Assembly: GCA_016219005.1 (NCBI GenBank)
Contig: JACRCN010000020.1
Span: 1-62,933, forward strand
DNA: 62,933 nucleotides
Origin: Deltaproteobacteria bacterium
GTDB lineage: Bacteria > Desulfobacterota > Desulfobacteria > Desulfobacterales > SpSt-501
Direction of reading: 5' to 3'
Numbering within the stretch: the stretch's first letter is position 1; each line of letters opens with the position of its first letter. Positions 1 to 62,933 of the stretch are shown here, piece after piece. A program made the position numbers and the translations under genes. The notes under the pieces are model-generated. The model was not told the DNA's origin. It was given only the letters and a program-made list of their open reading frames with translations, and ran no database searches.

Positions 1-929
1 AGGGCGGCAAAGTTTTTTAGCAGTGGTATGGCGACAAATGAAATTGCGCAAAGAATAAGCCCGGAGACGATGATCGGTTTTCGTCCGAAGCGATCCGATA
101 TCCTTCCCATTAAGGGTTTGGACACCATCGTGGCAACAACCTGCACCGCCCAAAGCAGACCCGCCTCGAAAGCGCTGAGCCCGGCCACTTCCACCGCATA
201 AATCGGCAAAAAGGCTTCCAGCGTTCCCATGGTCATGTTTTGCAGGCCTTCCACCGAGGAGGTTATCACCACCCGGACATCGCTGATAACCTGCCTGATT
301 CCGGAAATGAATTGGGACAGTCGTGTGCGAAATCCATTACCTTGCACATGTTCATCTCGTAAAAGCGTTCGAATGGCTAATGCAAGGGCCGTGACACCGC
401 TCACGCCGCAAACGATATATACCAATTGGAAGGTCCACGGCTCGTAACTGCCGCCGGTCGCACTCAGGGAAAGAATGAGCCCACCCAGCGGCGCACCCAA
501 TAGGCCGCCTATAATTCCGACGGATGAAAACCAGGACAGGAGCTCTCCCTTGCGCTCTCCTGCTATATCGGCCACAACCGCCATGGCGACCGGCCCATAA
601 ACAGCCGTGGCGAAACCGTGCATGAATCGCACCGCCACCAGTTGAGCGTAATTGTCGATCAGAAGATAAGCGAAGGGAACCAAGGCAAAGAACGCAAGAC
701 CGATCAACATGGTTTTGCGTCTGCCGATAACATCGGAAAGCGCACCGGAGGGAAGTTTGAAGAGGATGCCGGTAACCGTTGAAATCCCTACGGCAAGCCC
801 GATGGCTTCAGGTCCGGCTCCCAGGCTGAGCGCAAACAGGGGCAGAACCGGATTTCTGGCGAGGGCATAGGAAAAACGAGCCAGAAACCCGATCGAGCAA
901 AGAACATTGAACTTGGAAAATTTGAACAT
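1..929 (-). CDS. MFS transporter, 3' end cut by window edge
   Basis: Translating the minus strand from the ATG at 929 gives about 309 residues of a hydrophobic, multi-pass protein that runs off the left edge, so the C-terminus is missing. It shows the repeated Major Facilitator loop signature: a copy reading like SDVIGRRKT between helices 2 and 3, and a second one (SDRFGRKPI) near the truncated end, marking the two 6-helix halves. The family moves small solutes by proton-coupled transport in the inner membrane; the substrate cannot be read here. It lies 20 bp downstream of the DUF2148 gene on the same strand and is probably co-transcribed with it from the divergent promoter near 1600. An efflux role is a guess from the neighbouring metal and oxyanion genes. 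Confidence 0.85.
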   Translation of the reverse strand, partial: MFKFSKFNVLCSIGFLARFSYALARNPVLPLFALSLGAGPEAIGLAVGISTVTGILFKLPSGALSDVIGRRKTMLIGLAFFALVPFAYLLIDNYAQLVAVRFMHGFATAVYGPVAMAVVADIAGERKGELLSWFSSVGIIGGLLGAPLGGLILSLSATGGSYEPWTFQLVYIVCGVSGVTALALAIRTLLRDEHVQGNGFRTRLSQFISGIRQVISDVRVVITSSVEGLQNMTMGTLEAFLPIYAVEVAGLSAFEAGLLWAVQVVATMVSKPLMGRISDRFGRKPIIVSGLILCAISFVAIPLLKNFAA

Positions 930-949
930 AACCCCTCGGCACACATGGA

Positions 950-1504
950 CTATTTTGCAGCAGGTTTCTGACGGTCATAGAAAATGCTTTTTCCGTAGAT
1001 ACCTACCGGTATCCCCATGACCACGTCGGCCTTGATAAGACCAAGAGCTCTTGCGGCAGCTCCAACCCGCTGCTGCACGCGATTGTCGATATTTAGGATA
1101 CTGGCCGTTTTTGCCGCTGATGCCAGCGCACAGCCGATGTCGATCATTCGCATGACGCAATGGGGCCCCCCGTATCCCATTTCCTTGTCAGCCTCCTTGC
1201 GGTCTTTCACAAACTCTTTGCAGGAGGAGAAGCCGCAGGCCCCACAATCGTATCCGGCTGCGTTCAATTCCCGAACGCCCACCAATACCAGTGCATGACA
1301 ATTGGCAATGTTGTCCGCATCGCGCTGCCAATAGGCCTCGTTGGTGCTCTGCGGTGCAAACGCCTGCATTTTCTTTGCTATGCGTTTCAGGTCTTCGTTG
1401 TTTTCCACCACAGCGATTTCCAGAAAATCCTTGCCTCCGGCCTTAGGAGCCGTGCGCATCGAGGCTGCCATCAGTTTCGCCGCCATAATCGAAATATCTT
1501 TCAT
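950..1504 (-). CDS. DUF2148 ferredoxin-domain protein
   Basis: A 184-residue soluble protein of the DUF2148 family, described as containing a ferredoxin-like domain. Cysteines cluster in the middle (CGACGFSSCKEF) with further ones at NCHAL, HCVM and GCAL, a pattern suited to an Fe-S cluster. No membrane segment or signal is visible. A good Shine-Dalgarno (AGGAGG) precedes the ATG at 1504. It is transcribed leftward toward the MFS gene and diverges from the ChrB-like gene. The biochemical role of DUF2148 is not known to me; a redox function is inferred from the cysteines only. Confidence 0.85.
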   Translation of the reverse strand: MKDISIMAAKLMAASMRTAPKAGGKDFLEIAVVENNEDLKRIAKKMQAFAPQSTNEAYWQRDADNIANCHALVLVGVRELNAAGYDCGACGFSSCKEFVKDRKEADKEMGYGGPHCVMRMIDIGCALASAAKTASILNIDNRVQQRVGAAARALGLIKADVVMGIPVGIYGKSIFYDRQKPAAK

Positions 1505-1575
1505 TGTCTTCCTCCTTAGGTTAGTTGCAACTGTATGATATAAATATTTAATGAACTAACAGTTGCCATTTGGAC

Positions 1576-1621
1576 GATATAAATCACCACGTTTGACATG
1601 TCAACTGATATTATTTATAGT
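1576..1621. promoter_or_regulatory. Back-to-back divergent sigma-70 promoters sharing a palindromic -35
   Basis: The perfect palindrome TTGACATGTCAA (1593-1604) supplies a consensus -35 to each strand. Rightward, TTGACA (1593-1598), a 17-bp spacer and TATAGT (1616-1621) serve the ChrB-like gene. Leftward, TTGACA (1604-1599), a 17-bp spacer and TATATC (1581-1576) serve the DUF2148 gene. The rightward -10 is framed by CAACT/AGTTG arms (1602-1606, 1619-1623), and TCAACTGATA is repeated directly at 1601-1610 and 1632-1641. These are plausible operators. RNA polymerase cannot occupy both -35 boxes at once. Confidence 0.7.
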
Positions 1622-1654
1622 TGTGTCTATATCAACTGATACACAGGAGGGGTT

Positions 1655-2638
1655 GTGAAAAAAACTGAACCTTATCGATGGATTATCCTCGCGCATCACA
1701 TCCCGCCAAAGCCCGGTTATCTTCGTACGAAAATTTCCAAGCGCTTGGCTGCACTCGGGGCCATCGGGCTGAAGAATGCGCTGTATGTGTTGCCGGATAG
1801 CGAGGACACTCGCGAAAGTTTTTCGTGGTTGGTCAAAGAGATTGAGGACGGCGGGGGTCGAGCATTCCTATCCGCCGGCATCTTTTTTCTGGGGATAACG
1901 GGCGAACAGGTCAAGGCACTGTTCATAGCGGCACGCAATACCGAGTATGAACAGTTGGTGCAGAGCGCACGGGCCTATTTGGAGCAGCTTTCGTCCACAG
2001 CGAAACGTCCTGAAACACTTCGAAATGATGCTTTCGAATATGTAAATGAACTGCGCAAGCGCTATGATGAAATTCGCGGCAAGGATTTTTTCGGCGCACC
2101 GGGCCGGGACTCAGCTGAAGGCGTCCTTTCCGCGATTGAACGAAGGCTGCATCAACAAAGCAAGAATATCTCCGATGCACTGCAGCAGGGGCCTAAAAAT
2201 ATTGAAGACTATCGAGGAAAAACCTGGGTCACCCGCAAACGCATCCACATCGATCGGATCGCCAGCGCCTGGTTGGTCTTGAGGTACTTCGACGATCAGG
2301 CGCGATTCAAATTCGTATCCTCCAAGGACTACAAGCCGAAAAATGACGAAGTTCGCTTTGACATGTTTCAAGCAGAATTCACCCATGAAGGGGATAGGTG
2401 CACCTTTGAGGTGATTCTCGGCCGCTTGAGTCTCGATGACCCGGCCCTGACCGCTATTGCGGAAGTGATTCACGATCTCGACATGAAAGATGCAAAATAC
2501 GGCAGGCCTGAAGCGCATGGAGTATTGGCACTTTTATCAGGAATCACCCTGAGATATGAAGCGGACGAAGAACGCATTTCCCGCGGCATGCAGCTCCTTG
2601 ATGATCTTTATCGTTATTTCCAGACGACAAGGCATTGA
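1655..2638 (+). CDS. chrB: ChrB-like chromate resistance protein
   Basis: A 327-residue protein matching the ChrB family: an N-terminal ChrB domain (roughly 1-155) and a C-terminal chromate-resistance domain (from about 185) carrying the motif TRKRIHIDRIASAWLVLRY and the stretch HDLDMKDAKYGRPEAHG. ChrB proteins act in chromate resistance, in some bacteria as the chromate-responsive regulator of chr genes. The start is a GTG at 1655 with a strong AGGAGGGG site just upstream. No ChrA transporter is visible, although an MFS transporter sits across the divergent promoter. Operator-like repeats at the promoter would allow autoregulation, which is inference. Family call is confident; chromate as the physiological signal is less so. 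Confidence 0.85.
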   Translation: MKKTEPYRWIILAHHIPPKPGYLRTKISKRLAALGAIGLKNALYVLPDSEDTRESFSWLVKEIEDGGGRAFLSAGIFFLGITGEQVKALFIAARNTEYEQLVQSARAYLEQLSSTAKRPETLRNDAFEYVNELRKRYDEIRGKDFFGAPGRDSAEGVLSAIERRLHQQSKNISDALQQGPKNIEDYRGKTWVTRKRIHIDRIASAWLVLRYFDDQARFKFVSSKDYKPKNDEVRFDMFQAEFTHEGDRCTFEVILGRLSLDDPALTAIAEVIHDLDMKDAKYGRPEAHGVLALLSGITLRYEADEERISRGMQLLDDLYRYFQTTRH

Positions 2639-2942
2639 ACTTTCGTTTTTTGGGCATCCACATGGTACCTCCTGAGCTGATCGGCCTTTTAGAGGATTAT
2701 TGCGAATCGGCATCGCCGCAAAATCCTGATTCCGGCGGCTTTCCAATAGCCTGCGGTTTCTTTAATCAAGCCCGCCATCAAGCCCTGAGCCGCTAAGGCG
2801 GCATCATGGGAAGGCTAAAGCCAAGGAATTCATATCCAACGCTGAATTTGGAGACGTAGTTTTGTAAAAAAAAACTTGACATTCAAAATATTTTGATTAA
2901 TCTTAATAATACTATTGTACAAACTTATCGGAGGTTGTTCTG
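2639..2942 (+). promoter_or_regulatory. Intergenic region with promoter and operator for the AbrB-like/arsM unit
   Basis: No gene is seen in these 304 bases. Near the 3' end a consensus -35 TTGACA (2876-2881) is followed by the 14-bp perfect palindrome TCAAAATATTTTGA (2883-2896) and an AT-rich stretch. The best -10 is weak (TAATCT, 2898-2903, 16-bp spacer). The palindrome lies inside the core promoter, where an ArsR-family repressor would normally sit. A ribosome site (GGAGG) precedes the ATG at 2943. Confidence 0.5.
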
Positions 2943-3221
2943 ATGGCCACTAAAAAAGAAAAACCGCTGTCGTGTTTTTCGGGCGCCGGCACGGGGTGCT
3001 GCCAAGTGGAGGCGATGGTCAGCGTCGATGAGAAAGGCCAGATGGTGCTGCCCAAAACCATTCGCGAAAAAGCCAACATTCAACCGGGGGACAAGCTCGT
3101 TCTCATCGGCTGGGAAAGGGAGGGGCAGATGTGCTGCATCACCATGGTCAAGGCGGAGTCCCTCGCCGGAATGGTGAAGGGCATGCTGGGGCCCATGATG
3201 AAGGACATTATGACATCCTGA
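2943..3221 (+). CDS. Cys-rich AbrB/MazE/SpoVT-type regulator (HgcAB-associated-protein-like)
   Basis: A 92-residue protein with a swapped-hairpin AbrB-type DNA-binding core (about 25-60, including VDEKGQMVLPKTIREKA and PGDKLVLI). It adds cysteines that plain AbrB proteins lack: Cys11, a CC pair at 19-20 and a second CC pair at 64-65, with a Met-rich tail (MLGPMMKDIM). I recall this architecture from the proteins annotated as HgcAB-associated, but no hgcA or hgcB lies in the window. Here the partner is arsM, 31 bp downstream on the same transcript. The Cys pairs suggest binding of a thiophilic metal(loid). A regulatory role is inference; it could instead be an antitoxin-like protein. Confidence 0.75.
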   Translation: MATKKEKPLSCFSGAGTGCCQVEAMVSVDEKGQMVLPKTIREKANIQPGDKLVLIGWEREGQMCCITMVKAESLAGMVKGMLGPMMKDIMTS

Positions 3222-3252
3222 TCCAATCTGGATCAGGATATGGGAGGTGGTT

Positions 3253-4083
3253 ATGGACCAAGAAAAAATAAAAGAAAAGGTTCGGGAAGGCTATGGACGG
3301 GTGGCCCTGGAAAACAGACCTTGCTGCGGGGCCTCATCTTCCTGCTGCGGTTCAGGTTCTTCGAAGCAATCGATCGGGGAAATGATCGGCTATTCCAAGG
3401 AAGAAATGAGTCAGGTTCCGGAAGGAGCCAACCTGGGCCTCGGCTGCGGCAATCCCGTGGCTTTGGCCTCTCTCCGGGAGGGGCAGACGGTTTTGGACCT
3501 GGGCTCAGGGGCGGGGTTCGATTGCTTTCTGGCAGCTAAGGCGGTCGGCGAGAAGGGCAGGGTGATCGGTGTCGACATGACCCCGGAGATGGTCAAGAAA
3601 GCATGGGAGAATGCCAAAAAGGGGGGATATCGAAACGTCGAATTCCGACTGGGCGATATCGAGTACCTGCCGGTGATTGACGAGTCGGTGGATGTGATTC
3701 TATCCAACTGCGTCATCAACCTGTCGCCGGAAAAGCCGAAGGTCTTCGCCGAGGCATTCCGGGTCCTCAAGCCGGGAGGAAAACTCACGTTATCCGACGT
3801 GGTCCTGCTGCGACCCCTGCCTCCGTTATTGGCGAGCTCCGCCGCCGCCTACCTGGGCTGTGTTGCCGGCGCCAGCCTGAAAAACGACTACCTCGAAATG
3901 CTGCATGCGGCAGGCTTCAAAGATGTCAGAGTGGTTGGGGAAAGCCCCTTTTATTTGGGAGAAGCGGCCGCCGACCCGATCGTCCAGACGATCATCGAAG
4001 ATGCAAAACTCACTCTCGAAAAGGTTCAGGAGATCGGAAAATCGATTGTAAGCATCAAAGTTGTTGCGACCAAGGCGGTCTGA
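3253..4083 (+). CDS. arsM: Arsenite S-adenosylmethionine methyltransferase
   Basis: A 276-residue class I methyltransferase that methylates trivalent arsenic with SAM, giving methylarsenicals. The SAM motif is VLDLGSGAGFDCFLAAK. All three conserved arsenic-binding cysteines can be placed: Cys in GAGFDCF, Cys in SNCVINLS and Cys in YLGCVAGA. The N-terminus adds two extra CC pairs (RPCCGASSSCCG) that could hand arsenite to the site. The ATG at 3253 is chosen because GGGAGG sits 5 bp upstream; a GTG two codons earlier overlaps that site. It is co-transcribed with the AbrB-like gene and ends at a strong hairpin. The methylated products are substrates for the ArsP permease encoded nearby. Confidence 0.95.
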   Translation: MDQEKIKEKVREGYGRVALENRPCCGASSSCCGSGSSKQSIGEMIGYSKEEMSQVPEGANLGLGCGNPVALASLREGQTVLDLGSGAGFDCFLAAKAVGEKGRVIGVDMTPEMVKKAWENAKKGGYRNVEFRLGDIEYLPVIDESVDVILSNCVINLSPEKPKVFAEAFRVLKPGGKLTLSDVVLLRPLPPLLASSAAAYLGCVAGASLKNDYLEMLHAAGFKDVRVVGESPFYLGEAAADPIVQTIIEDAKLTLEKVQEIGKSIVSIKVVATKAV

Positions 4084-4085
4084 CA

Positions 4086-4121
4086 AAAAGAATCCGCACC
4101 CTGATGAATGCGGATTCTTTT
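4086..4121. terminator. Bidirectional intrinsic terminator between arsM and arsN2
   Basis: A 13-bp perfect stem (4086-4098 with 4109-4121) and a 10-nt loop. The stem begins with A residues and ends with TTTT, so it can work in both directions. It separates two convergent transcripts, arsM on the plus strand and arsN2 on the minus strand. Confidence 0.85.
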
Positions 4122-4161
4122 AGAAGCGGCTGGCAACGCCGCAGTTGGTCGTCTGATGCAT

Positions 4162-4599
4162 TTATGAGATGAATTCTAAATGCTTGACCATGAAAGCCGA
4201 GCTCACCGGGCAGATGCCCGAGAATTCTTTGGTGCTTTTGATGGCTGTGGGCGCTTGGGCCTTCTCGAGCCGGGCATAGCCCCGACGCAGAAAAAAGTCC
4301 TCGGCGGTGGTGGTCAGCAGGTAGATGTTCCTTATCCCTTGAGCCCGAGCGTGGCGCTCGGCGTGGGCGACTAAACCTGAGCCCAAACCGGCGTTGCGGC
4401 AAGAAGAGACCACCGCCAGCGAACGCAGCAGCGCCACCTCGTCGAAAAGTTCAAGGCCGATTACACCCTCAAGTCCCGGACCAGAACCGCATCCGAAGAA
4501 ATGTTGAAGATGCCGAGCGGAGATGTCCGATATCGGCAGGCTCGATTCGGACAGCAGTTGTCTGACAGCTAATAGGTCCGGGTTTGCGAAGATATCCAT
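4162..4599 (-). CDS. arsN2: ArsN2-type arsenic-resistance N-acetyltransferase
   Basis: A 145-residue GNAT-fold acetyltransferase. The acetyl-CoA loop (R/QxxGxG) is visible in SCRNAGLGSGLVAHAERHAR. The protein continues with LLTTTAEDFFLRRGY and the C-terminal FSGICPVSSAFM typical of the arsenic-cluster group named ArsN2. GNAT proteins of ars clusters are thought to acetylate amino groups of arsenic-containing compounds; the substrate here is not shown. The start follows GAGGGG. It is the last gene of the minus-strand arsR1-acr3-arsP operon and lies 10 bp from the transglutaminase-like gene. Confidence 0.85.
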   Translation of the reverse strand: MDIFANPDLLAVRQLLSESSLPISDISARHLQHFFGCGSGPGLEGVIGLELFDEVALLRSLAVVSSCRNAGLGSGLVAHAERHARAQGIRNIYLLTTTAEDFFLRRGYARLEKAQAPTAIKSTKEFSGICPVSSAFMVKHLEFIS

Positions 4600-4609
4600 A
4601 CCGGTCCCC

Positions 4610-5209
4610 TCAAGGTTTTTGAAGGTTCGCCTTCAATAGTTTGAGCCCCTCTTCCCGAGCGTGCAAGATGCGCGTGATGTCAGCTCCCTTGAGCTCTGCG
4701 CGTTTCAGGATGACCTCGCTCAGGGCTTTGCGGTAAATCATGTATTCGTCCTTGGCGGAAATGGTCGCCTCCACCCGGTCCGTGTAGAGAAAGTTGTCTA
4801 TCGGTCGGTTTTTCCCATTGCGGTTTCCCTCGGTGAGATCAATCCGGTACTTACCATATTCCAGGAAACAGTGAATCATAGGCACATAGGGCAGGTTGTA
4901 TTCAGCTAGAATTTTTTCTGTCCCGGTCACAATCGCTTCAGTCATTGCGTAGATCCCGACCCCTCTGGTAATAAGCAGGCCGAGTTCCGCCGCGAGTGTA
5001 GCGATCACCGCATGCTTGGTGCTGCAGGTGCCCATGTTTTCCTTGAACAAGATCATCAGGTCGTCGCGGTCCGAGTTGTAGCCGTAGGGTAATTCATAAA
5101 CGTAGCGGCAGGCATCCTGGAAACTTTGAATGCCCATGTCCAGAAACGCTTTCGATACCGGCCCGGTTCCGGTGATAGCCTTATCGGGAAAGACAGTGAA
5201 CTTGTCCAT
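4610..5209 (-). CDS. Transglutaminase/papain-fold-like protein of the ars operon
   Basis: A 199-residue soluble protein with no name I can assign. Its core resembles transglutaminase-like cysteine hydrolases: a Cys in NMGTCSTKHAVIATLAAELG (position of the catalytic Cys helix), a His in VPMIHCFLEY and an Asp in KYRIDLTEGN, in the order and spacing expected for a Cys-His-Asp triad. No signal or membrane segment is seen. It sits between arsP and arsN2 with short spacing, so it is probably an arsenic-inducible gene. Hydrolysis or transfer on a thiol-, peptide- or arsenic-conjugate is inference. It could also be a catalytically dead relative. Confidence 0.7.
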   Translation of the reverse strand: MDKFTVFPDKAITGTGPVSKAFLDMGIQSFQDACRYVYELPYGYNSDRDDLMILFKENMGTCSTKHAVIATLAAELGLLITRGVGIYAMTEAIVTGTEKILAEYNLPYVPMIHCFLEYGKYRIDLTEGNRNGKNRPIDNFLYTDRVEATISAKDEYMIYRKALSEVILKRAELKGADITRILHAREEGLKLLKANLQKP

Positions 5210-5231
5210 TCTGCCCTCGCAACACTCCGAT

Positions 5232-6338
5232 CTATATGATCATATTAAACAGGTAGCCCACGATGAGTATCCCCAAGCCGACCACGCCCACAAAGGTTGC
5301 GATAAGCCGGACCCTGAGTACTTTGCGCAGGATGAGGATTTCCGGCAGGGACAGGGCGATGACGCTCATCATGAAGGCGAGCACCGTACCTAAAGCCGCG
5401 CCCTTCTCCAGCAGCGCCTGGACGATCGGGATCATCCCCGCCGCATTGGAGTACATGGGGATGCCGATGAGAACCGCGATCGGCACCGACCACCAGGCCT
5501 CCTTGCCCATGATGGCCGCCAGAAAATTCTCAGGCACGTAGCCATGAATAAGGGCGCCCACGGCAATCCCCAGAACGATCCATTTCCACACTTTGCCGAC
5601 AATGTCTTTCACGGCATCCAGCCCGTATCGCACCCGGTCCCGCAGAGTTTGGGCGCCGGATTCCACTGGGGCCTCGGCCGCCCGGATCTCGGTGACCCAG
5701 CCTTCGATATGCCGTTCCATCTTCAGCCGCCCGATCACCCAGCCGGCGACCATGGCGATGAGAATCCCGGTGCCCATGTAGATGGCGGCCACTTTCCAGC
5801 CCAAGAGCCCATAGAGCAGCACCAATGCGACCTCGTTCACCATCGGCGCCGAGATCAGAAACGAGAAGGTGACGCCCAGAGGAATGCCGGCTGTCACGAA
5901 ACCGATGAATAGCGGGATGGCCGAACAGGAGCAGAAAGGGGTCGCGACCCCCAGGAAGGCTGCCAACACATTGCCCAGCGTCTCTTTTTTCCCCGCCAGA
6001 ATGCGGCGGGTGCGCTCCGGCGTGAAAAACGAATTAATGATCCCAACGCCGAACACCACGATGGTGAGCAGCATCAGGACCTTGGGCGTGTCGTAAATGA
6101 AAAACTCAACGGCATCCGCCAGGTGCGATCCGGGTGTCAATCCGATGAGATCATAGGTCAGGTAGCGTGCAACAGGCAAAAGGCTCTGATAGACCAGCCA
6201 CCACGCGGCCAGAGTCGCAATAAAAACAGCCACCTCCGGCGGTTTGATTTTTTTAGGGGCTGCAGCGGTCTCTAAGGAAAAGGTCGCTTTCGGTCCGGCG
6301 CAGCAGGTTTTGAACTCGGCCATTGGTTTCAGTTGCAT
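5232..6338 (-). CDS. arsP: ArsP-type organoarsenical efflux permease
   Basis: A 368-residue permease of the DUF318 family with about 8-10 membrane segments. The hallmark loop GVATPFCSCSAIPLFIGF is present, as is the second-half LIGIPMYSNAAGMIPIV, reflecting the internal repeat of the family. ArsP exports trivalent organoarsenicals such as methylarsenite across the inner membrane, which fits the arsM gene nearby. A CC pair near the N-terminus (FKTCCAG) may help bind arsenic. The ATG at 6338 is preferred over an upstream GTG because GAGGTG lies at the right distance. It is between acr3 and the transglutaminase-like gene. Confidence 0.93.
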   Translation of the reverse strand: MQLKPMAEFKTCCAGPKATFSLETAAAPKKIKPPEVAVFIATLAAWWLVYQSLLPVARYLTYDLIGLTPGSHLADAVEFFIYDTPKVLMLLTIVVFGVGIINSFFTPERTRRILAGKKETLGNVLAAFLGVATPFCSCSAIPLFIGFVTAGIPLGVTFSFLISAPMVNEVALVLLYGLLGWKVAAIYMGTGILIAMVAGWVIGRLKMERHIEGWVTEIRAAEAPVESGAQTLRDRVRYGLDAVKDIVGKVWKWIVLGIAVGALIHGYVPENFLAAIMGKEAWWSVPIAVLIGIPMYSNAAGMIPIVQALLEKGAALGTVLAFMMSVIALSLPEILILRKVLRVRLIATFVGVVGLGILIVGYLFNMII

Positions 6339-6492
6339 TGGTAGCACCTCAGAAATAATCTCGCGTTTGAACCACGCGAGGCGTTTGCCCGTCCGGCCAC
6401 ATCTTGCAGCGCTTTGACGGCTATCTTGTTGGGGACCAGCAGGACTTTAGACTTACCTTGCTTTGAGTCCTGAGCTTCCAGCTTTGAGCCTC

Positions 6493-7584
6493 CTAAGGCT
6501 TACACGTCACGTGACAGACGCCCGTTGGCCCCTGGACCGCGTAGGGGTAGTATTTGCGCTTGAACCAAAAAGCGGCATTCACGAGGGTGATCAGCACCGG
6601 CACCTCGACGAGGGGGCCAATGACCGCCGCGAAGGCCTCGCCGGAGTCGATGCCGAACACCGCCACGGCCACCGCGATGGCGAGCTCGAAATTGTTCGAG
6701 GCCGCGGTGAAGCTCAGGGTGGTGGACTGCTCATAGGTCGCCCCGGCCTTCATGGAGAGGAAAAAGGAGACGAAGAACATGATCACAAAGTAAATGCACA
6801 GCGGGACGGCTATCCGCACGACGTCGAACGGCAGCTGGACGATGTATTCACCCTTCAGCGAGAACATGACCAGGATGGTGAACAGCAGCGCAATCAGCGT
6901 GATCGGGCTGATTTTGGGAATGAACTTCTGCTCGTACCAATCCCGGCCTTTGGTTTTGAGCCCGATGAAGCGGGAGACCATCCCGGCGATGAACGGGATG
7001 CCAAGGTAGATGAACACACTTTCGGCGATCTGCCCGATGGAGATATCCACCACCATCCCCTGCATGCCGAGCCACTGGGGCAATACGGTAATGAAAATGT
7101 AGGCATAAACCGAGAAAAACAGCACCTGGAAGATCGAGTTGAAGGCCACCAGCCCGGCGCAGTATTCCCGGTCGCCGGCCGCCAGATCGTTCCAGACGAT
7201 CACCATGGCGATGCAGCGGGCCAGCCCGATGAGTATGAGACCCACCATGTACTCATGATGACCCGACAGGAGAAGGATGGCTAAAAAAAACATCAATATC
7301 GGGCCGATCACCCAGTTCTGGATCAGCGACAGCGTCAGGACCTTCACGTTGCGGAACACCTGGGGCAGTTGCTCGTATTTCACCTTGGCGAGCGGCGGGT
7401 ACATCATCAGGATCAGGCCGATGGCGATGGGGATGTTGGTGGTGCCGACCTGGAAATAGTTGATCAGCTCCCGGATGCCTGGGAAAAGATAGCCCCACAT
7501 CACCCCCACGAACATGGCCAGAAAGATCCAGAGGGTCAGGAAGCGGTCCAGAAACGAAAGCCTTTGGGTCGTTGAATCCGTCAT
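6493..7584 (-). CDS. acr3: ACR3-family arsenite efflux transporter
   Basis: A 363-residue integral membrane protein of the ACR3 branch of the bile-acid:sodium symporter superfamily, which exports arsenite using the proton gradient. The conserved Cys of the transport site is in [14 protein letters not shown], and [14 protein letters not shown] is the typical crossover-helix motif. The start at 7584 follows AGGAGGAG; an in-frame upstream extension reaches into arsR1 and looks non-coding. About 145 bp downstream contain only low-complexity GCTTTGAG-like repeats before arsP. It is the second gene of the arsR1 operon. Confidence 0.96.
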
Positions 7585-7657
7585 GGGATATTCTCCTCCT
7601 TGCGTCTCCAGCTTCTGTTCAAGTCGGGATGCGCCCCCGCCGATGCCGCCAGCCGAC

Positions 7658-8065
7658 TCAAGGTGTTCCGGCGGCGGTGCTGCCAATCGGGCAGGGCTTT
7701 CGACGCGCATTCTGGCGGCCGCAGAGGACCTCGCGGCCCGTCTTTAAAATTTTGGCCATTCGAGTAGCGTCCCTGCGGGCGACCGGGTCGTTTGTCAGGG
7801 ACCGCCGCAGCCAGGCGATCGCCTCCTTCACGGCCGGTGATGCATGCTCACCGGCCAGCCGATAGTTCATCCAGCGTCCTTTTTTCCGGCCGTCGATGAG
7901 GCGGGCCTGGCGCAGGATGGTCATATGCTTGGAGACCGTCGACGGCGCCAGTTCCAGGAACTCGATCAGCTGACAGACGCACAGCTCACGGCCGTCCAGT
8001 ACCAGCAGCGCGCGCACGCGGCTTTCATCCGCAAGCGCCCGGGTAATCGCCAAGACTGATTCCAT
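7658..8065 (-). CDS. arsR: ArsR-family repressor (copy 1)
   Basis: A 135-residue winged-helix repressor of the ArsR/SmtB family. The arsenite-binding motif ELCVCQL sits at the start of the DNA-recognition region and is followed by [18 protein letters not shown], the recognition helix. On binding As(III) the protein should release its operator. The ATG at 8065 follows GGAGGTG. The C-terminal tail carries one more Cys (VLCGRQ) and is Arg-rich. It is the promoter-proximal gene of the minus-strand operon arsR1-acr3-arsP-transglutaminase-like-arsN2. Confidence 0.93.
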
Positions 8066-8077
8066 GCGAGCACCTCC

Positions 8078-8123
8078 ATTTCGTTATATGGCGAAATATA
8101 GCATCATGAAACCAGGGTGTCAA
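8078..8123 (-). promoter_or_regulatory. arsR1 operon promoter with operator
   Basis: On the minus strand TTGACA (8123-8118), a 17-bp spacer and TATATT (8100-8095) form a near-consensus sigma-70 promoter. Overlapping and following the -10 is the inverted repeat ATTTCG-N8-CGAAAT (8078-8097), the right position for ArsR repression. It contains GCCATATA (8092-8085 on the minus strand), also found just after the -10 of the second arsR promoter. Confidence 0.8.
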
Positions 8124-8256
8124 TTAATTCTTGTTCTGGTGGGGCGCGGCATCCATGGGAAGGGAAGGCGCTAACGAATCAAGATCGGTTCCTGCGCCGG
8201 TTTTATCCGCTTGCGGTGATATCGAAGCTGAGCGGCTTTAGGACGAATCGATCAAA

Positions 8257-8279
8257 CTGAAGGGTTGATGACCCTTCAG
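8257..8279 (-). terminator. Hairpin downstream of the rhodanese operon
   Basis: A 9-bp perfect stem CTGAAGGGT/ACCCTTCAG with a 5-nt loop lies 43 bp past the stop of the membrane rhodanese gene. On the minus strand it is followed by TTTG only, so termination would be weak or factor-assisted. The rest of 8124-8321 holds no gene or other structure I can see. Confidence 0.45.
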
Positions 8280-8321
8280 GGGTACACGATGAGCTAGATG
8301 CCATCATGCGGCTGAGTCTGA

Positions 8322-8855
8322 TTACCGGCCATCCCGGGGCGCGCCGGATTCCACGGGCAGGCCTGCCTGCTGCCAGAGCGCCCAGCCGTTCACCAGCACC
8401 CGCGTGTTCAAAAAACCGGCGTCGCGTAAAAACAGAGCCAGATCATGGCTCAACTCACAGGTCTCCCCGTCGCAATAGGTGATGATGGGGGTCGTTAGTT
8501 CCAGGTTTTCCGTCACACGGATGAAGTTGAGGTCCACGTCGTGCCACGGCAGGCTGCGGGCAGCCTGAATGTGGCCATTGGCGTAGTCCTCGACCGAGCG
8601 CGCGTCGACGAACACCGCCGCGTGGGTGAAGAAAAGCTTCTCAGCTTCTTCCAGCGGGATGTCCATGCGCTCCCCGGTAGCGGTGGTCATGCGCGCCGCC
8701 GCCGAAAAATCGGCGACCAGGGGCAGGCGGTCCGGGCGCAAGGCGTTGACCGCCAGGGACGTCACCGCGCTCAGAATCACCAGCATCGGAATTTGCCAGG
8801 CCGCCTGGAGCCAGTTGTTAATGGGTTTCACAGTGAAGTGTCTCGATTCAGACAT
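8322..8855 (-). CDS. Membrane-anchored rhodanese-like sulfurtransferase
   Basis: About 177 residues: one N-terminal membrane segment (AWQIPMLVILSAVTSLAV) and then a single rhodanese domain. The active-site loop is ITYCDGETCELS, with the persulfide-forming Cys in YCDG. VFVDARSVEDYANGHI is the typical entry of the fold. The domain would face the periplasm or remain cytoplasmic depending on topology. It is the last gene of the arsR2-headed redox operon. The ATG at 8855 (SESRHF) is chosen because the longer in-frame extension upstream lacks a ribosome site. The sulfur acceptor is unknown; a role in thiolation chemistry near arsenic is inference. Confidence 0.85.
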   Translation of the reverse strand: MSESRHFTVKPINNWLQAAWQIPMLVILSAVTSLAVNALRPDRLPLVADFSAAARMTTATGERMDIPLEEAEKLFFTHAAVFVDARSVEDYANGHIQAARSLPWHDVDLNFIRVTENLELTTPIITYCDGETCELSHDLALFLRDAGFLNTRVLVNGWALWQQAGLPVESGAPRDGR

Positions 8856-8950
8856 GGCAGGCTCGCAATGATCGATAATAGTCGAGTTTATAAGATCCGC
8901 GGCTATGGCGCGCTGCACCGCCCTGTTTCTGTAGTAAAATCGATCGGCAC

Positions 8951-8992
8951 AAATCCCCCTTCGCCCCCTTTATTAAAGGGGGTTGGAGGATT
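8951..8992. repeat. REP-like nested hairpin
   Basis: An inner stem CCCCCTTT/AAAGGGGG (8964-8971, 8975-8982) lies inside outer arms AAATCCCCC and GGAGGATTT. This is the intergenic palindrome often seen in several phyla, whose translation reads like NPPTPFNKGGEGGF. It sits between the Fe-S protein and rhodanese genes and may act as an mRNA-stabilising or attenuating structure. Confidence 0.6.
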
Positions 8993-9017
8993 TTGGATCC
9001 GATTTATTACAAATTCG

Positions 9018-9542
9018 TCAAACGTCGAAATTGAACCGGCTAAGATAATCCCCCAGCCGTTTTTGGGCCTCCACAGTGAGCGGCGGGCAGTCCGTGGCGC
9101 TCTTGATGCCTTCGGCCGCTCGCGCCGCAAACACCATGCAGGTCGGCTCCCCGCACTGCCGGCAGTTGGTGTGGGGAAGAAGCTTCAGGATTTCGAGAAC
9201 CTGGGGCCTGGGTGCCCCCTCGGTGCTGGGAGTGATGGCGGCGCGATTGTCCCAGGCCTGGTTGATTTCGCGTTTGAGCCACTCCAAGATCTTGTCCGCC
9301 TCTGCCTCATCCATCAGTGCGTTGACGGCGATCTCGCGGGCGTGCACTGTGATCAAACGGCCGCGGGAGCGGAACATCACGGCCGGCGGGTCCCTGAGGT
9401 ACTCGAAGCCCCCGAGAACTGTGTTCAGATACGGCAAGGCCTCCGACACATCCTGGTCCAGGCGGGCGATGCAGTGCAGGGATTCGAATCGCGGGTTGCA
9501 CTCCGCCCGGAAAATTTTTTTGGTATAAGTTTTCAGCAACAC
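9018..9542 (-). CDS. Fe-S protein with CFeSP/RnfB-type four-Cys domain
   Basis: A 174-residue protein. Its C-terminal third carries a Cys pattern C-x2-C-x4-C-x16-C (NCRQCGEPTCMVFAARAAEG, then TDCPPL), typical of the [4Fe-4S] domain found in corrinoid Fe-S proteins, RnfB and related electron carriers. The N-terminal two thirds lack a domain I recognise. The start is a GTG at 9542 behind GGAGG. Its place between the MauE-like and rhodanese genes suggests an electron donor in the same redox pathway, which is inference. Confidence 0.8.
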   Translation of the reverse strand: MLLKTYTKKIFRAECNPRFESLHCIARLDQDVSEALPYLNTVLGGFEYLRDPPAVMFRSRGRLITVHAREIAVNALMDEAEADKILEWLKREINQAWDNRAAITPSTEGAPRPQVLEILKLLPHTNCRQCGEPTCMVFAARAAEGIKSATDCPPLTVEAQKRLGDYLSRFNFDV

Positions 9543-9592
9543 GGAACGCCTCCACGAAGACTTCGCAATCGGCCGGACTTCGATATCCGCTG

Positions 9593-10066
9593 CTAAGTTT
9601 CTTTTTTGCTGTCACGCTTTCGGGCCGATGCGCTTTCAGGCCGCTCCCGCTGTCGGTGCAAGAACACAGCGTAGAACAGAAAAATCCCCAGGGCGAAAAA
9701 CCCCATGTCCCGCAGCAGGTACCAGCCGGCGGACACCGCCGGCGCCTCGCTGCCGGTACTGAAGCAGCCGCAGTTGATGTCGAGCCCCCGGGCCAGGTTG
9801 AACACAAGGGCGGCCAAAAACGCGACCAGAAGCCCGTTTGCTGTGAGCACCGCGCCGGGCAGCCAGAGGCCGGCCAGCAGACACAGGCCCAGGAACAGCT
9901 CCAGCCACGACAGCACTATCGCCGTCAGGTTGATTAGGGCATCCGGAAGGATTTGATAGTTGTAGACGTTCTTGGCGAACGCCGCCGGCTGGGCGATTTT
10001 TTCCAGGCTGGCGTAAATGAAGATACCGGCCAGGGTCAGCCTTGCAACGATCCGCGCCAGGCGCAT
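9593..10066 (-). CDS. MauE/DoxX-like membrane protein
   Basis: A 157-residue protein with four predicted membrane helices. The loop LDINCGCFSTGSEAP holds the Cys-x-Cys of the MauE family. MauE proteins take part in disulfide formation or reduction for methylamine dehydrogenase maturation, and DoxX relatives occur in thiol and sulfur metabolism. The ATG at 10066 follows AGGAG; a longer in-frame reading overlaps the CDF gene and is rejected. With CcdA and the thioredoxins nearby it probably moves reducing equivalents across the membrane. Confidence 0.85.
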   Translation of the reverse strand: MRLARIVARLTLAGIFIYASLEKIAQPAAFAKNVYNYQILPDALINLTAIVLSWLELFLGLCLLAGLWLPGAVLTANGLLVAFLAALVFNLARGLDINCGCFSTGSEAPAVSAGWYLLRDMGFFALGIFLFYAVFLHRQRERPESASARKRDSKKET

Positions 10067-10100
10067 GGCTGGAAGCTCCTTTTTGGGATGAGGGCGGTGT

Positions 10101-11120
10101 TCAAACATGGGAGCCATTGCCGCTCCCGCAGGCCAGTTGGCACAAGAGGTCGCCGTCGCCGCATGCCGCGGTTTCGAACTGCAGCACGGGGTGATCGATC
10201 CCGAAGGATTCCAGCAGGTCGTGCCGGATTTTGTCGGCCAGCGGCTCCGTGCGGCTGACCGCCTGATCCGGCACCACCACATGGCAGGAAAACGCCACAC
10301 TGCTCGAGGACACGTTCCATGCATGCAGGTAATGCACGCCGCAGACTTCCGGCAGCTCCTGCAGATGGCGGCGCACCTTTTCCAGGTCGAGATGAGGGGG
10401 AGTTGAGTTCATCAGGATCAGGCCCGACTCCTTGGCGATTGCCCAGCAGTTTTTCAAAATGAAGACGACGATCACAAACGACAGCACCGGGTCCAGCCAG
10501 TACCAGGGCCGGTAGTAAAGGATGGCGCCGCTGACCAGCACTGCCACGGAGGTCAGCATGTCGCCCACCATGTGCCAGAAGGCCCCGCGGACGTTGAGGC
10601 TGTGTTTGGCGTCCTGATGAAGCAGCCAGGCGGAAAGGCCGTTGCCGAGAATGCCCACGGCCGCCAGCCCCATCACGATACCCCCGGAAACGGCCGCCGG
10701 GTTTCTCAGTCGCTCGGCGGCCTCGATAACGATGATCATGGCCGCGCCGATCAATAACGCGACATTGACCAGGGCCGCCATGATTTCGGCGCGCCGGTAG
10801 CCGAAGGTGTTGCGAACCGACGGGCCGCGGCGCGCGATGCGGAATGCCAGGTAGGCGATCAATATGGCGGCGAAGTCGCTGAAATTATGTGTGGCGTCCG
10901 AAATCAATGCCATACTGTTGGCTGTCACACCGCCGATGATCTGGGCCACGGGGATCAGTAGGTTCAACCCCAGGGTCAAAAGCAGCCGCGTGCCGGTTTG
11001 GTTTTCCATGGCGGGCGCGTGATGATGGCAGCAGGCGGCGCCGGCGTCGGTGTGGTTGCCCGCTGGGGCTTTTGGATCGAATAGCAAATGTCCGGCAGTC
11101 ACTTTATTCATGGCAGACAC
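10101..11120 (-). CDS. Cation diffusion facilitator family transporter
   Basis: About 339 residues with six membrane helices and a C-terminal cytoplasmic domain, typical of CDF/ZnT exporters. The metal site residues are in SDATHNFSD and in FWHMVGDMLTS (HxxxD). The N-terminus is Cys/His-rich (ACCHHHAP) and the C-terminus ends with Cys-bearing FETAACGDGDLLCQLAC, both possible metal-capture tails. The GTG at 11120 is preferred because AAGGAG lies 7 bp upstream; the next start is an ATG at 11111. CDF proteins exchange Zn, Cd, Co or Fe for protons. The metal here is unknown, and the arsenic-type context is unusual. Confidence 0.9.
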   Translation of the reverse strand: MSAMNKVTAGHLLFDPKAPAGNHTDAGAACCHHHAPAMENQTGTRLLLTLGLNLLIPVAQIIGGVTANSMALISDATHNFSDFAAILIAYLAFRIARRGPSVRNTFGYRRAEIMAALVNVALLIGAAMIIVIEAAERLRNPAAVSGGIVMGLAAVGILGNGLSAWLLHQDAKHSLNVRGAFWHMVGDMLTSVAVLVSGAILYYRPWYWLDPVLSFVIVVFILKNCWAIAKESGLILMNSTPPHLDLEKVRRHLQELPEVCGVHYLHAWNVSSSSVAFSCHVVVPDQAVSRTEPLADKIRHDLLESFGIDHPVLQFETAACGDGDLLCQLACGSGNGSHV

Positions 11121-11149
11121 TACAGCTCTCCTTAAACGGTGGTCGCGGG

Positions 11150-11869
11150 TCACGCCGCGGCCAGGTTCGCCCAGATCGGGTTGATAACAAAGTAAAGCCC
11201 CAGCAGGCAGATGACCGCTCCTGCGGCCTTGCGGAACCAGCTGCCGGCGTCCTGCCAGGTGCTATTTTCCACCAGCTTCCGGACAACGGCGGTGGAGCTG
11301 CCGGCGACGGCGATCGGCAGGCAGTGGCCCACGGCGAAGAGCAGGATGAAGAGGATGCCGGTCGCCACTTTCTGCTGCACCGTGATGATGGCAAGAATTG
11401 GCGCGATGAAGCCGAAGGTGCAGGATCCCGAGAGGATGCCGTAGGCGAGACCCAGGGCCAAGGCGCCGGAAAGGCCTTTGAAATTCAGGCGGTAGAGGAG
11501 GCTGCCGGACATGGAACATTTTTTCACGCCCAGCATCCCCAGCGCCACCCAGATGAGTACTGCGCCGATCAGGATCTGCCAGTAGCTGCCGATATCCCCC
11601 AGCATGCGTCCCAGCAGGGCGCAGATCGCACCGATGACGGCGATGGTGATGAAAAGGCCCGTGCTGAAGGCCACGGCGTAACCCGCGGCATGGCGCGGCA
11701 CCAGGGCCTTCCGCTGGCCGCCAACGTAGGCGACGATGAGGGGGATTGACGCCAGGTGGCAGGGGCTGAACAGGACGCTGATCATGCCCCATAGGAAGCA
11801 CCCCGCGGCAGCCAGAAGGCTTCCGCCGGCCATCCACTCGTTGACCGTGAGAAAGAAACTATCGAGCAT
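11150..11869 (-). CDS. ccdA: CcdA/DsbD-type transmembrane thiol-electron carrier
   Basis: A 239-residue protein with about six membrane helices. The two conserved redox cysteines lie in SVLFSPCHLASIP and ILSGSCTFGFIAPI, the arrangement by which CcdA and DsbD pass electrons from cytoplasmic thioredoxin to extracytoplasmic acceptors. It lies between the CDF transporter and the thioredoxin-like lipoprotein, its likely periplasmic partner. GAGG is 8 bp before the ATG. Other uses of this family, cytochrome c maturation and mercury or selenium systems, cannot be excluded. Confidence 0.9.
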   Translation of the reverse strand: MLDSFFLTVNEWMAGGSLLAAAGCFLWGMISVLFSPCHLASIPLIVAYVGGQRKALVPRHAAGYAVAFSTGLFITIAVIGAICALLGRMLGDIGSYWQILIGAVLIWVALGMLGVKKCSMSGSLLYRLNFKGLSGALALGLAYGILSGSCTFGFIAPILAIITVQQKVATGILFILLFAVGHCLPIAVAGSSTAVVRKLVENSTWQDAGSWFRKAAGAVICLLGLYFVINPIWANLAAA

Positions 11870-11886
11870 GGGGTGGCCTCAGCGCG

Positions 11887-12678
11887 TCAGTTCACTCCGA
11901 TCTTGGCGATCTGCTGGGCAAGTTCTTCTGCGTTGAGCGTGCCGGCGTTCCGGGAGATTTCTTTACCCGACTTGTCGTAGAACACCTGCGTCGAGGCCTC
12001 TCGGATGCTGTAGCGCGCGCCAAGGATCTGCTCCTCGACCAGGTTGACGAAGACCACGTTGAGGGTTTCGGGATATTTTTTCTGCAGGCTCTCCAGTAAG
12101 GGCTGCATGATTTCGCCGGGCGGTGAAGTCGCGGCGTCGAATTGAATCACACTCGGCTTGCCGGAGGAACGAGCCTTGTCGACCGGGTTGTCCCGTGCCA
12201 GACGGCTCTGCTCTTCAAACCAATCGCGGTTCACGCGGATATCGACGCGGCGCTCCAGTTGCTCGAGGTAGGCATTGAGGGCCTCCTGCTGCTTTTCTTG
12301 AAGTAACATGGCCTGGATGGGCCCTTTCACCTCTTCATAGGGAGCCTCACCGATCATGGCCTTGTTGGCATCGAAAAATTTTTGGATATCCTCCTCCGGA
12401 ACCGTTGCGCTCTTGGTGACATGCAGCGCGAGGGCTTGGATGACGTCCTCATCGGCCGCCCCTTCGGTCAGGACCCCGGCGCTCTTGGCCTCCTGGATCA
12501 GGACGGTCTTGGCCACCCGCTGCTCGAGTAGAAAGATGAGATTTTTCTTGAGCTGCGGCAGGAATTCCGGCGGCATCTCGCCCAGCATCGACTGCAGCTG
12601 GGCGCTGGTGATCTGGGCGCCGCCGGCATCAGCCAGGGTCTCCGGTTTCATCTTTGTCAGCTTGGCGTTTTTCAACAT
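11887..12678 (-). CDS. Thioredoxin-like protein with SurA-like N-terminal region (5' end cut off by an amber codon)
   Basis: This 263-residue reading frame has a helical, chaperone-like N-terminal part (about 20-160, Gln/Glu-rich) and a C-terminal thioredoxin-fold domain (about 165-263). The usual CxxC is absent: the equivalent loop reads FDAATSPPGEIMQP, so the protein cannot do dithiol chemistry. The frame continues upstream, past an in-frame TAG at 12705-12703, into a lipoprotein signal peptide. As it stands the protein starts at 12678 without its export signal and with no clear ribosome site. Homologs are probably periplasmic lipoproteins working with CcdA. See the separate entry for the severed 5' part. 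Confidence 0.75.
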   Translation of the reverse strand: MLKNAKLTKMKPETLADAGGAQITSAQLQSMLGEMPPEFLPQLKKNLIFLLEQRVAKTVLIQEAKSAGVLTEGAADEDVIQALALHVTKSATVPEEDIQKFFDANKAMIGEAPYEEVKGPIQAMLLQEKQQEALNAYLEQLERRVDIRVNRDWFEEQSRLARDNPVDKARSSGKPSVIQFDAATSPPGEIMQPLLESLQKKYPETLNVVFVNLVEEQILGARYSIREASTQVFYDKSGKEISRNAGTLNAEELAQQIAKIGVN

Positions 12679-12822
12679 GCCCAGGCTGAGACCTGGATAC
12701 GTCTATTCCACGATCGCGATCTTGCCGTCATCGGAACAACCCACAAAAGCAAAAACACAGATCAGGAAAAAAGCTGCCAGAGACAGTGATGCGGTGATGC
12801 GTCTAATCCATTCGCGATTCAT
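12679..12822 (-). pseudogene. Severed lipoprotein signal region of the thioredoxin-like gene
   Basis: From the ATG at 12822 the frame encodes a basic N-terminus (MNREWIRRIT), a hydrophobic stretch and a lipobox (FAFVGCSDD). It then meets TAG as codon 40 (12705-12703) and continues in the same frame for nine codons to the ATG at 12678. The reading frame is intact on both sides, so this looks like a single nonsense change (CAG to TAG would be one transition). It could also be a suppressed codon or a sequencing error. Confidence 0.75.
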
Positions 12823-12827
12823 TCGTT

Positions 12828-13244
12828 TTAATCTACCCCCATTCTGGTTAATTGTTCGATGATGTTCTTTTCACTCATGAAGCCTACGTGCCGGTGTACC
12901 TCCCGCCCGCCGGCGTCGAAGAATATCTGCGTGGGAATAGCACGAATCCCGTACCGGCGAGCCGGGTCGCTGTTCTTCCAAACGTCAATGAAAATGATGG
13001 CGGCCTTGCCCTCGTAGGTCTTTTTCAGCTTCTCGAGAATCGGGGCCATCATTTTGCAGGGGACGCATTCCGTGGCGCCCAGGTCGATCATGGTGACCAT
13101 GCCTTTGACAGGAACGTAGCTAAGATCCTGGGACCGGGCCGTACCGGCTGCCGGTCCTGCCCACGATGCAACAACTGCAAGCAAGGCGAGAGCGATTCCG
13201 GTGGCCCGTTTCCCGATGTTAAAAAACCTAGCGCAAGCTGTCAT
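12828..13244 (-). CDS. Exported thioredoxin-family protein (CVPC)
   Basis: About 138 residues: an N-terminal signal peptide or anchor (ATGIALALLAVVASWAG) and a thioredoxin fold with the active site TECVPCKMMAPILEKL and the cis-Pro loop RAIPTQIFF. The redox Cys pair should shuttle electrons in the periplasm, most simply from the CcdA encoded three genes downstream. It overlaps the end of the DGC gene by 4 bp and ends 5 bp before the lipoprotein start at 12822, so translation is probably coupled. An upstream GTG at 13253 is an alternative start. Confidence 0.9.
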   Translation of the reverse strand: MTACARFFNIGKRATGIALALLAVVASWAGPAAGTARSQDLSYVPVKGMVTMIDLGATECVPCKMMAPILEKLKKTYEGKAAIIFIDVWKNSDPARRYGIRAIPTQIFFDAGGREVHRHVGFMSEKNIIEQLTRMGVD

Positions 13245-13669
13245 CCGCAGCACCCCCCTTTGGCGGGGACCGCGCCCAACGCGGCCGCAGGCTGCTGCCC
13301 GGCGCCGGCGGCGCGAACGGCGTCCTTGACCTTGCGGACGTCTTCGCCGCTCAAGCTAAAATTCTTGTTCTTTTCGATTCCGAGATCGGTGAGGACAACA
13401 TAATTATAGTTCGGGATGTCGGCATTTTGGAGGATAGTCTTGGCGCAGCCCACGGCGCAGCCATCGATGGCGACGATCACCGGCACGTCTTTGGCCGATT
13501 GCACGAAGCTCTTGAGCTGCGCTCCAATGCCGGCCAGGCAGTACATTTTGCCGAACCCTTCCTGAGTGAGCTCGACGGCCGCCTGGTTGGACAGCTGCCC
13601 CACGTTGGAGCCGCCCGAGCAGGCCAGGAGCATGATGTTATTATTCGCTGCACAGCATTTGCTTTCCAT
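13241..13669 (-). CDS. DGC-domain putative zinc-binding protein
   Basis: A 142-residue protein of the DGC family, named after the conserved Asp-Gly-Cys seen here in VAIDGCAVGCAK. Other conserved cysteines are in LACSGGSNVGQLSNQAA and MYCLAGIG; the N-terminus has SKCC and the C-terminus ends GGCCG. The four-plus cysteines are thought to bind zinc, and the biochemical role is unknown. DGC proteins often accompany arsenic and thioredoxin genes in anaerobes. A strong GAGGAG precedes the ATG. A metalloid-binding carrier role is inference. Confidence 0.85.
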   Translation of the reverse strand: MESKCCAANNNIMLLACSGGSNVGQLSNQAAVELTQEGFGKMYCLAGIGAQLKSFVQSAKDVPVIVAIDGCAVGCAKTILQNADIPNYNYVVLTDLGIEKNKNFSLSGEDVRKVKDAVRAAGAGQQPAAALGAVPAKGGCCG

Positions 13670-13723
13670 GTTCTGTCTCCTCGCGTTGTAGTTGAATTGG
13701 CAATCGTGCCGATCAAACCTCGA

Positions 13724-13963
13724 TCAGATCGCCTCCGAGACCCACTTCTTGATGTCTTCCTTTCTCGGAATCTTGCCGACGCATTTAACGTCTCCGTCCA
13801 CTACCACGGCCGGCGTGCCGAACACGCCGAATTCGGCAATGGCTTTAATGTCCGTGACCTTTTCGACGCTGGCGTTCACGCCGGTTTCCGCCAGGACTTC
13901 CCTGACAACCTTTTCGGTCTGCTTGCATTTGGGGCAGCCGGGCCCCAGCACTTTGATTTCCAA
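13724..13963 (-). CDS. Small thioredoxin/glutaredoxin-like protein (CPKC)
   Basis: A 79-residue thioredoxin-fold protein of the MTH895/TM0996 type. The active site is LGPGCPKCKQTEKVV and the cis-Pro motif is FGVFGTPAVVVDG. The start is a TTG with AAGGAG 7 bp upstream. These compact cytoplasmic proteins take electrons from thioredoxin reductase and reduce disulfides. It lies between the DGC gene and a second, longer protein with the same C-terminal domain. Confidence 0.9.
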   Translation of the reverse strand: MEIKVLGPGCPKCKQTEKVVREVLAETGVNASVEKVTDIKAIAEFGVFGTPAVVVDGDVKCVGKIPRKEDIKKWVSEAI

Positions 13964-14007
13964 AATGATGCTCCTTATCTAGTAGCAATTTTATCAGGAT
14001 GACGACA

Positions 14008-14508
14008 CTATTTTATCGAGGCGGCCCGCAGCCATTCCTTTAACTGGGACTTGGAGGGCACGCGCCCGGCGGCGACCACCTTGCCTTTGATCACAAGCGC
14101 GGGGTTGCCCATCACACCGTAGCATGCGATCTCCTTGACGTCCCGCACATGTTCCAGGTCCCCCGGCAGATTCAGCTCCGCCATCACCGCCATCAAATCT
14201 TGTTCAAGTTTGTCACAGCTCGGGCAGCCGGGCCCCAGCACCTTGATCTGGATTTGTCCGGCAGGGTCTTCGGGCATGGGCTCTCCGATGAATTTCTTGT
14301 ATTCCCTGAAAAAAGCGGCTTCGTAGGCATCCTTGGCCTTGGGAACGATATAATTCGATTTATCCAGGCGCGCCATCAGCTCGGCCTTAATTTCTTCGTC
14401 GGGCCGACCGGCAAAATCCCGAGCCACCGTCTCGAGCACCGGTTTCAGACCGATGATTCCGATGCGCTGCCCACCGACCGGAACTTGGGTTATGTCATAG
14501 TCCGTCAT
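14008..14508 (-). CDS. Thioredoxin-fold protein with unknown N-terminal domain (CPSC)
   Basis: About 166 residues. Residues 85-166 repeat the MTH895-like thioredoxin fold, with active site VLGPGCPSCDKLEQ and cis-Pro motif YGVMGNPALVI. They resemble the neighbouring 79-residue protein closely enough to suggest duplication. The first 85 residues form a helical domain (GIIGLKPVLETVARDF, DEEIKAELMARLDKSNYI) that I cannot name and that may fix partner choice. The ATG at 14508 (TDYDITQV) is preferred; a longer reading overlaps arsR2. Confidence 0.85.
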   Translation of the reverse strand: MTDYDITQVPVGGQRIGIIGLKPVLETVARDFAGRPDEEIKAELMARLDKSNYIVPKAKDAYEAAFFREYKKFIGEPMPEDPAGQIQIKVLGPGCPSCDKLEQDLMAVMAELNLPGDLEHVRDVKEIACYGVMGNPALVIKGKVVAAGRVPSKSQLKEWLRAASIK

Positions 14509-14540
14509 TTGCGGCCTCTTATCCGAAGAAATGACCGAAA

Positions 14541-14912
14541 TTAGTACTTTCGGCAAATTTGCTCGCGCGAAACAAAGCGTGCTTTTATGGCGAGGGCTGC
14601 GATTTCAGGATCGTTTTCGAGCCAGGCGGCCAGTTGTTGCAGCATCTCGGGCGCATAGGGCGAAAAGCTGCCCGGGCTTGCCAGGGAATAGTTCACCCAG
14701 AGTCCGTCTTTGCTGTACTCCACCAGGCCGGCTTCTTCAAGGGTCTTGAGGTGTTTGGATACGGTGGGTTGCGCAATCCCCAGCAGAGACCGAAGCTCGC
14801 ACACGCACAGGTTGCTCTTGTGCTGCAGGAGTTTGACGATTTTAACCCGGTTCGGATCCGAGAGGGCTTTCATCACCTTGGTGAATTTTTTCAAATCGCC
14901 ATTCATATTCAT
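14541..14912 (-). CDS. arsR: ArsR-family repressor (copy 2)
   Basis: About 123 residues of an ArsR/SmtB winged-helix protein with the arsenite motif NLCVCELRSLLGIAQPTVSK and wing VEYSKDGLWVNYSL. It differs clearly from copy 1, so it is not a recent duplicate. No ribosome site is visible before the likely start, ATG at 14912 (next ATG 14906). The promoter -10 ends only 8 bp upstream, so the message may be leaderless. It heads the 11-gene minus-strand thiol/redox operon and is divergent from the arrX-like gene. Confidence 0.92.
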   Translation of the reverse strand: MNMNGDLKKFTKVMKALSDPNRVKIVKLLQHKSNLCVCELRSLLGIAQPTVSKHLKTLEEAGLVEYSKDGLWVNYSLASPGSFSPYAPEMLQQLAAWLENDPEIAALAIKARFVSREQICRKY

Positions 14913-15026
14913 ATATGGCAATTTATCAAACCATGATTATTTGTCAACCTTTTCTTGGAATTTTTTCCGGTTTGACTAAGATGAAGCCGTGTGCTAATTT
15001 CAAATAAAAATAAACAATATTATTTG
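14912..15026. promoter_or_regulatory. Divergent arsR2 / PhnD-like sensor control region
   Basis: Minus strand: TTGACA (14947-14942) and TAAATT (14925-14920, 16-bp spacer) drive arsR2, with GCCATATA directly after the -10. Plus strand: TTGACT (14972-14977), a 17-bp spacer and TAATTT (14995-15000) drive the sensor gene. An inverted repeat CAAATAA-N12-TTATTTG (15001-15026) lies at the plus-strand start point and could be an operator. Confidence 0.65.
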
Positions 15027-15062
15027 AATGCGGTTTAGAGTGTTTAATCATACCTATTCAGC

Positions 15063-16040
15063 ATGAATTTTATGAGGCGTAAAGCGAGCATCCGTTTTTT
15101 CGCTCTGCTATGCTTGTATACGGTTCCCCTTTCATTCTTCAGCGGATGTGGCGGGGATTCGGAATATAAGCTGGTTGATTTTTCAAAAACCGTTGCCATC
15201 TCGCACCCGGACACCCGCCCCGCCCAAGACAAGCTGCTGCGCGTGGCTGTCGCGGCAATGATATCGCCTAAAGAAACCTTTATATACTATCAAGAGCTCC
15301 TCGACTACATCGGCCGGAATTCGGGCCTCGGCATTCAGCTCATCCAGCGCAAAACCTACGATGAGATCAACGCGTTTTTCCTCAAGGGCGAGATCGACCT
15401 GGCCTTCATCTGCACCGGCCCCTACGCGGCCGCCCGGGAAAAATACGGGTTCGAGGCCCTGGCGACGCCGCAGGTGCGTGGGAAACCCTTTTACCAGTCC
15501 TACCTGATTGTCGAGAAAGACAGCCCCTACCACCACCTGGAAGATCTGCGGGGCCGCGTGTTCGCCTTCACGGACCCCGACTCCAACACCGGGACACTGG
15601 TTCCGCACCACTGGCTGGCGCAGGTCGGGGAGGCCCCCGAAACGTTTTTCAAAAAGACGGTTTACACCTACAGCCACGACAACTCGATTCTAGCGGTGGC
15701 CAAGGGGCTGGTGGATGGGGCCGCCGTGGACGGGCATCAGTGGGAATACTTCCAGCACTTCACCCCCGCCCTCACATCCAGGACGCGGGTGATTCGAAAA
15801 TCCGAACCCAACGGCAGCCCTCCGCTCGTGGCTTCCAGCCGGCTGCCGGACGATTTAAAAACCAAAATACGCGGGATTATGCTGGGCATGCACCAGGAGC
15901 CCGACGGCAGAAAGATCCTGGACAAGCTCCTGATCGATCGGTTTCTCGCCCCGCGCGAAGAGTGGTACGAACCCGTGCGCGCCATGATCGCCGGCCTTCC
16001 GAATAACGGGAGATCCTTCCATGCGCCCTCAAAGCCTTAG
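15063..16040 (+). CDS. PhnD-type periplasmic binding lipoprotein (ArrX/AioX-like sensor)
   Basis: A 325-residue substrate-binding protein of the phosphate/phosphonate (PhnD) fold. It has a lipoprotein signal (lipobox ending FFSGC, Cys29) and then two lobes, with motifs such as DLAFICTGPYAAAREKYG and DLRGRVFAFTDPDSNTG typical of PhnD/AioX proteins. No ABC permease or ATPase is encoded nearby. It is followed, with a 20-bp overlap, by a membrane sigma-54 activator. This matches the known AioX/ArxX/ArrX arrangement, where such a protein binds an arsenic oxyanion and signals to a membrane partner. Arsenic as ligand is inference from the downstream arr genes. Confidence 0.85.
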   Translation: MNFMRRKASIRFFALLCLYTVPLSFFSGCGGDSEYKLVDFSKTVAISHPDTRPAQDKLLRVAVAAMISPKETFIYYQELLDYIGRNSGLGIQLIQRKTYDEINAFFLKGEIDLAFICTGPYAAAREKYGFEALATPQVRGKPFYQSYLIVEKDSPYHHLEDLRGRVFAFTDPDSNTGTLVPHHWLAQVGEAPETFFKKTVYTYSHDNSILAVAKGLVDGAAVDGHQWEYFQHFTPALTSRTRVIRKSEPNGSPPLVASSRLPDDLKTKIRGIMLGMHQEPDGRKILDKLLIDRFLAPREEWYEPVRAMIAGLPNNGRSFHAPSKP

Positions 16041-18240
16041 ACACACGCTCCTGCTCGCGATAGCGGTCCTGGTCCTCATCAGCGGTATTCTGATCTCGCA
16101 GCTGGTCACCCACCGCTACAGCGTCAGCCTGATGGAGGGCGCGGTTGCCCAGGCCGAAAACGCCGCCCACAAGCTGGCCCTGGATGCGGCCGAGCAGGTG
16201 CTCATCAACGACCTGGTGGGCCTGCAGCGCATGCTCGATGCCCAGATGACCGTCAACCCGGCCGTGGCATACATCTTCATCGTGCGGGACGGCTCCGTGA
16301 TCAGCCACACTTTTTCCGGGGGCGTGCCGGTCGAGCTGATCGGCAGCAATGCGGCGGCAGAGGGTGCCGGAGGACATCTAGAAAAAATCGTTTCCCAAAA
16401 GGGGGATCGATTCCTCGACATCGCCTGGCCCATCTTCGGCGGCAAGGCCGGGACACTGCGCATCGGGTTTTCGGAGGAGCCTTATCGGGAAAAGGTCAGT
16501 CAGCTCTGGCTCCAGATGAGCCTGATCACGCTCGCGATCCTCGTGCTGGCGCTGGTTGCCGGCCAGGTGTTCGTCTTCCGCCTCACGCGACCGCTGCTCA
16601 GGCTGGCCGATGCCGTGGAAAGCATCGGTGAGGACAACCTGGCGGCGCTCCCGCCGGTGAAGGGCCGCGCGGAGACCAGCCGCCTGGCATCGGCGTTCAA
16701 CGGCATGCTGGCACGGTTGAAGGATTACACCCGGCGCCTGGAGACATCGAACCAGGCGCTCGAAACCAAGAACCAGGAGTTGGCCCGCGCCCAGCGCCAG
16801 CTGCGGACCTCCCTGTCGATCGCCCAGGAGATCGCCGCACTGCCGAACCTGAAGGATGTATGCGCCTACCTGATCAGGTCCTTCAAAACCCTGATCGAAT
16901 GCCGGGACACGGCCCTCGTCGTCTTCAACAGCCGCAGCGACGAGGCGTTCGTGACCTCCGAGCGGGGGACTTTTCCCCTGGGGGCTGAAGCCGCCGGCCA
17001 TGCCCACGGCGCGTTTTCCGGCTTGGCCGGCATCCGCTTTCTCGAGAAGGAGAAGCTGACAACTGTACCGCTGCCGCTCGACCTGCAGGGCGCCCGGCAG
17101 CTGGCCGTGCTGCCGTTTCACTACCAGAGCGAGCTCCTGGGGGCGATGCTGATCGGCTGCCCGGCGGAGTGCTCATGCGTGACGAAGGAGCTCGATGTGA
17201 TCGATCTGATTTTAAAGCAAACCTCCGGTGCGCTGCGCCGGGCGGTGCTGCACGAGGAGGAAATCCGGGACCTGCGTGCCCGCATCGAGCCGACGTCCGA
17301 ATTCAGCGGGCTGATCGGCAAGGACCCCAGGATGCAGGTCATCTACAAGCTCATCGAGGATGTGGCCCCGACGGATGCCACCGTGCTGATCCAGGGGGAG
17401 AGCGGCACCGGCAAGGAACTGGTGGCCCGGGCCATCCACCAGCACAGCCCCCGCCGGGAGCAGCCCTTCGTGGTGATCAATTGCTCAGCCTATCCCAGCA
17501 CCCTGCTCGAAAGCGAGATTTTCGGCCACGAGAAGGGGGCCTTTACCGGCGCCTCCCGGCGCCGCGCCGGCCGCTTCGAACAGGCCCATGGCGGCACGGT
17601 CTTCCTGGACGAGATCGGCGAAATATCCCAGACCGCCCAGATCAAGCTCCTGCGGGTGCTGCAAAGCCAAAAGTTCGAACGCCTGGGCGGGGAGCGGACG
17701 CTTTCGGTCGACGTGCGCATTCTGGCGGCCACGAACAAGAACCTGTTTGAGCAGGTTAAAGCCGGGCAGTTCCGGGAGGACCTTTTTTACCGGCTGAACG
17801 TCATCCCGATCCAGTTGCCGCCGCTGCGGGACCGGCAAAACGACATCCCGGTCCTGGCCGGCCATTTTTTAAAGGGGTTTGCCGGAGCGCAGAGAAAAAA
17901 TATCACCGAGTTCAACACCGAAGCCATGCGCGCCCTTCTTTCCTACAACTGGCCGGGCAACGTGCGCGAGCTCGAGAACACCATCGAGCATGCCGTCGTG
18001 CTGGCCAAGGGGAGTGCGGTGGAAGCCGTCGATCTGCCTTCCCTGGTGGTCAGCCCCGTTGTTGAAGATCCCCCGGCCTCGAGCAAAACCATCACGGAAA
18101 ACGAAGCCCGGCTGCTCAGGGAGGTTCTCGAGGAGTGCAGCTGGAACAAGACGACGGCCGCGTTGCGGCTCGGCATCAGCCGCAGCACTCTATATGAAAA
18201 GATCAAAAAATACCAGATCTTCGCTCCGACCCTGCATTGA
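16021..18240 (+). CDS. Membrane-anchored sigma-54 activator with periplasmic sensor, HAMP and GAF domains
   Basis: A 739-residue single-chain regulator. In order: membrane segment (about 10-28), periplasmic sensor region (about 30-163), second membrane segment (165-187), HAMP (about 188-245), coiled coil, GAF domain (about 280-425), AAA+ domain (about 435-665) and Fis-type helix-turn-helix (about 695-735). Walker A is GESGTGKE near 458, and the sigma-54 contact loop GAFTGA is near 506. There is no histidine kinase or receiver domain, so sensing and transcription activation are in one protein. It overlaps the binding-protein gene and precedes a -24/-12 promoter, so it probably controls the arr operon. 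Confidence 0.93.
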
Positions 18241-18649
18241 GATGTTCGACCCCATCGGCGCACGCAGTATGCTGTACGGCTTTCGTTCAACAACCCCATC
18301 AGTCCATCCGATTCTCGGACGCCATTAACATTTCGAATATGTTAAAAAAACTAAAAATATCGAAAGCAGCCGTTCGAAAACCGGACAACCCGCACCTTGC
18401 AAAGACTTTGCCAAGCCTCTGATTGGACCCCTGTACCGGAGCCGTCCAAAACCCGTCCTTGAAATAAAAATTGGTATTGATTCTAAACGGTTGAATTGAG
18501 TGCTGGCTCATACCCACGGACCTGTGCGGGTCGCCTCGTCGCATCCTGGCACCGAGCTTGCTTTTATGCTCTGCGTCGTTGCTGAAGGAAACCCCATGGA
18601 TCCGTAAGCTTCATAGTGGCAGACCTCCGTTCCGAAGGTGTTTGAAAGC
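18241..18649 (+). promoter_or_regulatory. Intergenic region with candidate activator site and arr leader
   Basis: About 400 bp without a gene. It holds the inverted repeat TTAACAT-N7-ATGTTAA (18325-18345) in an AT-rich patch about 200 bp upstream of the -24 element, the usual distance for an enhancer of a sigma-54 activator. Nothing else stands out apart from the promoter listed next. Confidence 0.5.
18547..18562 (+). promoter_or_regulatory. Sigma-54 (-24/-12) promoter of the arr operon
   Basis: TGGCACCGAGCTTGCT matches the sigma-54 consensus TGGCAC-N5-TTGCW, with exactly 10 bp between the invariant GG and GC. No other match with correct spacing was noticed in the window. It lies about 90 bp before the receiver-protein start and directly downstream of the gene for a sigma-54 activator. 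Confidence 0.85.
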
Positions 18650-19015
18650 ATGCAGAAAGATATCCTGCTCATGGACGCCGACCCGATGGGAAGTGCAGGC
18701 TTGCTGGCTCTGCTCAGCGGACAAGATTACGAGACCCAAAAGGTGGGCTCACTGGCAGAACTCCGACACAAGCTTGCGAAGGAAAGGTTCATGGCGGTCA
18801 TCATGGACATCGATTCGGTGGCGGTGGACAACCGGGCCATCCGCGACCTTGTGGCTGACTTCCCCGCTACCCCATTTCTGTGCATTTCCCGGGGTCGCGT
18901 CCATCCCGAATTGAAGGACGCCATCCGTAACCACATATATGCCTGTCTGAACAAACCCGTCGACATAGATGAGATCACCTATTGGCTGCGATGCATCCGA
19001 AAAGATCAATCGTGA
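18650..19015 (+). CDS. Stand-alone receiver-domain protein
   Basis: About 121 residues, a single response-regulator receiver fold without output domain. The acidic pair is in ILLMDADPMG, the phospho-acceptor Asp in AVIMDIDS, the switch Ser/Thr in FLCISRGR and the conserved Lys in CLNKPVD. It is the first gene behind the sigma-54 promoter, 56 bp ahead of arrA. No histidine kinase is encoded nearby, so its phosphodonor is elsewhere or it works unphosphorylated. The start is either ATG 18650 or GTG 18638. Confidence 0.85.
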   Translation: MQKDILLMDADPMGSAGLLALLSGQDYETQKVGSLAELRHKLAKERFMAVIMDIDSVAVDNRAIRDLVADFPATPFLCISRGRVHPELKDAIRNHIYACLNKPVDIDEITYWLRCIRKDQS

Positions 19016-19071
19016 TCTGTTTTTTCCAGCGCTGCGCTTCAAAAAGGCAACTTAAACCAAACGGAGGCCAA

Positions 19072-21654
19072 ATGGAAAGGGAACAGGGTAAATCGAAAAC
19101 ATTCATGTCGGATCTGGTCAATGATTTGAAGATCAGCCGCAGGAGCTTCGTGAAAGCCACGGCGGCGACCGGGGCCGCTCTGGCGCTCGGGACCGGCCTC
19201 ACGCCGGACCTGAGGGCGCTGGCCCAGACCGGAAAGGCTGCCGGCGGGGACATGGGCCAGTGGATCGCATCGACCTGCCAGGGCTGCACCTCATGGTGCT
19301 CCAAGGAGGTCTACGTCGTCAACGGCCGGGCGATAAAAGTCCACGGCAACAAGCGCTCCAAGGTCAACGGGTCGGCAAGCTGCCCCCGGGCCCACCTGGC
19401 CCTGCAGCAGGTCTACGACCCGGACCGGATCAAGACCCCCATGAAGCGCACCAACCGGAAAAAGGGCCGCAACGAGGACCCGAAATTCGTGCCAATCTCC
19501 TGGGATGAGGCGCTGAACACCATCGCCGACAGGATCATGGAGCTGCGCAAGAACAACGAGACCCACAAATACCTGCTCCTGCGCGGCCGTTACACCTACA
19601 TGCGGGACATCATTTATGACGCCATGACCAAAATCATCGGCTCGCCCAACAACATCTCCCACAGCGCCATCTGCGCCGAGGCGGAAAAGTTCGGGCCGTT
19701 CTACACGGAGGGTTATTGGGACTACCGCCAGTACGACGTGCTGAACACCAAGTACATCCTGATCTGGGGGGCCGATCCGCTGGCCGCCAACCGCCAGGTG
19801 TCCTATTACTCCAGCGTCTGGGGCGACATCGTCGGCAAGGCCACCATCGCCGTGGTGGAGCCGCGGCTTTCGGCCACCGCCGCCAAGGCCGACGAGTGGC
19901 TGCCGGTCAAGCCCGGCCAGGACGGCGCCCTTGCGGCGGCCATCGCCCATGTGTTGCTCACCAAGGGCCTCTGGAGCAAGGAATTTGTCGGAGATTTCAA
20001 AGACGGGAAAAATCTCTTTGTGGCCGGCCAGGAGGTCGACCCGGAAACCTTCGAGGAGAAGCACACTTACGGGATCGTCAGGTTCTGGAACCTCGAATTG
20101 AAAGACAAGACACCGGAGTGGGCCGCCGAGCGAGCCGGGCTGCCGCTGGAGCAGATCAAGCGCGTCGCCATGGACTATGGCCGGGCCGGCTCCCAGTCGA
20201 TGTCCTGGGTCGGCGGCGGCCCGGTCATGCAGGTGCGCGGGGCATACGCCAGCATGATCTGCCACTGCCTGAACGGCATTACGGGGGCTTGCGATAATGT
20301 GGGCGGCACCCTGGTGAACAACAAGGAATACACGGTGGGTTTCCCCTCCTTCGAGGAGTTTCTGGACGAAGCCGCAAAAAAAAGTTCGAAGCTTGCCAAG
20401 ATCGACCACCGTGGCCGCAAGGACTTCCCCTGCATCACGTCGGGCAAGCCGGGCTCTTCGGTGGTCACCAACCGCGCGGCCGACGGCATCCTTAAGGCCG
20501 ACCCCTACGACATCAAAGTGGCGATCGCCTACATGAACAACTTCAACTTCTCCTGCACTCAGCCCGAGCGCTGGAACCAGGCGCTAGCCAAGATCCCCTT
20601 CCTGGTGCACATCACCACCAACGCTTCCGAGTTTTCCTGGTTTGCCGACATCCTGCTGCCGGACACCCACCACCTATTCGAGAAGTGGGGTTGGGTGAAG
20701 TCCAGCGCCAACGGCTACCGCCACGTCACCTTGATGCAGCCGGTAATCAAGCCCATGTGGGAGTCCAAGATCGACGAGACCGAAATTCCATGGTTGATAA
20801 GTGAGAAGCTGGCGCAGCGGGGGTTCGACAACATGCTGCGCTACTTCAAGACGATCAAAGATCCCGAGACCGGCAAGGAGCCGGCCAACGAGAAAGAGTT
20901 CGCGGTTTACTGCGTGAAGCTCACCACCCAGAACCTCTGGGACCCGGCCAAATACCAAGGCGGGGACAAGATCAACGGCTGGGATGAATTCCGCAAGGCC
21001 GGCGTCTGGAACTCCGCTCCCTACCCCTTCCGCAAGCGCTGGAGCGACATGAAGACCAAGACCAAGAAGTTCGAGTTCTACAGCGAAACCCTCAAGGCCG
21101 CATTGGAAGAGCACGCCAAAAAACACAATACCACAGTGGACGACATCCTGGAGGTCAGCGGGTATCAGGCGCGGGGAGAGAGGGCGTTCGTCCCGCATTA
21201 CGAGGAGCCGTCCACCCTCGGCGACGAAAAGGAATACCCGTTCCTGTTCGTCGACCACAAGTCGCGGCTCAACCGAGAAGGCCGGTCGGCCAACTGCACC
21301 TGGTATCACGAATTCAAGGACGTGGATCCCGGGGATGCCGCCTGGGACGATGTCGCCAAAATCAACCCCCTGGATGCAATGAAGCTCGGCCTCAAAACGG
21401 GCGACAAGATCCGCATCACCTCCCCGACCGGCAAGCTTGAATGCACGGCCAAGCTGTGGGAGGGCGTCCGACCCGGGACGGTTGCCAAGTGTTACGGCCA
21501 GGGCCACTGGGTCTATGGCCGCGTGGCATCGAAGGTCTTCGGCAAGGAGCCCCGAGGCGGCAACAACAACGAGGTCCTGCCCGCCGTGTATGATCGGCTG
21601 AGCGGCGCCACCGTACGCCACGCCGCCACCCGCGTCAAAATCGAGAAAGTATAG
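19072..21654 (+). CDS. arrA: Respiratory arsenate reductase catalytic subunit
   Basis: An 860-residue molybdopterin-bis-MGD oxidoreductase. It has a Tat signal (SRRSFVK, 22-28), a [4Fe-4S] motif C69-x2-C72-x3-C76-x27-C104, and Cys201 in SHSAICAEAEK as the likely Mo ligand. The RGRY motif (171-174) marks ArrA rather than the arsenite-oxidising relative ArxA, which carries GRGWG there. The enzyme reduces arsenate to arsenite in the periplasm with electrons from the quinol pool. GGAGG precedes the ATG at 19072. It is followed by arrB, arrC and arrD, and sits in a sigma-54 operon. Length matches known ArrA (about 850). Confidence 0.96.
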   Translation: MEREQGKSKTFMSDLVNDLKISRRSFVKATAATGAALALGTGLTPDLRALAQTGKAAGGDMGQWIASTCQGCTSWCSKEVYVVNGRAIKVHGNKRSKVNGSASCPRAHLALQQVYDPDRIKTPMKRTNRKKGRNEDPKFVPISWDEALNTIADRIMELRKNNETHKYLLLRGRYTYMRDIIYDAMTKIIGSPNNISHSAICAEAEKFGPFYTEGYWDYRQYDVLNTKYILIWGADPLAANRQVSYYSSVWGDIVGKATIAVVEPRLSATAAKADEWLPVKPGQDGALAAAIAHVLLTKGLWSKEFVGDFKDGKNLFVAGQEVDPETFEEKHTYGIVRFWNLELKDKTPEWAAERAGLPLEQIKRVAMDYGRAGSQSMSWVGGGPVMQVRGAYASMICHCLNGITGACDNVGGTLVNNKEYTVGFPSFEEFLDEAAKKSSKLAKIDHRGRKDFPCITSGKPGSSVVTNRAADGILKADPYDIKVAIAYMNNFNFSCTQPERWNQALAKIPFLVHITTNASEFSWFADILLPDTHHLFEKWGWVKSSANGYRHVTLMQPVIKPMWESKIDETEIPWLISEKLAQRGFDNMLRYFKTIKDPETGKEPANEKEFAVYCVKLTTQNLWDPAKYQGGDKINGWDEFRKAGVWNSAPYPFRKRWSDMKTKTKKFEFYSETLKAALEEHAKKHNTTVDDILEVSGYQARGERAFVPHYEEPSTLGDEKEYPFLFVDHKSRLNREGRSANCTWYHEFKDVDPGDAAWDDVAKINPLDAMKLGLKTGDKIRITSPTGKLECTAKLWEGVRPGTVAKCYGQGHWVYGRVASKVFGKEPRGGNNNEVLPAVYDRLSGATVRHAATRVKIEKV

Positions 21655-21665
21655 GAGGTGAACTC

Positions 21666-22391
21666 ATGCCCAGATATGCCATGGTCATCGATTTACAGCG
21701 TTGCGTAGGGTGTGGTGGTTGCAGCATTGCCTGCCGCAACGAAAACAACGTGACGGAGGGGATTTACTGGTCGAACAAGATCACCGAAACCGTCGGTACC
21801 TTCCCGAACGTGCGCTACCACTACATTCCGACCCTCTGCAACCATTGCTCCAATGCGCCCTGCGTGCGCGGCTGCCCGACGCGCGCCATGCATAAGCTTG
21901 CCAACGGCATCACCATGCACGATCCCGACAAGTGCATCGGCTGCAAGTACTGCGAGTTCAACTGCCCCTACGGGGTCATTTACTTCAACTGGGAAAAGCC
22001 CCACAAGTTCTGGCGCAGCGAGGAAGCCGCGATCCCGGGCGGGACCGCCTCACCGAAAGAGGAGGTCGAAAAGGTCGGCGCAAAGGGCACACCGTACTTC
22101 AACCCGGAAAGGAGCGGGATCTCCGCGGCCATCCGACCCAAGGGGGTTGTCGAGAAATGCACCTTCTGCGACCACCGGATCGCCAAGAAGCAGCTGCCCT
22201 ACTGCGTGGAAGCCTGCCCAGCCAACGCCAGGGTCTTCGGCGACCTCTCGGACCCCAAGAGCGAGGTGAGCGTGCTGCTCGGCAAGTTCCACCCGTTCCG
22301 GCTGCGGGAGGAATTGGGGACCGAGCCCCACATTTTCTACATTCGCGGCTACAACCCGGCCCGCTACCGGGCGACCAAGGGAGGTGTCTAA
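21666..22391 (+). CDS. arrB: Arsenate reductase Fe-S subunit
   Basis: A 241-residue four-cluster ferredoxin of the DMSO-reductase beta-subunit type. Cys motifs run CVGCGGCSIACR, CNHCSNAPCVRGCP, CIGCKYCEFNCP and CTFCDHRIAKKQLPYCVEACP. It passes electrons between the membrane subunit ArrC and the ArrA [4Fe-4S] cluster, and would be exported with ArrA by the Tat route. It begins 11 bp after arrA with AGGAGG as ribosome site. Confidence 0.95.
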   Translation: MPRYAMVIDLQRCVGCGGCSIACRNENNVTEGIYWSNKITETVGTFPNVRYHYIPTLCNHCSNAPCVRGCPTRAMHKLANGITMHDPDKCIGCKYCEFNCPYGVIYFNWEKPHKFWRSEEAAIPGGTASPKEEVEKVGAKGTPYFNPERSGISAAIRPKGVVEKCTFCDHRIAKKQLPYCVEACPANARVFGDLSDPKSEVSVLLGKFHPFRLREELGTEPHIFYIRGYNPARYRATKGGV

Positions 22392-23537
22392 ATGAACGGC
22401 AAAAATGGTCTCTATCCGATCTGGTTGGGGGTGCTCGGGATCGCGCTGATGGCAGGCCTGGTCGCGGCCGCCTTCATCTTCATGCAGGGTCATGTCCTCT
22501 TCAACGCCAACGATGTGCTGATCTGGACCCTGCCCCTGGGGGTTTACATCTTCCTGGCCCTGGCAAGCTCCGGCCTGACCCTGCTGTCGGCCCTGCCGCT
22601 TGTCTTCGGCATCAAGAAGTATGAGCCCTTCGCCAAGCGCCTGGTGTTCCTGGCCATCGCGACCCTGTGCGGCGGTTTCGTTTCCATCGGACTGGAGCTC
22701 GGGTCGATCTTTCACATGATCTACATCATGCTCTCGCCCAACCTGTCGTCGCCGATCTGGTGGATGGGCGCCATCTACAGCGTCGAACTGGCGGTATTGG
22801 CGCTCAAGTTTTGGAAGATGCATACGGGCGACTATCACAGCAGCTTCAGCAAACTGATGGGCACGGTCTCCTTCGTGCTGGCCCTGATCGCGCCCCTGAT
22901 GATCGGCTCGGTATTCGGGCTGACCGAGTCGAGAGCCACCTATTTCGGGCCGATGATGTCCATCTACTGTCTGCTGATGGCCTTTCTCAGTGGGACGGCG
23001 TTGTTCATCCTCTATAGCATGGTGGCGGGCCGCATCACTGCCAAGGCGTCCTCCGGCGAATATGCCGCGGTGGTGTACGACGATTTCACGTTGATCCTGA
23101 CCTACGCGGCCGGGATCGTCGTGGCCTTCACTCTGCTGAAAATAGCCATTGAATCATCGACCACGATTCCCGCGTTCCTGGTGTATCACAGCTTCGAGCA
23201 TCTCTTCGGGTCCATCGGGGTTTTCGGCAGCGAGGTCATCCTGGGGCTGTTCTTGCCGTTTGTCCTTCTGCTGATACCCGCCGTACGTGGATCGGTCGGC
23301 GGCAGAATCCTCGCTTCGGCGCTCATCTTCGTGGGGTCGCTGGCACGGCACATGGAAATCCTCCTGGCAGGCCAGAGCCATCCGGTGGGGCCCAAGGCCG
23401 AGCAGTTCCCACAATACGTGCAGTATGTTCCGAGCGTTTGGGAGTTGCTGGTGCTGGTGTTCGCGCTGGCCGTGATGATGCTGCTTTTCACGTTGGGGGA
23501 ACGCTATTTGAAGCTGAACGAGGCCTCCGCCAACTGA
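22392..23537 (+). CDS. arrC: NrfD/PsrC-type membrane subunit of arsenate reductase
   Basis: A 381-residue NrfD-family integral membrane protein with about ten helices. The start codon follows the arrB stop directly (TAAATG), so the two are translationally coupled. NrfD subunits hold a quinol site and no haem; here it would oxidise menaquinol and feed ArrB. Typical features are the Glu-bearing helix GLELGSIFHMIYIML and the acidic IYSVELAVLALKFW. Its presence gives a complete ArrABC rather than an ArrAB that relies on CymA. Confidence 0.92.
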   Translation: MNGKNGLYPIWLGVLGIALMAGLVAAAFIFMQGHVLFNANDVLIWTLPLGVYIFLALASSGLTLLSALPLVFGIKKYEPFAKRLVFLAIATLCGGFVSIGLELGSIFHMIYIMLSPNLSSPIWWMGAIYSVELAVLALKFWKMHTGDYHSSFSKLMGTVSFVLALIAPLMIGSVFGLTESRATYFGPMMSIYCLLMAFLSGTALFILYSMVAGRITAKASSGEYAAVVYDDFTLILTYAAGIVVAFTLLKIAIESSTTIPAFLVYHSFEHLFGSIGVFGSEVILGLFLPFVLLLIPAVRGSVGGRILASALIFVGSLARHMEILLAGQSHPVGPKAEQFPQYVQYVPSVWELLVLVFALAVMMLLFTLGERYLKLNEASAN

Positions 23538-23598
23538 AATGAGCCAACAATGCCGGGCTGCGCGCGGGCCGAAATCAACTGAACGCAAGGAGAACGCA

Positions 23599-24267
23599 AT
23601 GAAGGCAAACGATACATACCTGGCCGAGCTCGCCCGGGCGACGACCTACAAGGCGCTGGCCGAATGCTATTACCCGCCGGGGGAGCTGACACTTCAGCAC
23701 GTGAGGCAATTGGGACGGGATTTTAAGGTGGTCTGCCCCCCGGCCTCTGAAGCTGCCGATCGCATGGAGGCTGCCCTGCGGGTCCATGAATGCGTCGAGG
23801 AGTTGGCCATCGATCATGCCCGGCTCTTTGTCGGTCCCTTTGCCCTCCTGGCGCCGCCCTACGGCTCGGTCTACCTCGAAGGGGACCGCCGGCTGATGGG
23901 GGGTTCGACCCAGGCTGTCGGCGAATCCTACCGAGAGGTCGGCCTGGAGGTGGCTGCGGGTTTCAACGGGACACCGGATCACATCGCGGCCGAGCTCGAG
24001 TTCATGCATTTCCTGGTCGTCAAGGAACTCGAAGCGGTGGCTGGCGGAGACCTGGTGCGCGCCCAGCCCTTCCGCCAGACGCAAAAGTTTTTTTTAGAGA
24101 GACATCTGGCCGCCTGGGTGCCTGTTTTCACCCGGAATGTCGAGGAGCAGGCGCAAACAAGGTTCTACCAGGCGCTGGCCGCGGTCACCCGGTTGTTTAT
24201 CGAGAGCGACTTCGACCAGTGCCGGGGCGACGTGCCGGTTTTAGTCAGCGGCAGCGCAACCGTCTGA
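23599..24267 (+). CDS. arrD: TorD-family maturation chaperone
   Basis: A 222-residue, mostly helical protein of the TorD/DmsD/NarJ family. It shows the conserved segment DHARLFVGPFALLAPPYGSVYLEG and the end motif PVFTRNVEEQAQTRFYQALA. These chaperones bind the Tat signal of their molybdoenzyme and help cofactor insertion before export. Position directly after arrC points to ArrA as client. The ATG at 23599 follows AAGGAG; an upstream in-frame extension overlaps the arrC stop region and is unlikely. Confidence 0.93.
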   Translation: MKANDTYLAELARATTYKALAECYYPPGELTLQHVRQLGRDFKVVCPPASEAADRMEAALRVHECVEELAIDHARLFVGPFALLAPPYGSVYLEGDRRLMGGSTQAVGESYREVGLEVAAGFNGTPDHIAAELEFMHFLVVKELEAVAGGDLVRAQPFRQTQKFFLERHLAAWVPVFTRNVEEQAQTRFYQALAAVTRLFIESDFDQCRGDVPVLVSGSATV

Positions 24268-24299
24268 CAAATTTTTCAGGATCCCCAAGGAAACCGACC

Positions 24300-25010
24300 A
24301 TGAAACCTTTCCATGAACTGCTGGAAACGTCCGCCGTGGCCCACGGGCACCTGTGCCCGGGGCAGGTGGTGGGCGTGCGCATGGCCATGCTGGGCTGCCG
24401 CCTGATCGGGCTGGACGAGCCGACCCGGCGCGACCAGATCAAAAAGCTGATCGTCTACGTGGAGATGGACCGCTGCACGGCCGATGCCGTGGCGCATGTA
24501 ACCGGGGTCAAGCTGGGCCGCCGTAGCCTGAAATTTGTGGACTACGGCATCATGGCGGCCACCTTCCTGAACCTCGCGACCGGAAAGGCCTTCCGGGTGG
24601 TTTCCACCGAGGAGGCGCGCGATCTGGCGGCGGTGTACGCGCCCGAGGTGAGCGGCAAGTCCCAGCAGCAGCTCACGGCCTATTGCCGCATGCCGGACAG
24701 CGTCCTTTTCAGGGTCCAGCAGGTGCGGGTGCCGATCAAACCGGTCGACTTGCCCGGCCCGACCCAGCGCAAGGTCACTTGCCTCCGGTGCGGGCAGGTC
24801 GTCCGAGACGGGCGCGAGGTAGTTTGCGACGGCGGATATGTCTGCCGGCCGTGCGCGGAGGGCGCTTATTTTTCAAACGCCCGGGAGATTACCTGGGCGG
24901 AGATGAGCTGGGCGCCCAGCGGGGTGCCCGAGCTATCCACTCCGCCTGATCACGGGCAACATTTCGAAAAATCCGGCAAACGGCGCGCGGCGGTTATTGC
25001 CCTGCGCTAA
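24300..25010 (+). CDS. FmdE-family protein with C-terminal zinc ribbon
   Basis: A 236-residue protein. Residues 1-150 form an FmdE domain, with HGHLCPGQVVGVRMAML at the N-terminus and EMDRCTADAVAHVTG. A zinc-ribbon follows (CLRCGQVV...CRPCAEGA, about 160-190). FmdE was first seen in Mo/W formylmethanofuran dehydrogenase operons, and bacterial relatives often neighbour molybdoenzymes and molybdate genes. A role in molybdenum cofactor supply to ArrA is inferred from its place between arrD and a molybdopterin-binding gene. Confidence 0.88.
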   Translation: MKPFHELLETSAVAHGHLCPGQVVGVRMAMLGCRLIGLDEPTRRDQIKKLIVYVEMDRCTADAVAHVTGVKLGRRSLKFVDYGIMAATFLNLATGKAFRVVSTEEARDLAAVYAPEVSGKSQQQLTAYCRMPDSVLFRVQQVRVPIKPVDLPGPTQRKVTCLRCGQVVRDGREVVCDGGYVCRPCAEGAYFSNAREITWAEMSWAPSGVPELSTPPDHGQHFEKSGKRRAAVIALR

Positions 25011-25034
25011 TCGGACGCACAACAGAAAGGTACG

Positions 25035-26072
25035 ATGGACATGCTGAAGAAAATAAACGTGCAGGATGCGGTGGGGACCCAACTGGCGCACGACGTTACT
25101 GAGATCCGGCCCGGGGAGTTCAAAGGCGCGGCCTTCCGCAAGGGGCATACGGTGTGCAACGAGGATATCTGCCATCTCCAAAAGCTGGGAAAGAACCATC
25201 TCTACGTCATCGACCTCGCGGAGGACGAGATCCACGAGAACGAGGCGGCCGCCATCCTGGCCGGGGCGTTGGCCGGCGCGGGTGTCGCCTGGGAGAACAA
25301 CCCGAAGGAAGGCAAGATCAGAATGACGGCGGCCGTCGCCGGGCTGCTGCAGGTGAACACGGCGGCGCTTGCGGCCTTCAACATGGTGGAGGAGGTGATG
25401 TGCGCTACTCTTCACACCCACACCCTGGTCGCGAAAGGCAAGCTGGTGGGAGCGACGCGGGCCATTCCGCTGGTGATGAAGCGCGTGCCCATCGAGCGTG
25501 CGGCGGCCATCGCCCGTCAGAACGGCGGAGTCCTGTCGGTGCGGGCGCTGCGCAAGGCCAAGGCCGGCATCGTGGTGACCGGCAGCGAGGTTTTCAACGG
25601 TTTGATCCAGGACCGCTTCGCGCCGATCCTGACCGAGAAGGTAACTGCGTTGGGTTCGGAAGTGGCCGGGGTGGCTTTCGCACCGGACGACACCGACCTG
25701 ATCCGCCAAGCAATCATATCGCACCTCGAAAACGGCTGCGACCTCATATTGCTGAGCGGTGGAATGAGCGTCGATCCGGACGACGTCACCCGCCTGGCGA
25801 TCCGGCAGGCCGGGGCCACCGAGATGCACTATGGGGCATCGGCCTTGCCCGGCGCCATGTTCCTCTCGGCCCGGATCGGCGATGTGCCGCTGCTGGGGGT
25901 GCCGGCCTGCGGGCTGTATCACCGCACCACGGCCCTGGACCTGGTGCTGCCGCGGATCCTGGCCGGCGAGCGCATCGGCAAGAAAGAACTCGCCTTTTTC
26001 GGGCACGGCGGCCTGTGCCAGGACTGCCGGGAGTGCGTGTTCCCGAACTGTGCGTTCGGCAAGGGGGCTTGA
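25035..26072 (+). CDS. Molybdopterin-binding (MoCF-domain) protein with Cys-rich tail
   Basis: A 345-residue protein with a MoaB/Mog-type molybdopterin-binding domain at about 165-310. The signature is LILLSGGMSVDPDDVTRLA with upstream KAGIVVTGSEVFNG. The N-terminal part (about 1-160) resembles the MoeA-like lead of this subgroup (HTHTLVAKGKLVGATRAIPL). The tail FFGHGGLCQDCRECVFPNC is a four-Cys motif, C-x2-C-x2-C-x4-C. It probably acts in Mo-cofactor completion for ArrA. A decayed copy of the tail occurs near 31340-31419. Confidence 0.88.
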   Translation: MDMLKKINVQDAVGTQLAHDVTEIRPGEFKGAAFRKGHTVCNEDICHLQKLGKNHLYVIDLAEDEIHENEAAAILAGALAGAGVAWENNPKEGKIRMTAAVAGLLQVNTAALAAFNMVEEVMCATLHTHTLVAKGKLVGATRAIPLVMKRVPIERAAAIARQNGGVLSVRALRKAKAGIVVTGSEVFNGLIQDRFAPILTEKVTALGSEVAGVAFAPDDTDLIRQAIISHLENGCDLILLSGGMSVDPDDVTRLAIRQAGATEMHYGASALPGAMFLSARIGDVPLLGVPACGLYHRTTALDLVLPRILAGERIGKKELAFFGHGGLCQDCRECVFPNCAFGKGA

Positions 26073-26078
26073 GGGAGA

Positions 26079-26113
26079 GGCTCGATGGGTTGCGATGAAT
26101 CTCTCATCGAGCC
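26079..26113 (+). terminator. Hairpin at the end of the arr operon
   Basis: Arms GGCTCGATG (26079-26087) and CATCGAGCC (26105-26113) pair perfectly over a 17-nt loop just past the molybdopterin-binding gene. No T-run follows, so it may slow or stabilise rather than terminate. The remaining bases up to 26247 hold no gene. Confidence 0.4.
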
Positions 26114-26247
26114 CGAACGGATTCACAAATGATATCCGCTCCCGGTTTTTGAACTCACGGCCGCCGTGTCTGTGATGAACGGCTTGCCGGTGATCTGCCG
26201 GCTCAACAGCCTGCATTCTTACCAACATTCTGATCGAGGTAAGAAGA

Positions 26248-27282
26248 ATGCCGATCATCGACCGTTTTTTTGAGCGCGGACGGAAGTTCCTGGGTTCCAG
26301 GTACCCGGTGATGTGCGGCGCCATGACGTGGATCAGCGACCCGGGGCTGGTGAGCTCGGTCTGCAACGCCGGCGGATTCGGTCTGCTGGCGGGGGGCAAC
26401 GCCCCGCCGGATATCCTTCGCAGCCAGATCCGACTGACCCGCGAATTGACCGCCTGCCCGTTTGGGGTGAACGTCATCACCCTGGCGCCCAACTACCTGG
26501 AGCATTTGAAGCTCGTCTGCGACCTGGGATGCGAGTTCGCGGTTTTCGCCGGAGGCATCCCCAAGAAAAACGAGATTCAGCAGGTCAAGGCCTGCGGGGC
26601 CAGGACCATTTGTTTCGCCTCTACCGAGCCGCTGGCCATGAGCCTGATCGACCGCGGCGCCGACGCGCTGATGCTGGAGGGCTCCGAGGCCGGGGGCCAC
26701 ATCGGGCCGGTTGCCCTGTCCGTGCTGATCCAGCAGATTCTTTTCCAGATCGACGATGTACCGGTCTTTATTGCCGGAGGAATCGCTACGGGTCGGATGA
26801 TGGCGCACCTGCTGATGATGGGTGCGGCGGGCATCCAGATGGGCACCCGCTTTGTTCTGTCGGAAGAATGCGCCGCTCATCAGAATTTCAAGGAGGCCTT
26901 CAAGCGGGCAAAGGCCCGGGATGCAGTGGCCACCCCGCAGTTCGACAGCCGCCTGCCGGTCATTCCCGTCCGAGCCCTCAAAAACGAAGGGTCCGCCGAG
27001 TTCGGGAAGCTCCAGATGGAACTCCTGCACAAGCTGGATGAAAACATCATCACCCGCGAGGAAGCCCAGTTCGAGGTGGAGCGTTTCTGGGTCGGTGCGT
27101 TGCGCCGCGCGGTGGTGGACGGAGATGTGGCCAAAGGATCCCTGATGGCCGGCCAATCGGTGGGGCTGGTGAAAGAGATCAAGCCGCTCAAAGCCATCAT
27201 CGAGGAAATGGTGGTTGAAGCGGAAGCCGAGATGCAGCGGCTGAAGCGGCTGTTCGCAGAGGCATACGCCGATCGCCCCTGA
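26248..27282 (+). CDS. Nitronate monooxygenase/FabK-like flavoprotein
   Basis: A 344-residue FMN TIM-barrel protein of the NMO/enoyl-reductase II family. FMN-binding features are MCGAMTWISDPGLVSS at the N-terminus, EGSEAGGHIGPVALSVL for the phosphate/His loop and VFIAGGIATGRMMAH. In anaerobes such proteins more often act as enoyl reductases or uncharacterised flavoproteins than as oxygen-using nitronate monooxygenases. It starts a plus-strand run of flavin proteins after the arr operon. Confidence 0.88.
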   Translation: MPIIDRFFERGRKFLGSRYPVMCGAMTWISDPGLVSSVCNAGGFGLLAGGNAPPDILRSQIRLTRELTACPFGVNVITLAPNYLEHLKLVCDLGCEFAVFAGGIPKKNEIQQVKACGARTICFASTEPLAMSLIDRGADALMLEGSEAGGHIGPVALSVLIQQILFQIDDVPVFIAGGIATGRMMAHLLMMGAAGIQMGTRFVLSEECAAHQNFKEAFKRAKARDAVATPQFDSRLPVIPVRALKNEGSAEFGKLQMELLHKLDENIITREEAQFEVERFWVGALRRAVVDGDVAKGSLMAGQSVGLVKEIKPLKAIIEEMVVEAEAEMQRLKRLFAEAYADRP

Positions 27283-27304
27283 TTTTTTTGAGGAGGGAAA
27301 CGCC

Positions 27305-27964
27305 ATGACCGTCAAATTCAACCAGTATTGGAGGATAGACCCGGAGAAGGCCCAAGAATACGAAAAATTTATGCTGACCAAATATATTCCAGGAGTCAAT
27401 CAGCTCGGAATCCACATTGTTGCCGGATGGGTGGTTCTGGTGGGCGGATACAGTGAAATCCTGTGTGAAGGAACTACCACCGACCTGCACCTGCTTGAAA
27501 CGGCACTGACGCACCAAAAATATAAAGAGCTGAACAACGAGCTTTTGAATTGTATCAAAAGCTATAAAACAAAAGTCCTTGTTTCAAGCGGTAGAAAGGA
27601 TGCCTATTCCAAGGACATCAAGATCAGTACGATCAAATTCACCCAAGCATGGGATGTCGTCAGCAAGAACAGCGGGGACTACCAGAAATATAGCATGGAA
27701 AGCTTCTACCCCTGCCTTGAAGAATTGGGCATCAAGGTCGCGGGGGAATGGGAGGTCATCATCGGTGACGGTCCACGCATCATTTGCGAAGGCAGAGCCG
27801 ATGAGGCGCATAATCTGGTTGAGCGACTTCAAAGTGCCAGATTCCAAAAGGTCAGAAAAGAACTCAAGCAGTTTGTTGAAAACTACGAGAGCCGTATTCT
27901 GACTTTCCATATCCAAAAAGTGGAAGGCTACAAATCGCAGAGGTATCAGTTCGTTGCCGGATAG
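27305..27964 (+). CDS. Duplicated-domain protein of unknown function
   Basis: A 219-residue soluble protein with two similar halves. Half 1 (about 1-95) has KFNQYWRIDPEKAQEYEKFM, GIHIVAGWVVLVGGYSEILC and a YKELNNELLNCI helix. Half 2 (about 105-210) repeats this as KFTQAWDVVSKNSGDYQKYS, GIKVAGEWEVIIGDGPRIIC and FQKVRKELKQFV. The pattern of strands and helices suits a dimeric alpha-beta (ferredoxin-like) barrel made within one chain. I do not recognise the family. It lies between the NMO-like and SQR-like genes with 22- to 28-bp gaps. Codon use is more AT-rich than its neighbours. Confidence 0.75.
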   Translation: MTVKFNQYWRIDPEKAQEYEKFMLTKYIPGVNQLGIHIVAGWVVLVGGYSEILCEGTTTDLHLLETALTHQKYKELNNELLNCIKSYKTKVLVSSGRKDAYSKDIKISTIKFTQAWDVVSKNSGDYQKYSMESFYPCLEELGIKVAGEWEVIIGDGPRIICEGRADEAHNLVERLQSARFQKVRKELKQFVENYESRILTFHIQKVEGYKSQRYQFVAG

Positions 27965-27991
27965 ATTTCAACCTTCGGGGAGGAAAATGAG

Positions 27992-29224
27992 ATGAGAAAA
28001 ATCCTGATTTTAGGTGCGGGCGCCGGCGGCACCATCGTTGCCAACATGCTGCGCAAGGAGCTGAAAGAATCGGAATGGCAGATCACCATTATCGACCGAG
28101 ATGAGCGCCACCATTACCAGGCCGGCTACCTGTTCATTCCCTTCGGGATTTACGGAGAACAGGATGTGCTGAAGCCTAAAAAGGAATTCATCCCGCAAGG
28201 CGTGGAGTTTGTGGTCGATAAAGTGGTGAAAATCGACTCGACGCAAAGGCAGGTTGAAACCCTCAAGGGGCAGCATGAATACGATTGGCTCGTAATAGCG
28301 ACCGGCTGCGATATTCAGCCCTCGGAGATCAACGGCATGCCGGACGGCTGGCGAAAAGACATCTTCGATTTTTACACCCTGGAGGGCGCCCTGGCGCTGC
28401 GCAAGCAATTGAAGTACTTCAACTCCGGCAAGGTAGTCCTCAATATCGCCGAGTTTCCTTACAAATGCCCTATCGCCCCGCTGGAGTTCGTGTTCATGGC
28501 GGACTGGTTTTTCACCGTAAACGGAGTTCGGGACAAGGTCGAAATCGAATTCGTAACCCCTTTGGACAATGTCTTCACCAAGCCGGTTGCCGCCAAGACG
28601 CTGGCCGCCGTTGCCGCCAAGAAAAACATCAAGGTGACCCCTTACTTTGATCTGGCCCAGGTCAATGCCGGAGAAAAAACCATTGAATCACACAAAGGGC
28701 AAAAAGTCGGTTACGATCTGCTGGTGGCCATCCCCCCCAACATGGGAGCCCAGGCGCTGATCGATTCCGAAATCAGCGATCCCGTGGGCTTTGTGCCCAC
28801 CGACAAGCATACGTTAAAGGCCAGCAAGTTCGATCGGATCTACGTCATCGGCGACACGACCAATGTTCCTACCTCCAAGGCCGGCTCCGTGGCCCACTAC
28901 ATGGCCTACACCCTTGTTGAAAACCTGGTTCGCGAAATCGACGGCCACCCGCCACTGCCGAAGTTTGACGGCCATGCCACCTGTTTTCTCGCTTCGGGCT
29001 TCGAAAAGGCGATTCTGCTGGATTTCAACTACGCCGTTGAGCCGTTGCCGGGCAAGTTTCCGTTTCCCGGCATGGGTCCCTTCAGTTTGCTGCAGGAAAG
29101 CCTCAGCAACCACTGGGGCAAAATGATGTTCCGTTGGGTCTACTGGAATCTCATGATGAAGGGGCTCGATCTGCCGCTTGAACCGCAGATGAACCTGGCG
29201 GGCAAGATCCGGCAGGCCGCGTGA
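27992..29224 (+). CDS. Sulfide:quinone reductase-like FAD oxidoreductase
   Basis: A 410-residue flavoprotein of the SQR/FCC-B family. The FAD motif is LILGAGAGGTIVANML, with ATGCDIQPSE at the second site and VIGDTTNVPTSKAGSVAHY near the C-terminus. Redox cysteines at ATGCDIQ and PYKCPIAPLE fit an SQR-like polysulfide relay. The C-terminal region (about 355-395) is hydrophobic/amphipathic (FPFPGMGPFSLL, WVYWNLMMKGL), the usual monotopic membrane anchor. It likely passes electrons from sulfide or another thiol to quinone. DUF1641 follows at once. Confidence 0.88.
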   Translation: MRKILILGAGAGGTIVANMLRKELKESEWQITIIDRDERHHYQAGYLFIPFGIYGEQDVLKPKKEFIPQGVEFVVDKVVKIDSTQRQVETLKGQHEYDWLVIATGCDIQPSEINGMPDGWRKDIFDFYTLEGALALRKQLKYFNSGKVVLNIAEFPYKCPIAPLEFVFMADWFFTVNGVRDKVEIEFVTPLDNVFTKPVAAKTLAAVAAKKNIKVTPYFDLAQVNAGEKTIESHKGQKVGYDLLVAIPPNMGAQALIDSEISDPVGFVPTDKHTLKASKFDRIYVIGDTTNVPTSKAGSVAHYMAYTLVENLVREIDGHPPLPKFDGHATCFLASGFEKAILLDFNYAVEPLPGKFPFPGMGPFSLLQESLSNHWGKMMFRWVYWNLMMKGLDLPLEPQMNLAGKIRQAA

Positions 29225-29238
29225 AGGAGGAACATGCC

Positions 29239-29895
29239 ATGACGAAGGAAGACCAGATTCTGAATCGCCTCGAGCACCTGGAAAACCAGATTGCACCCTT
29301 GATGGCTTCCGCCAAGGCCCTCGGCGAGCTACGCGAAGAATTGGCGCCGCGCGTCAACGAAGCCGTTCAGGCGCTGATCGTCGAGCTGGCGGATGTCGAG
29401 GCCGATTTCCAGATGGAGGACTTTATTTTCCTGATCAAAAAATTGATGCGCAACATAAAAAATCTGAACTTCATGCTGGAGCAAATGAAAAATTTGATCG
29501 ATTTCGCACTGACGGCTGAGCCCCTGCTCAAGTCCACCATGCCGCAGGTGATATCCTACCTCGACGATCTGGAGCAGCGAGGTGTGCTGCGCTTGCTCGG
29601 CACCGGTATGGAGGTTCTCAAAAAAGTGGGCGCGTCCTACTCGGCCGAAGCGTTGCAGCAGACCGCTGACGGGATGGTGCGCCTGGCGGGGGTCCTGAAG
29701 AAGCTGACCGTCCCGGGAGCGTTGGACCTCATAGACAGCGCCGCCGATCTGCCAACCCGGGTGAATGTGTCCGGCGCCCAGGCGATCGGAGCATGGGGTA
29801 TGCTGCGGGGCATGGGAGACCCGCAAGTCCAGCAGGGACTGGGTGTTTTGCTGGAATTTACAAAAGGACTGGCCTCATTGAGAACGCAACAATAA
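29239..29895 (+). CDS. DUF1641 protein
   Basis: A 218-residue helical protein of DUF1641, a family commonly encoded next to SQR-type flavoproteins. It opens with a coiled-coil-like stretch (ILNRLEHLENQIAPLMASAK) and ends with the conserved region AIGAWGMLRGMGDPQVQQGL. No cofactor motif is visible. The start at 29239 follows GGAGG. Its function is unknown; the association suggests a partner or scaffold for the flavoprotein. Confidence 0.88.
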   Translation: MTKEDQILNRLEHLENQIAPLMASAKALGELREELAPRVNEAVQALIVELADVEADFQMEDFIFLIKKLMRNIKNLNFMLEQMKNLIDFALTAEPLLKSTMPQVISYLDDLEQRGVLRLLGTGMEVLKKVGASYSAEALQQTADGMVRLAGVLKKLTVPGALDLIDSAADLPTRVNVSGAQAIGAWGMLRGMGDPQVQQGLGVLLEFTKGLASLRTQQ

Positions 29896-29912
29896 AGGAA
29901 AGGAGGCAGAAA

Positions 29913-30089
29913 ATGCCCGAACCCGAAGATGTTCAATTCGAATGCACAGCCTGTCATAAAGACGTCAAGAGCAATTCCGGCGAGGTGATGACCGAATGCC
30001 GGCTTTGCGGCCGCCTGCATTGCTCGGACTGCGTCGACGAATATGGCCGCTGCGTGGACTGCGCCGGCAAAAAATCATCTGACAAGTAG
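29913..30089 (+). CDS. Small double zinc-finger protein
   Basis: A 58-residue protein made almost wholly of two treble-clef or RING-like Cys pairs: FECTACHKD, ECRLCGRLHCSDC and RCVDCAGKK. A strong AGGAGG lies before the ATG. It could bind zinc or an Fe-S centre. It ends 76 bp before the FAD reductase gene and follows DUF1641 closely. No family name is assigned. Confidence 0.7.
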   Translation: MPEPEDVQFECTACHKDVKSNSGEVMTECRLCGRLHCSDCVDEYGRCVDCAGKKSSDK

Positions 30090-30165
30090 GCGATTAGGCA
30101 GCGCCTCTTATAGTCCAGTCGGTTCTTCAACGCGGCTTGTAACGAAATAACGGAAGATTATTTCA

Positions 30166-31269
30166 ATGACGCTTTATGATGTGGTGATTGTCGGGGCGGG
30201 GCCGGGCGGGGTCGCCTGCGCGATCAAGGCGTCTGAAAAAGGGCTTAAATATTTGGTCCTTGAAAAAGGAAAGAGCCTATTTCAGGGCATTATCGACTCT
30301 TATCCACGCGGCAAAAGGGTGTACCCCACCATCCCCAAGAGCGAGCCGGGGCCCTTTCCGATCGAGGACCTTATGCCCGATTCGAACAACGACCCGGTGG
30401 AAGAGTACCTGATCAAAATCGAAACGTGCGTGCGCAAACACAGGATCAGAGTCAATCTCAACGAAGAATTCTTAGACATCAAGAGAGAACAGGGTGAATT
30501 CAACGTGATCACCCGGCAGAGCCGCTACCGCACGCGCAATATCGTGCTGGCCTTCGGCAGCAACATCCCGGTTGAATTGGGCGTATACGGCGAGGCCAAA
30601 ACGGTGGCCCGCAAGCTTGACAATCCGGCCGAACACATAGGCGCACCAACCCTCGTTCTAGGTGGTGGGAATGCCGCCGCAGACGTTGCCGCCACGCTGT
30701 CAAAAGCCAAGCGGGCGGCAGACGACCATACGCCCGTCTACTGGGGCCATAAGAAAGAGCACTTCAAGGTCGATAAGGAAGTGGCCCGCGACCTTGGAGA
30801 AGAGATTCTTTTGGGCGGCAACATCAAGATACTTCCGGCCGTTGTCCCCAAAATAGGCGAAGTGGATAAAGACGGCGTGGAGCGGTTGTTGGTTCAGACC
30901 CAAAATGTTCAACTGGGCCAGGGGGTTGAATTGCAGCAGGGCATGAGCTTTCCCATGAAACACGTGATCGCCTGCATAGGGACGCAAGGGCCTTCACCTT
31001 TGTTTGATCGGTTGAGTATCCAGCAGATCACCTGCACCGAGGGAATCTGCAAGATCGGGAAAGAAGGCGCCCGCCTTATCCTGCTGCGACCGCCATACCA
31101 GACCAGCATCCGGGGCATTTACGCCGTCGGAGGGGCAATCAGCCCGGCCTATATTGAAATTGAAGAGCAGGGCAGCTTCAAGGAACGCAAACACTCAAAC
31201 TTGATTTTCACAGCAGTGCGAGATGCCGTTGAGGCCGTGGAACATATCGCTGCTTCATCAGATCAATAA
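30166..31269 (+). CDS. Thioredoxin-reductase-like NAD(P)/FAD oxidoreductase
   Basis: A 367-residue two-dinucleotide-fold flavoprotein. FAD motif: VVIVGAGPGGVACAIKA; NAD(P) motif: TLVLGGGNAAADVAATL; late FAD motif: GIYAVGGAISPAYIEIEEQG. The CxxC of true thioredoxin reductases is absent, so it belongs with the YpdA/ferredoxin-NADP-reductase-like group. It could reduce a bacillithiol-like disulfide, a ferredoxin or the adjacent redox proteins. Substrate is not deducible from sequence. Confidence 0.85.
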   Translation: MTLYDVVIVGAGPGGVACAIKASEKGLKYLVLEKGKSLFQGIIDSYPRGKRVYPTIPKSEPGPFPIEDLMPDSNNDPVEEYLIKIETCVRKHRIRVNLNEEFLDIKREQGEFNVITRQSRYRTRNIVLAFGSNIPVELGVYGEAKTVARKLDNPAEHIGAPTLVLGGGNAAADVAATLSKAKRAADDHTPVYWGHKKEHFKVDKEVARDLGEEILLGGNIKILPAVVPKIGEVDKDGVERLLVQTQNVQLGQGVELQQGMSFPMKHVIACIGTQGPSPLFDRLSIQQITCTEGICKIGKEGARLILLRPPYQTSIRGIYAVGGAISPAYIEIEEQGSFKERKHSNLIFTAVRDAVEAVEHIAASSDQ

Positions 31270-31606
31270 TTGCACGCAACCGCTTCCCCGGGGTGATGGA
31301 TATGCTGCGCGAGAAGGCCTTGGCAGAGCGCGTCGATATCCTTTTTCGGGCACGGCGGCCTGTGTCAGGGCTGCCCGGAGTGCGGATTCCCGAACTGTGC
31401 GTTCGGGAAAGAGGCTTAACAAGGCTGTTGCCGCCATCTCTGCTGGCGGTGGTCAGCGATGCATTGGCCGACGGGGGATATCCATGCCTTGCCGCGCCGC
31501 TATTGACCCGTTGAGAGGATTTGTTTTATCATGCAAGGAATTGGATGCCGTTGAACCTCAAGCCTGCCGTTTGGCGTCCCTTGCCCGGTAAAGGGAGGTG
31601 GCGGTT
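31270..31606 (+). other. Intergenic stretch holding a gene remnant
   Basis: These 337 bases separate the FAD reductase from the HdrC-like gene. The only recognisable content is the decayed 3' end of a molybdopterin-binding gene (next entry) and a GGGAGG ribosome site at 31593-31598 for the following gene. Confidence 0.6.
31299..31419 (+). pseudogene. Decayed C-terminal end of a second molybdopterin-binding gene
   Basis: Bases 31342-31419 encode FFGHGGLCQGCPECGFPNC and a stop, nearly the same as the C-terminus of the protein ending at 26072 and clearly related at DNA level. Upstream similarity (LAERV against LAGERI) continues in another frame, so at least one frameshift lies near 31340. No N-terminal part is present. 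This is a leftover of a duplicated or lost moeA-like gene. Confidence 0.75.
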
Positions 31607-32554
31607 ATGAACGTGAAGATCATGCCCTCCCTGCCTGTGGTTCCGCAGCCGAAGCTGCGCCGGCTGATCGATGCCGGCGGGCTGGCCGACAGCACCATGT
31701 GCTGGACCTGCAGCTCCTGCGACTCGGAGTGCCCGGTCGAAATCGCCACCAGCCGGCTCCGCCCCCAGAGAATCGTGCGGTTTGCAAATCTGGGGCTGAT
31801 CGAAGAGCTGATCGTGCTGCCCGAAATCTGGTACTGTCTCACCTGCCGGCGCTGCAACCGGGTGTGCCCGAACCTCGTCAAACCGGAAACGCTGATTCGA
31901 TACGCTCGGGCGGAAGCCGTGCGCCGCGGTGTGGTATCCGCCGCCGCCGCAACAGCCTACTACGATCTTTTCCGGCGCTTTCAGCGGGTCCGCTGGCATG
32001 TGGCGAGCCGCTGCCTGCATGGAAATGTCGAACTTCCGACCGAGGCCGATTGGCGGCGCTGGCTGCGGACCCCGATCCCGGTTTCGACCGCGCGCGTGCC
32101 CTTCGCAAATCTCTTCAAAGGCAGCAAGCCTTTCCGGACGGCGGTCGGGGCGGCCGGGGTTTCCGATTGTTTCACCTGCGGCGAGTGCAGCAGCGCCTGC
32201 CCCATCTCCGGCGAGCGCGGCGCTTTCGACCCCCGGTTCATCTTCCGCATGGTCAATCTCGGGCTTCAGGACGAGCTCCTGCAGTCGCCGTCCATTTGGC
32301 TGTGCCTGGAATGCGGCCGCTGCACCGACGCCTGCACGCAGAAGGTCGACGGGTGCCTGATGATCGCCCGGCTCAGGGAACTCGCCGCCCGGGAGGGCAG
32401 GGTGAGCGACGATTTTGCCTTGCGCCTGCGACAGGCCCAACAGCCAATTTTCATGCGGCTGGTCGACGAAATCGATTGTCTGCTAGGCGTGCAGGCCGCG
32501 GCCGGTTCCCGGATCCGTTCACCGGAATGCCTGCCTGCCATTGAGTGTGTCTGA
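31607..32554 (+). CDS. Four-cluster HdrC-like ferredoxin
   Basis: A 315-residue protein with two HdrC-like units, each holding two [4Fe-4S] motifs: CWTCSSCDSECP and CLTCRRCNRVCP (about 35-90), then CFTCGECSSACP and CLECGRCTDACT (about 190-245). HdrC proteins carry electrons in heterodisulfide-reductase-type complexes. No HdrA or HdrB lies next to it. The internal duplication is unusual. Start ATG 31607 is 8 bp after GGGAGG. It probably acts as an electron wire for the flavoproteins upstream, which is inference. Confidence 0.85.
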   Translation: MNVKIMPSLPVVPQPKLRRLIDAGGLADSTMCWTCSSCDSECPVEIATSRLRPQRIVRFANLGLIEELIVLPEIWYCLTCRRCNRVCPNLVKPETLIRYARAEAVRRGVVSAAAATAYYDLFRRFQRVRWHVASRCLHGNVELPTEADWRRWLRTPIPVSTARVPFANLFKGSKPFRTAVGAAGVSDCFTCGECSSACPISGERGAFDPRFIFRMVNLGLQDELLQSPSIWLCLECGRCTDACTQKVDGCLMIARLRELAAREGRVSDDFALRLRQAQQPIFMRLVDEIDCLLGVQAAAGSRIRSPECLPAIECV

Positions 32555-32879
32555 TCGTGGCAGGTTTCGCTAAAAGCTCGTCTTGCATCGTGAGTTCCCC
32601 GAATTCCCTCATCTCCGCACCCGGTCCGGCTTGACCCGGAGTTTCCTCCCGTTCCTTCAACGAAACATCGATGCCTGAAGTCTCCTTGTCGCGCCACTTC
32701 TCCAGCCGGTAGATCGCCTCCCCTTTGGGCACGGTTTTTTACCGCAAATCCCCGTCAGGGAAAACCGGGGCCTCTATAATCGCCCGGCTCTCTTTCAAGT
32801 TTTTTCACCTGGTGCCGATAGACCAAAAATAGAGTAGGACAAAAGCTTGCGATTCCGAATCGTCCGAAGGGACTCGACC
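32555..32879. other. Intergenic region, weak hairpins only
   Basis: These 325 bases hold no gene I can support. Two short stems are visible: CGGT/ACCG around 32732-32744 and CCCCG/CGGGG (32750-32754, 32766-32770). An open minus-strand frame here has no recognisable domain and runs into the HdrC-like gene. A ribosome site (AAGGGA) precedes the next ATG. Confidence 0.5.
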
Positions 32880-33560
32880 ATGCAAATCAAAAAATCTCAA
32901 TTGGTTTTGGGTGCGACTTTATCGTTGCTTGCCACGTTGGGCTGGCTCTACCATCCCAACCAAAGCTTTGCCGATGAAACCGAGATTACGATGCTCTCGG
33001 TTTTCAAGTTTGCCGGCGGCATGGCTTCCGCCTTTATGGTCCACGAGGGAGCACACTTTGCAGTCGCTAAAATTACCGGAACCCATTTGGGTTGGGAGGT
33101 GGGAAACTATAACCAGCCGATTGCCTTTACGGAAAATGCCAAAGACGACTCCGATGGAGTTGCCGTCTATTCAGCGGGATTGGTTGCTCAGGTGTTGAGC
33201 TCCGAGGTTATTTTGGATGTCGACAGGATCAATAAAAATGATGCGTTTGTAAGGGGAATGATGGCCTGGAATATCGTAAACCCGATCATGTATGCGTTGG
33301 ATTACTGGTTCATTCATATTTCCAACGACCAGAACGGCGACTCCTATCAGGGCGATTTGCAAGGGATCGAGCATTATTCCAGCGAGCGAACGGCCAATAT
33401 TTTCGCAGGCTCGATGGTCGCGCTCGCCACCTTACAGGGCTACCGGTTTTTGAAGACCCAATCCTGGGCACCGGAGTGGATCAAGGATAAAACCCAGAAT
33501 CTCCAATTCATGAATACGCCCGACGGCGGATTTTTTTTGGGCCTTAAAATCGATTTCTGA
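32880..33560 (+). CDS. Membrane protein with HEGAH motif (M50-like metallopeptidase candidate)
   Basis: A 226-residue protein with an N-terminal hydrophobic segment (about 7-24), a second hydrophobic stretch (about 40-55) that leads into MVHEGAHFAVAKITG (HExxH at 55-59), and a later NIVNPIMYALDYW. The HExxH inside a membrane helix plus a downstream NP/D motif recall site-2 (M50) proteases, but the protein is short and otherwise unlike the family members I know. GC content and codon use are lower than in the flanking genes, suggesting transfer. Its 3' end overlaps the convergent selenoprotein candidate by 17 bp. Confidence 0.6.
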   Translation: MQIKKSQLVLGATLSLLATLGWLYHPNQSFADETEITMLSVFKFAGGMASAFMVHEGAHFAVAKITGTHLGWEVGNYNQPIAFTENAKDDSDGVAVYSAGLVAQVLSSEVILDVDRINKNDAFVRGMMAWNIVNPIMYALDYWFIHISNDQNGDSYQGDLQGIEHYSSERTANIFAGSMVALATLQGYRFLKTQSWAPEWIKDKTQNLQFMNTPDGGFFLGLKIDF

Positions 33561-33768
33561 ACTCGAACTCGTCCAGCACCCGGCGGACGTTGGCCAGGCA
33601 TCAGGTGCCCTTGGGGTTCTTGACGGCGCACATACAATCGCCCAGGCGCTTGGCGGCAGTGATTTTCTCAAGGATGAGCGACCGACGATTCTGCATCAGA
33701 TCCTGCTCAATGTCTCCGCGCGTGTAATTGAAGCAATAGCAGATCATATCCGCAGGACGATGGTTCAT
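33544..33768 (-). CDS. BFD/CopZ-like [2Fe-2S] protein with in-frame UGA, likely selenoprotein
   Basis: Reading from the ATG at 33768 gives a 74-residue protein if the TGA at 33603-33601 is read as selenocysteine. The sequence has ICYCFNYTRGDIEQDL, CMCAVKNPKGT-U-CLANV and a normal TAA stop. BFD-like [2Fe-2S] domains of the CopZ type end in NPxG-CC-L, so UGA replaces the first Cys of a conserved pair. Just after UGA the mRNA can form the stem CCUGGC/GCCGGG with loop CAACGUCC, which contains the GU expected in a bacterial SECIS. The ATG overlaps the moeA stop (ATGA). Without Sec insertion it would be a 55-residue truncated product. Confidence 0.72.
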
Positions 33769-35000
33769 AACCGGCCCCCCTCGTAGGGCTGCGGCCCGAG
33801 CAGTTGGACGTGAATCGATTCATCAGCGGGGATTTCGTCACGGTCCTCGGGGAGGATGATCAGCGCCTCCTTTTCAGCCATGGATTTCAGGCGGCTTTTC
33901 AAGCGCGCCGGCGATACCCAAAGCTCTCCATCTCTAACTTTCAGCCGCGCGTGGATGAAATCGGTCCAGCCGACCTCCCCGGTCACCGATTCCGCCAAGC
34001 GTGCGGCAGCCATGGGAAAGGGCTTTGGCGCGGCACCCTTCATTTTCATGAGGGCCGGCAGTGCCAGCTGCAAGAAAGCCATCTCGTTCGAGGGCGGGCC
34101 GCCGGGAAGCACGAAGAAGGGCTTGCCGGCCAGCAGGCCGAAACCCACGGGTTTTCCCGGGCCCATCCGCACCCGGTGATAGACCCCCTGCCACTGCAGG
34201 GATCCAACCACCTGAAAGATCAGGTCCTTCTCGCTGCCCCAGGCGCCGCCGCTCGTGAGAAACACGTCGGCGCACGGGAGCAAGCTCAGGATCGCCGCGC
34301 GGATATCTTCCCGGCGGTCTCTGACAATGGCGGTCTCAAACGGGATGTCGAAGGCCGCCAGCCAGCCGCAGATCTCGACCATGTTGCTGGCGTAAAGCTT
34401 TCCCGCCGGCAGGGGCTCTCCAGGCGCCACCACCTCGTCGCCCGTGGCAATGACCGCGGCCCGTGGCGGCCGATGCGCCGTTACGGAGCCATGGCCGGCG
34501 GCCGCGATCAAGCCGAGCAGCGGCGCTGTGAGCACTTCGCCATCGCCGGCCACCATCGCCCCCGACGTCACATCGGTGCCGCGCGGAAGGATATTGCGGC
34601 CGGCTGAGGCCGTGTTGGTGCAGATGACTACACCGCCTGCGACCCGGCAGAACTCCTCCGCGAGAACGGCATCGGCGCCGTCGGGCAGCCGGGCGCCCGT
34701 GGTCACCCGCACGGCGGCACCGGGGGCGATGTGCAGGATGCGCATGTCCCCCGCGCTGAGGGATCCCGCCAGTTTGAGCGCAACCGGGGCGTCTGCCGCG
34801 GCCTTGTCCAGGTCCCGGGAGACGACGGCAAAGCCGTCCTTGCGCGAAGTGCTGATGGAAGGGCTGTCCACGCAGGCCACGATGTCCCCGGCAAGGGTGC
34901 GGCCGACCGCCTGGAGCAGAGCGACCTCCTGCACCCCGCAGGTCGCGACATGAGCCAGGGTCAGCCCGAGGGCTTCATGAAAACCGATGAACGTTCTCAT
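33765..35000 (-). CDS. moeA: Molybdopterin molybdotransferase (MoeA)
   Basis: A 411-residue protein with the MoeA N-terminal region, the central molybdopterin-binding domain and the C-terminal domain. Visible motifs are PSISTSRKDGFAVVSRD, TGARLPDGADAVLAEE, VIATGDEVVAPGEPLP, FLTSGGAWGSEKD and GKPFFVLPGGPPSNEM. MoeA inserts molybdate into adenylylated molybdopterin in the cytoplasm, needed by ArrA and the other Mo enzyme here. It stands alone on the minus strand apart from the overlapping selenoprotein candidate, and is divergent from the nuo operon. Confidence 0.93.
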   Translation of the reverse strand: MRTFIGFHEALGLTLAHVATCGVQEVALLQAVGRTLAGDIVACVDSPSISTSRKDGFAVVSRDLDKAAADAPVALKLAGSLSAGDMRILHIAPGAAVRVTTGARLPDGADAVLAEEFCRVAGGVVICTNTASAGRNILPRGTDVTSGAMVAGDGEVLTAPLLGLIAAAGHGSVTAHRPPRAAVIATGDEVVAPGEPLPAGKLYASNMVEICGWLAAFDIPFETAIVRDRREDIRAAILSLLPCADVFLTSGGAWGSEKDLIFQVVGSLQWQGVYHRVRMGPGKPVGFGLLAGKPFFVLPGGPPSNEMAFLQLALPALMKMKGAAPKPFPMAAARLAESVTGEVGWTDFIHARLKVRDGELWVSPARLKSRLKSMAEKEALIILPEDRDEIPADESIHVQLLGPQPYEGGRL

Positions 35001-35324
35001 CTTGGAAATTCATCAGAAATATAAATTTATGGGTTGACAAAGGGAATCAATCTCTACTATTTTGGATAATGCAAACTCAATGAATTCAATTCAGGTGCTC
35101 ATATCACACGAAAATGGTTAGGATACTTGTTTGCAGAGGACGCTGGAACTTTGGCCCTCACCCAACTCCCTCAAGCCGACATGGGGAGATTTAAAATAAA
35201 TTTTCCGCCTGCCGCAACATGACCGGAGTCTAACCCAAAAAACTGATTGACCACGCGGCCCATCCTAACAGATGCCCCGCCGAGGGGCAATGTCGGTATC
35301 CGCGCAAGCCAAGGGAACACACAA
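35001..35324 (+). promoter_or_regulatory. moeA-nuoA intergenic region with nuo promoter
   Basis: A plus-strand promoter candidate is TTGACA (35034-35039), an 18-bp spacer and TATTTT (35058-35063). This would give an unusually long 5' leader of about 255 bases before nuoA. No riboswitch fold or small gene was recognised in the leader. Confidence 0.5.
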
Positions 35325-35705
35325 ATGCAGTTCAACTGGCTCAACCTATCGGTCATTCTTTTCCTAGGCGCAGGAGTCTTTTTCGGCCTGGCGCCGCTCA
35401 TCGGCGCTACCCTCTTGTCACCCCGGAGCAAGGGCGGGGATATCGGGTTGCCATATGAGTGCGGCATCACCCCGCACGGCCCGGCCCGGGTGCGCTTCGG
35501 CATCAACTATTATTTCTATGCCCTGTTGTTTCTCGCCTTCGACGTGGACGTGCTCTACCTGTTCCCCGTGGCGGCGACCTACCCGGACAGCCCCGGCTGG
35601 GCGGTCTTCTGGGAGCTCGTGGTCTTTCTGGGCATTCTGGCGCTGGCGGTGGTCTATTTCTGGCGCAAAGGAGTCTTCACGTGGCCGCGCAAAGTGATTT
35701 TCTGA
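35325..35705 (+). CDS. nuoA: NADH:quinone oxidoreductase subunit A
   Basis: A 126-residue membrane protein with three helices and the family loop [20 protein letters not shown], followed by [13 protein letters not shown] with the conserved acidic residues near the quinone cavity. NuoA belongs to the membrane arm of complex I. It opens a plus-strand operon of about 19 genes. The next gene, nuoB, begins inside its last codons. Confidence 0.95.
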
Positions 35706-36214
35706 AAAAGGCCGGAACGCACACCGAACCGCCCCTGCTTGACATCAAACCGGTGCAGCAGATTCTGGACCTTTGTCGGGCCATGTCCCTCTGGCCCATG
35801 ACCTTCGGCCTGGCCTGCTGCGCCATCGAGATGATGGCAGTGGGCATGGCCCGCTTCGACATCGCCCGCTTCGGTGCGGAAGTGTTCCGGCCTTCGCCGA
35901 GACAGTCCGATCTGTTGATCGTCGCCGGCACTGTGAACAAGAAGATGGCCCCGGCGGTGGTGCGGCTCTATGAGCAGATGCCGGCACCCAAGTGGGTCAT
36001 GGCCCTAGGCAACTGCTCCATATCCGGGGGGCCGTTTTACTTCGAGGGCCAGTACGCCATCGTCGAGGGCGTGGACAAGATCATCCCCGTGGACGTCTAC
36101 GTCCCGGGCTGCCCGCCCCGGCCCGAGGGGTTGCTGGAGGGCATTTTTGCCCTGCAGCAAAAGCTGACCGGCAAACGCTGGTGGCCCGAACCGCGGGAGG
36201 ACAAGCACGCATGA
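35681..36214 (+). CDS. nuoB: NADH:quinone oxidoreductase subunit B
   Basis: A 177-residue protein holding cluster N2, the last Fe-S centre before quinone. Its ligands are the tandem Cys in [10 protein letters not shown], the Cys in [11 protein letters not shown] and the Cys in [10 protein letters not shown]. The start is taken as GTG 35681, 7 bp after AAGGAG, which makes a 25-bp overlap with nuoA. Confidence 0.95.
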
Positions 36215-36705
36215 GCTCAGAGGCAGAGCTCCGCCTGTTGGCAGACCTGGCCTCGATCCAGGCCCTGCGCAAAAGCTCCGGCGATTATTCGGTGAGCGGA
36301 TGTCACGCCAGCCTTTTTTTGGAGGTCGAGCAGTTGGTGCCCGCCGTGAGCCTGCTCTTCGACCGGGGCTATTTTCTGGAGGACATTGCCGGGATCGACG
36401 TAGCCGAGGGCATCCTGATCGTCTACCACTTTGACCGCTTCGATGCTTCCGGGCGTGTCGCACTGCGGCTGACCGTCCCCCATTCGGCCAAAAAGGCCCC
36501 GTCAATCGCGGCGATCTTCAGCGGGGCCGACTGGCACGAGCGCGAGTGCTTCGACTTCTTCGGGGTGGAGTTCGAAAACCATCCCGACCTGAAGCCGCTG
36601 CTCCTGCCCGACGATCTGGGCATCCACCCGCTTCTCAAAGACAAGGACCGCAAATCCCTTTTCAGCATGCTGCCGTTGCGGCAGATGGTGGACGGGAAGA
36701 CCTGA
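36211..36705 (+). CDS. nuoC: NADH:quinone oxidoreductase subunit C
   Basis: A 164-residue 30-kDa-type subunit of the peripheral arm. The family signature is the acidic, aromatic [20 protein letters not shown], followed by [15 protein letters not shown]. It overlaps nuoB by ATGA. NuoC is not fused to NuoD here, unlike in E. coli. Confidence 0.93.
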
Positions 36706-36779
36706 CGACGGAGGCGGCGATGGCGGCGCAAGCGGCGGCAGGGTTGCGAAAAGACGGCATGTGCGGAAGGAGTACAGCA

Positions 36780-37253
36780 ATGAGCAGGTACTGCATCATC
36801 CAGGACCAGGACCGGTGCATCGGTTGTCTGAGCTGCGAAATCTATTGCCGGGAGAGCAAGCAGCTACCCGAGGGGCCGCGTCTGTGCCAGATTTTCATGC
36901 TCGGCCGGCGCGTGGTCCGCGGCCTGCCGCGCGAGGCCTACGTTTACATGGGGTGCTTCCACTGCGAAAACGCGGCCTGTGTCGCCGCCTGCCCCACCGG
37001 TGCCGTGAAGAAGCGTGACGCGGACGGCATCGTATACGTGGACTCCGAATTGTGCGTGGGATGCAAAGCCTGCATGGTGGCCTGCCCGTGGGGGGCGGCG
37101 CAGTGGGACCCCCGGACCCAGACGGCCGTCAAATGCGACATGTGCAAGGATCGGATCGATAAAGGCCTCAAGCCGGTCTGCGTTACGGTGTGCACCACGC
37201 AGTGCCTCAGCCTGACCAAGATCGAAGACGCACCGCCGGATGAAGGAGTCTGA
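36780..37253 (+). CDS. Four-cluster ferredoxin (HycB/DmsB-like)
   Basis: A 157-residue electron-transfer protein with four [4Fe-4S] motifs: CIGCLSCEIYCR, CFHCENAACVAACP, CVGCKACMVACP and CDMCKDRIDKGLKPVC. AAGGAG lies before the ATG. It is inserted between nuoC and nuoE, where standard operons have no such gene. A clear paralog occurs at 53073-53585. It may link another donor (ferredoxin, formate or the Mo enzyme downstream) to the complex I arm. Confidence 0.9.
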   Translation: MSRYCIIQDQDRCIGCLSCEIYCRESKQLPEGPRLCQIFMLGRRVVRGLPREAYVYMGCFHCENAACVAACPTGAVKKRDADGIVYVDSELCVGCKACMVACPWGAAQWDPRTQTAVKCDMCKDRIDKGLKPVCVTVCTTQCLSLTKIEDAPPDEGV

Positions 37254-37306
37254 TCCCGGGCGGCCTGCGAGCCGCACGGCGCGAGTATGGTGTCAAGGAG
37301 GACGCT

Positions 37307-37804
37307 ATGCCTGAAGCGGAAGTGATGTGCCAGGAACCCGAGGTCGACTTTACGCTGATTGACCGGATCATCCGTGACGATTTCAACGGAAACCGCGAGG
37401 CCATGATCATGATGATGCAGGCCATTCAGCGGCACTATCATTTCCTGCCCGAACCGGCCCTGCATTACCTGTCACAGGCCATCAGCGTCCCGCTGACCAA
37501 GATTTACGAGGTGGCCACCTTCTACGCTTCCTTCAGCTTGATACCCAAGGGCAAGCACATCCTGCACGTGTGCACGGGCACCGCCTGCCACCTCAAGGGC
37601 AGCGGCGGCATGGTCAAGCACATCGCCGGCAAACTGGGCATCGCGCCGGGAGGAACCACGGCGGACAAGAAGTTCACCCTGGAAACCGTGAACTGCCTGG
37701 GCGCTTGCGCCGTCTCACCGGTGGTGGTCTTAGACGAGAAATACCATCCCAAGGCAACCGTCGGCCTGCTCAACGAGCTGATCGATCAGGTCAATGCCGA
37801 ATAG
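37307..37804 (+). CDS. nuoE: NADH dehydrogenase subunit E ([2Fe-2S])
   Basis: A 165-residue thioredoxin-fold subunit. The [2Fe-2S] (N1a-type) ligands are in CTGTACHLKG (C-x4-C) and NCLGACAVSP (C-x3-C). The N-terminal helices contain YEVATFYASF. In Hnd- or Hyd-type enzymes the same subunit serves the bifurcating NADH module. It follows the ferredoxin gene and precedes nuoF by 12 bp. Confidence 0.95.
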   Translation: MPEAEVMCQEPEVDFTLIDRIIRDDFNGNREAMIMMMQAIQRHYHFLPEPALHYLSQAISVPLTKIYEVATFYASFSLIPKGKHILHVCTGTACHLKGSGGMVKHIAGKLGIAPGGTTADKKFTLETVNCLGACAVSPVVVLDEKYHPKATVGLLNELIDQVNAE

Positions 37805-37816
37805 GGGAGAGACGTT

Positions 37817-39718
37817 ATGAACACAGCAACCAGCGCGGCGGCCGTCCTGTCCGGGGTGAAACGATTCGTGGGCGGGCAGGAACTCGAACAGCATCGCCAG
37901 GCGCTTATCGACCGGACCGACCCCAACGCGCCCCGCATCCTCGTCTGCTGCGGCACGGGCTGCAAGGCCGTCGGCAGCCTGGACCTGCTGGAGACCATGC
38001 AGAATTCCGTGGCCGCATCCGGTGCGGCCATCAAGGTGATGCCGGAGGTCAAACGCACCGGCTGCCACGGCTTCTGTTCGCGCGGCCCGCTGCTTACCCT
38101 CCAGCCTGAGGGGCTATTCTACCAGCGGGTCAAACCCGAGGATGCCGAAGAGATCGTCAAGCAGACGGTCATCGGCGGCGAGCTCGTCAAGCGCCTTCTG
38201 TACAAGCCCCAGGGGGCCAAGGAATCCATCGCCAAGGTAGGCGACATTCCCTTCTTCGCCAAGCAGACCAAGCTGGTGCTGAAACGGGTCGGCCGGATCG
38301 ACCCTTTCGATATCAACGACTCCCTGGTGCATGGGGCCTACAAGGCCTTGAACAAGGTGCTGAATGAAATGAGTCCCGACCAGGTCATCGAGGAGATCAA
38401 GAACTCCAAGCTGAGGGGCCGGGGCGGTGCCGGTTTCCCCACCGGGCTGAAGTGGGAATCCTGCTCCCGTCAGCCGGGACGGCACTACGTCATCTGCAAC
38501 GGCGACGAGGGAGACCCCGGCGCCTTCATGGACGCCTCCGTCATGGAAGGGGACCCCCACGCCGTCCTGGAAGGCATGGCCATCGCCGCCTACGCCATGG
38601 GCTCCGACCGGGGTTTCCTTTACGTGCGCATGGAATACCCGCTGGCGGTCCAGACCCTGACCAGGGCTATCCGCCAGGCCGAGGAGCTGGGGCTCATCGG
38701 CGACAACATCCTGGGCACCGGCTTCAAGTTCAAGGTCTCCGTTTCCACCGGCGCTGGGGCCTTCGTCTGCGGCGAGTCTTCGGCCCTCATGTCTTCCTTG
38801 GAGGGCAAAGTCGGGCGGCCCCGTCCCAAGTACATTCGCTCCACCGAAAAGGGCTTCCGCGACAGCCCCTCCAACCTCAACAACGTCGAAACTTACGCCA
38901 ACGTGCCCGAGATCATCCTGCGCGGCGGTGCCTGGTACACCGGTTACGGCACCGAGCGTTCGGCCGGCACCAAGGTCTTCTCGCTCACCGGCAACGTCCA
39001 CAACGTCGGCCTGGTGGAGGTGCCCATGGGCACCTCCCTGCGCGAGATCGTCTACGGCATCGGCGGCGGCATACCCAACAAGAAAGAGCTCAAGGCCGTG
39101 CAGACCGGCGGCCCCTCCGGCGGCTGCATCCCCATCCCCAAGAAGTTTTTGGACATCAACGTGGGCTTCGGGAAGCTGGCCGAAATCGGCTCGATGATGG
39201 GCTCCGGCGGCATGATCGTCATGGACGAAAACATCTGCATGGTGGAGGTGTCCCGCTACTTCATCAACTTCCTGGTGGAGGAGTCCTGCGGGCAGTGCAC
39301 ACCCTGCCGCGAAGGCCTGACGCGCATGAAGGATATTCTCACCCGCCTCACCCTGGGTGAGGGGCGCGAGGGCGATGTGGAACTCCTGGAGGAGATCGGG
39401 AAATTCACAAACAGCTTCTCACTCTGCGGGCTGGGGACCTCGGCCGCCAACCCGGTGCTTTCCACCATCAAGTATTTCCGCGAGGAATACGACGCCCACA
39501 TCCGGGACAAGAAATGCCCGGCCGGCGTCTGCAAGCCCCTGTACTACTACGAGATCGATCCCGAGAAATGCACCGGTTGCGGCCTGTGCCGGGCGAAGTG
39601 CCCGGCCAAGGCCGTCGCGGGCGAGAAGAAGAAGCCCCACACCATCGACCAGGAGCTCTGCATCAAGTGCATGGAATGCTACAAGAACTGCAAATTCGAC
39701 AGCATCAAGATCATGTGA
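37817..39718 (+). CDS. nuoF: NADH dehydrogenase subunit F, Hnd/Hyd-type with ferredoxin tail
   Basis: A 633-residue flavoprotein, about 200 longer than E. coli NuoF. An N-terminal thioredoxin-like [2Fe-2S] domain (CCGTGCKAV, TGCHGFCSRGP) comes first. Next is the FMN/NADH core (RGRGGAGFPTGLKWE, NGDEGDPGAFMD), then the N3 cluster ESCGQCTPCREG. A C-terminal pair of [4Fe-4S] motifs follows (CTGCGLCRAKCP, CIKCMECYKNCK). This layout is that of HydB/HndC in electron-bifurcating enzymes. It oxidises NADH or reduces NAD+ and may exchange electrons with ferredoxin. Confidence 0.95.
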   Translation: MNTATSAAAVLSGVKRFVGGQELEQHRQALIDRTDPNAPRILVCCGTGCKAVGSLDLLETMQNSVAASGAAIKVMPEVKRTGCHGFCSRGPLLTLQPEGLFYQRVKPEDAEEIVKQTVIGGELVKRLLYKPQGAKESIAKVGDIPFFAKQTKLVLKRVGRIDPFDINDSLVHGAYKALNKVLNEMSPDQVIEEIKNSKLRGRGGAGFPTGLKWESCSRQPGRHYVICNGDEGDPGAFMDASVMEGDPHAVLEGMAIAAYAMGSDRGFLYVRMEYPLAVQTLTRAIRQAEELGLIGDNILGTGFKFKVSVSTGAGAFVCGESSALMSSLEGKVGRPRPKYIRSTEKGFRDSPSNLNNVETYANVPEIILRGGAWYTGYGTERSAGTKVFSLTGNVHNVGLVEVPMGTSLREIVYGIGGGIPNKKELKAVQTGGPSGGCIPIPKKFLDINVGFGKLAEIGSMMGSGGMIVMDENICMVEVSRYFINFLVEESCGQCTPCREGLTRMKDILTRLTLGEGREGDVELLEEIGKFTNSFSLCGLGTSAANPVLSTIKYFREEYDAHIRDKKCPAGVCKPLYYYEIDPEKCTGCGLCRAKCPAKAVAGEKKKPHTIDQELCIKCMECYKNCKFDSIKIM

Positions 39719-39759
39719 CCCGCCGCCGCGCAGGGGCGTGAGGCCAAAGGACGGCAACC

Positions 39760-40563
39760 ATGAAAATCATCCTGGACGGAAAGGAAGTCACGGCAGAGGC
39801 GGGTCGGACCATCCTGGAGGTGGCGCGCCAAAACGGGGTCGACATTCCCACCCTCTGCCACGTCCCGGCGCTCGAGCCTGCCGCCATGTGCCGGCTGTGC
39901 ACGGTGGAGCTGATCGAAAACCGCCGGGCGCGCATGGTGACGGCCTGCAACTACCCCCTGCGGGGCGATGCCGAGGTGCGGACCGACACCCCGTTTCTGC
40001 GGCAGGGCCGCAAGCTGATCATCGAGCTGCTCTACAGCCGCTGTCCCGACTCCACGGTTCTGAAGGAACTGGCGGCGCGCTACGGCGCCGAGCTGGGCCG
40101 GTTTCCGGAGGACAACAAGGACTGCGTCATGTGCGGGCTGTGCGCCCGGGTCTGCGAGCGGGTGGGCGGCAACGTGCTGGCGCTATGCGGCCGCGGGGTG
40201 GAGATCCGGGTGGACACCTCCTTCGGCCGCACCGCCCGGCACTGCATCGGCTGCGGGGCCTGCGCCCGGATCTGCCCGGTGAACAAGATCCAGATCGGGG
40301 ACGAGGGCGCCGAGCGCACGGTCATCATCTACGGCAAGGAGGCCTCGCGCATCCCGCTGCGGCCGTGCACCTCTTGCGGCAAGCCCTTCGGCCCGGTGAT
40401 CGACCTGAGCCTGATCATGGAGCGCGCGGGCGAGACCAAAGTGCCCGCGTTCAACCTCAGCGTCTGCCCCGCGTGCTCGCGGCGCAACCACGCCCGGCGC
40501 CTGGCGGAGCGGCATTTCGAGCAGTACGAGATCGAACCGCGCGAGACGGGCGAGGACGATTAG
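39760..40563 (+). CDS. Short NuoG/HoxU-like Fe-S subunit
   Basis: A 267-residue protein equal to only the N-terminal part of NuoG. It has a [2Fe-2S] plant-type domain (CHVPALEPAAMCRLCTVE, later VTACNYP) and two [4Fe-4S] motifs (CVMCGLCARVCE, CIGCGACARICP). The His-Cys3 cluster motif usual between them is not intact (YSRCPDS). The C-terminal molybdopterin-like domain of NuoG is missing. The tail holds two further Cys pairs (CTSCGKPFG, CPACSRRN). A separate molybdopterin oxidoreductase gene at the operon end might replace the lost domain. Confidence 0.88.
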   Translation: MKIILDGKEVTAEAGRTILEVARQNGVDIPTLCHVPALEPAAMCRLCTVELIENRRARMVTACNYPLRGDAEVRTDTPFLRQGRKLIIELLYSRCPDSTVLKELAARYGAELGRFPEDNKDCVMCGLCARVCERVGGNVLALCGRGVEIRVDTSFGRTARHCIGCGACARICPVNKIQIGDEGAERTVIIYGKEASRIPLRPCTSCGKPFGPVIDLSLIMERAGETKVPAFNLSVCPACSRRNHARRLAERHFEQYEIEPRETGEDD

Positions 40564-40567
40564 GCCC

Positions 40568-41734
40568 ATGGGTCACGATGTGAACGAAAAGCTTACCGGC
40601 GACTTCTACACGAAACATTTTGCGCCGGCCCTGTCCGAAGACGGTGACACCCTGATCCTCAACATCGGTCCGCAGCACCCCGCCACCCACGGCGTTCTGC
40701 GGGTGGTCGTGGAGCTGGACGGCGAGTACATCCGCAAGAGCGAGCCGGTCCTGGGCTACATCCACCGCATGCATGAACAGATGGGCGAGGTGAAGACCTA
40801 CCCGCAGTATCTGCCCAACATGGGCCGGGTGGACTACCTGCATGCGCTCGCCTGGAACTGGGCTTATGTTGGCGCGGTGGAAAAACTCATGGGGATTACG
40901 GTGCCGCCGCGGGCCGAGTACATCCGCGTCATCACCTGCGAGCTCAACCGCATCTCCTCGCACCTGCTCTGGTGGGGGGCCTACCTGCTGGACTTGGGCG
41001 GCTTCACCCCGATCCTATACGGGTTTGCCGACCGCGAGCGGATCCTGGACATCCTGCAGATCGTCACCGGCTCGCGCCTGACCTACTGCTACTTCCGCTT
41101 CGGCGGGGTCGTAACCGACGTCACCGACGAGTTTATCGCACTCACGCGGCAGTTCTGCCGGGATTTCACGCAGCGGCTGCCCATGTACCGCGATCTCGTG
41201 ACCGGCAACATGATTCTGCGCGGGCGCTGCGAGGACATCGGGGTGCTGTCGCCGGAGATGGCCCGGCGCTACGGTGCCACCGGCCCGGTGCTGAGGGGCT
41301 CGGGGGTTGCCTATGACGTGCGCCGCTTCGAACCCTATTCCGTTTACGACCGGCTGGCCTTCGACATCCCCACCGGCCAGGCGGGCGATGCCATGGACCG
41401 CTACGAGGTGCGCATGGCCGAGATGGCCCAGAGTGTCCGCATCATCGAGCAGGCGCTGGAGGCCCTGCCCGCAGGCGACGTTGTCAGCCCGGACCTGCCC
41501 GAGCGCGTGATTCCGCCGAAAGGCGAAATCTATTTCGCGGTGGAGGGCGCACGCGGCAAGATCGGTGTCTACCTCCTGAGCGACGGCACGGCCAAGCCCT
41601 ACCGCCTCAAGCTGCGCTCGCCCAGCTTCTCGAACCTGAGCCTCTTCGCGGAACTGGCCCAGGGCACGCTCCTGGCCGACGCCATCTCCATCATGGGCAG
41701 CCTCGACCTGGTCATTCCGGAGATCGACCGATGA
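40568..41734 (+). CDS. nuoD: NADH:quinone oxidoreductase subunit D
   Basis: A 388-residue 49-kDa-type subunit that shapes the quinone pocket with NuoB. The quinone-binding loop GPQHPATHGVLR is near residue 35, and ELNRISSHLLWWGAYLLDLG and FEPYSVYDRLAFDIPTG are conserved. It starts 5 bp after the NuoG-like gene and overlaps nuoH. In this operon the NADH module genes (E, F, G-like) interrupt the usual C-D order. Confidence 0.95.
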   Translation: MGHDVNEKLTGDFYTKHFAPALSEDGDTLILNIGPQHPATHGVLRVVVELDGEYIRKSEPVLGYIHRMHEQMGEVKTYPQYLPNMGRVDYLHALAWNWAYVGAVEKLMGITVPPRAEYIRVITCELNRISSHLLWWGAYLLDLGGFTPILYGFADRERILDILQIVTGSRLTYCYFRFGGVVTDVTDEFIALTRQFCRDFTQRLPMYRDLVTGNMILRGRCEDIGVLSPEMARRYGATGPVLRGSGVAYDVRRFEPYSVYDRLAFDIPTGQAGDAMDRYEVRMAEMAQSVRIIEQALEALPAGDVVSPDLPERVIPPKGEIYFAVEGARGKIGVYLLSDGTAKPYRLKLRSPSFSNLSLFAELAQGTLLADAISIMGSLDLVIPEIDR

Positions 41735-42720
41735 TTGCACAGCTGACAGCATGGCTCATGCATCCGCTTGGGCACATGATCGCCGCCCTCGCGGCCATCA
41801 TGGCGTTTGTGGGCGTGAACGGCCTGGTGCTGGTCTACATGGAGCGCAAAGTGGCTGGCTTCATCCAGCGCCGGCCCGGCCCTTATGAAGTCGGGCCCCA
41901 AGGCCTCCTGCAGCCGGTGGCCGACGCCGGCAAGCTGATCAGCAAGCAGTTGGCCACACCGGAGGGAGCGGACCGGCTGATGTTCTGGGCCGCCCCCATT
42001 CTCTCCATGGCCCCGGTGGTGATCTGCTTTCTGCCGATCCCCTTCAGCCCCCTGCTGACGGGCATGGACGTTAACCTGGGGCTGCTGCTCATCCTGGCCT
42101 TCTCGGGCTTGAACTCGCTCGCGCTGTGCCTGGCCGGCTGGGGATCGAACAACAAGTACAGCCTGCTGGGAGCCGCGCGCGCCGTGGCCCAGGCCGTGGC
42201 CTACGAGATCCCGCTGCTGTTATCCGTGCTGGCTGTAGCCTTCCAGACCGGCTCGCTCAACCTCTCGGTCATCGCCCAGGAGCAGACTCGGGGCCTGCTG
42301 TCCTGGAACGTCTTTACGCACCCCCTGGCGTTTTTCATTTTCTTCGTCGCCTCCGTGGCCGAAACCAACCGCTCGCCCTTCGACCTGCCCGAAGCCGAAA
42401 GCGAGCTGACCGCGGGGTTTCACACCGAGTACTCGGGCATGGGCTTCGGGCTGTTCTTCCTGGCCGAGTACTCTTACATGGTCATCGTGTGCGCCGTGGC
42501 CACGGCCCTTTTCCTCGGCGGCTGGGACGGCCCGGTGCTTCCGGGGATCTGGTGGTTTCTGGCCAAGGTCTTCGGTCTCATTTTCGTGATGATGTGGTTC
42601 CGCTGGACGTTTCCGCGGGTGCGCTTCGACCAGCTTCTGAACATCTGCTGGAAATGGCTTATTCCTCTCGGTCTGCTGAACCTGGTCGTCACGGCCCTGA
42701 TGATAAAACTGGTGAGATGA
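41731..42720 (+). CDS. nuoH: NADH:quinone oxidoreductase subunit H
   Basis: A 329-residue membrane subunit with about eight helices that joins the peripheral arm to the pump modules and lines the quinone channel. Key motifs are VNGLVLVYMERKVAGFIQRR and the acidic loop ETNRSPFDLPEAESELTAG. The ATG overlaps the nuoD stop (ATGA). Length and motifs are standard. Confidence 0.95.
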   Translation: MIAQLTAWLMHPLGHMIAALAAIMAFVGVNGLVLVYMERKVAGFIQRRPGPYEVGPQGLLQPVADAGKLISKQLATPEGADRLMFWAAPILSMAPVVICFLPIPFSPLLTGMDVNLGLLLILAFSGLNSLALCLAGWGSNNKYSLLGAARAVAQAVAYEIPLLLSVLAVAFQTGSLNLSVIAQEQTRGLLSWNVFTHPLAFFIFFVASVAETNRSPFDLPEAESELTAGFHTEYSGMGFGLFFLAEYSYMVIVCAVATALFLGGWDGPVLPGIWWFLAKVFGLIFVMMWFRWTFPRVRFDQLLNICWKWLIPLGLLNLVVTALMIKLVR

Positions 42721-43289
42721 ACATGCGTCGCCTGATGAAAGCGCTCAAGGGACTCTGGAGCCTGGCCGTCGGCCTGAGGATTACGGCCGTCGAGCTGATC
42801 AAGCCCCAGATCACAGTGCACTACCCGCGTAAGGAGGTCGATAACCTCGCCACGTACCGCGGTCACATCGAACTCGTGCCGCAGGACGAAGACCCCGGGA
42901 CCCCGCGATGCATCATGTGCTGGCGCTGTGTCGACATCTGCCCCTCGCGCTGCATCACCCTGCGCATGCACGTCCAGGGCGAGGAGACCGGCCGGGCCGC
43001 GGACCCGGGCCTGCGGCTTTCGCCGGACGTCCAGGTGCCCTATTCCCAGCACCTGGCGCCGCCTCCAGACCGGATCGTACGGGTCCTCGACGGGTACCGT
43101 CTTAACTACAGCCTCTGCAGCCTCTGCGGGCTGTGCGTGCAGAGCTGCCCGGTGGATGCCATCCGGTTCACCGGCAATGCCTACCTGGTCGGCACGACCC
43201 GGCAGACGTTCGACATCGATTTGCTGGCTCGGCTGCAGCAGCGGGCGGCTTCCACGGCCGCAGCCCGCGGCGCAGCCCGCGCCGCATAA
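42717..43289 (+). CDS. nuoI: NADH:quinone oxidoreductase subunit I
   Basis: A 190-residue ferredoxin-like subunit with clusters N6a and N6b: CIMCWRCVDICPSRCI and CSLCGLCVQSCPVDAI. An unusually long linker (about 40 residues) separates the two motifs. The C-terminus is Ala/Arg-rich (AASTAAARGAARAA). The start overlaps the nuoH stop (ATGA at 42717); an ATG at 42723 is the alternative. Confidence 0.93.
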   Translation: MNMRRLMKALKGLWSLAVGLRITAVELIKPQITVHYPRKEVDNLATYRGHIELVPQDEDPGTPRCIMCWRCVDICPSRCITLRMHVQGEETGRAADPGLRLSPDVQVPYSQHLAPPPDRIVRVLDGYRLNYSLCSLCGLCVQSCPVDAIRFTGNAYLVGTTRQTFDIDLLARLQQRAASTAAARGAARAA

Positions 43290-43309
43290 GGCGCTAGGGG
43301 GAAAGGCTG

Positions 43310-43831
43310 ATGGAAGAAATGGTGGCCTCCGCCGCATACGGACTCTACTTGGCCCTCATCGTCGCCGGGGGGCTTGCCGCCGTGCGCTGCCACAATCTGG
43401 TGCGGGCCCTGATCGGCCTCATCATGACCCTGTTCGGGGTGGCCGGCATGTACTTTCTCATGGCCGCACCCTTCCTGGCGTTGATGCAGATCCTGATCTA
43501 CGTGGGCGCAGTCAGCGTGCTCATCTTTTTTGCCATCATGCTCACCCGCGCACCCGGCGGGGAAGCCGGCCATGAGAGTTTGCGGCCACGCATGGGGCTG
43601 CGGGAGCTCCTGTCCGTCGCGAGCGGGCTTTTGCCGGCCGTCATTCTGGCCGGTATCGTGGCGGGCTACGCGCCTCCGGCCCTGCCCCTGAAGTCCGAGG
43701 TTCCGCTGGCGCGGTTGGGGCAGTTCCTGACAGGGCCCTACGTGCTGGCCTTCGAGCTGATTTCGGTGGTGCTGGTGGTGGCCATGGCCGGGGCGGTGCT
43801 GCTCGGCTTCGAGAGGAGGAAGGGACAATGA
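43310..43831 (+). CDS. nuoJ: NADH:quinone oxidoreductase subunit J
   Basis: A 173-residue membrane subunit with five helices. The third helix contains the typical QILIYVGAVSVLIFFAIML, whose alpha-to-pi transition is tied to coupling in complex I. It overlaps nuoK by ATGA. Confidence 0.93.
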   Translation: MEEMVASAAYGLYLALIVAGGLAAVRCHNLVRALIGLIMTLFGVAGMYFLMAAPFLALMQILIYVGAVSVLIFFAIMLTRAPGGEAGHESLRPRMGLRELLSVASGLLPAVILAGIVAGYAPPALPLKSEVPLARLGQFLTGPYVLAFELISVVLVVAMAGAVLLGFERRKGQ

Positions 43832-44136
43832 ACCCGCTGGTGTTGTTCCACTTGGCCGCCCTGCTGCTGTTGGGTCTGGGGCTTTACGGCATCACCCGCC
43901 GCCGCAGCCTGGTGGGGATGCTCATCGCCGTGGAGCTGATGCTGAACGGCGCGGGGCTGGCGCTGGTGGCGAGCGCCCGTTTGACTCCGGCCGCGGACGA
44001 GCTGGGCCAGCTGGGCGCGCTGCTGGTCATGGGCCTGGCGGCCGCCGAGGCGACACTGGTGCTTGCGATCATCCTGGTGGTGGCCAAACGCTGGGGCACC
44101 TCGGACAGCGCTACGATCTCCTCGCTGCGGGGTTAA
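43828..44136 (+). CDS. nuoK: NADH:quinone oxidoreductase subunit K
   Basis: A 102-residue, three-helix subunit related to MrpC. Conserved acidic residues appear in LIAVELMLNGAGLALV and in the last helix MGLAAAEATLVLAIIL. It sits between NuoJ and the first antiporter-like subunit, as in other complex I operons. Confidence 0.94.
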   Translation: MNPLVLFHLAALLLLGLGLYGITRRRSLVGMLIAVELMLNGAGLALVASARLTPAADELGQLGALLVMGLAAAEATLVLAIILVVAKRWGTSDSATISSLRG

Positions 44137-44142
44137 GAGACG

Positions 44143-45618
44143 ATGATGGAATCCAGCCTGCTGCTCATGCCGATTCTGACCACGGGCCTGGCGCCGTTGT
44201 TCATCTGGCTCCTGCGCACGAACATCAATGCCCGGGAAGGCGTGTCGTTCGCGGCCGGGATCCTTACCTTCGGTTCCGTGCTGACGTTCGTGCCGCCGGT
44301 GCTGCGGGGCGAGGTCCTGGTCTATCCCCTGTTCGTGATCCTGCCCGGGATCGAGGTCAAATTCTGCGCCGACGGGCTGGCGCTGATCTTCGCCCTGGTG
44401 GCCTCGTTTCTGTGGATTCTGGCCACGGCCTACAACATCGGCTACATGCGCTCCCTCAAGGAGCATGCCCAGACGCGCTACTACTTCTGCTTTGCGGTGG
44501 CCATCTTCGGTGCGATGGGGGTGGCCATGGCCGCCAACGTCTTCACCCTCTACCTGTTCTACGAGGTCATCACGGTCTTCACCTACCCCCTGGTGGCCCA
44601 CCACCAGGACGCGGAGGCTTACCACGGCGCGCGCAAGTACCTGGTCTACCTCATGGGCACCTCCAAGCTGTTCCTGCTGCCCGCGATGGTCCTGACCTAC
44701 GTGCTGTGCGGCACACTCGACTTCCGCCTGGGCGACATCAGCCGGGGCATGTTCCCGCCCGACGCCAACCCGGTGCTGGTGCAGATCACCTTCGCTCTCT
44801 ACATGGCGGGCCTGGCCAAGGCGGCCATCATGCCGCTGCACAACTGGCTGCCCTCGGCCATGGTGGCGCCCACCCCGGTCTCGGCCCTGCTGCACGCCGT
44901 GGCGGTGGTGAAGGCCGGTGTGTTCTCGGTCTGCCGGATACTGCTCTCCGGCTTCGGGGTCAACCTCATGGACGCGCTGGGCCTGGGAGAGGCCACGGCC
45001 GTGTTTGCCGCCACCACCATCATCGCGGCCTCGGTCATTGCCCTGACCAAGGATGACCTCAAGGCGCGGCTGGCCTACTCCACGGTGAGCCAGCTTTCCT
45101 ACGTGGTGCTGGGGGTGTCGATGCTGACCCCGCTCGCCGTCACCGGCGGGGTGGCCCACATCGCGCACCACGCCTTCAGCAAGATTACGCTCTTTTTCAC
45201 GGCCGGGGCCATCTACGTGGCCACCCACCAGAAGAAGATCAGCATGATGTCGGGCATGGGCCGCCGCATGCCGTGGACCTTCGGGGCGTTTGCTGTGGCC
45301 GCGCTGTCCATGATCGGCATCCCGCCGGTGTGCGGGTTCGTCAGCAAATGGTACATGGCCAACGGTGCGGCGAGCACCGGACATTACGCCCTGCTGGGCG
45401 CCATGCTCGCGAGCACTCTACTGAACGCCGCCTACTTCACGCCGGTCGTGTACAAGGCCTTTTTCGAGGAGCCAGCCCCCGGCATCGACCTCAGCCACTA
45501 TTCCGAGGCGCCGCTGTCGATGGTCGTGCCGCTGTGTTTCACGGCTGCGATGAGCGTGTTTCTGGGGCTGTACCCCGAAACGTTCATCCAGTTCATCCGG
45601 GTGTTGGGCGGGATTTGA
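44143..45618 (+). CDS. MrpD/NuoL-like antiporter subunit (pump 1)
   Basis: A 491-residue protein with about 14 helices of the proton-translocating antiporter family. The conserved glutamate is in LYLFYEVITVFTYPLVAHH, and the Lys/His-bearing helices are AKAAIMPLHNWLPSAMVAPT and HAVAVVKAGVFSV. It resembles MrpD and lacks the long C-terminal lateral helix of true NuoL. It is one of four such subunits in this operon, where normal complex I has three. Confidence 0.9.
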   Translation: MMESSLLLMPILTTGLAPLFIWLLRTNINAREGVSFAAGILTFGSVLTFVPPVLRGEVLVYPLFVILPGIEVKFCADGLALIFALVASFLWILATAYNIGYMRSLKEHAQTRYYFCFAVAIFGAMGVAMAANVFTLYLFYEVITVFTYPLVAHHQDAEAYHGARKYLVYLMGTSKLFLLPAMVLTYVLCGTLDFRLGDISRGMFPPDANPVLVQITFALYMAGLAKAAIMPLHNWLPSAMVAPTPVSALLHAVAVVKAGVFSVCRILLSGFGVNLMDALGLGEATAVFAATTIIAASVIALTKDDLKARLAYSTVSQLSYVVLGVSMLTPLAVTGGVAHIAHHAFSKITLFFTAGAIYVATHQKKISMMSGMGRRMPWTFGAFAVAALSMIGIPPVCGFVSKWYMANGAASTGHYALLGAMLASTLLNAAYFTPVVYKAFFEEPAPGIDLSHYSEAPLSMVVPLCFTAAMSVFLGLYPETFIQFIRVLGGI

Positions 45619-45635
45619 GGAAGCGAGGGCAAGCC

Positions 45636-45950
45636 ATGAGTCACGATTCCATACCGATACACGAACAAGGCGGGGTGCTGCCGGCGGGCAAAAGCCAGGG
45701 GCTCCGTCGGACCTTGCGCAACCTGATGTTCGCCAGCCTGGGGCTCCTGGTCGCGCTCAACCTGTTCATCACCCCGCACGATCCCCATTTCGGGCTGGAC
45801 CAATTCCCAGGCTTCTGGGCGCTGTTCGGTCTGCTGGGGGCGGTGGTCCTGGCCAAGGGGGCCAAGGGTGCCGCCCACACCTTCTTGGGAAAAGACGAAA
45901 ATTTCTATGAAAACAGGTCCGAGGATCCGAGGGGTCAAGGGATCAAGTGA
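45636..45950 (+). CDS. Small two-helix membrane protein of the nuo operon
   Basis: A 104-residue protein with two membrane helices (NLMFASLGLLVALNLF and FWALFGLLGAVVLAKG) and a charged end, FLGKDENFYE. Similar small proteins occur unlabelled in antiporter and hydrogenase clusters of anaerobes; I know no gene name. The last dozen codons (SEDPRGQGIK) lie inside a long inverted repeat, so the native C-terminus may have been altered by it. Confidence 0.75.
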   Translation: MSHDSIPIHEQGGVLPAGKSQGLRRTLRNLMFASLGLLVALNLFITPHDPHFGLDQFPGFWALFGLLGAVVLAKGAKGAAHTFLGKDENFYENRSEDPRGQGIK

Positions 45951-45999
45951 AAAAAACAATCCAACTTCACTCGATCCCCTGTTCCCTGGACCCCTTGAA
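45929..45999. repeat. Long imperfect inverted repeat at a gene end
   Basis: Arms around 45929-45950 and 45967-45999 pair over more than 20 positions (AGTGA/TCACT, GGGATC/GATCCC, GAGGGGTC/GACCCCTT) with small bulges. The element straddles the stop codon of the small membrane gene and ends before the GTG at 46017. It could be a palindromic unit or an intra-operon attenuator. Confidence 0.6.
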
Positions 46000-46016
46000 C
46001 CCTTGAGGTTATTGAC

Positions 46017-47780
46017 GTGAACGCGTTTTTTCATCCCTCCATATTCTTCGTGGCCTGCGCCCTGATCGTGTGGATGCTGCCCGGCCGGATCGCACGCTGG
46101 CTGCCGCCGGTGGCCGCGGTCCTGGCCATCGCCGGTGTCCTCTCCATGCCGCACGGCACTTTCATGCAGCTCAACTACCTGGGGCTCGACTTGAGCCTGG
46201 GGCGGGTGGATGCGCTGTCGATGGTCTTCGCCCACGTGTTCGCCATCCAAGCTCTGATCGGGTTCATCTTTGCCCTGCACGTGGAGGACCGCTGGCAGCA
46301 CATGGCGGCCTGCCTGTACATCGCCGGCGCCTTCGGCTGCACCTTTGCCGGCGACTACGTCACGCTGTTCATCTTCTGGGAGCTGATGAGTGTTTCCTCC
46401 ACCTTCCTGGTCTGGCTGCGGAGGGTGCCGGCCTCCACCCGGGCGGGCATGCGCTATTTCCTCTTCCACGTCCTGGGCGGGCTGTTTCTTCTGGCCGGGC
46501 TGCTCTTGCGCTACCAGGCCACCGGCACGTTCGCCTTCGAGGCCGCCGACCCCGGCGCCGCCCGGCTCTGGGACATCCTGATCATGCTGGGCTTCTGCGT
46601 GAACGCGGCGGTGATCCCCCTGCACGCCTGGCTGCCGGACGCCTACCCCGAGGCCACCGTGACGGGCGCGGTGTTCATGAGCGCCTTCACCACCAAGACC
46701 GCAGTCTACGTGCTGCTGCGCGGCTTCGCGGGATTCGAGATCCTGGCCGTGATGGGCACCCTGATGACCCTCTACGGCGTGGTTTACGCCACCATCGAGA
46801 ACAACGCCCGGCGCATCCTGGCCTATCACATCGTCTCGCAGGTGGGCTACATGGTGGCCGGCGTGGGGGTGGGCACGGCCATGACCATCAACGGGGCCTG
46901 CGCGCACGCCTATGCCCACATCCTCTACAAGGGCCTGCTGTTCATGGGCGCGGGTGCACTGCTCTACGCGGCCGGTACGGCCAAGCTCTCGGAGCTGGGT
47001 GGCCTGTTCCGGCGCCTGCCGTGGGCCTTCGCCTGGTACATGGTGGCGGCGGTGAGCATCTCCGGTTTCCCGCTGTTCTCGGGGTTCATCAGCAAGACCA
47101 TGACCATCACCGGCGCGGCCGAAGCGCACCACACCTGGCTCGCCCTGGGCATGGAGGTCGCCGCGGTCGGCACCTTCCTGTCGGTGGGAATCAAGCTGCC
47201 CTACTTCGCCTGGTTCGGCAGACCGGACCCGGGGATGGCATTGAAGCCCATCCCGCGCAACATGTACGCGGCCATGGCCATCGCCGGCGGCCTGTGTTTT
47301 TTCATCGGCGTGCAGCCCGGGTTCCTCTACAGGCTGCTGCCCTTTCCGGTCGAGTACGTCCCCTACACAGCCTGGCACGTGCTGCAGACCCTGCTGCTGC
47401 TGGGATTTACGGGGCTGGGGTTCTACCTGCTGAGGCTCAAGCTCGTCCCCGAGGCCAAGATCAACCTCGACTGCGACTATTTCTACCGGCTGGCCGGACG
47501 GGTCGTGCTGGCTCTCGCCCGTCGGCCCGTCGAGTTGCTCGACAACTGGTGGAACGAGTTTTACGCCCGCGCCGGCCTGCGGGGGATGATCAAGCTCGCC
47601 GGCGGCAGCGCCTGGTTCGACCGGGCCGCCATCGACGGGGTGGTGGACGGGACAGCCGTCAACGTGCGGCGGGCGGGTAAAACCGCTACCCTGGCCCAGA
47701 CCGGGCAACTGCAGAACTACCTGTCGACGGCCGTCATTCTGGGGCTGATCGTTTTCGGCGTGGTTTGGTTCTGGGGGTAG
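46017..47780 (+). CDS. MrpD/NuoL-like antiporter subunit (pump 2)
   Basis: A 587-residue antiporter-family protein. The conserved Glu is in TLFIFWELMSVSSTFLVWL, with NAAVIPLHAWLPDAYPEATV and SAFTTKTAVYVLLRGF further on. The C-terminal part after about 465 (INLDCDYFYRLAG onward) is an amphipathic extension plus a last helix, closest in place to the NuoL lateral arm. The start is GTG 46017. With pump 1 it seems to replace the single NuoL. Confidence 0.9.
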   Translation: MNAFFHPSIFFVACALIVWMLPGRIARWLPPVAAVLAIAGVLSMPHGTFMQLNYLGLDLSLGRVDALSMVFAHVFAIQALIGFIFALHVEDRWQHMAACLYIAGAFGCTFAGDYVTLFIFWELMSVSSTFLVWLRRVPASTRAGMRYFLFHVLGGLFLLAGLLLRYQATGTFAFEAADPGAARLWDILIMLGFCVNAAVIPLHAWLPDAYPEATVTGAVFMSAFTTKTAVYVLLRGFAGFEILAVMGTLMTLYGVVYATIENNARRILAYHIVSQVGYMVAGVGVGTAMTINGACAHAYAHILYKGLLFMGAGALLYAAGTAKLSELGGLFRRLPWAFAWYMVAAVSISGFPLFSGFISKTMTITGAAEAHHTWLALGMEVAAVGTFLSVGIKLPYFAWFGRPDPGMALKPIPRNMYAAMAIAGGLCFFIGVQPGFLYRLLPFPVEYVPYTAWHVLQTLLLLGFTGLGFYLLRLKLVPEAKINLDCDYFYRLAGRVVLALARRPVELLDNWWNEFYARAGLRGMIKLAGGSAWFDRAAIDGVVDGTAVNVRRAGKTATLAQTGQLQNYLSTAVILGLIVFGVVWFWG

Positions 47781-47822
47781 CGGGGCGGATTGAGCTCATT
47801 GGGTTGATGGAACGGAGTCATC

Positions 47823-49388
47823 ATGATTCAAAGCACGTGGCCAACATTGACGATCCTGGTCTTCTTTCCCGTGGCGGCCTGCCTGGTCCTGCCGTTCATC
47901 AAGGGGGACAGGACCGTGCGGGTGTTCGCCTTCGCGGTGGGTGTCGTGGAACTCCTGTGCGCCCTGCCGCTCTTTGGCTTCGACCTGTCCTTTTCCGGGT
48001 ATCAGTTCGAGGAAAAGGCCGAGTGGGTGCGGTCGTGGGGGCTGACCTACCATCTGGGCATGGACGGCATCAGCCTGCTGATGGTGCTCCTGACCGTCCT
48101 GCTGCTGCCGCTGTGCGTGCTGTGCTCCTGGTCTTACATCAGCAAGCGGGTCAAGGAGTTCCACATCAGCCTCATGCTTATGACCTCGGCCTGCGTGGGG
48201 GTGTTCGTCGCCCTTGATTTTGTTCTGTTCTACATTTTCTGGGAGGCCATGCTGGTCCCCATGTTCCTGCTCATCGCCGTGTGGGGGGGGCCGGAGCGCC
48301 GCTACGCCTCGCTCAAGTTCTTCCTCTACACCCTGGCCGGCAGCACCCTGCTGCTGGTGGCCATGGTGGCGTTCTACATCGCGGGCGGCACGTTCTCGAT
48401 TCCCGAGCTGTCGGCCAAGACCTATCCTTTCGGCTTCCAGTGCTGGGCCTTCCTGGCCATGGCCATCGCCTTTGCCATCAAGGTGCCCATGTTTCCCTTC
48501 CACACCTGGCTGCCGGCGGCACACGTGGAGGCCCCCACGGCCGGCAGCGTGATGCTGGCCTCGGTGCTTCTCAAGATGGGGGCTTACGGATTCCTGCGCT
48601 TCTGCCTGCCCCTGACCCCGGAGGCGAGTGTCGCCTTTGCGCCCATGATGATCGCCATCTCGGTCGCCTCCATTCTCTATGGCGGCTTCGTGGCGCTTGG
48701 CCAGCGCGACATGAAGAAGCTGATCGCCTACTCGTCGGTGGCCCACATGGGCTTCGTGACCCTGGGCATCTTCCTCTTCAGCCTGCGCGGGCTAGAGGGT
48801 GCGCTCATGGTCATGCTCAATCACGGCATCACTACGGGCGGCCTGTTCATGCTGGTCGGCTGCATCTACGAGCGCAGCCACAGCCGGGAGATCGCCGAGA
48901 ACCTGGGTCTGGGCAAATACCTGCCGGCCTACATGGGTTTTTTCGGCCTGTTTGCCCTCTCCTCCCTGGGGTTTCCCGGGACCAACAGCTTCGTTGGCGA
49001 AATCCTGGTGCTGATCGGCGTGTTTGCTGAAAAGCCCTGGGTGGGGGCGGTTGTCATCCCCGGCGTCCTGCTGGGCGCGGCTTACATGCTGCGCCTGGGG
49101 CAGAAGCTCGCGTGGGGAGAGCCCAGCCGGGCCAAGGCCTGGACCGACTTGAACGCACGGGAGTGGCTCTATTTCGCACCCCTGGCGGTATTGGTGGTCT
49201 ACATCGGGCTGGCGCCGGGGTTGACCCTGCGGGCCATCGATCCGACTCTCACGCGGGTCCTGGGCGAAATCCGCGCCCGTTCGGAGGCGGTGGCGTCCGC
49301 CCCGGGGAACCGGCCGATGCCGGACCTCATGCCGAAGACAATCGCGGCCCGGACGGAGGCAGACCCGACGGCGGGACTGCCGCGCTGA
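47823..49388 (+). CDS. nuoM: NADH:quinone oxidoreductase subunit M
   Basis: A 521-residue antiporter-like subunit. It has the NuoM marks LGMDGISLLMVLLTVLLLP, FYIFWEAMLVPMFLLIAVWG, KVPMFPFHTWLPAAHVEAPT and KKLIAYSSVAHMGFVTLG. It carries one of the proton paths of the membrane arm. A clear ribosome site precedes the ATG. Confidence 0.95.
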   Translation: MIQSTWPTLTILVFFPVAACLVLPFIKGDRTVRVFAFAVGVVELLCALPLFGFDLSFSGYQFEEKAEWVRSWGLTYHLGMDGISLLMVLLTVLLLPLCVLCSWSYISKRVKEFHISLMLMTSACVGVFVALDFVLFYIFWEAMLVPMFLLIAVWGGPERRYASLKFFLYTLAGSTLLLVAMVAFYIAGGTFSIPELSAKTYPFGFQCWAFLAMAIAFAIKVPMFPFHTWLPAAHVEAPTAGSVMLASVLLKMGAYGFLRFCLPLTPEASVAFAPMMIAISVASILYGGFVALGQRDMKKLIAYSSVAHMGFVTLGIFLFSLRGLEGALMVMLNHGITTGGLFMLVGCIYERSHSREIAENLGLGKYLPAYMGFFGLFALSSLGFPGTNSFVGEILVLIGVFAEKPWVGAVVIPGVLLGAAYMLRLGQKLAWGEPSRAKAWTDLNAREWLYFAPLAVLVVYIGLAPGLTLRAIDPTLTRVLGEIRARSEAVASAPGNRPMPDLMPKTIAARTEADPTAGLPR

Positions 49389-49402
49389 GCCGTTGAAGGA
49401 GA

Positions 49403-50845
49403 ATGGTTGTGAAATTTGACATCACCCTCGTGATGCCGGAACTCGGGCAACTGGCCATCATCTTGGCGCTGTTCCTGCAGAGCCTGGCCAAACCCCGTAC
49501 CGGCGAAAGCGTTGCGGCCATGGCCGCGAACACCCGATGGGTCCCCCTGGCGGCCGCGGCCGGGCTGGTGCTGGCGGCTTTGTCGCTGGAGGCAAGCGGC
49601 AGTCTCTTCTGGGAGGTCTACCAGATCGACGGCCTGTCCCAGTTCTTCAAGTTCGCCGTGGCCCTGGGTTTTGCAATCGCCGTGCTCAACGCGTCCACTC
49701 AGCCGACCCTCGCGCCGGACCAGCGCGCCGACTACCTCATGCTCCTGTCGCTGAGCGCGCTCGGGCTCATGCTCCTGGCGAGCGCCGTGGAGCTGATCAC
49801 CATCTACCTGGCGCTGGAGATCTCCTCTTACAGCCTGTACGCCCTGATCCCGTTGCGAGGTAAGGACCCTCGCGCGGCCGAGGCCGGCATCAAGTACATC
49901 CTGTTCGGGGCCGCCGCCACGGCGCTGGCCCTGTTCGGCCTGGCCTTCATCCTGGCCGGCCAGCATTCGAGCTTCCTCGCGGTGTTGACCGGCAAGACCT
50001 GGTCCTGGGCTGGCTCGCCGCTCGGTCTCGTCGGGCTCACGCTTTTCATGGGCGGATTTTTCTACAAGCTTGCCCTCTTCCCCTTTCATTTCTGGGCCCC
50101 GGACGTCTACGACGGCGCCAGCAACGAAACCGCCGCATACGCCGCCACCCTGCCCAAGCTGGGAGCGGTGGTGATTCTGATCCGCCTGGCCGCCATGCTG
50201 AAACCCGGCTTGCAGGTCACCACAGTCCTGGCCGTCCTGGGGGCGGCCTCCATGACGTTCGGCAACCTCGCCGCCCTGACCCAGCAGGACATCAAACGCA
50301 TGCTGGGCTACTCCAGCGTCGCCCACGCCGGCTACATCATGGTGGGCCTGGTGGCGGTCTCAGCCGGCGGGCTGGCTGCGGCGGGTTTCTACAGCCTGGT
50401 GTACGTGCTCATGAATCTGACCTGTTTCTGGGTGATCTGCCGGCTGTCCGGCGACGGCCGCAACCTGAAGCTGAACGACCTGAACGGCCTGTACCGGCAG
50501 GATCCCTGGCTGGCTTTCGTGCTGGCCGTGGCCGCCCTCTCACTGGTGGGGTTGCCGCCCACCGCGGGGTTCATGGGCAAGCTCTTCCTGCTGAGCGCAG
50601 CCTGGAACCGGGGCTATGACTGGCTGGTGATCGTCGCCGCCGTCAACACAGCCATATCCATCTACTATTACCTGAACCTGATCCGTCACGCCTACACCGT
50701 CGAGGCCGAAGGCGGGTCCGCGGTCATTCGGGCCGGCGGCAGCTTTTGGGGTGGAGTTCTGGCGGCCCTGCTGCTCGTTCTGGGCGCCCTGCCGGCGCCG
50801 GTGTTCAAGTGGGCTGAGGCCGCCGGGAAACAGTTGATGCCCTGA
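49403..50845 (+). CDS. nuoN: NADH:quinone oxidoreductase subunit N
   Basis: A 480-residue antiporter-like subunit nearest to the quinone module. NuoN motifs are TIYLALEISSYSLYALIPL, LALFPFHFWAPDVYDGASNE, IKRMLGYSSVAHAGYIMVGL and LVGLPPTAGFMGKLFL. It ends the membrane-arm block and is followed, 30 bp on, by the Mo oxidoreductase. Confidence 0.95.
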   Translation: MVVKFDITLVMPELGQLAIILALFLQSLAKPRTGESVAAMAANTRWVPLAAAAGLVLAALSLEASGSLFWEVYQIDGLSQFFKFAVALGFAIAVLNASTQPTLAPDQRADYLMLLSLSALGLMLLASAVELITIYLALEISSYSLYALIPLRGKDPRAAEAGIKYILFGAAATALALFGLAFILAGQHSSFLAVLTGKTWSWAGSPLGLVGLTLFMGGFFYKLALFPFHFWAPDVYDGASNETAAYAATLPKLGAVVILIRLAAMLKPGLQVTTVLAVLGAASMTFGNLAALTQQDIKRMLGYSSVAHAGYIMVGLVAVSAGGLAAAGFYSLVYVLMNLTCFWVICRLSGDGRNLKLNDLNGLYRQDPWLAFVLAVAALSLVGLPPTAGFMGKLFLLSAAWNRGYDWLVIVAAVNTAISIYYYLNLIRHAYTVEAEGGSAVIRAGGSFWGGVLAALLLVLGALPAPVFKWAEAAGKQLMP

Positions 50846-50875
50846 AAGTCTGTGGCGTGATCGAGGGAGGAAGGA

Positions 50876-52969
50876 ATGTCCGACAATAGCATCTACAGCG
50901 TCTGCGGCATGTGCGGAGTGCGCTGTCCGATTGAAGTGGGTGTGGAAGATGGCCGGTGTCGATCCGTTCAAGGCAACCGGCACGCCGCCGGGATCCGGGG
51001 CGCGCTGTGCGTACGCGGGGCGGCCGGCATCGCCTGCGTCCAGGACGACGAGCGGCCGCAGTTTCCCATGCTCCGCAAGGGCGGCCGCGGGGAAGGCAAC
51101 TGGCAGCGAATCTCCTGGGAGGAGGCGCTGGCCCACGCCGCCGAGCAGATCGCGGCGGTACGTTCCCGGCATGGTGGCCGCAGCATTCTCTGGTCGGACA
51201 CCGGCGGCCCCTTCAGCGACCTCCGGCAGGCCTTGGTGCGGGGCCTGGGCTCCCCCAACTACTTGAGCCGCGAATCCTTCCTCGCGGCTAACACCCAGCA
51301 CGCGGCGCTCTCGCTCTTCGGGTTCACCTCCGACGCTCTGGTCTATGACCTGAAGAATGCCCGCGAGGTGGTTCTCCAGACCCGGAACCTGTTCGAATCC
51401 ATCGACGTTAAGCAGGCCAACGACCTGTTGGACGGCCTGGCAAACGGCGGCAAGCTCACGGTCATCGACATCCGGGCCACGGTCACGGCCGGCAAGGCCG
51501 ACCGGTTTTTTCTGATCCGACCGGGCACCGATTACGCCCTGAACTTGGCCGTTATCCACACCCTGCTCGGCCGCAAGCTCTACGATGAATCCTATGCCGG
51601 CCAGTGGATCCAGGACCTGGACGAACTGCGCCAGGTGGTGAGCGCCTGCCCGCCGGAGTTTGCCGAGGCCGAAACAGGTATCAAGGCCGCGGACATCGTG
51701 GCTCTGGCCGAGGCCCTGGCCAAGGCCGCCCCCAAGGTGATCTGGCATCCTGGCGGGATGACTTCCCGCTACACGGATTCCTTTTTCGTGTGCCGTACGG
51801 CCTATCTCATCAATGCGCTGCTGGGTTCAATTGGCGCCCGGGGCGGCTTGCCGATCTCCGCGAGGCCGGCGGACGTCGGTCAGCCGGGGCTGCAGCGGCT
51901 GGTGGATCTCTTCCCGACGGTCGGCGAAAAACGGGCCGACGGGGTGGGCTGGAAAACTCCGGCCTACGCGGGCGGGCCGGGGCTGCTGCCGATGGCCTTT
52001 CACGCCATGCAAACCGGCGAGCCCTATCCTCTCAAGGCCTACGTCGTCTATCAGCACGACCCGCTGACGGAGCTGCCCGAGCCGGACCGGCTGAAGACGA
52101 TCTTCGGCCGCCTGGACTTTCTGTTGTGCGTGACCTCGGCCTGGACCGAGACGGCCTGGCAGGCCGACCTGGTCCTGCCGCTGTCGCCCTACCTGGAGCG
52201 CGAGAGCATCGTGGGCGAGCTTCATGGGCTAAGACCGGGGTTTTTGCTGCGCCGACGCTGTGCGCCCCCCCGGTTCGACACGCGGGCGGACTGGGAGATC
52301 GTCGGCGGCCTGGCGCGGCGGCTGGGCCTGGAGCCGCTCACCTTCGCAACGGTGGAGGACGTCTGGCACTACCAGCTGGAAGGCACGGGGGTGAGACCCC
52401 GGGACTTCGAGGCCAAGGGGTTCGTGGAACTGACCGGGCAGCCGCAGTACGATCGAATGCAGGCAGGGTTCAGGTTCCCCACGGCCTCGGGCAAAATCGA
52501 GGTGGTAAATAGCCGTTGGCGCGAGCAGGGCCTGCCCGGCCTCGCACCCTACGCCGCCAAGCCCAGTCCCGCCGCCGGCAGCTTCCGGCTCACTGTCGGC
52601 GGCTGCAGCCTGCACGTCGAGGGCCACACCGTAAACAACCCGCTGCTTTTCAAGCAGATGCCCGAAAACGTGCTGTGGATGAACCTGTCCGCGGCCGCCG
52701 GCATGGGTATCGCCGACGGGGAAACTGTGGCGGTTGCCGGCCCGGGCGCGTCAGGCCGCATCAAGGTCAAGCTGACCGAGTTCATCCACCCCGAGGCCGT
52801 CTTCATGGTGCGCGGGTTCGGCCGCAGTTTGCCGGTCGAGTCCCGGGCCCAGGGCCGGGGCCTGGCGGACAACCTGTTGATGGGAGGCCTCCTGGACCGA
52901 TGGGACCACGCCGGCGGCGGGCTGGCGCTGCAGGAGCTTTTTGTGGCCGTCACTAAAGTAGCCAGCTGA
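50876..52969 (+). CDS. Molybdopterin oxidoreductase lacking the usual Mo ligand
   Basis: A 697-residue protein of the DMSO-reductase superfamily with an N-terminal [4Fe-4S] motif C10-x2-C13-x3-C17-x27-C45 and a C-terminal cofactor-binding beta-barrel (from about 560). Where relatives carry the Cys/Ser/Sec Mo ligand, the loop reads NYLSRESFLAANTQHA; aligned with ArrA the ligand position is Leu. No Tat signal is visible, so it is cytoplasmic. The gene follows nuoN in the same operon, while the NuoG-like subunit lacks its own molybdopterin-like domain. It could be a vestigial structural subunit or an enzyme of the formate/polysulfide group. Confidence 0.85.
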   Translation: MSDNSIYSVCGMCGVRCPIEVGVEDGRCRSVQGNRHAAGIRGALCVRGAAGIACVQDDERPQFPMLRKGGRGEGNWQRISWEEALAHAAEQIAAVRSRHGGRSILWSDTGGPFSDLRQALVRGLGSPNYLSRESFLAANTQHAALSLFGFTSDALVYDLKNAREVVLQTRNLFESIDVKQANDLLDGLANGGKLTVIDIRATVTAGKADRFFLIRPGTDYALNLAVIHTLLGRKLYDESYAGQWIQDLDELRQVVSACPPEFAEAETGIKAADIVALAEALAKAAPKVIWHPGGMTSRYTDSFFVCRTAYLINALLGSIGARGGLPISARPADVGQPGLQRLVDLFPTVGEKRADGVGWKTPAYAGGPGLLPMAFHAMQTGEPYPLKAYVVYQHDPLTELPEPDRLKTIFGRLDFLLCVTSAWTETAWQADLVLPLSPYLERESIVGELHGLRPGFLLRRRCAPPRFDTRADWEIVGGLARRLGLEPLTFATVEDVWHYQLEGTGVRPRDFEAKGFVELTGQPQYDRMQAGFRFPTASGKIEVVNSRWREQGLPGLAPYAAKPSPAAGSFRLTVGGCSLHVEGHTVNNPLLFKQMPENVLWMNLSAAAGMGIADGETVAVAGPGASGRIKVKLTEFIHPEAVFMVRGFGRSLPVESRAQGRGLADNLLMGGLLDRWDHAGGGLALQELFVAVTKVAS

Positions 52970-53072
52970 AAGCTGGACGCTCAAGGCAGCAAATGTGTTT
53001 TGGTTGGCTGGCTGGGTCGGGGGTTGTTGGGCCGAACCACCTTTTAACTTCGAGATCGTTTCGGGAGTTGTC

Positions 53073-53585
53073 GTGAGCAAATATCTGATCAAACTCGACG
53101 AGAGTCGCTGCATCAGCTGCAAGGCCTGTGAGGTGCAATGCCAGGTCAAGAACCGCACCCCGGCCGGGGTGCGGCCGGGGCTGCTGGTCAGCTCAGGGCC
53201 GGCGTGCCTTCACGAAAAAGTCCGAACGGCTGCGGCCTTTCGACCGTGCTTTCATTGCGAAAAACCCTGGTGTGTGGCGGCCTGCCCGACCCGCGCCATC
53301 GTGAAGCGGGAGGAAGACGGACTGGTGCATGTGGTCCGAGACCTCTGTGTGGGGTGCCGGGCCTGCATCAGCGCCTGCCCGTGGCGGGTCCCCCAATGGG
53401 ACGAGACGAGCGGCAAGGTCATCAAATGCGACCTCTGCCAGGACCGCGTGACGGCAGGCCTCATCCCGGCTTGTGTCGCCGGCTGCACCACCCATGCCCT
53501 GTCGTTTTCCCGGGCCAACGAGAATGTGCGCAAGGTCAGGCTGCTCTACGCTAAGTCCCTGCTGGTCGATAAAAAGCCTGGATAG
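53073..53585 (+). CDS. Four-cluster ferredoxin, paralog of the one at 36780
   Basis: A 170-residue ferredoxin with CISCKACEVQCQ, CFHCEKPWCVAACP, CVGCRACISACP and CDLCQDRVTAGLIPACVAGC, matching the earlier ferredoxin throughout. The start is GTG 53073 behind GGGAG. It is the probable electron-transfer subunit of the Mo oxidoreductase just upstream. The 103-bp gap contains a repeat-like AGCTGAAAGCTGG stretch. Confidence 0.9.
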   Translation: MSKYLIKLDESRCISCKACEVQCQVKNRTPAGVRPGLLVSSGPACLHEKVRTAAAFRPCFHCEKPWCVAACPTRAIVKREEDGLVHVVRDLCVGCRACISACPWRVPQWDETSGKVIKCDLCQDRVTAGLIPACVAGCTTHALSFSRANENVRKVRLLYAKSLLVDKKPG

Positions 53586-53705
53586 GATAATTCGTGCCCG
53601 CGTATTCGGTCAAGTCGCTTTGAGCGGTGCGCCGCAGGGAGGGTTCAGAGGAAACAGAAGAAACCACATGGCAGTAACCTCTGGGGAAAAGGAGACAAGC
53701 GACCC

Positions 53706-54728
53706 ATGCCTACCGCAGATTTTTTTCACCGGTATCTTTATGCCCTGGCCGACATCCACGCATCCTTTAGCCTGGAAACCACGGAAGCCGCCGTGGTGCG
53801 GAACGCGGCGCTGCTTTTCAGCGCCCGTGGCGCCAGCATCATGATCTTCAACCCCGGCGAAGAAAACCTGGTGGTCTCGGCTGCCTTCGGGCTGAGCGAG
53901 GCTTACCGGGCCAAGGGGGTCATCAGTCCGCGCCGGAGCCTCGGCGAAACCGTTTTGCGGGCGCCCGTGGTGGTGCGGGACGTCGCCACCGACCCGAATA
54001 TCCAATACCGCGAGGTCACCCTCCAGGAGGGCATCGCCAGCATCGTGGGTCTGCCCCTCACCGCGGGCAGTGCGCTGGTCGGCTCGTTGCGTCTTTACTT
54101 TTCACAGCCCAGGGATTTCAGCCTCGAAGAGATGGAACATATGAAGGCCCTGGCCCTTCAGGCCGGCCTGGCCCTCAAGAAGGCCTTCTACTTCGCCTCC
54201 ATGAAGGCGGCCGTCTCCGAGATCCAGGGCATGCCTTCGACGGAATACAAGGAAGCCCTGCAGTCCCTGGTGAAGATCGCGGCCCAGTATGGGCACGCCC
54301 GCTCCGGCGCCCTTCTCCTGGTCGACCGCAAGACCAACACCATGAGCAACGTCGTCCGCTGCGGCTTGAGCGAGCGCTACCTTTCCAAGGGGCCCGTGTT
54401 CATGGGGGTCAGTCTGGGGGAAGTGACGAGCGGGCAGCCGGTTGTCATCACCAAGGCGGCCAGTGATCCCCGCGTGCAGTACAAGGAGGCGGCCGCCGCC
54501 GAGAACATCCAGGCCATCCTGGGTTTGCCGGTGAGGGTCGGATCTGAAATCGCCGGCGCGCTGCGATTGTACTACCCCTTCGAGTTCGAACCCGACCCGG
54601 ATTACATCATGTGGATGGAGCAGCTGGCCCACCACGTCGGCATGGCCCTGGAAAAGACCCGGATGCTGGCCAAGATTCAGGATAGGGCCAACTGGTACGA
54701 GGAGGTACTGAAGGAATTCGAGCGCTAG
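53706..54728 (+). CDS. Tandem GAF-domain protein
   Basis: A 340-residue soluble protein with two GAF domains (about 15-165 and 185-325). Both show the same internal phrases: VVVRDVATDPNIQYREV and VVITKAASDPRVQYKEA, then GIASIVGLPL and NIQAILGLPV. No output domain follows, so it may signal by protein contact or simply sense a small ligand. AAGGAGA lies before the ATG. It ends the nuo-linked gene run. Confidence 0.85.
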   Translation: MPTADFFHRYLYALADIHASFSLETTEAAVVRNAALLFSARGASIMIFNPGEENLVVSAAFGLSEAYRAKGVISPRRSLGETVLRAPVVVRDVATDPNIQYREVTLQEGIASIVGLPLTAGSALVGSLRLYFSQPRDFSLEEMEHMKALALQAGLALKKAFYFASMKAAVSEIQGMPSTEYKEALQSLVKIAAQYGHARSGALLLVDRKTNTMSNVVRCGLSERYLSKGPVFMGVSLGEVTSGQPVVITKAASDPRVQYKEAAAAENIQAILGLPVRVGSEIAGALRLYYPFEFEPDPDYIMWMEQLAHHVGMALEKTRMLAKIQDRANWYEEVLKEFER

Positions 54729-55106
54729 CCGGGCGGCCTATCGTTCTCAACAGAATTGGACGCTGATCACGGCATCCGGCGCGAGCGCAGAAGTTCGCGC
54801 ACGGCACGGTGCGCGCGGATCCGGGTCGTGCCCCGGAACGAAACACTTCCAGGGCATCACCCGCGTGCAGAATGCGGGCAATCTCGCTGCCGCCCAGGAT
54901 CCGTCAATGCAATAATCCTGCCTGAGATCCTCCACGATCGCAAGCTCCGTGCGTTGGGCTTCTTCGAAAAAGGCCCCGTTGACCCGTGCGGTTCGGTTGC
55001 CTCTGGCATGGCTGCAGCCGCTCGGTTAAAGTTGCACCCACCACCGGGCAGTGCCCCGTCGCGTCCAACCGGCTGAATGCCTGTTGAAATGAGGGGGGGA
55101 TTCTGC
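54729..55106 (-). other. Non-coding or decayed stretch
   Basis: These 378 bases have no intact gene. On the minus strand, pieces that look coding fall in different frames (EEAQRTELAIVEDLRQDYC near 54910-54965; ILGGSEIARILHAGDALEVF near 54840-54900). This suggests a small gene broken by frameshifts. I cannot name the family. Confidence 0.35.
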
Positions 55107-55254
55107 TAGAAGCTATCTCAAAAATGCATCTGACAGCCGATGGCGGCGTTGCACGCCTCTGAAAAATGCTCACAACCTGACGCGGTTGCTGTGCTTCTTC
55201 ATAGGCGTGCGCCTTGCTCTCGGCTGTGATCTGCTATTTTTGAGATGGCTTCTA
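55107..55254. mobile_element. MITE-like element with terminal inverted repeats
   Basis: Near-perfect 19-bp ends, TAGAAGCTATCTCAAAAAT (55107-55125) and its inverse with one mismatch (55236-55254), enclose 110 bp without a gene. Inner arms ACAGCCGA/TCGGCTGT extend the symmetry. Each end carries TA, as for Tc1/mariner or IS630-type insertion. No transposase is present, so it would be non-autonomous. Confidence 0.65.
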
Positions 55255-55320
55255 ATCGGAACCGGCTGTGCGTCTCTTAAATTGTAGCAGGCGGCCTAAA
55301 GGGGTCGCGGGAGGGTTATT

Positions 55321-56169
55321 TTGGAACAGCAGCAGATATCGCGCGAACAATGGGATACGTTGGCCCGGGAGTTCCGTTACGTCGTCACCGACGCTATCTG
55401 CCGGTCCGGATCCGGGCACATCGGCGGAGTGATGAGCCTGGTCGAGATCGTCATTACCCTGTATTACCGGGTCATGCGCATCCGGCCGGAAGAGCCCACC
55501 TGGCCCGAAAGGGACCGGTTGGTTCTGTCCAAGGGTCACGCCGGGCCGATCCTCTACACGGCGCTTGCTTATAAAGGGTTTTTCCCCAAAGCGTGGCTGG
55601 CGACAGTCAATCAGAACGGCACGCGGCTGCCCAGCCACATGGACCAGATTCTGACGCCGGGGGTGGAAATGACCGCCGGCTCCCTGGGGCAGGGACTGTC
55701 GGCCGCCTGCGGCATGGCCCTGGCCGCCAAGCTGGACGGTAAAAGCCACCGGGTGTTCTGCATCATCGGCGACGGCGAAAGCGACGAAGGCCAGATCTGG
55801 GAGGCGGCCATGTTCGCCGGTCACCGTCGATTGGACAATCTGATCGTCATCTGCGACTACAACAAGATGCAGATCGACGGCACCACCCAGGAAATTCTCA
55901 ATCTGGAGCCGCTGGCGGACAAGTGGCGGGCGTTCGGCTGGGAGGTCTTCGAAATCGACGGCCACGACTGGGATGCCATTTACGACGGCCTGGCCCAGGC
56001 CGACGCCGTCACGGGCAAACCGGCCATGATTATCGCCCACACGATAAAGGGCAAGGGCAACCGCGAAACCGAGAACCGCGTCGACTGCCACAACGTCAAG
56101 GTTCCGGACGAGGCGACCTACGGTCGCATCATGTGCGGCCTGGAATGCAAAATGGATCTGCCCTACTGA
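55321..56169 (+). CDS. Transketolase, N-terminal (thiamine-binding) subunit
   Basis: A 282-residue protein equal to the first third of transketolase. The thiamine pyrophosphate motif is CIIGDGESDEGQIWEAAMFA with the closing Asn in VICDYNK. SGSGHIGGVMSLVEI and LSKGHAGPILYTAL are conserved substrate/cofactor loops. It pairs with the C-terminal subunit gene 16 bp downstream. The start is a TTG behind GGGAGGG. Split transketolases move two-carbon units in pentose metabolism or serve related ketol transfers. Confidence 0.93.
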   Translation: MEQQQISREQWDTLAREFRYVVTDAICRSGSGHIGGVMSLVEIVITLYYRVMRIRPEEPTWPERDRLVLSKGHAGPILYTALAYKGFFPKAWLATVNQNGTRLPSHMDQILTPGVEMTAGSLGQGLSAACGMALAAKLDGKSHRVFCIIGDGESDEGQIWEAAMFAGHRRLDNLIVICDYNKMQIDGTTQEILNLEPLADKWRAFGWEVFEIDGHDWDAIYDGLAQADAVTGKPAMIIAHTIKGKGNRETENRVDCHNVKVPDEATYGRIMCGLECKMDLPY

Positions 56170-56185
56170 TGAAGGAATGGAGCCG

Positions 56186-57133
56186 ATGAACTATCATGAG
56201 AAGGAAATGCGCGTGACCTACGCGCTGACGCTGAACGAACTGATCGAACGCAACCCGAACGTTTTGTGCCTCGAGGCGGACTTGAGCAAGGCGGACGCCA
56301 CGATCCCCGAGGTCTCCACCAAGAACCCCCGCAACTTCATCAACTGCGGGGTCCAGGAAGCGAACATGATCGGTGTCGCGGCCGGGCTGGCCAAGGAGGG
56401 CAAGATTCCCTTCTGCGCGTCGTTCACGGCCTTTGCCACGCGCCGGGTCTACGACCAGATCACCATCAGTGTCGCCTACGCCAACAACAACGTCAAGATC
56501 GTGGGCAACTCCCCGGGCATCACCCAGGGGCCGAATGGCGGCACCCACATGTGCTTCCAGGACCTCGCGATCATGCGGGCCATGCCCAACCTGCACGTCT
56601 ACAGCCCCGCGGACGCCAACGAGCTGCGGGCGGTGATGTTCCACATGGCCGACCATCACCAGCCGACCTACATGCAGCTGGTGCGGCCGAAGATGCCCAA
56701 GCTCTTCGATGAAAATTGCCGATTCGACCCGCAGAGCGCCGTGCGCCTGCATGAAGGGGCGGACGTAACCCTGGTGGCGACCGGGTTCATGACCCGCTTT
56801 GCGCTGGATGCCGCCCGCGAGCTGTCCGCCGAGGGGCTGATGGTCGACCTGCTGCATTACCCGTCGGTGAAGCCCTTCGATGCGCAGGCGCTCATCGACT
56901 CCGCGCGGCGGACCGGTGCCGTGGTCACGGTTGAAAACCAGAACATCATCGGCGGGCTGGGAAGTGCCGCCTGCGAGGTGTTGAGTGAGCAGCACCCCGT
57001 CCGGGTGAAGCGGCTCGGAATCCCGGATCAATTCGGCGAGGTGGCGGACCAGGACTACCTTTTCAACAAGCACGGCTTCGGCCCGCAACACATCGCCAAG
57101 GCATGCCGGGAGCTGGTCCGCGCCAACACCTGA
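56186..57133 (+). CDS. Transketolase, C-terminal subunit
   Basis: A 315-residue pyrimidine-binding and C-terminal part of transketolase. Motifs include the Glu-bearing FINCGVQEANMIGVAAGLA, ITQGPNGGTHMCFQDLAIMR and the C-terminal AVVTVENQNIIGGLGSAACE. It completes the enzyme with the preceding gene. ATG 56186 has AAGGA 9 bp upstream; ATG 56177 overlaps that site. Confidence 0.93.
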   Translation: MNYHEKEMRVTYALTLNELIERNPNVLCLEADLSKADATIPEVSTKNPRNFINCGVQEANMIGVAAGLAKEGKIPFCASFTAFATRRVYDQITISVAYANNNVKIVGNSPGITQGPNGGTHMCFQDLAIMRAMPNLHVYSPADANELRAVMFHMADHHQPTYMQLVRPKMPKLFDENCRFDPQSAVRLHEGADVTLVATGFMTRFALDAARELSAEGLMVDLLHYPSVKPFDAQALIDSARRTGAVVTVENQNIIGGLGSAACEVLSEQHPVRVKRLGIPDQFGEVADQDYLFNKHGFGPQHIAKACRELVRANT

Positions 57134-57153
57134 CTGAGTTCTGCGCTGAATCA

Positions 57154-58404
57154 ATGACACCATCTTCATCCGAGAAGGCCGGCGCAGCGCCCTGGCGGCG
57201 AACGCTTTACATCATGGTGTTCACCCAGATGATCACGGGCGTCGGCTTCTCAAGCATTTTCCCCTTCCTGCCCCTTTACGTGAAATCGCTGGGCGCGGTT
57301 ACGTCGCTCGGAACCGACCTGCTTTCCGGCCTGGTGTTCTCGGCCCAGGCCTTCACCATGATGATCGCCTCGCCATTTTGGGGGGCGCTCGCCGACCGCT
57401 GGGGCCGCAAGCTGATGGTGGAGCGGGCCATGTTCGGCGGGGCGGTGATCCTGCTCCTGATGGCTTTTGTCCGTTCCGCCGAGGAGTTGGTGCTGCTGCG
57501 CACGATTCAGGGGTTGATCACGGGCACCATCGGTGCGGCCAATGCCCTCGTGGCATCGCAAGTCCCGCGGGAGCGCACCGGTTATGCCATGGGGTTGCTT
57601 CAAGTCGGCATGGGGTGCGGGGTTGGCCTCGGCCCGGTCATAGGGGGGGCGCTGGCCGACGCCTTCGGATACCAGGCGGCGTTCTATGTCACGAGCGCGC
57701 TGCTGGCCGTTTCCGGAACCATTGTTTTTTTCGGCGTCGAAGAAAAGTTTGTTGCGCCGGACCCGGCCGCCGGCCGGCGGCCGGGCATGGGATCGGAATG
57801 GCGCAACATATTCGCGGCCCCGGGGGTTCTCATCACCTACAGCCTGCGTTTCACGGACTCCCTGGTGCGCATGCTGTTCATCCCGATTCTGCCCCTGTTC
57901 GCTCTGGAGCTGATCGCGGAGGCCACAGGGGTGAACAGCTTCACGGGCCTGGTCATCGGATCCGCGGCGGCGGCGGCCGCGGTGTTCGCCGTTGTCTTCG
58001 GGCGGCTGGGCGACCGCACCGGTCACCGGTGGATTGTGATCCTCTGTTCCTTGGTAGGGTGTGTGTCTTTCCTTCTGCAAAGTGTGGCAACGAGCGCATG
58101 GCATTTTCTTTTTCTGCAAGTTATTGCCGGCATTGCCCACGGCGGCGTCATCACCGGTGTCAGCGCCTTGCTCGCCCGGTACACCGTATGCGGCGAAGAG
58201 GGCGCCGTCTACGGGCTGGACAACTCCATCAACGCCGGTGCGCGCGCCCTGGCGCCGATGCTCGGCGTATCGGTTGCCCTATGGCTGGGTTTGCGCGCGG
58301 TTTTCAGCTCCGCCGCCTTGCTGTATCTCATGGCCGCCTTGCTGGCGCTCCGCGGACTGCCGCGGACCGTTGCCTGCGGCAAACCCGATGTTACGGTCAG
58401 GTAA
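57154..58404 (+). CDS. MFS transporter
   Basis: A 416-residue, 12-helix Major Facilitator protein. Loop signatures are GALADRWGRKLMVERA after helix 2 and FGRLGDRTGHRW in the second half. It is related in type to the truncated transporter at the left edge but is not a copy. It lies 20 bp after the transketolase pair, so it may be co-transcribed. Substrate unknown. Confidence 0.88.
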   Translation: MTPSSSEKAGAAPWRRTLYIMVFTQMITGVGFSSIFPFLPLYVKSLGAVTSLGTDLLSGLVFSAQAFTMMIASPFWGALADRWGRKLMVERAMFGGAVILLLMAFVRSAEELVLLRTIQGLITGTIGAANALVASQVPRERTGYAMGLLQVGMGCGVGLGPVIGGALADAFGYQAAFYVTSALLAVSGTIVFFGVEEKFVAPDPAAGRRPGMGSEWRNIFAAPGVLITYSLRFTDSLVRMLFIPILPLFALELIAEATGVNSFTGLVIGSAAAAAAVFAVVFGRLGDRTGHRWIVILCSLVGCVSFLLQSVATSAWHFLFLQVIAGIAHGGVITGVSALLARYTVCGEEGAVYGLDNSINAGARALAPMLGVSVALWLGLRAVFSSAALLYLMAALLALRGLPRTVACGKPDVTVR

Positions 58405-58496
58405 ATACCATCCCGACTTTCAAGCGGTCGGGTGCGTGAAATGGTTGCGCAAGGACGGGTTCTGGTAAGGGTACTTCTAGAGCGTAGGATGAAAAG

Positions 58497-58600
58497 ATGA
58501 AACCTCTGATCGGCATCACCTGCTCGCGCGTTACCGGCGGCGCTTGGGAGGGTCTACTCCCTGGGTCACTTCATGGATTACGCCGGTTTCGATAAAGGCT
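58497..58600 (+). pseudogene. N-terminal remnant of a peptidase C26 / glutamine amidotransferase-like gene
   Basis: The frame opens MKPLIGITCSRVTGGAWE, the standard start of gamma-glutamyl-GABA-hydrolase-like C26 proteins. A frameshift follows: the continuation YSLGHFMDYAGF is in another frame. The catalytic middle of the protein is absent. The matching C-terminal end appears 2.5 kb on at 61122-61418. Confidence 0.75.
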
Positions 58601-58671
58601 TTTCAGAAAATGTCCTGCCAGAGCCTGATTCTTGTCATAAAGGCGCCGCGGAATTCCGGTTGAAACCAATT

Positions 58672-59682
58672 TTAGTCGATTTGCCCGCGGCCATGGAATA
58701 CCCTTGAAGCCAGGCGCCCGTGCCAGATGAGGTCGCGCTGCTCCAGATGCAGACAGTCCTTCTCATTCGGCGGGCTGTAAACGATCCGGAATTGCTCCGA
58801 CCAGTCCAATGCGCCAATCTCGCTGACGTTGCCGTCAGTTCTCACCAGCCATCGATCACTGGAGAAATCAATATCAACGCTTTTTTCCTGCTGGGGCGCC
58901 AAGGTGATTATGTCAAAATCCGTTGGAAGGGCAAGGCCACAAGGGCTGTGCGCCGGGGCCCATTTCTGTTTGGCCCACTGCACAGGTTCCAGGGAAAAAG
59001 AGCAATAATTCGGCAGATCGACAATCGCCAGGGGTTTGTCGGAGGCATTGGCCAATGTCAGCCGGACGGTTGCGCTTTTAGGCGTTTGCGGATCCTGTGG
59101 ATTTAGCTGCTGGCTTCGCAAAACCTGCAAACCGATTCCTATAGGGCTCCATCGGTATCCTTTTATAACGGCTTTACCGGTGCTGCTCACGGCGACTTCC
59201 ATTTCAAGTGGAACCTGCACGCCGGTCCTGGTTCCCCGGCGCTTTTCGATATCGCTGCCTGTGCCCTGCTCGACAAAGTAAGCCTCGATTCCGTAGTTGA
59301 TCCATATCGGGTTGCCCGGCAGCAGACTATGCTGGGGATGGAGTGCGCGGCCGGCGAGGTATAAGCCATCCTTTGGCTTTTGAAGCTGGGCATTCGCAAA
59401 TTCGTACAATCCATTGGGGCCTTCCTGCAGACTAACAAATATCGTATCGCCTTTTATAATCTCCTTTCGCGTTTCAGTACCTTTTAGCTGATCGACCCCG
59501 ATCCGTGAAATTTCATAATTCAAACGCACGTAATCCCCCCTGAACAAATCGCGCGGATCGATGGGGGCAGTCCGCAGAAGGATGACCTTTCCATTTTTGA
59601 GAATATGTTCGCGTTCGCCGGCCATGTAAGCCAATACGATAACCTGCAGCATGATGGCCGCGAGGACAAGTGCTTTTCTCAT
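58672..59682 (-). CDS. GDYXXLXY-domain protein
   Basis: A 336-residue protein with one N-terminal membrane anchor (ALVLAAIMLQVIVLAYM) and two thirds or more outside the membrane. The name-giving motif is in DPRDLFRGDYVRLNYEISRI. These proteins are usually encoded beside DUF2157 membrane proteins, as here, where the ATG overlaps the DUF2157 stop (ATGA). Function unknown; a cell-envelope role is assumed for the family. Confidence 0.9.
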   Translation of the reverse strand: MRKALVLAAIMLQVIVLAYMAGEREHILKNGKVILLRTAPIDPRDLFRGDYVRLNYEISRIGVDQLKGTETRKEIIKGDTIFVSLQEGPNGLYEFANAQLQKPKDGLYLAGRALHPQHSLLPGNPIWINYGIEAYFVEQGTGSDIEKRRGTRTGVQVPLEMEVAVSSTGKAVIKGYRWSPIGIGLQVLRSQQLNPQDPQTPKSATVRLTLANASDKPLAIVDLPNYCSFSLEPVQWAKQKWAPAHSPCGLALPTDFDIITLAPQQEKSVDIDFSSDRWLVRTDGNVSEIGALDWSEQFRIVYSPPNEKDCLHLEQRDLIWHGRLASRVFHGRGQID

Positions 59683-60986
59683 CTGGTTTCCCGCTGAATC
59701 TGCTTCCTGGTTTTGGAGTAATAGATGCCCACCGAAAACAACGCGGCTCCGGCGATGAAAAAGACCAACGATCGGGCCAGCAGGCTGACGAACAAGTCCG
59801 TGTAGCGGGCAAAGGTAATGGCGGCAAACAGCACGCATCCGGTCGCGGTTGTTTTCAGATTGAGGTCCTTGCAGCCGGTGGAGATCATCATGATGGCCTG
59901 GTACAGCAAGAGCGTGTTAAAAACAGCCATCCCCAGCCAGCCGCCTAATTTGATCACACCCAGTACGTTCAAAAGAACCAGGATAAAGGCGACTAATACG
60001 CCATAGTATTCCTTGCGAAATCCCTCTTCATACGGCTGTTGTTTTTTGGAAAGCGGCCAGATGGCCCACGCCCAGAGGCAGGCGGCACCCAGAGCAAATG
60101 CGAAAAACAATATGCTTTCCAGGAATCGATCGAAATTAATCGACCACGTGCCCTCGCCCCGATGGTGGAAGCTCAAAATGAAAAGTACGGCGATATAAAC
60201 GGAGAAGCCCACAAAGGAAAACACCGGACCGATCTGTGGAAATGCACCGCGCCTGCGAACCAACCGGCTGGCTGCGATGAGCATGCAAGCGCTGAAAAAA
60301 ACGACCAGGCCCGCCAAATCGCCTTTGATGTTCGCTAGGGCAACAAAAAGGGTAAATAAAAACCCGATCGTGCAGATAGCTGCCAGAACTCGTGAGCGAT
60401 TTGACCATGCCAGCGGCATGATGCCGCCCAAGATGAGGACCGGTGACAGGAACTGTGGACTCTTAAAATCGAAAACCTCGAAACCGTTCCACAAAACCAA
60501 AAGAATGGTTGCGATAATACCCTGGGTCGTGGAGGGCAGAGCCAATGCCATGGCCAGAGCGCCAAGCCCCCATATCAAGAAGGCATTGGGGTAGTGTTCT
60601 TCAATATGGTAAATCTGGGCGACCAGCCAGATGCCGGCGCCAAACAGCATGGTGCCCAGCAGGTGAAGCCCTTCGCCGGCGGTCTGGTATCGGCTTGCAG
60701 GCCGCCTGAGCCAATAACCGGCGCCATGGGCGCCGATCAATGCCGCAAGAATGACCCCCAGTTTTACAAACTTGTGCATCCGCTGCCAGTTGTAGGCAAA
60801 TAGCAAGATGACGCCCAGCCCGAAGAGAACGGCACCGATGCTGAAAAAAATGACCCGACCCCAGGCGACGCTTTCGGCCGGTGCCGGATATCGATCTCTT
60901 AGTGCTGCCGCCTGGACCGGTTCGATGACACCCTCATTCACCCACAGGTCGATTTCGCCGAGCAGCCATTTGATGTGCTTTTTCAT
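59679..60986 (-). CDS. DUF2157 membrane protein
   Basis: A 435-residue protein with a short helical N-terminal domain (IKWLLGEIDLWVNEGVIEP, typical of DUF2157) and about 12 membrane helices. It is translationally coupled to the GDYXXLXY protein. The pair forms a unit inserted, on the opposite strand, between the two halves of the broken C26 gene. Function unknown. Confidence 0.9.
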   Translation of the reverse strand: MKKHIKWLLGEIDLWVNEGVIEPVQAAALRDRYPAPAESVAWGRVIFFSIGAVLFGLGVILLFAYNWQRMHKFVKLGVILAALIGAHGAGYWLRRPASRYQTAGEGLHLLGTMLFGAGIWLVAQIYHIEEHYPNAFLIWGLGALAMALALPSTTQGIIATILLVLWNGFEVFDFKSPQFLSPVLILGGIMPLAWSNRSRVLAAICTIGFLFTLFVALANIKGDLAGLVVFFSACMLIAASRLVRRRGAFPQIGPVFSFVGFSVYIAVLFILSFHHRGEGTWSINFDRFLESILFFAFALGAACLWAWAIWPLSKKQQPYEEGFRKEYYGVLVAFILVLLNVLGVIKLGGWLGMAVFNTLLLYQAIMMISTGCKDLNLKTTATGCVLFAAITFARYTDLFVSLLARSLVFFIAGAALFSVGIYYSKTRKQIQRETR

Positions 60987-61121
60987 GATTGACTGTTCGC
61001 TTTCAGTTTGCCGATTCTGAACCCGATGAATGCCGCCTTCTTATGGTTGAAGACGACTTCTAATATTTTACTCATAGTTTCAACAAAAGATCAAATTTTC
61101 AATTCATCCCCGGAACAACCG

Positions 61122-61418
61122 CTGCCTTTTCTCTATCCCGCGCACACCGTCCGGATCGAGGCCGGCAGCCGCCTGCGCCGCATCCTCGGCAAGCCGGAGG
61201 TCTGGGTGAACGGCAAGCATCGCCAGGCGGTAAAAGATTCGGCCCCCAGGCTTGTTGTGACGGCGCGGGCCAGGGACAGGGTCATCGAGGCGGTCGAACA
61301 CTCGGACAAGCACTATGTCATCGGGGTCCGGTGGCATCCCGAGGGGACGTGGCGGGATGACGCATATTCCAAGAAACTCTTCAGGTACTTCCTGCGAGCC
61401 GCCGGCGAATTGTCGTAA
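61122..61418 (+). pseudogene. C-terminal remnant of the peptidase C26 gene
   Basis: The frame encodes HTVRIEAGSRLRRILG, VNGKHRQAVKDSAP and VIGVRWHPEGTWRDDAYS, the closing part of class I glutamine amidotransferase-like C26 hydrolases, including the His-Pro-Glu of the triad. The nucleophile Cys region is missing. It lines up with the N-terminal remnant at 58497 in strand and order. Confidence 0.75.
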
Positions 61419-61503
61419 AGACGTAACTCACGTTCTGCACGAATGTCCCTTTGCACAGGCACGCGGTTAGTGGGTGGCGGCGTCGGTTGCAGCGCGTTAG
61501 CCG
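61419..61503. other. Junction between broken C26 gene and cassette region
   Basis: A short stretch without a gene. On the minus strand it contains CTAACGCGCTGCAACCGACGCC, which looks like the first half of an attC site without its second half. This suggests the cassette array was cut at this point. Confidence 0.35.
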
Positions 61504-61635
61504 TCAGCCATTGGCTGCCTGATGACGGTTCTCCATCATCAGGAAATTCATGGTTGGTATTTCAATACGAACAACCTCCTTCGAGGAAGGCTGATACAGG
61601 GGTTTCATGTCTCTTTTTAGGTCCACTTTCTCCAT
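61504..61635 (-). pseudogene. Truncated GyrI-like small-molecule-binding protein
   Basis: A 43-residue frame beginning MEKVDLKRDMKPLYQPSSKE and running through IEIPTMNFLMM before an early stop. This is the N-terminus of GyrI-like domain proteins, which normally exceed 200 residues. It follows the candidate attC at 61651-61713, so it seems to be a cassette whose 3' part was lost. Confidence 0.65.
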
Positions 61636-61650
61636 AATTTCTCCAATAAC

Positions 61651-61713
61651 GGCTAACATACGGCTCAGTGGCGGCCGGCTTTTTCGGCGATCCGCTGCAT
61701 CCGGTGGTCAGGC
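61651..61713 (-). repeat. Candidate attC recombination site (degenerate)
   Basis: On the minus strand this 63-bp segment starts at GCCTGAC (consensus RYYYAAC with one change), folds on itself through GCCG/CGGC, and ends at GTTAGCC (close to GTTRRRY). It lies right after the rhodanese stop and before the truncated GyrI-like start, as expected of an integron cassette site. Confidence 0.5.
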
Positions 61714-62106
61714 GCAACCGCAGGACGCTGATGGATCATCGCTTGAAGCTGCACCCGTTGAAGTGGGGTGAGCGTCACGCTTCCACCAATCCAGACCGCC
61801 TATAAGTTCTTTGACCCTAAACCCGAGCTTAATCATGGCCACAGCCCCCTTGGTTGAGGCGTTGCACCCAATACCATCACAGTACGTGACAACCAGAGCC
61901 GCCCTATCCAAGTTTGAGGCAGATTCCGGGCTCATATGCCGATACGGAATATTGATGGCTCCTGGGATGTGTTCAGCCGCATAAGCTTGGGGAGCGCGGA
62001 CATCGATGACGATGACGTTTTCCTTGGCCTCAAGTGCGACTTTGAGATCCCACGAGTCTGTCTCGTAGGCCAACTTGTTTAGGTAGTGCTGCACCTGTTC
62101 TTTCAT
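61708..62106 (-). CDS. Rhodanese-like protein on a gene cassette
   Basis: A 132-residue single-domain rhodanese without signal. VIVIDVRAPQAYAAEHIPG opens the fold, and the active loop is VVTYCDGIGCNAS with the persulfide Cys. The C-terminal tail ends SASCGCA. GGAG precedes the ATG at 62106. It is flanked on both sides by attC-like sites, so it is probably a mobile integron cassette rather than part of a sulfur operon. Confidence 0.88.
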   Translation of the reverse strand: MKEQVQHYLNKLAYETDSWDLKVALEAKENVIVIDVRAPQAYAAEHIPGAINIPYRHMSPESASNLDRAALVVTYCDGIGCNASTKGAVAMIKLGFRVKELIGGLDWWKRDAHPTSTGAASSDDPSASCGCA

Positions 62107-62123
62107 GGCGAACTCTCCATTGC

Positions 62124-62183
62124 GACAAACGTGTGAATTAAGCCGCGCCGCAAAGCGGGATCGGCTTGAATGAATAGTTGGGC
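62124..62183 (-). repeat. attC (59-base element) of an integron cassette
   Basis: A 60-bp site on the minus strand. It begins with GCCCAAC (62183-62177, perfect RYYYAAC), continues ATTCATTCAAGCCG, has a GC-rich turn, then CGGCTTAATTCA, and ends GTTTGTC (62130-62124, degenerate GTTRRRY). The arms TTCAAGCCG/CGGCTTAA pair. Layout and wording closely resemble the attC sites of aadA-type cassettes. It separates the SnoaL-like and rhodanese genes. Confidence 0.8.
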
Positions 62184-62232
62184 GCCGTGTTAAGCTACAG
62201 TCGAGTTCATAAACAAGGTCCTTGGCCACTCC

Positions 62233-62583
62233 TTATTTCACTTCGACCAGATAAGTAGTAAGCCGCTTGATTTTTGCATTTTTCATGGCAAAAACATCGC
62301 AAAATACTGCGTTAAGAAAACCACCATCCTTTTTCTTGACTCGTACCGCCCCTTCAGCGATTACGACATCGTTTTCTTCGACCATTCGAGTAATGGTTAT
62401 GGCCGGGCTACCTACAAATGCATCGTTTTCTATTTCTTTGTCAAACGCGTCCCTTCCGACAAGATGAAATGCGCCGGGCATTTCCCACTCAACATCTTCG
62501 GTCAAGCAAGACAAGATCTGCTCGTGGTCTGATTTATTAAAGCCGTCCATATATTTTTCGATGGTATTTTTGTTCTTTGTCAT
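62233..62583 (-). CDS. SnoaL/NTF2-like protein on a gene cassette
   Basis: A 116-residue cone-shaped NTF2-fold protein. The opening YMDGFNKSDHEQILSCLTED and the closing TYLVEVK are typical of SnoaL-like small enzymes or ligand binders. The function is unknown. Such proteins are common in integron cassettes, and an attC site follows its stop codon. GC content is lower than that of the island genes. Confidence 0.85.
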   Translation of the reverse strand: MTKNKNTIEKYMDGFNKSDHEQILSCLTEDVEWEMPGAFHLVGRDAFDKEIENDAFVGSPAITITRMVEENDVVIAEGAVRVKKKDGGFLNAVFCDVFAMKNAKIKRLTTYLVEVK

Positions 62584-62637
62584 GTCCTATCAGCTACTTA
62601 TGTTATGAAGGAAGTCAATGATCGGTGTGCCGAGCGT

Positions 62638-62933
62638 CTATCGCTTGACATGCGCGGCAAACGCCGGCTTTTCGGTGGCGGTCCGCGCGCCGGAAGGGTT
62701 AGCCCGATCTTCCGATTGAAGCGACAAGGCCCGTAACGACACCTGCTTCTTGCCTGAAGCGACCGACTGGGTGCCGACTTCTTTGAAGCCATGGCGTTCG
62801 TGGAAGCGACGTGAAAGATCGTTCGGGGGATAGATGTCGAACTCGCACGTTACCCGGCGTGCGTTTGTCTGTCTGGCAAAAGAGAAGAGATCCGTATAGA
62901 AACGATGGCCGATACCGCGCCCTTGATATGCGA
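62638..62933 (-). CDS. GNAT acetyltransferase, 5' end outside the window
   Basis: The C-terminal 98 residues of a GNAT-fold acetyltransferase. The acetyl-CoA loop AYQGRGIGHRFYTDL is at the window edge, followed by ARRVTCEFDIYPPNDLS and FHERHGFKEVG. The stop is at 62640-62638. It is in line with the cassette genes on the minus strand and is likely another cassette, though no clear attC is visible in the 54 bp after it. Confidence 0.8.
   Translation of the reverse strand, partial: AYQGRGIGHRFYTDLFSFARQTNARRVTCEFDIYPPNDLSRRFHERHGFKEVGTQSVASGKKQVSLRALSLQSEDRANPSGARTATEKPAFAAHVKR

Follow-up and report, generated by a model that had tools for sequence, protein, structure and literature searches.

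The window analyzed here is the whole 62,933-nucleotide stretch of contig JACRCN010000020.1 (assembly GCA_016219005.1). On its minus strand, directly behind moeA (domains MoeA_N, MoCF_biosynth, and MoeA_C), lies a short gene whose frame reads MNHRPADMICYCFNYTRGDIEQDLMQNRRSLILEKITAAKRLGDCMCAVKNPKGT-UGA-CLANVRRVLDEFEFRNRF-TAA, with only one in-frame TGA (Table 1). Its ATG start overlaps the moeA stop as ATGA, as the original prediction had it, and the mRNA would probably be co-translated with moeA through this overlap. With the TGA taken as selenocysteine (Sec), the protein begins MNHRPADM, reads NPKGTUCLANV across the recoded codon, and ends in EFRNRF. Because moeA itself terminates in UGA, this codon is still a normal stop in the window's genome.

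A listing of open reading frames (ORFs; translation table 11, 60-amino-acid minimum) contains nothing in this frame, in keeping with the expectation that simple ORF finders would miss the gene. Direct reading bore out that the frame is open on both sides of the TGA, and its family-like character holds as well: relatives, mostly 40–71% identical, retain both flanks. With both flanks retained and substitution constrained, the predicted selenoprotein frame is far beyond chance. The window protein stays below the cut-off of every NCBIfam 20.0 model, and annotation will therefore probably miss or shorten the gene.

Table 1. Coordinates of the predicted selenoprotein gene and associated features in the window
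Feature	Position	Strand	Remarks
Selenoprotein gene, stand-alone BFD-like [2Fe-2S] domain (predicted)	33544..33768	-	74 codons + TAA, frame read
In-frame UGA, codon 56, taken as selenocysteine	33601..33603	-	Aligned with first Cys of CC in Cys homologs
Cys10-x-Cys12 codons	33733..33741	-	Invariant in alignment A1
Cys45-x-Cys47 codons	33628..33636	-	Invariant in alignment A1
Cys57 codon, adjoining Sec56	33598..33600	-	Invariant in alignment A1
moeA, directly upstream	33765..35000	-	Stop shared with selenoprotein start as ATGA
SECIS stem-loop (candidate)	33571..33588	-	5' arm 33588-33582, loop 33581-33578, 3' arm 33577-33571
Stem CCUGGC/GCCGGG of the original prediction	33579..33598	-	Formable, unconserved, not taken as SECIS

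Conservation of the In-Frame UGA and Selenium Machinery

Homologs of the gene were found in 54 of 146 related genomes (the window's own included). An in-frame TGA is present at 53 of the 55 matched places, exactly one in 52 cases and two in the other; it is lacking at two places, of which one (G055) is a degenerate match of partial length and the other (G075) an unrelated long ORF. Later counts leave out L067 (partial, with a degenerate end) and L070 (an unrelated long ORF). A phylum-wide draw of 395 genomes yielded matches in 85; 67 of their 90 places hold exactly one TGA and 23 hold none, 15 of the latter ending short of the Sec column. Cys occupies this column in five of the eight stop-free places that reach it (G233, G200, G489, G196, and G026), and Ser, Thr, or Gly in the other three, which are more distant (G160, G312, and G260). 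Named Marinimicrobia and Ignavibacteria loci also have Cys there. The Cys forms (G233, G200, and the Marinimicrobia and Ignavibacteria loci) read NPKG[ST]CC or NPRGRCC, a general pattern of NPxGxCC, and Sec56 is therefore the position of the first Cys in a CC pair. Apart from the three Ser, Thr, or Gly matches, this alignment upholds the claim that the UGA sits exactly where Cys belongs. The Cys-form domain of one genome (L102 in G200) lies within a 709-residue open frame, which by eye seems to continue into a MerA-type FAD-dependent oxidoreductase.

Base-by-base reading of 84 genomes, a set chosen for having the TGA, showed a Cys codon (TGC or TGT) directly after it in every one; a partial match at a contig end (G043) lies outside this reading. 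Sec56 is invariant in alignment A1, together with Cys10, Cys12, Cys45, Cys47, and Cys57. Within the window's genus, pN/pS is 0.38 before the UGA and 0.53 after it (21 pairs; 12 codons after the UGA), and over 2,628 pairs from the window's subfamily (sf1) the values are 0.41 and 0.47 (again 12 codons after the UGA); coding constraint is thus found on both sides of the codon. Over the same pairs, pS drops past the UGA, from 0.58 to 0.25 in the genus and from 0.84 to 0.53 in sf1. A pN/pS below one together with a lower pS after the UGA is the pattern expected where an RNA element lies within coding sequence.

These data bear on two readings in which no Sec is inserted. The UGA could be a true stop, yielding a 55-residue protein ending in NPKGT, with the downstream conservation incidental; UGA does act as a normal stop in this genome, where it ends moeA. 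The purifying selection past the codon (pN/pS of 0.53 and 0.47, over 12 codons), the Cys homologs that continue straight through its position, the invariant Cys after it, and the covarying stem-loop downstream (see below) all argue against a true stop, which we consider very improbable. A decayed Cys gene, in which TGC or TGT has mutated to TGA, would need a single-base change, and one partial, degenerate relative is known (G055); however, the same TGA occurs in 84 genomes with a covarying stem after it, and purifying selection persists, leaving this explanation with hardly any probability.

The window's genome has selA (609 bits), selB (two genes, 378 and 281 bits), and selD (two genes), along with a tRNA-Sec (anticodon tca, UCA) located just upstream of one selB and detected with both Rfam and ARAGORN. 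The machinery named in the original prediction is thus present. The two selB genes are divergent, and both selD genes have an in-frame TGA (L011, L012, L205, and L206) through which an N-terminal UxxK is read. UxxK is the motif given for Sec-containing selenophosphate synthetase (PMC13188914), so these genes are an independent sign that UGA is decoded as Sec here. A second Rfam tRNA-Sec match over the cut-off (L004) was rejected, since ARAGORN identifies it as tRNA-Leu; only L003 is tRNA-Sec. The selA gene was found in 140 of the 146 related genomes and in 79 of 80 chosen phylum genomes, Cys-form genomes included; as it is almost universal in the group, it is necessary but non-discriminating, and co-occurrence has little power. 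None of the six selA-less relatives is among the 54 carriers of the gene (Fisher p = 0.085), and those six genomes are only 65–89% complete.

Stem-Loops Downstream of the UGA

The original prediction placed a stem, CCUGGC/GCCGGG, directly after the UGA. Although this stem can form, and has the lowest energy of the local folds, it is not the SECIS: it is unconserved in relatives, has no excess stability (z = −0.73, −0.78, and −1.05), and covaries no better than shuffled sequences. Its pairing (75.9%; mean of the shuffles, 75.3%) was matched by 110 of 500 shuffles and by 222 of 1,000 in a second shuffle test, its 5 doubly changed cells by 108 of 500, and its covariation score by 90 of 500; two coarser measures were somewhat high (double-change pairs, reached by 27 of 500 shuffles, and pair types, by 22 of 500). 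The published bacterial SECIS (bSECIS) model has a loop of 3–9 nt with G in one of the first two places, 16–37 nt from the UGA, and an energy limit of MFE ≤ −7.5. The loop of CCUGGC/GCCGGG begins about 8 nt past the UGA, which is therefore too near, and has G only at the fifth place.

A different stem, GUCCGCC-[A/G]GGU-GGUGGAC, is conserved; it begins 12 nt past the UGA, with its apical loop about 19 nt past it. It was scored over 72 distinct sf1 sequences (the 84 genomes less 11 of a second subfamily, sf2, with one identical sequence collapsed); L114 (G466), which reads GRUC, is outside this set. In the 72 sequences 92.1% of cells pair, 17 are doubly changed, and four of the seven pairs show a double change. 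None of 500 shuffles matches the stem in covariation score, doubly changed cells, or paired fraction; 1 of 500 does so in pair types, and 12 of 500 in double-change pairs, the one weaker measure. All slid registers score lower on every measure. Among the changed pairs are a C-G outermost pair and a G-C inner pair in L099, and an A-U outermost pair in L065.

G is present in the first two loop places in 72 of 72 sequences, and 47 of the 72 stems attain −7.5 kcal/mol with no flanking sequence (18 nt). The window's own stem has one inner C-C mismatch, and locally it refolds with a bulged U and a loop of five bases; its energy is −5.0 kcal/mol on the bare 18 nt and −8.5 with 6 flanking nt (24 nt). 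Rfam found no match at gathering thresholds anywhere in the window. The conserved stem is a candidate SECIS that fits the published bacterial model. Members of sf2 (L068, L069, L071, L072, L108–L111, and L115–L117) read TGACxxxRC...PRxRUC, with an in-frame UGA at the same place; a candidate stem, CUCCU...AGGAG with a GGGU-like loop, was seen by eye.

Because homologs have Cys at codon 56, the genome holds Sec machinery and Sec-encoding selD genes, the UGA is conserved, and the putative SECIS covaries, we regard Sec insertion at this codon as very probable, and the proposal of a selenoprotein hidden by an in-frame UGA is supported. SelB and the Sec-tRNA with anticodon UCA would insert Sec at position 56, guided by the SECIS 12 nt past the UGA.

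Family Assignment and Proposed Cluster Ligands

The sole Pfam match of the window protein up to E = 10 is Fer2_BFD (PF04324; residues 8–67, E = 0.0011, 19.7 bits, below the gathering score of 26). Its best family match is the NCBIfam model CopZ_Nterm_CC (NF047645; E = 1.9e-14, 54.1 bits, below the cut-off of 100), which spans positions 83–137 of 138, the C-terminal half only; the N-terminal part is absent. All 36 members of A1 match this model (E ≤ 0.001). It is named "putative iron-sulfur cluster-binding metallochaperone" and has Cys where the window protein has Sec; a Marinimicrobia relative (L121) passes its cut-off (124.9 versus 100 bits) and has a longer N-terminal part. The model CopZ_Nterm_CU (NF045877; Csac_0668) describes the same domain, also in a selenoprotein, and is matched at E = 3.2e-5, but its motif is CU instead of the window's UC, and the match to its 161 positions scores 24 bits against a cut-off of 190. 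The copper-binding HMA domain is absent from the 74-residue protein (Pfam, up to E = 10). The predicted product is a stand-alone BFD-like domain related to the N-terminal domain of CopZ, not a CopZ copper chaperone.

A "(2Fe-2S)-binding protein (copper chaperone Copz family) form 1, GxUC" is already listed in a 2026 review (Table 1 in PMC13188914, with cd10141 and the representative WP_245779778.1), as is form 2 (Csac_0668, motif CU). The review treats both as high-confidence predicted selenoproteins, citing the 2008 GOS selenoproteome paper, and both are also listed in PMC9312934. In the available main text of the GOS paper (PMC2398784) no mention of CopZ, 2Fe-2S, or BFD was found, and the available text of PMC12013277 and PMC5029168 does not mention this selenoprotein family. 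The window protein, reading GTUC, has the GxUC motif; like form 1 (PMC13188914), it has Sec two residues after Gly and one before Cys, a CopZ-type BFD-like domain, and the standing of a bacterial selenoprotein predicted from sequence. This likeness is drawn from the listed motif and family description, and form 1 may correspond to the window's subfamily (sf1), to sf2, or to a longer protein. The window gene belongs to an already catalogued kind of selenoprotein, the GxUC type of the CopZ family.

A structure model built on three sequences (the window protein and two Cys relatives) has a mean pLDDT of 79.8 in the best of five, the other four lying at 55–71. The top VIA-align row of this model is Bfd, bacterioferritin-associated ferredoxin (PDB 4e6k, chain G; 53 residues, rmsd 2.6, 19% identity), with Z = 5.4, a value within the range under 8 that is flagged as possibly a mere common arrangement; the other rows reach 3.7 at most. 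Bfd holds its cluster with the ligands CxC...CxxC, and we know of no Bfd with Sec. A Foldseek search of the PDB with the model found no match at E ≤ 0.001, and bromodomains filled its list. Of the PDB sequences found by phmmer, the best was a bromodomain (E = 0.12), followed by 2hu9 (E = 0.4); the bromodomain rows of both searches were treated as chance. In the 2hu9 alignment (E = 0.4), a CC pair lies opposite Sec56-Cys57. We take 2hu9 to be the N-terminal domain of CopZ from Archaeoglobus fulgidus, its cluster ligands presumably being the CxC, a single middle Cys, and the latter Cys of the CC pair; in that case, the Sec56 position would be a non-ligand beside the cluster.

The product would thus be a 74-residue stand-alone protein of the BFD fold, with two CxC motifs and a Sec-Cys pair. 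By homology it probably binds a [2Fe-2S] cluster, and Sec insertion in a BFD-like protein, taken as a whole reading, has a very high probability. The original assignment to a BFD/CopZ-type [2Fe-2S] protein stands as regards the stand-alone domain and the CopZ-family match, with cluster binding drawn from homology, but does not extend to the CopZ copper chaperone. Four Cys, or three Cys and Sec, would hold the cluster. Since there are six invariant Cys and Sec groups and a [2Fe-2S] cluster needs two fewer, we propose that the two left over lie beside the cluster as a pair that is redox-active or binds metal(loid)s; Sec56 and Cys45 are the likeliest candidates for it. The protein might then shuttle electrons between its cluster, a one-electron center, and a substrate of the Se-S, thiol, or metalloid kind.

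Gene Neighborhood and Possible Roles

Six of the seven genomes of the window's genus carry a moeA-like ORF upstream, in the same orientation, and in five of the six no more than 22 bp separate its end from where the match starts; moeA is found in 0 of 60 wide loci outside the genus. The pairing with moeA, and Bfd as the best fold row, would suit a plain Bfd-like electron-transfer ferredoxin for a molybdenum-cofactor or other redox enzyme, in which Sec tunes the cluster or is itself a ligand. The two invariant groups beyond the need of a [2Fe-2S] cluster, and the lack of moeA at all 60 loci elsewhere, count against such a ferredoxin, which seems to us possible but unlikely. In the window's genus the protein may serve molybdenum-cofactor enzymes or general redox control.

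Elsewhere, the recurrent neighbors are an ArsP_1 permease, a thioredoxin-type ArsC, ACR3, and an ArsM-like methyltransferase, as well as ArsR-like regulators, a small thioredoxin-like protein, and a PF04060 Fe-S protein. The 60 wide loci examined (5–14 kb each) were hand-chosen from about 110 Sec-form places, partly for long contigs and with the window's genus left out. At least one of ArsP, ArsC, ACR3, and ArsM is near 23 of these 60 loci and near 0 of 20 control loci, the controls all being of one kind (around selA) and the arsenic gene families having been noticed before they were counted. Such neighbors occur at 18 of 55 sf1 loci (Fisher p = 0.002 against the controls) and at all five sf2 loci widely examined. 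Three of the sf1 loci are weak: L128 and L145 (methyltransferase of about 200 bits, about 4 kb away) and L174 (permease, 71 bits). With these three removed, 15 of 55 sf1 loci stand against 0 of 20 controls (Fisher p = 0.008). Near sf1 genes, 29 of 34 arsenic-type genes are on the same strand. At 37 of the 60 loci there is no arsenic-type neighbor.

The window also contains a group of arsenic-type genes, at about 3.2–11.2 kb and more than 20 kb from the selenoprotein gene: ACR3 (6574–7560, minus strand, over the cut-off), an ArsP_1 permease (5235–6347, minus strand), an ArsR-family HTH protein (near 8065, minus strand), a PF04060 Fe-S protein (near 9.0–9.5 kb, minus strand), and a methyltransferase that is ArsM-like by eye (near 3.2–4.1 kb, plus strand). 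At another locus (L028), a methyltransferase fragment lies about 400–800 bp upstream of the BFD selenoprotein gene; it best matches the ArsM double-selenoprotein models NF041536 and NF041537 (276 bits, below the cut-off and with part of the model matched), so that two selenoprotein families may possibly stand side by side.

These surroundings bear on a further reading, in which the two CxC motifs and the Sec-Cys pair bind a soft metal such as As(III) or Cu(I) and pass it on to an exporter, the protein being metallochaperone-like, with or without an Fe-S cluster. The NCBIfam name of the Cys relative and the presence of an ArsP-type permease or ACR3 near many relatives are consistent with a carrier, whereas the absence of the copper-binding HMA domain from the 74 residues, the pairing with moeA in place of a transporter in the window's genus, and the 37 loci without arsenic-type neighbors are not; we consider a carrier somewhat doubtful. 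Put more broadly, as a role in metal(loid) handling, whether by redox chemistry or as a carrier, the suggestion from neighborhood and chemistry is one that we offer tentatively. In many relatives this role may lie in the handling of arsenic.

A literature search of a limited PMC set found no paper linking the CopZ-family GxUC selenoprotein to arsenic, and such a paper may exist elsewhere; the neighborhood link of the family to arsenic detoxification is possibly new. A narrower and more speculative proposal, which we think rather improbable, is that anaerobes which use selenium employ the stand-alone UC-type BFD domain, in both its subfamilies, as a dedicated part of their arsenic (metalloid) detoxification, with its cluster wired to the neighboring selenol. 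If so, an Fe-S/Sec relay would pass electrons to, or carry metalloid between, ArsC, ArsM, ACR3, and ArsP-type permeases; to our knowledge, there is no biochemical description of a small relay of this kind. A Sec adjoining a likely Fe-S ligand Cys would be chemically unusual, and is testable. The neighboring genes for arsenic transporters, arsenate reductase, and methyltransferase suggest a concrete role to test for a selenoprotein family that is catalogued and functionally uncharacterized.
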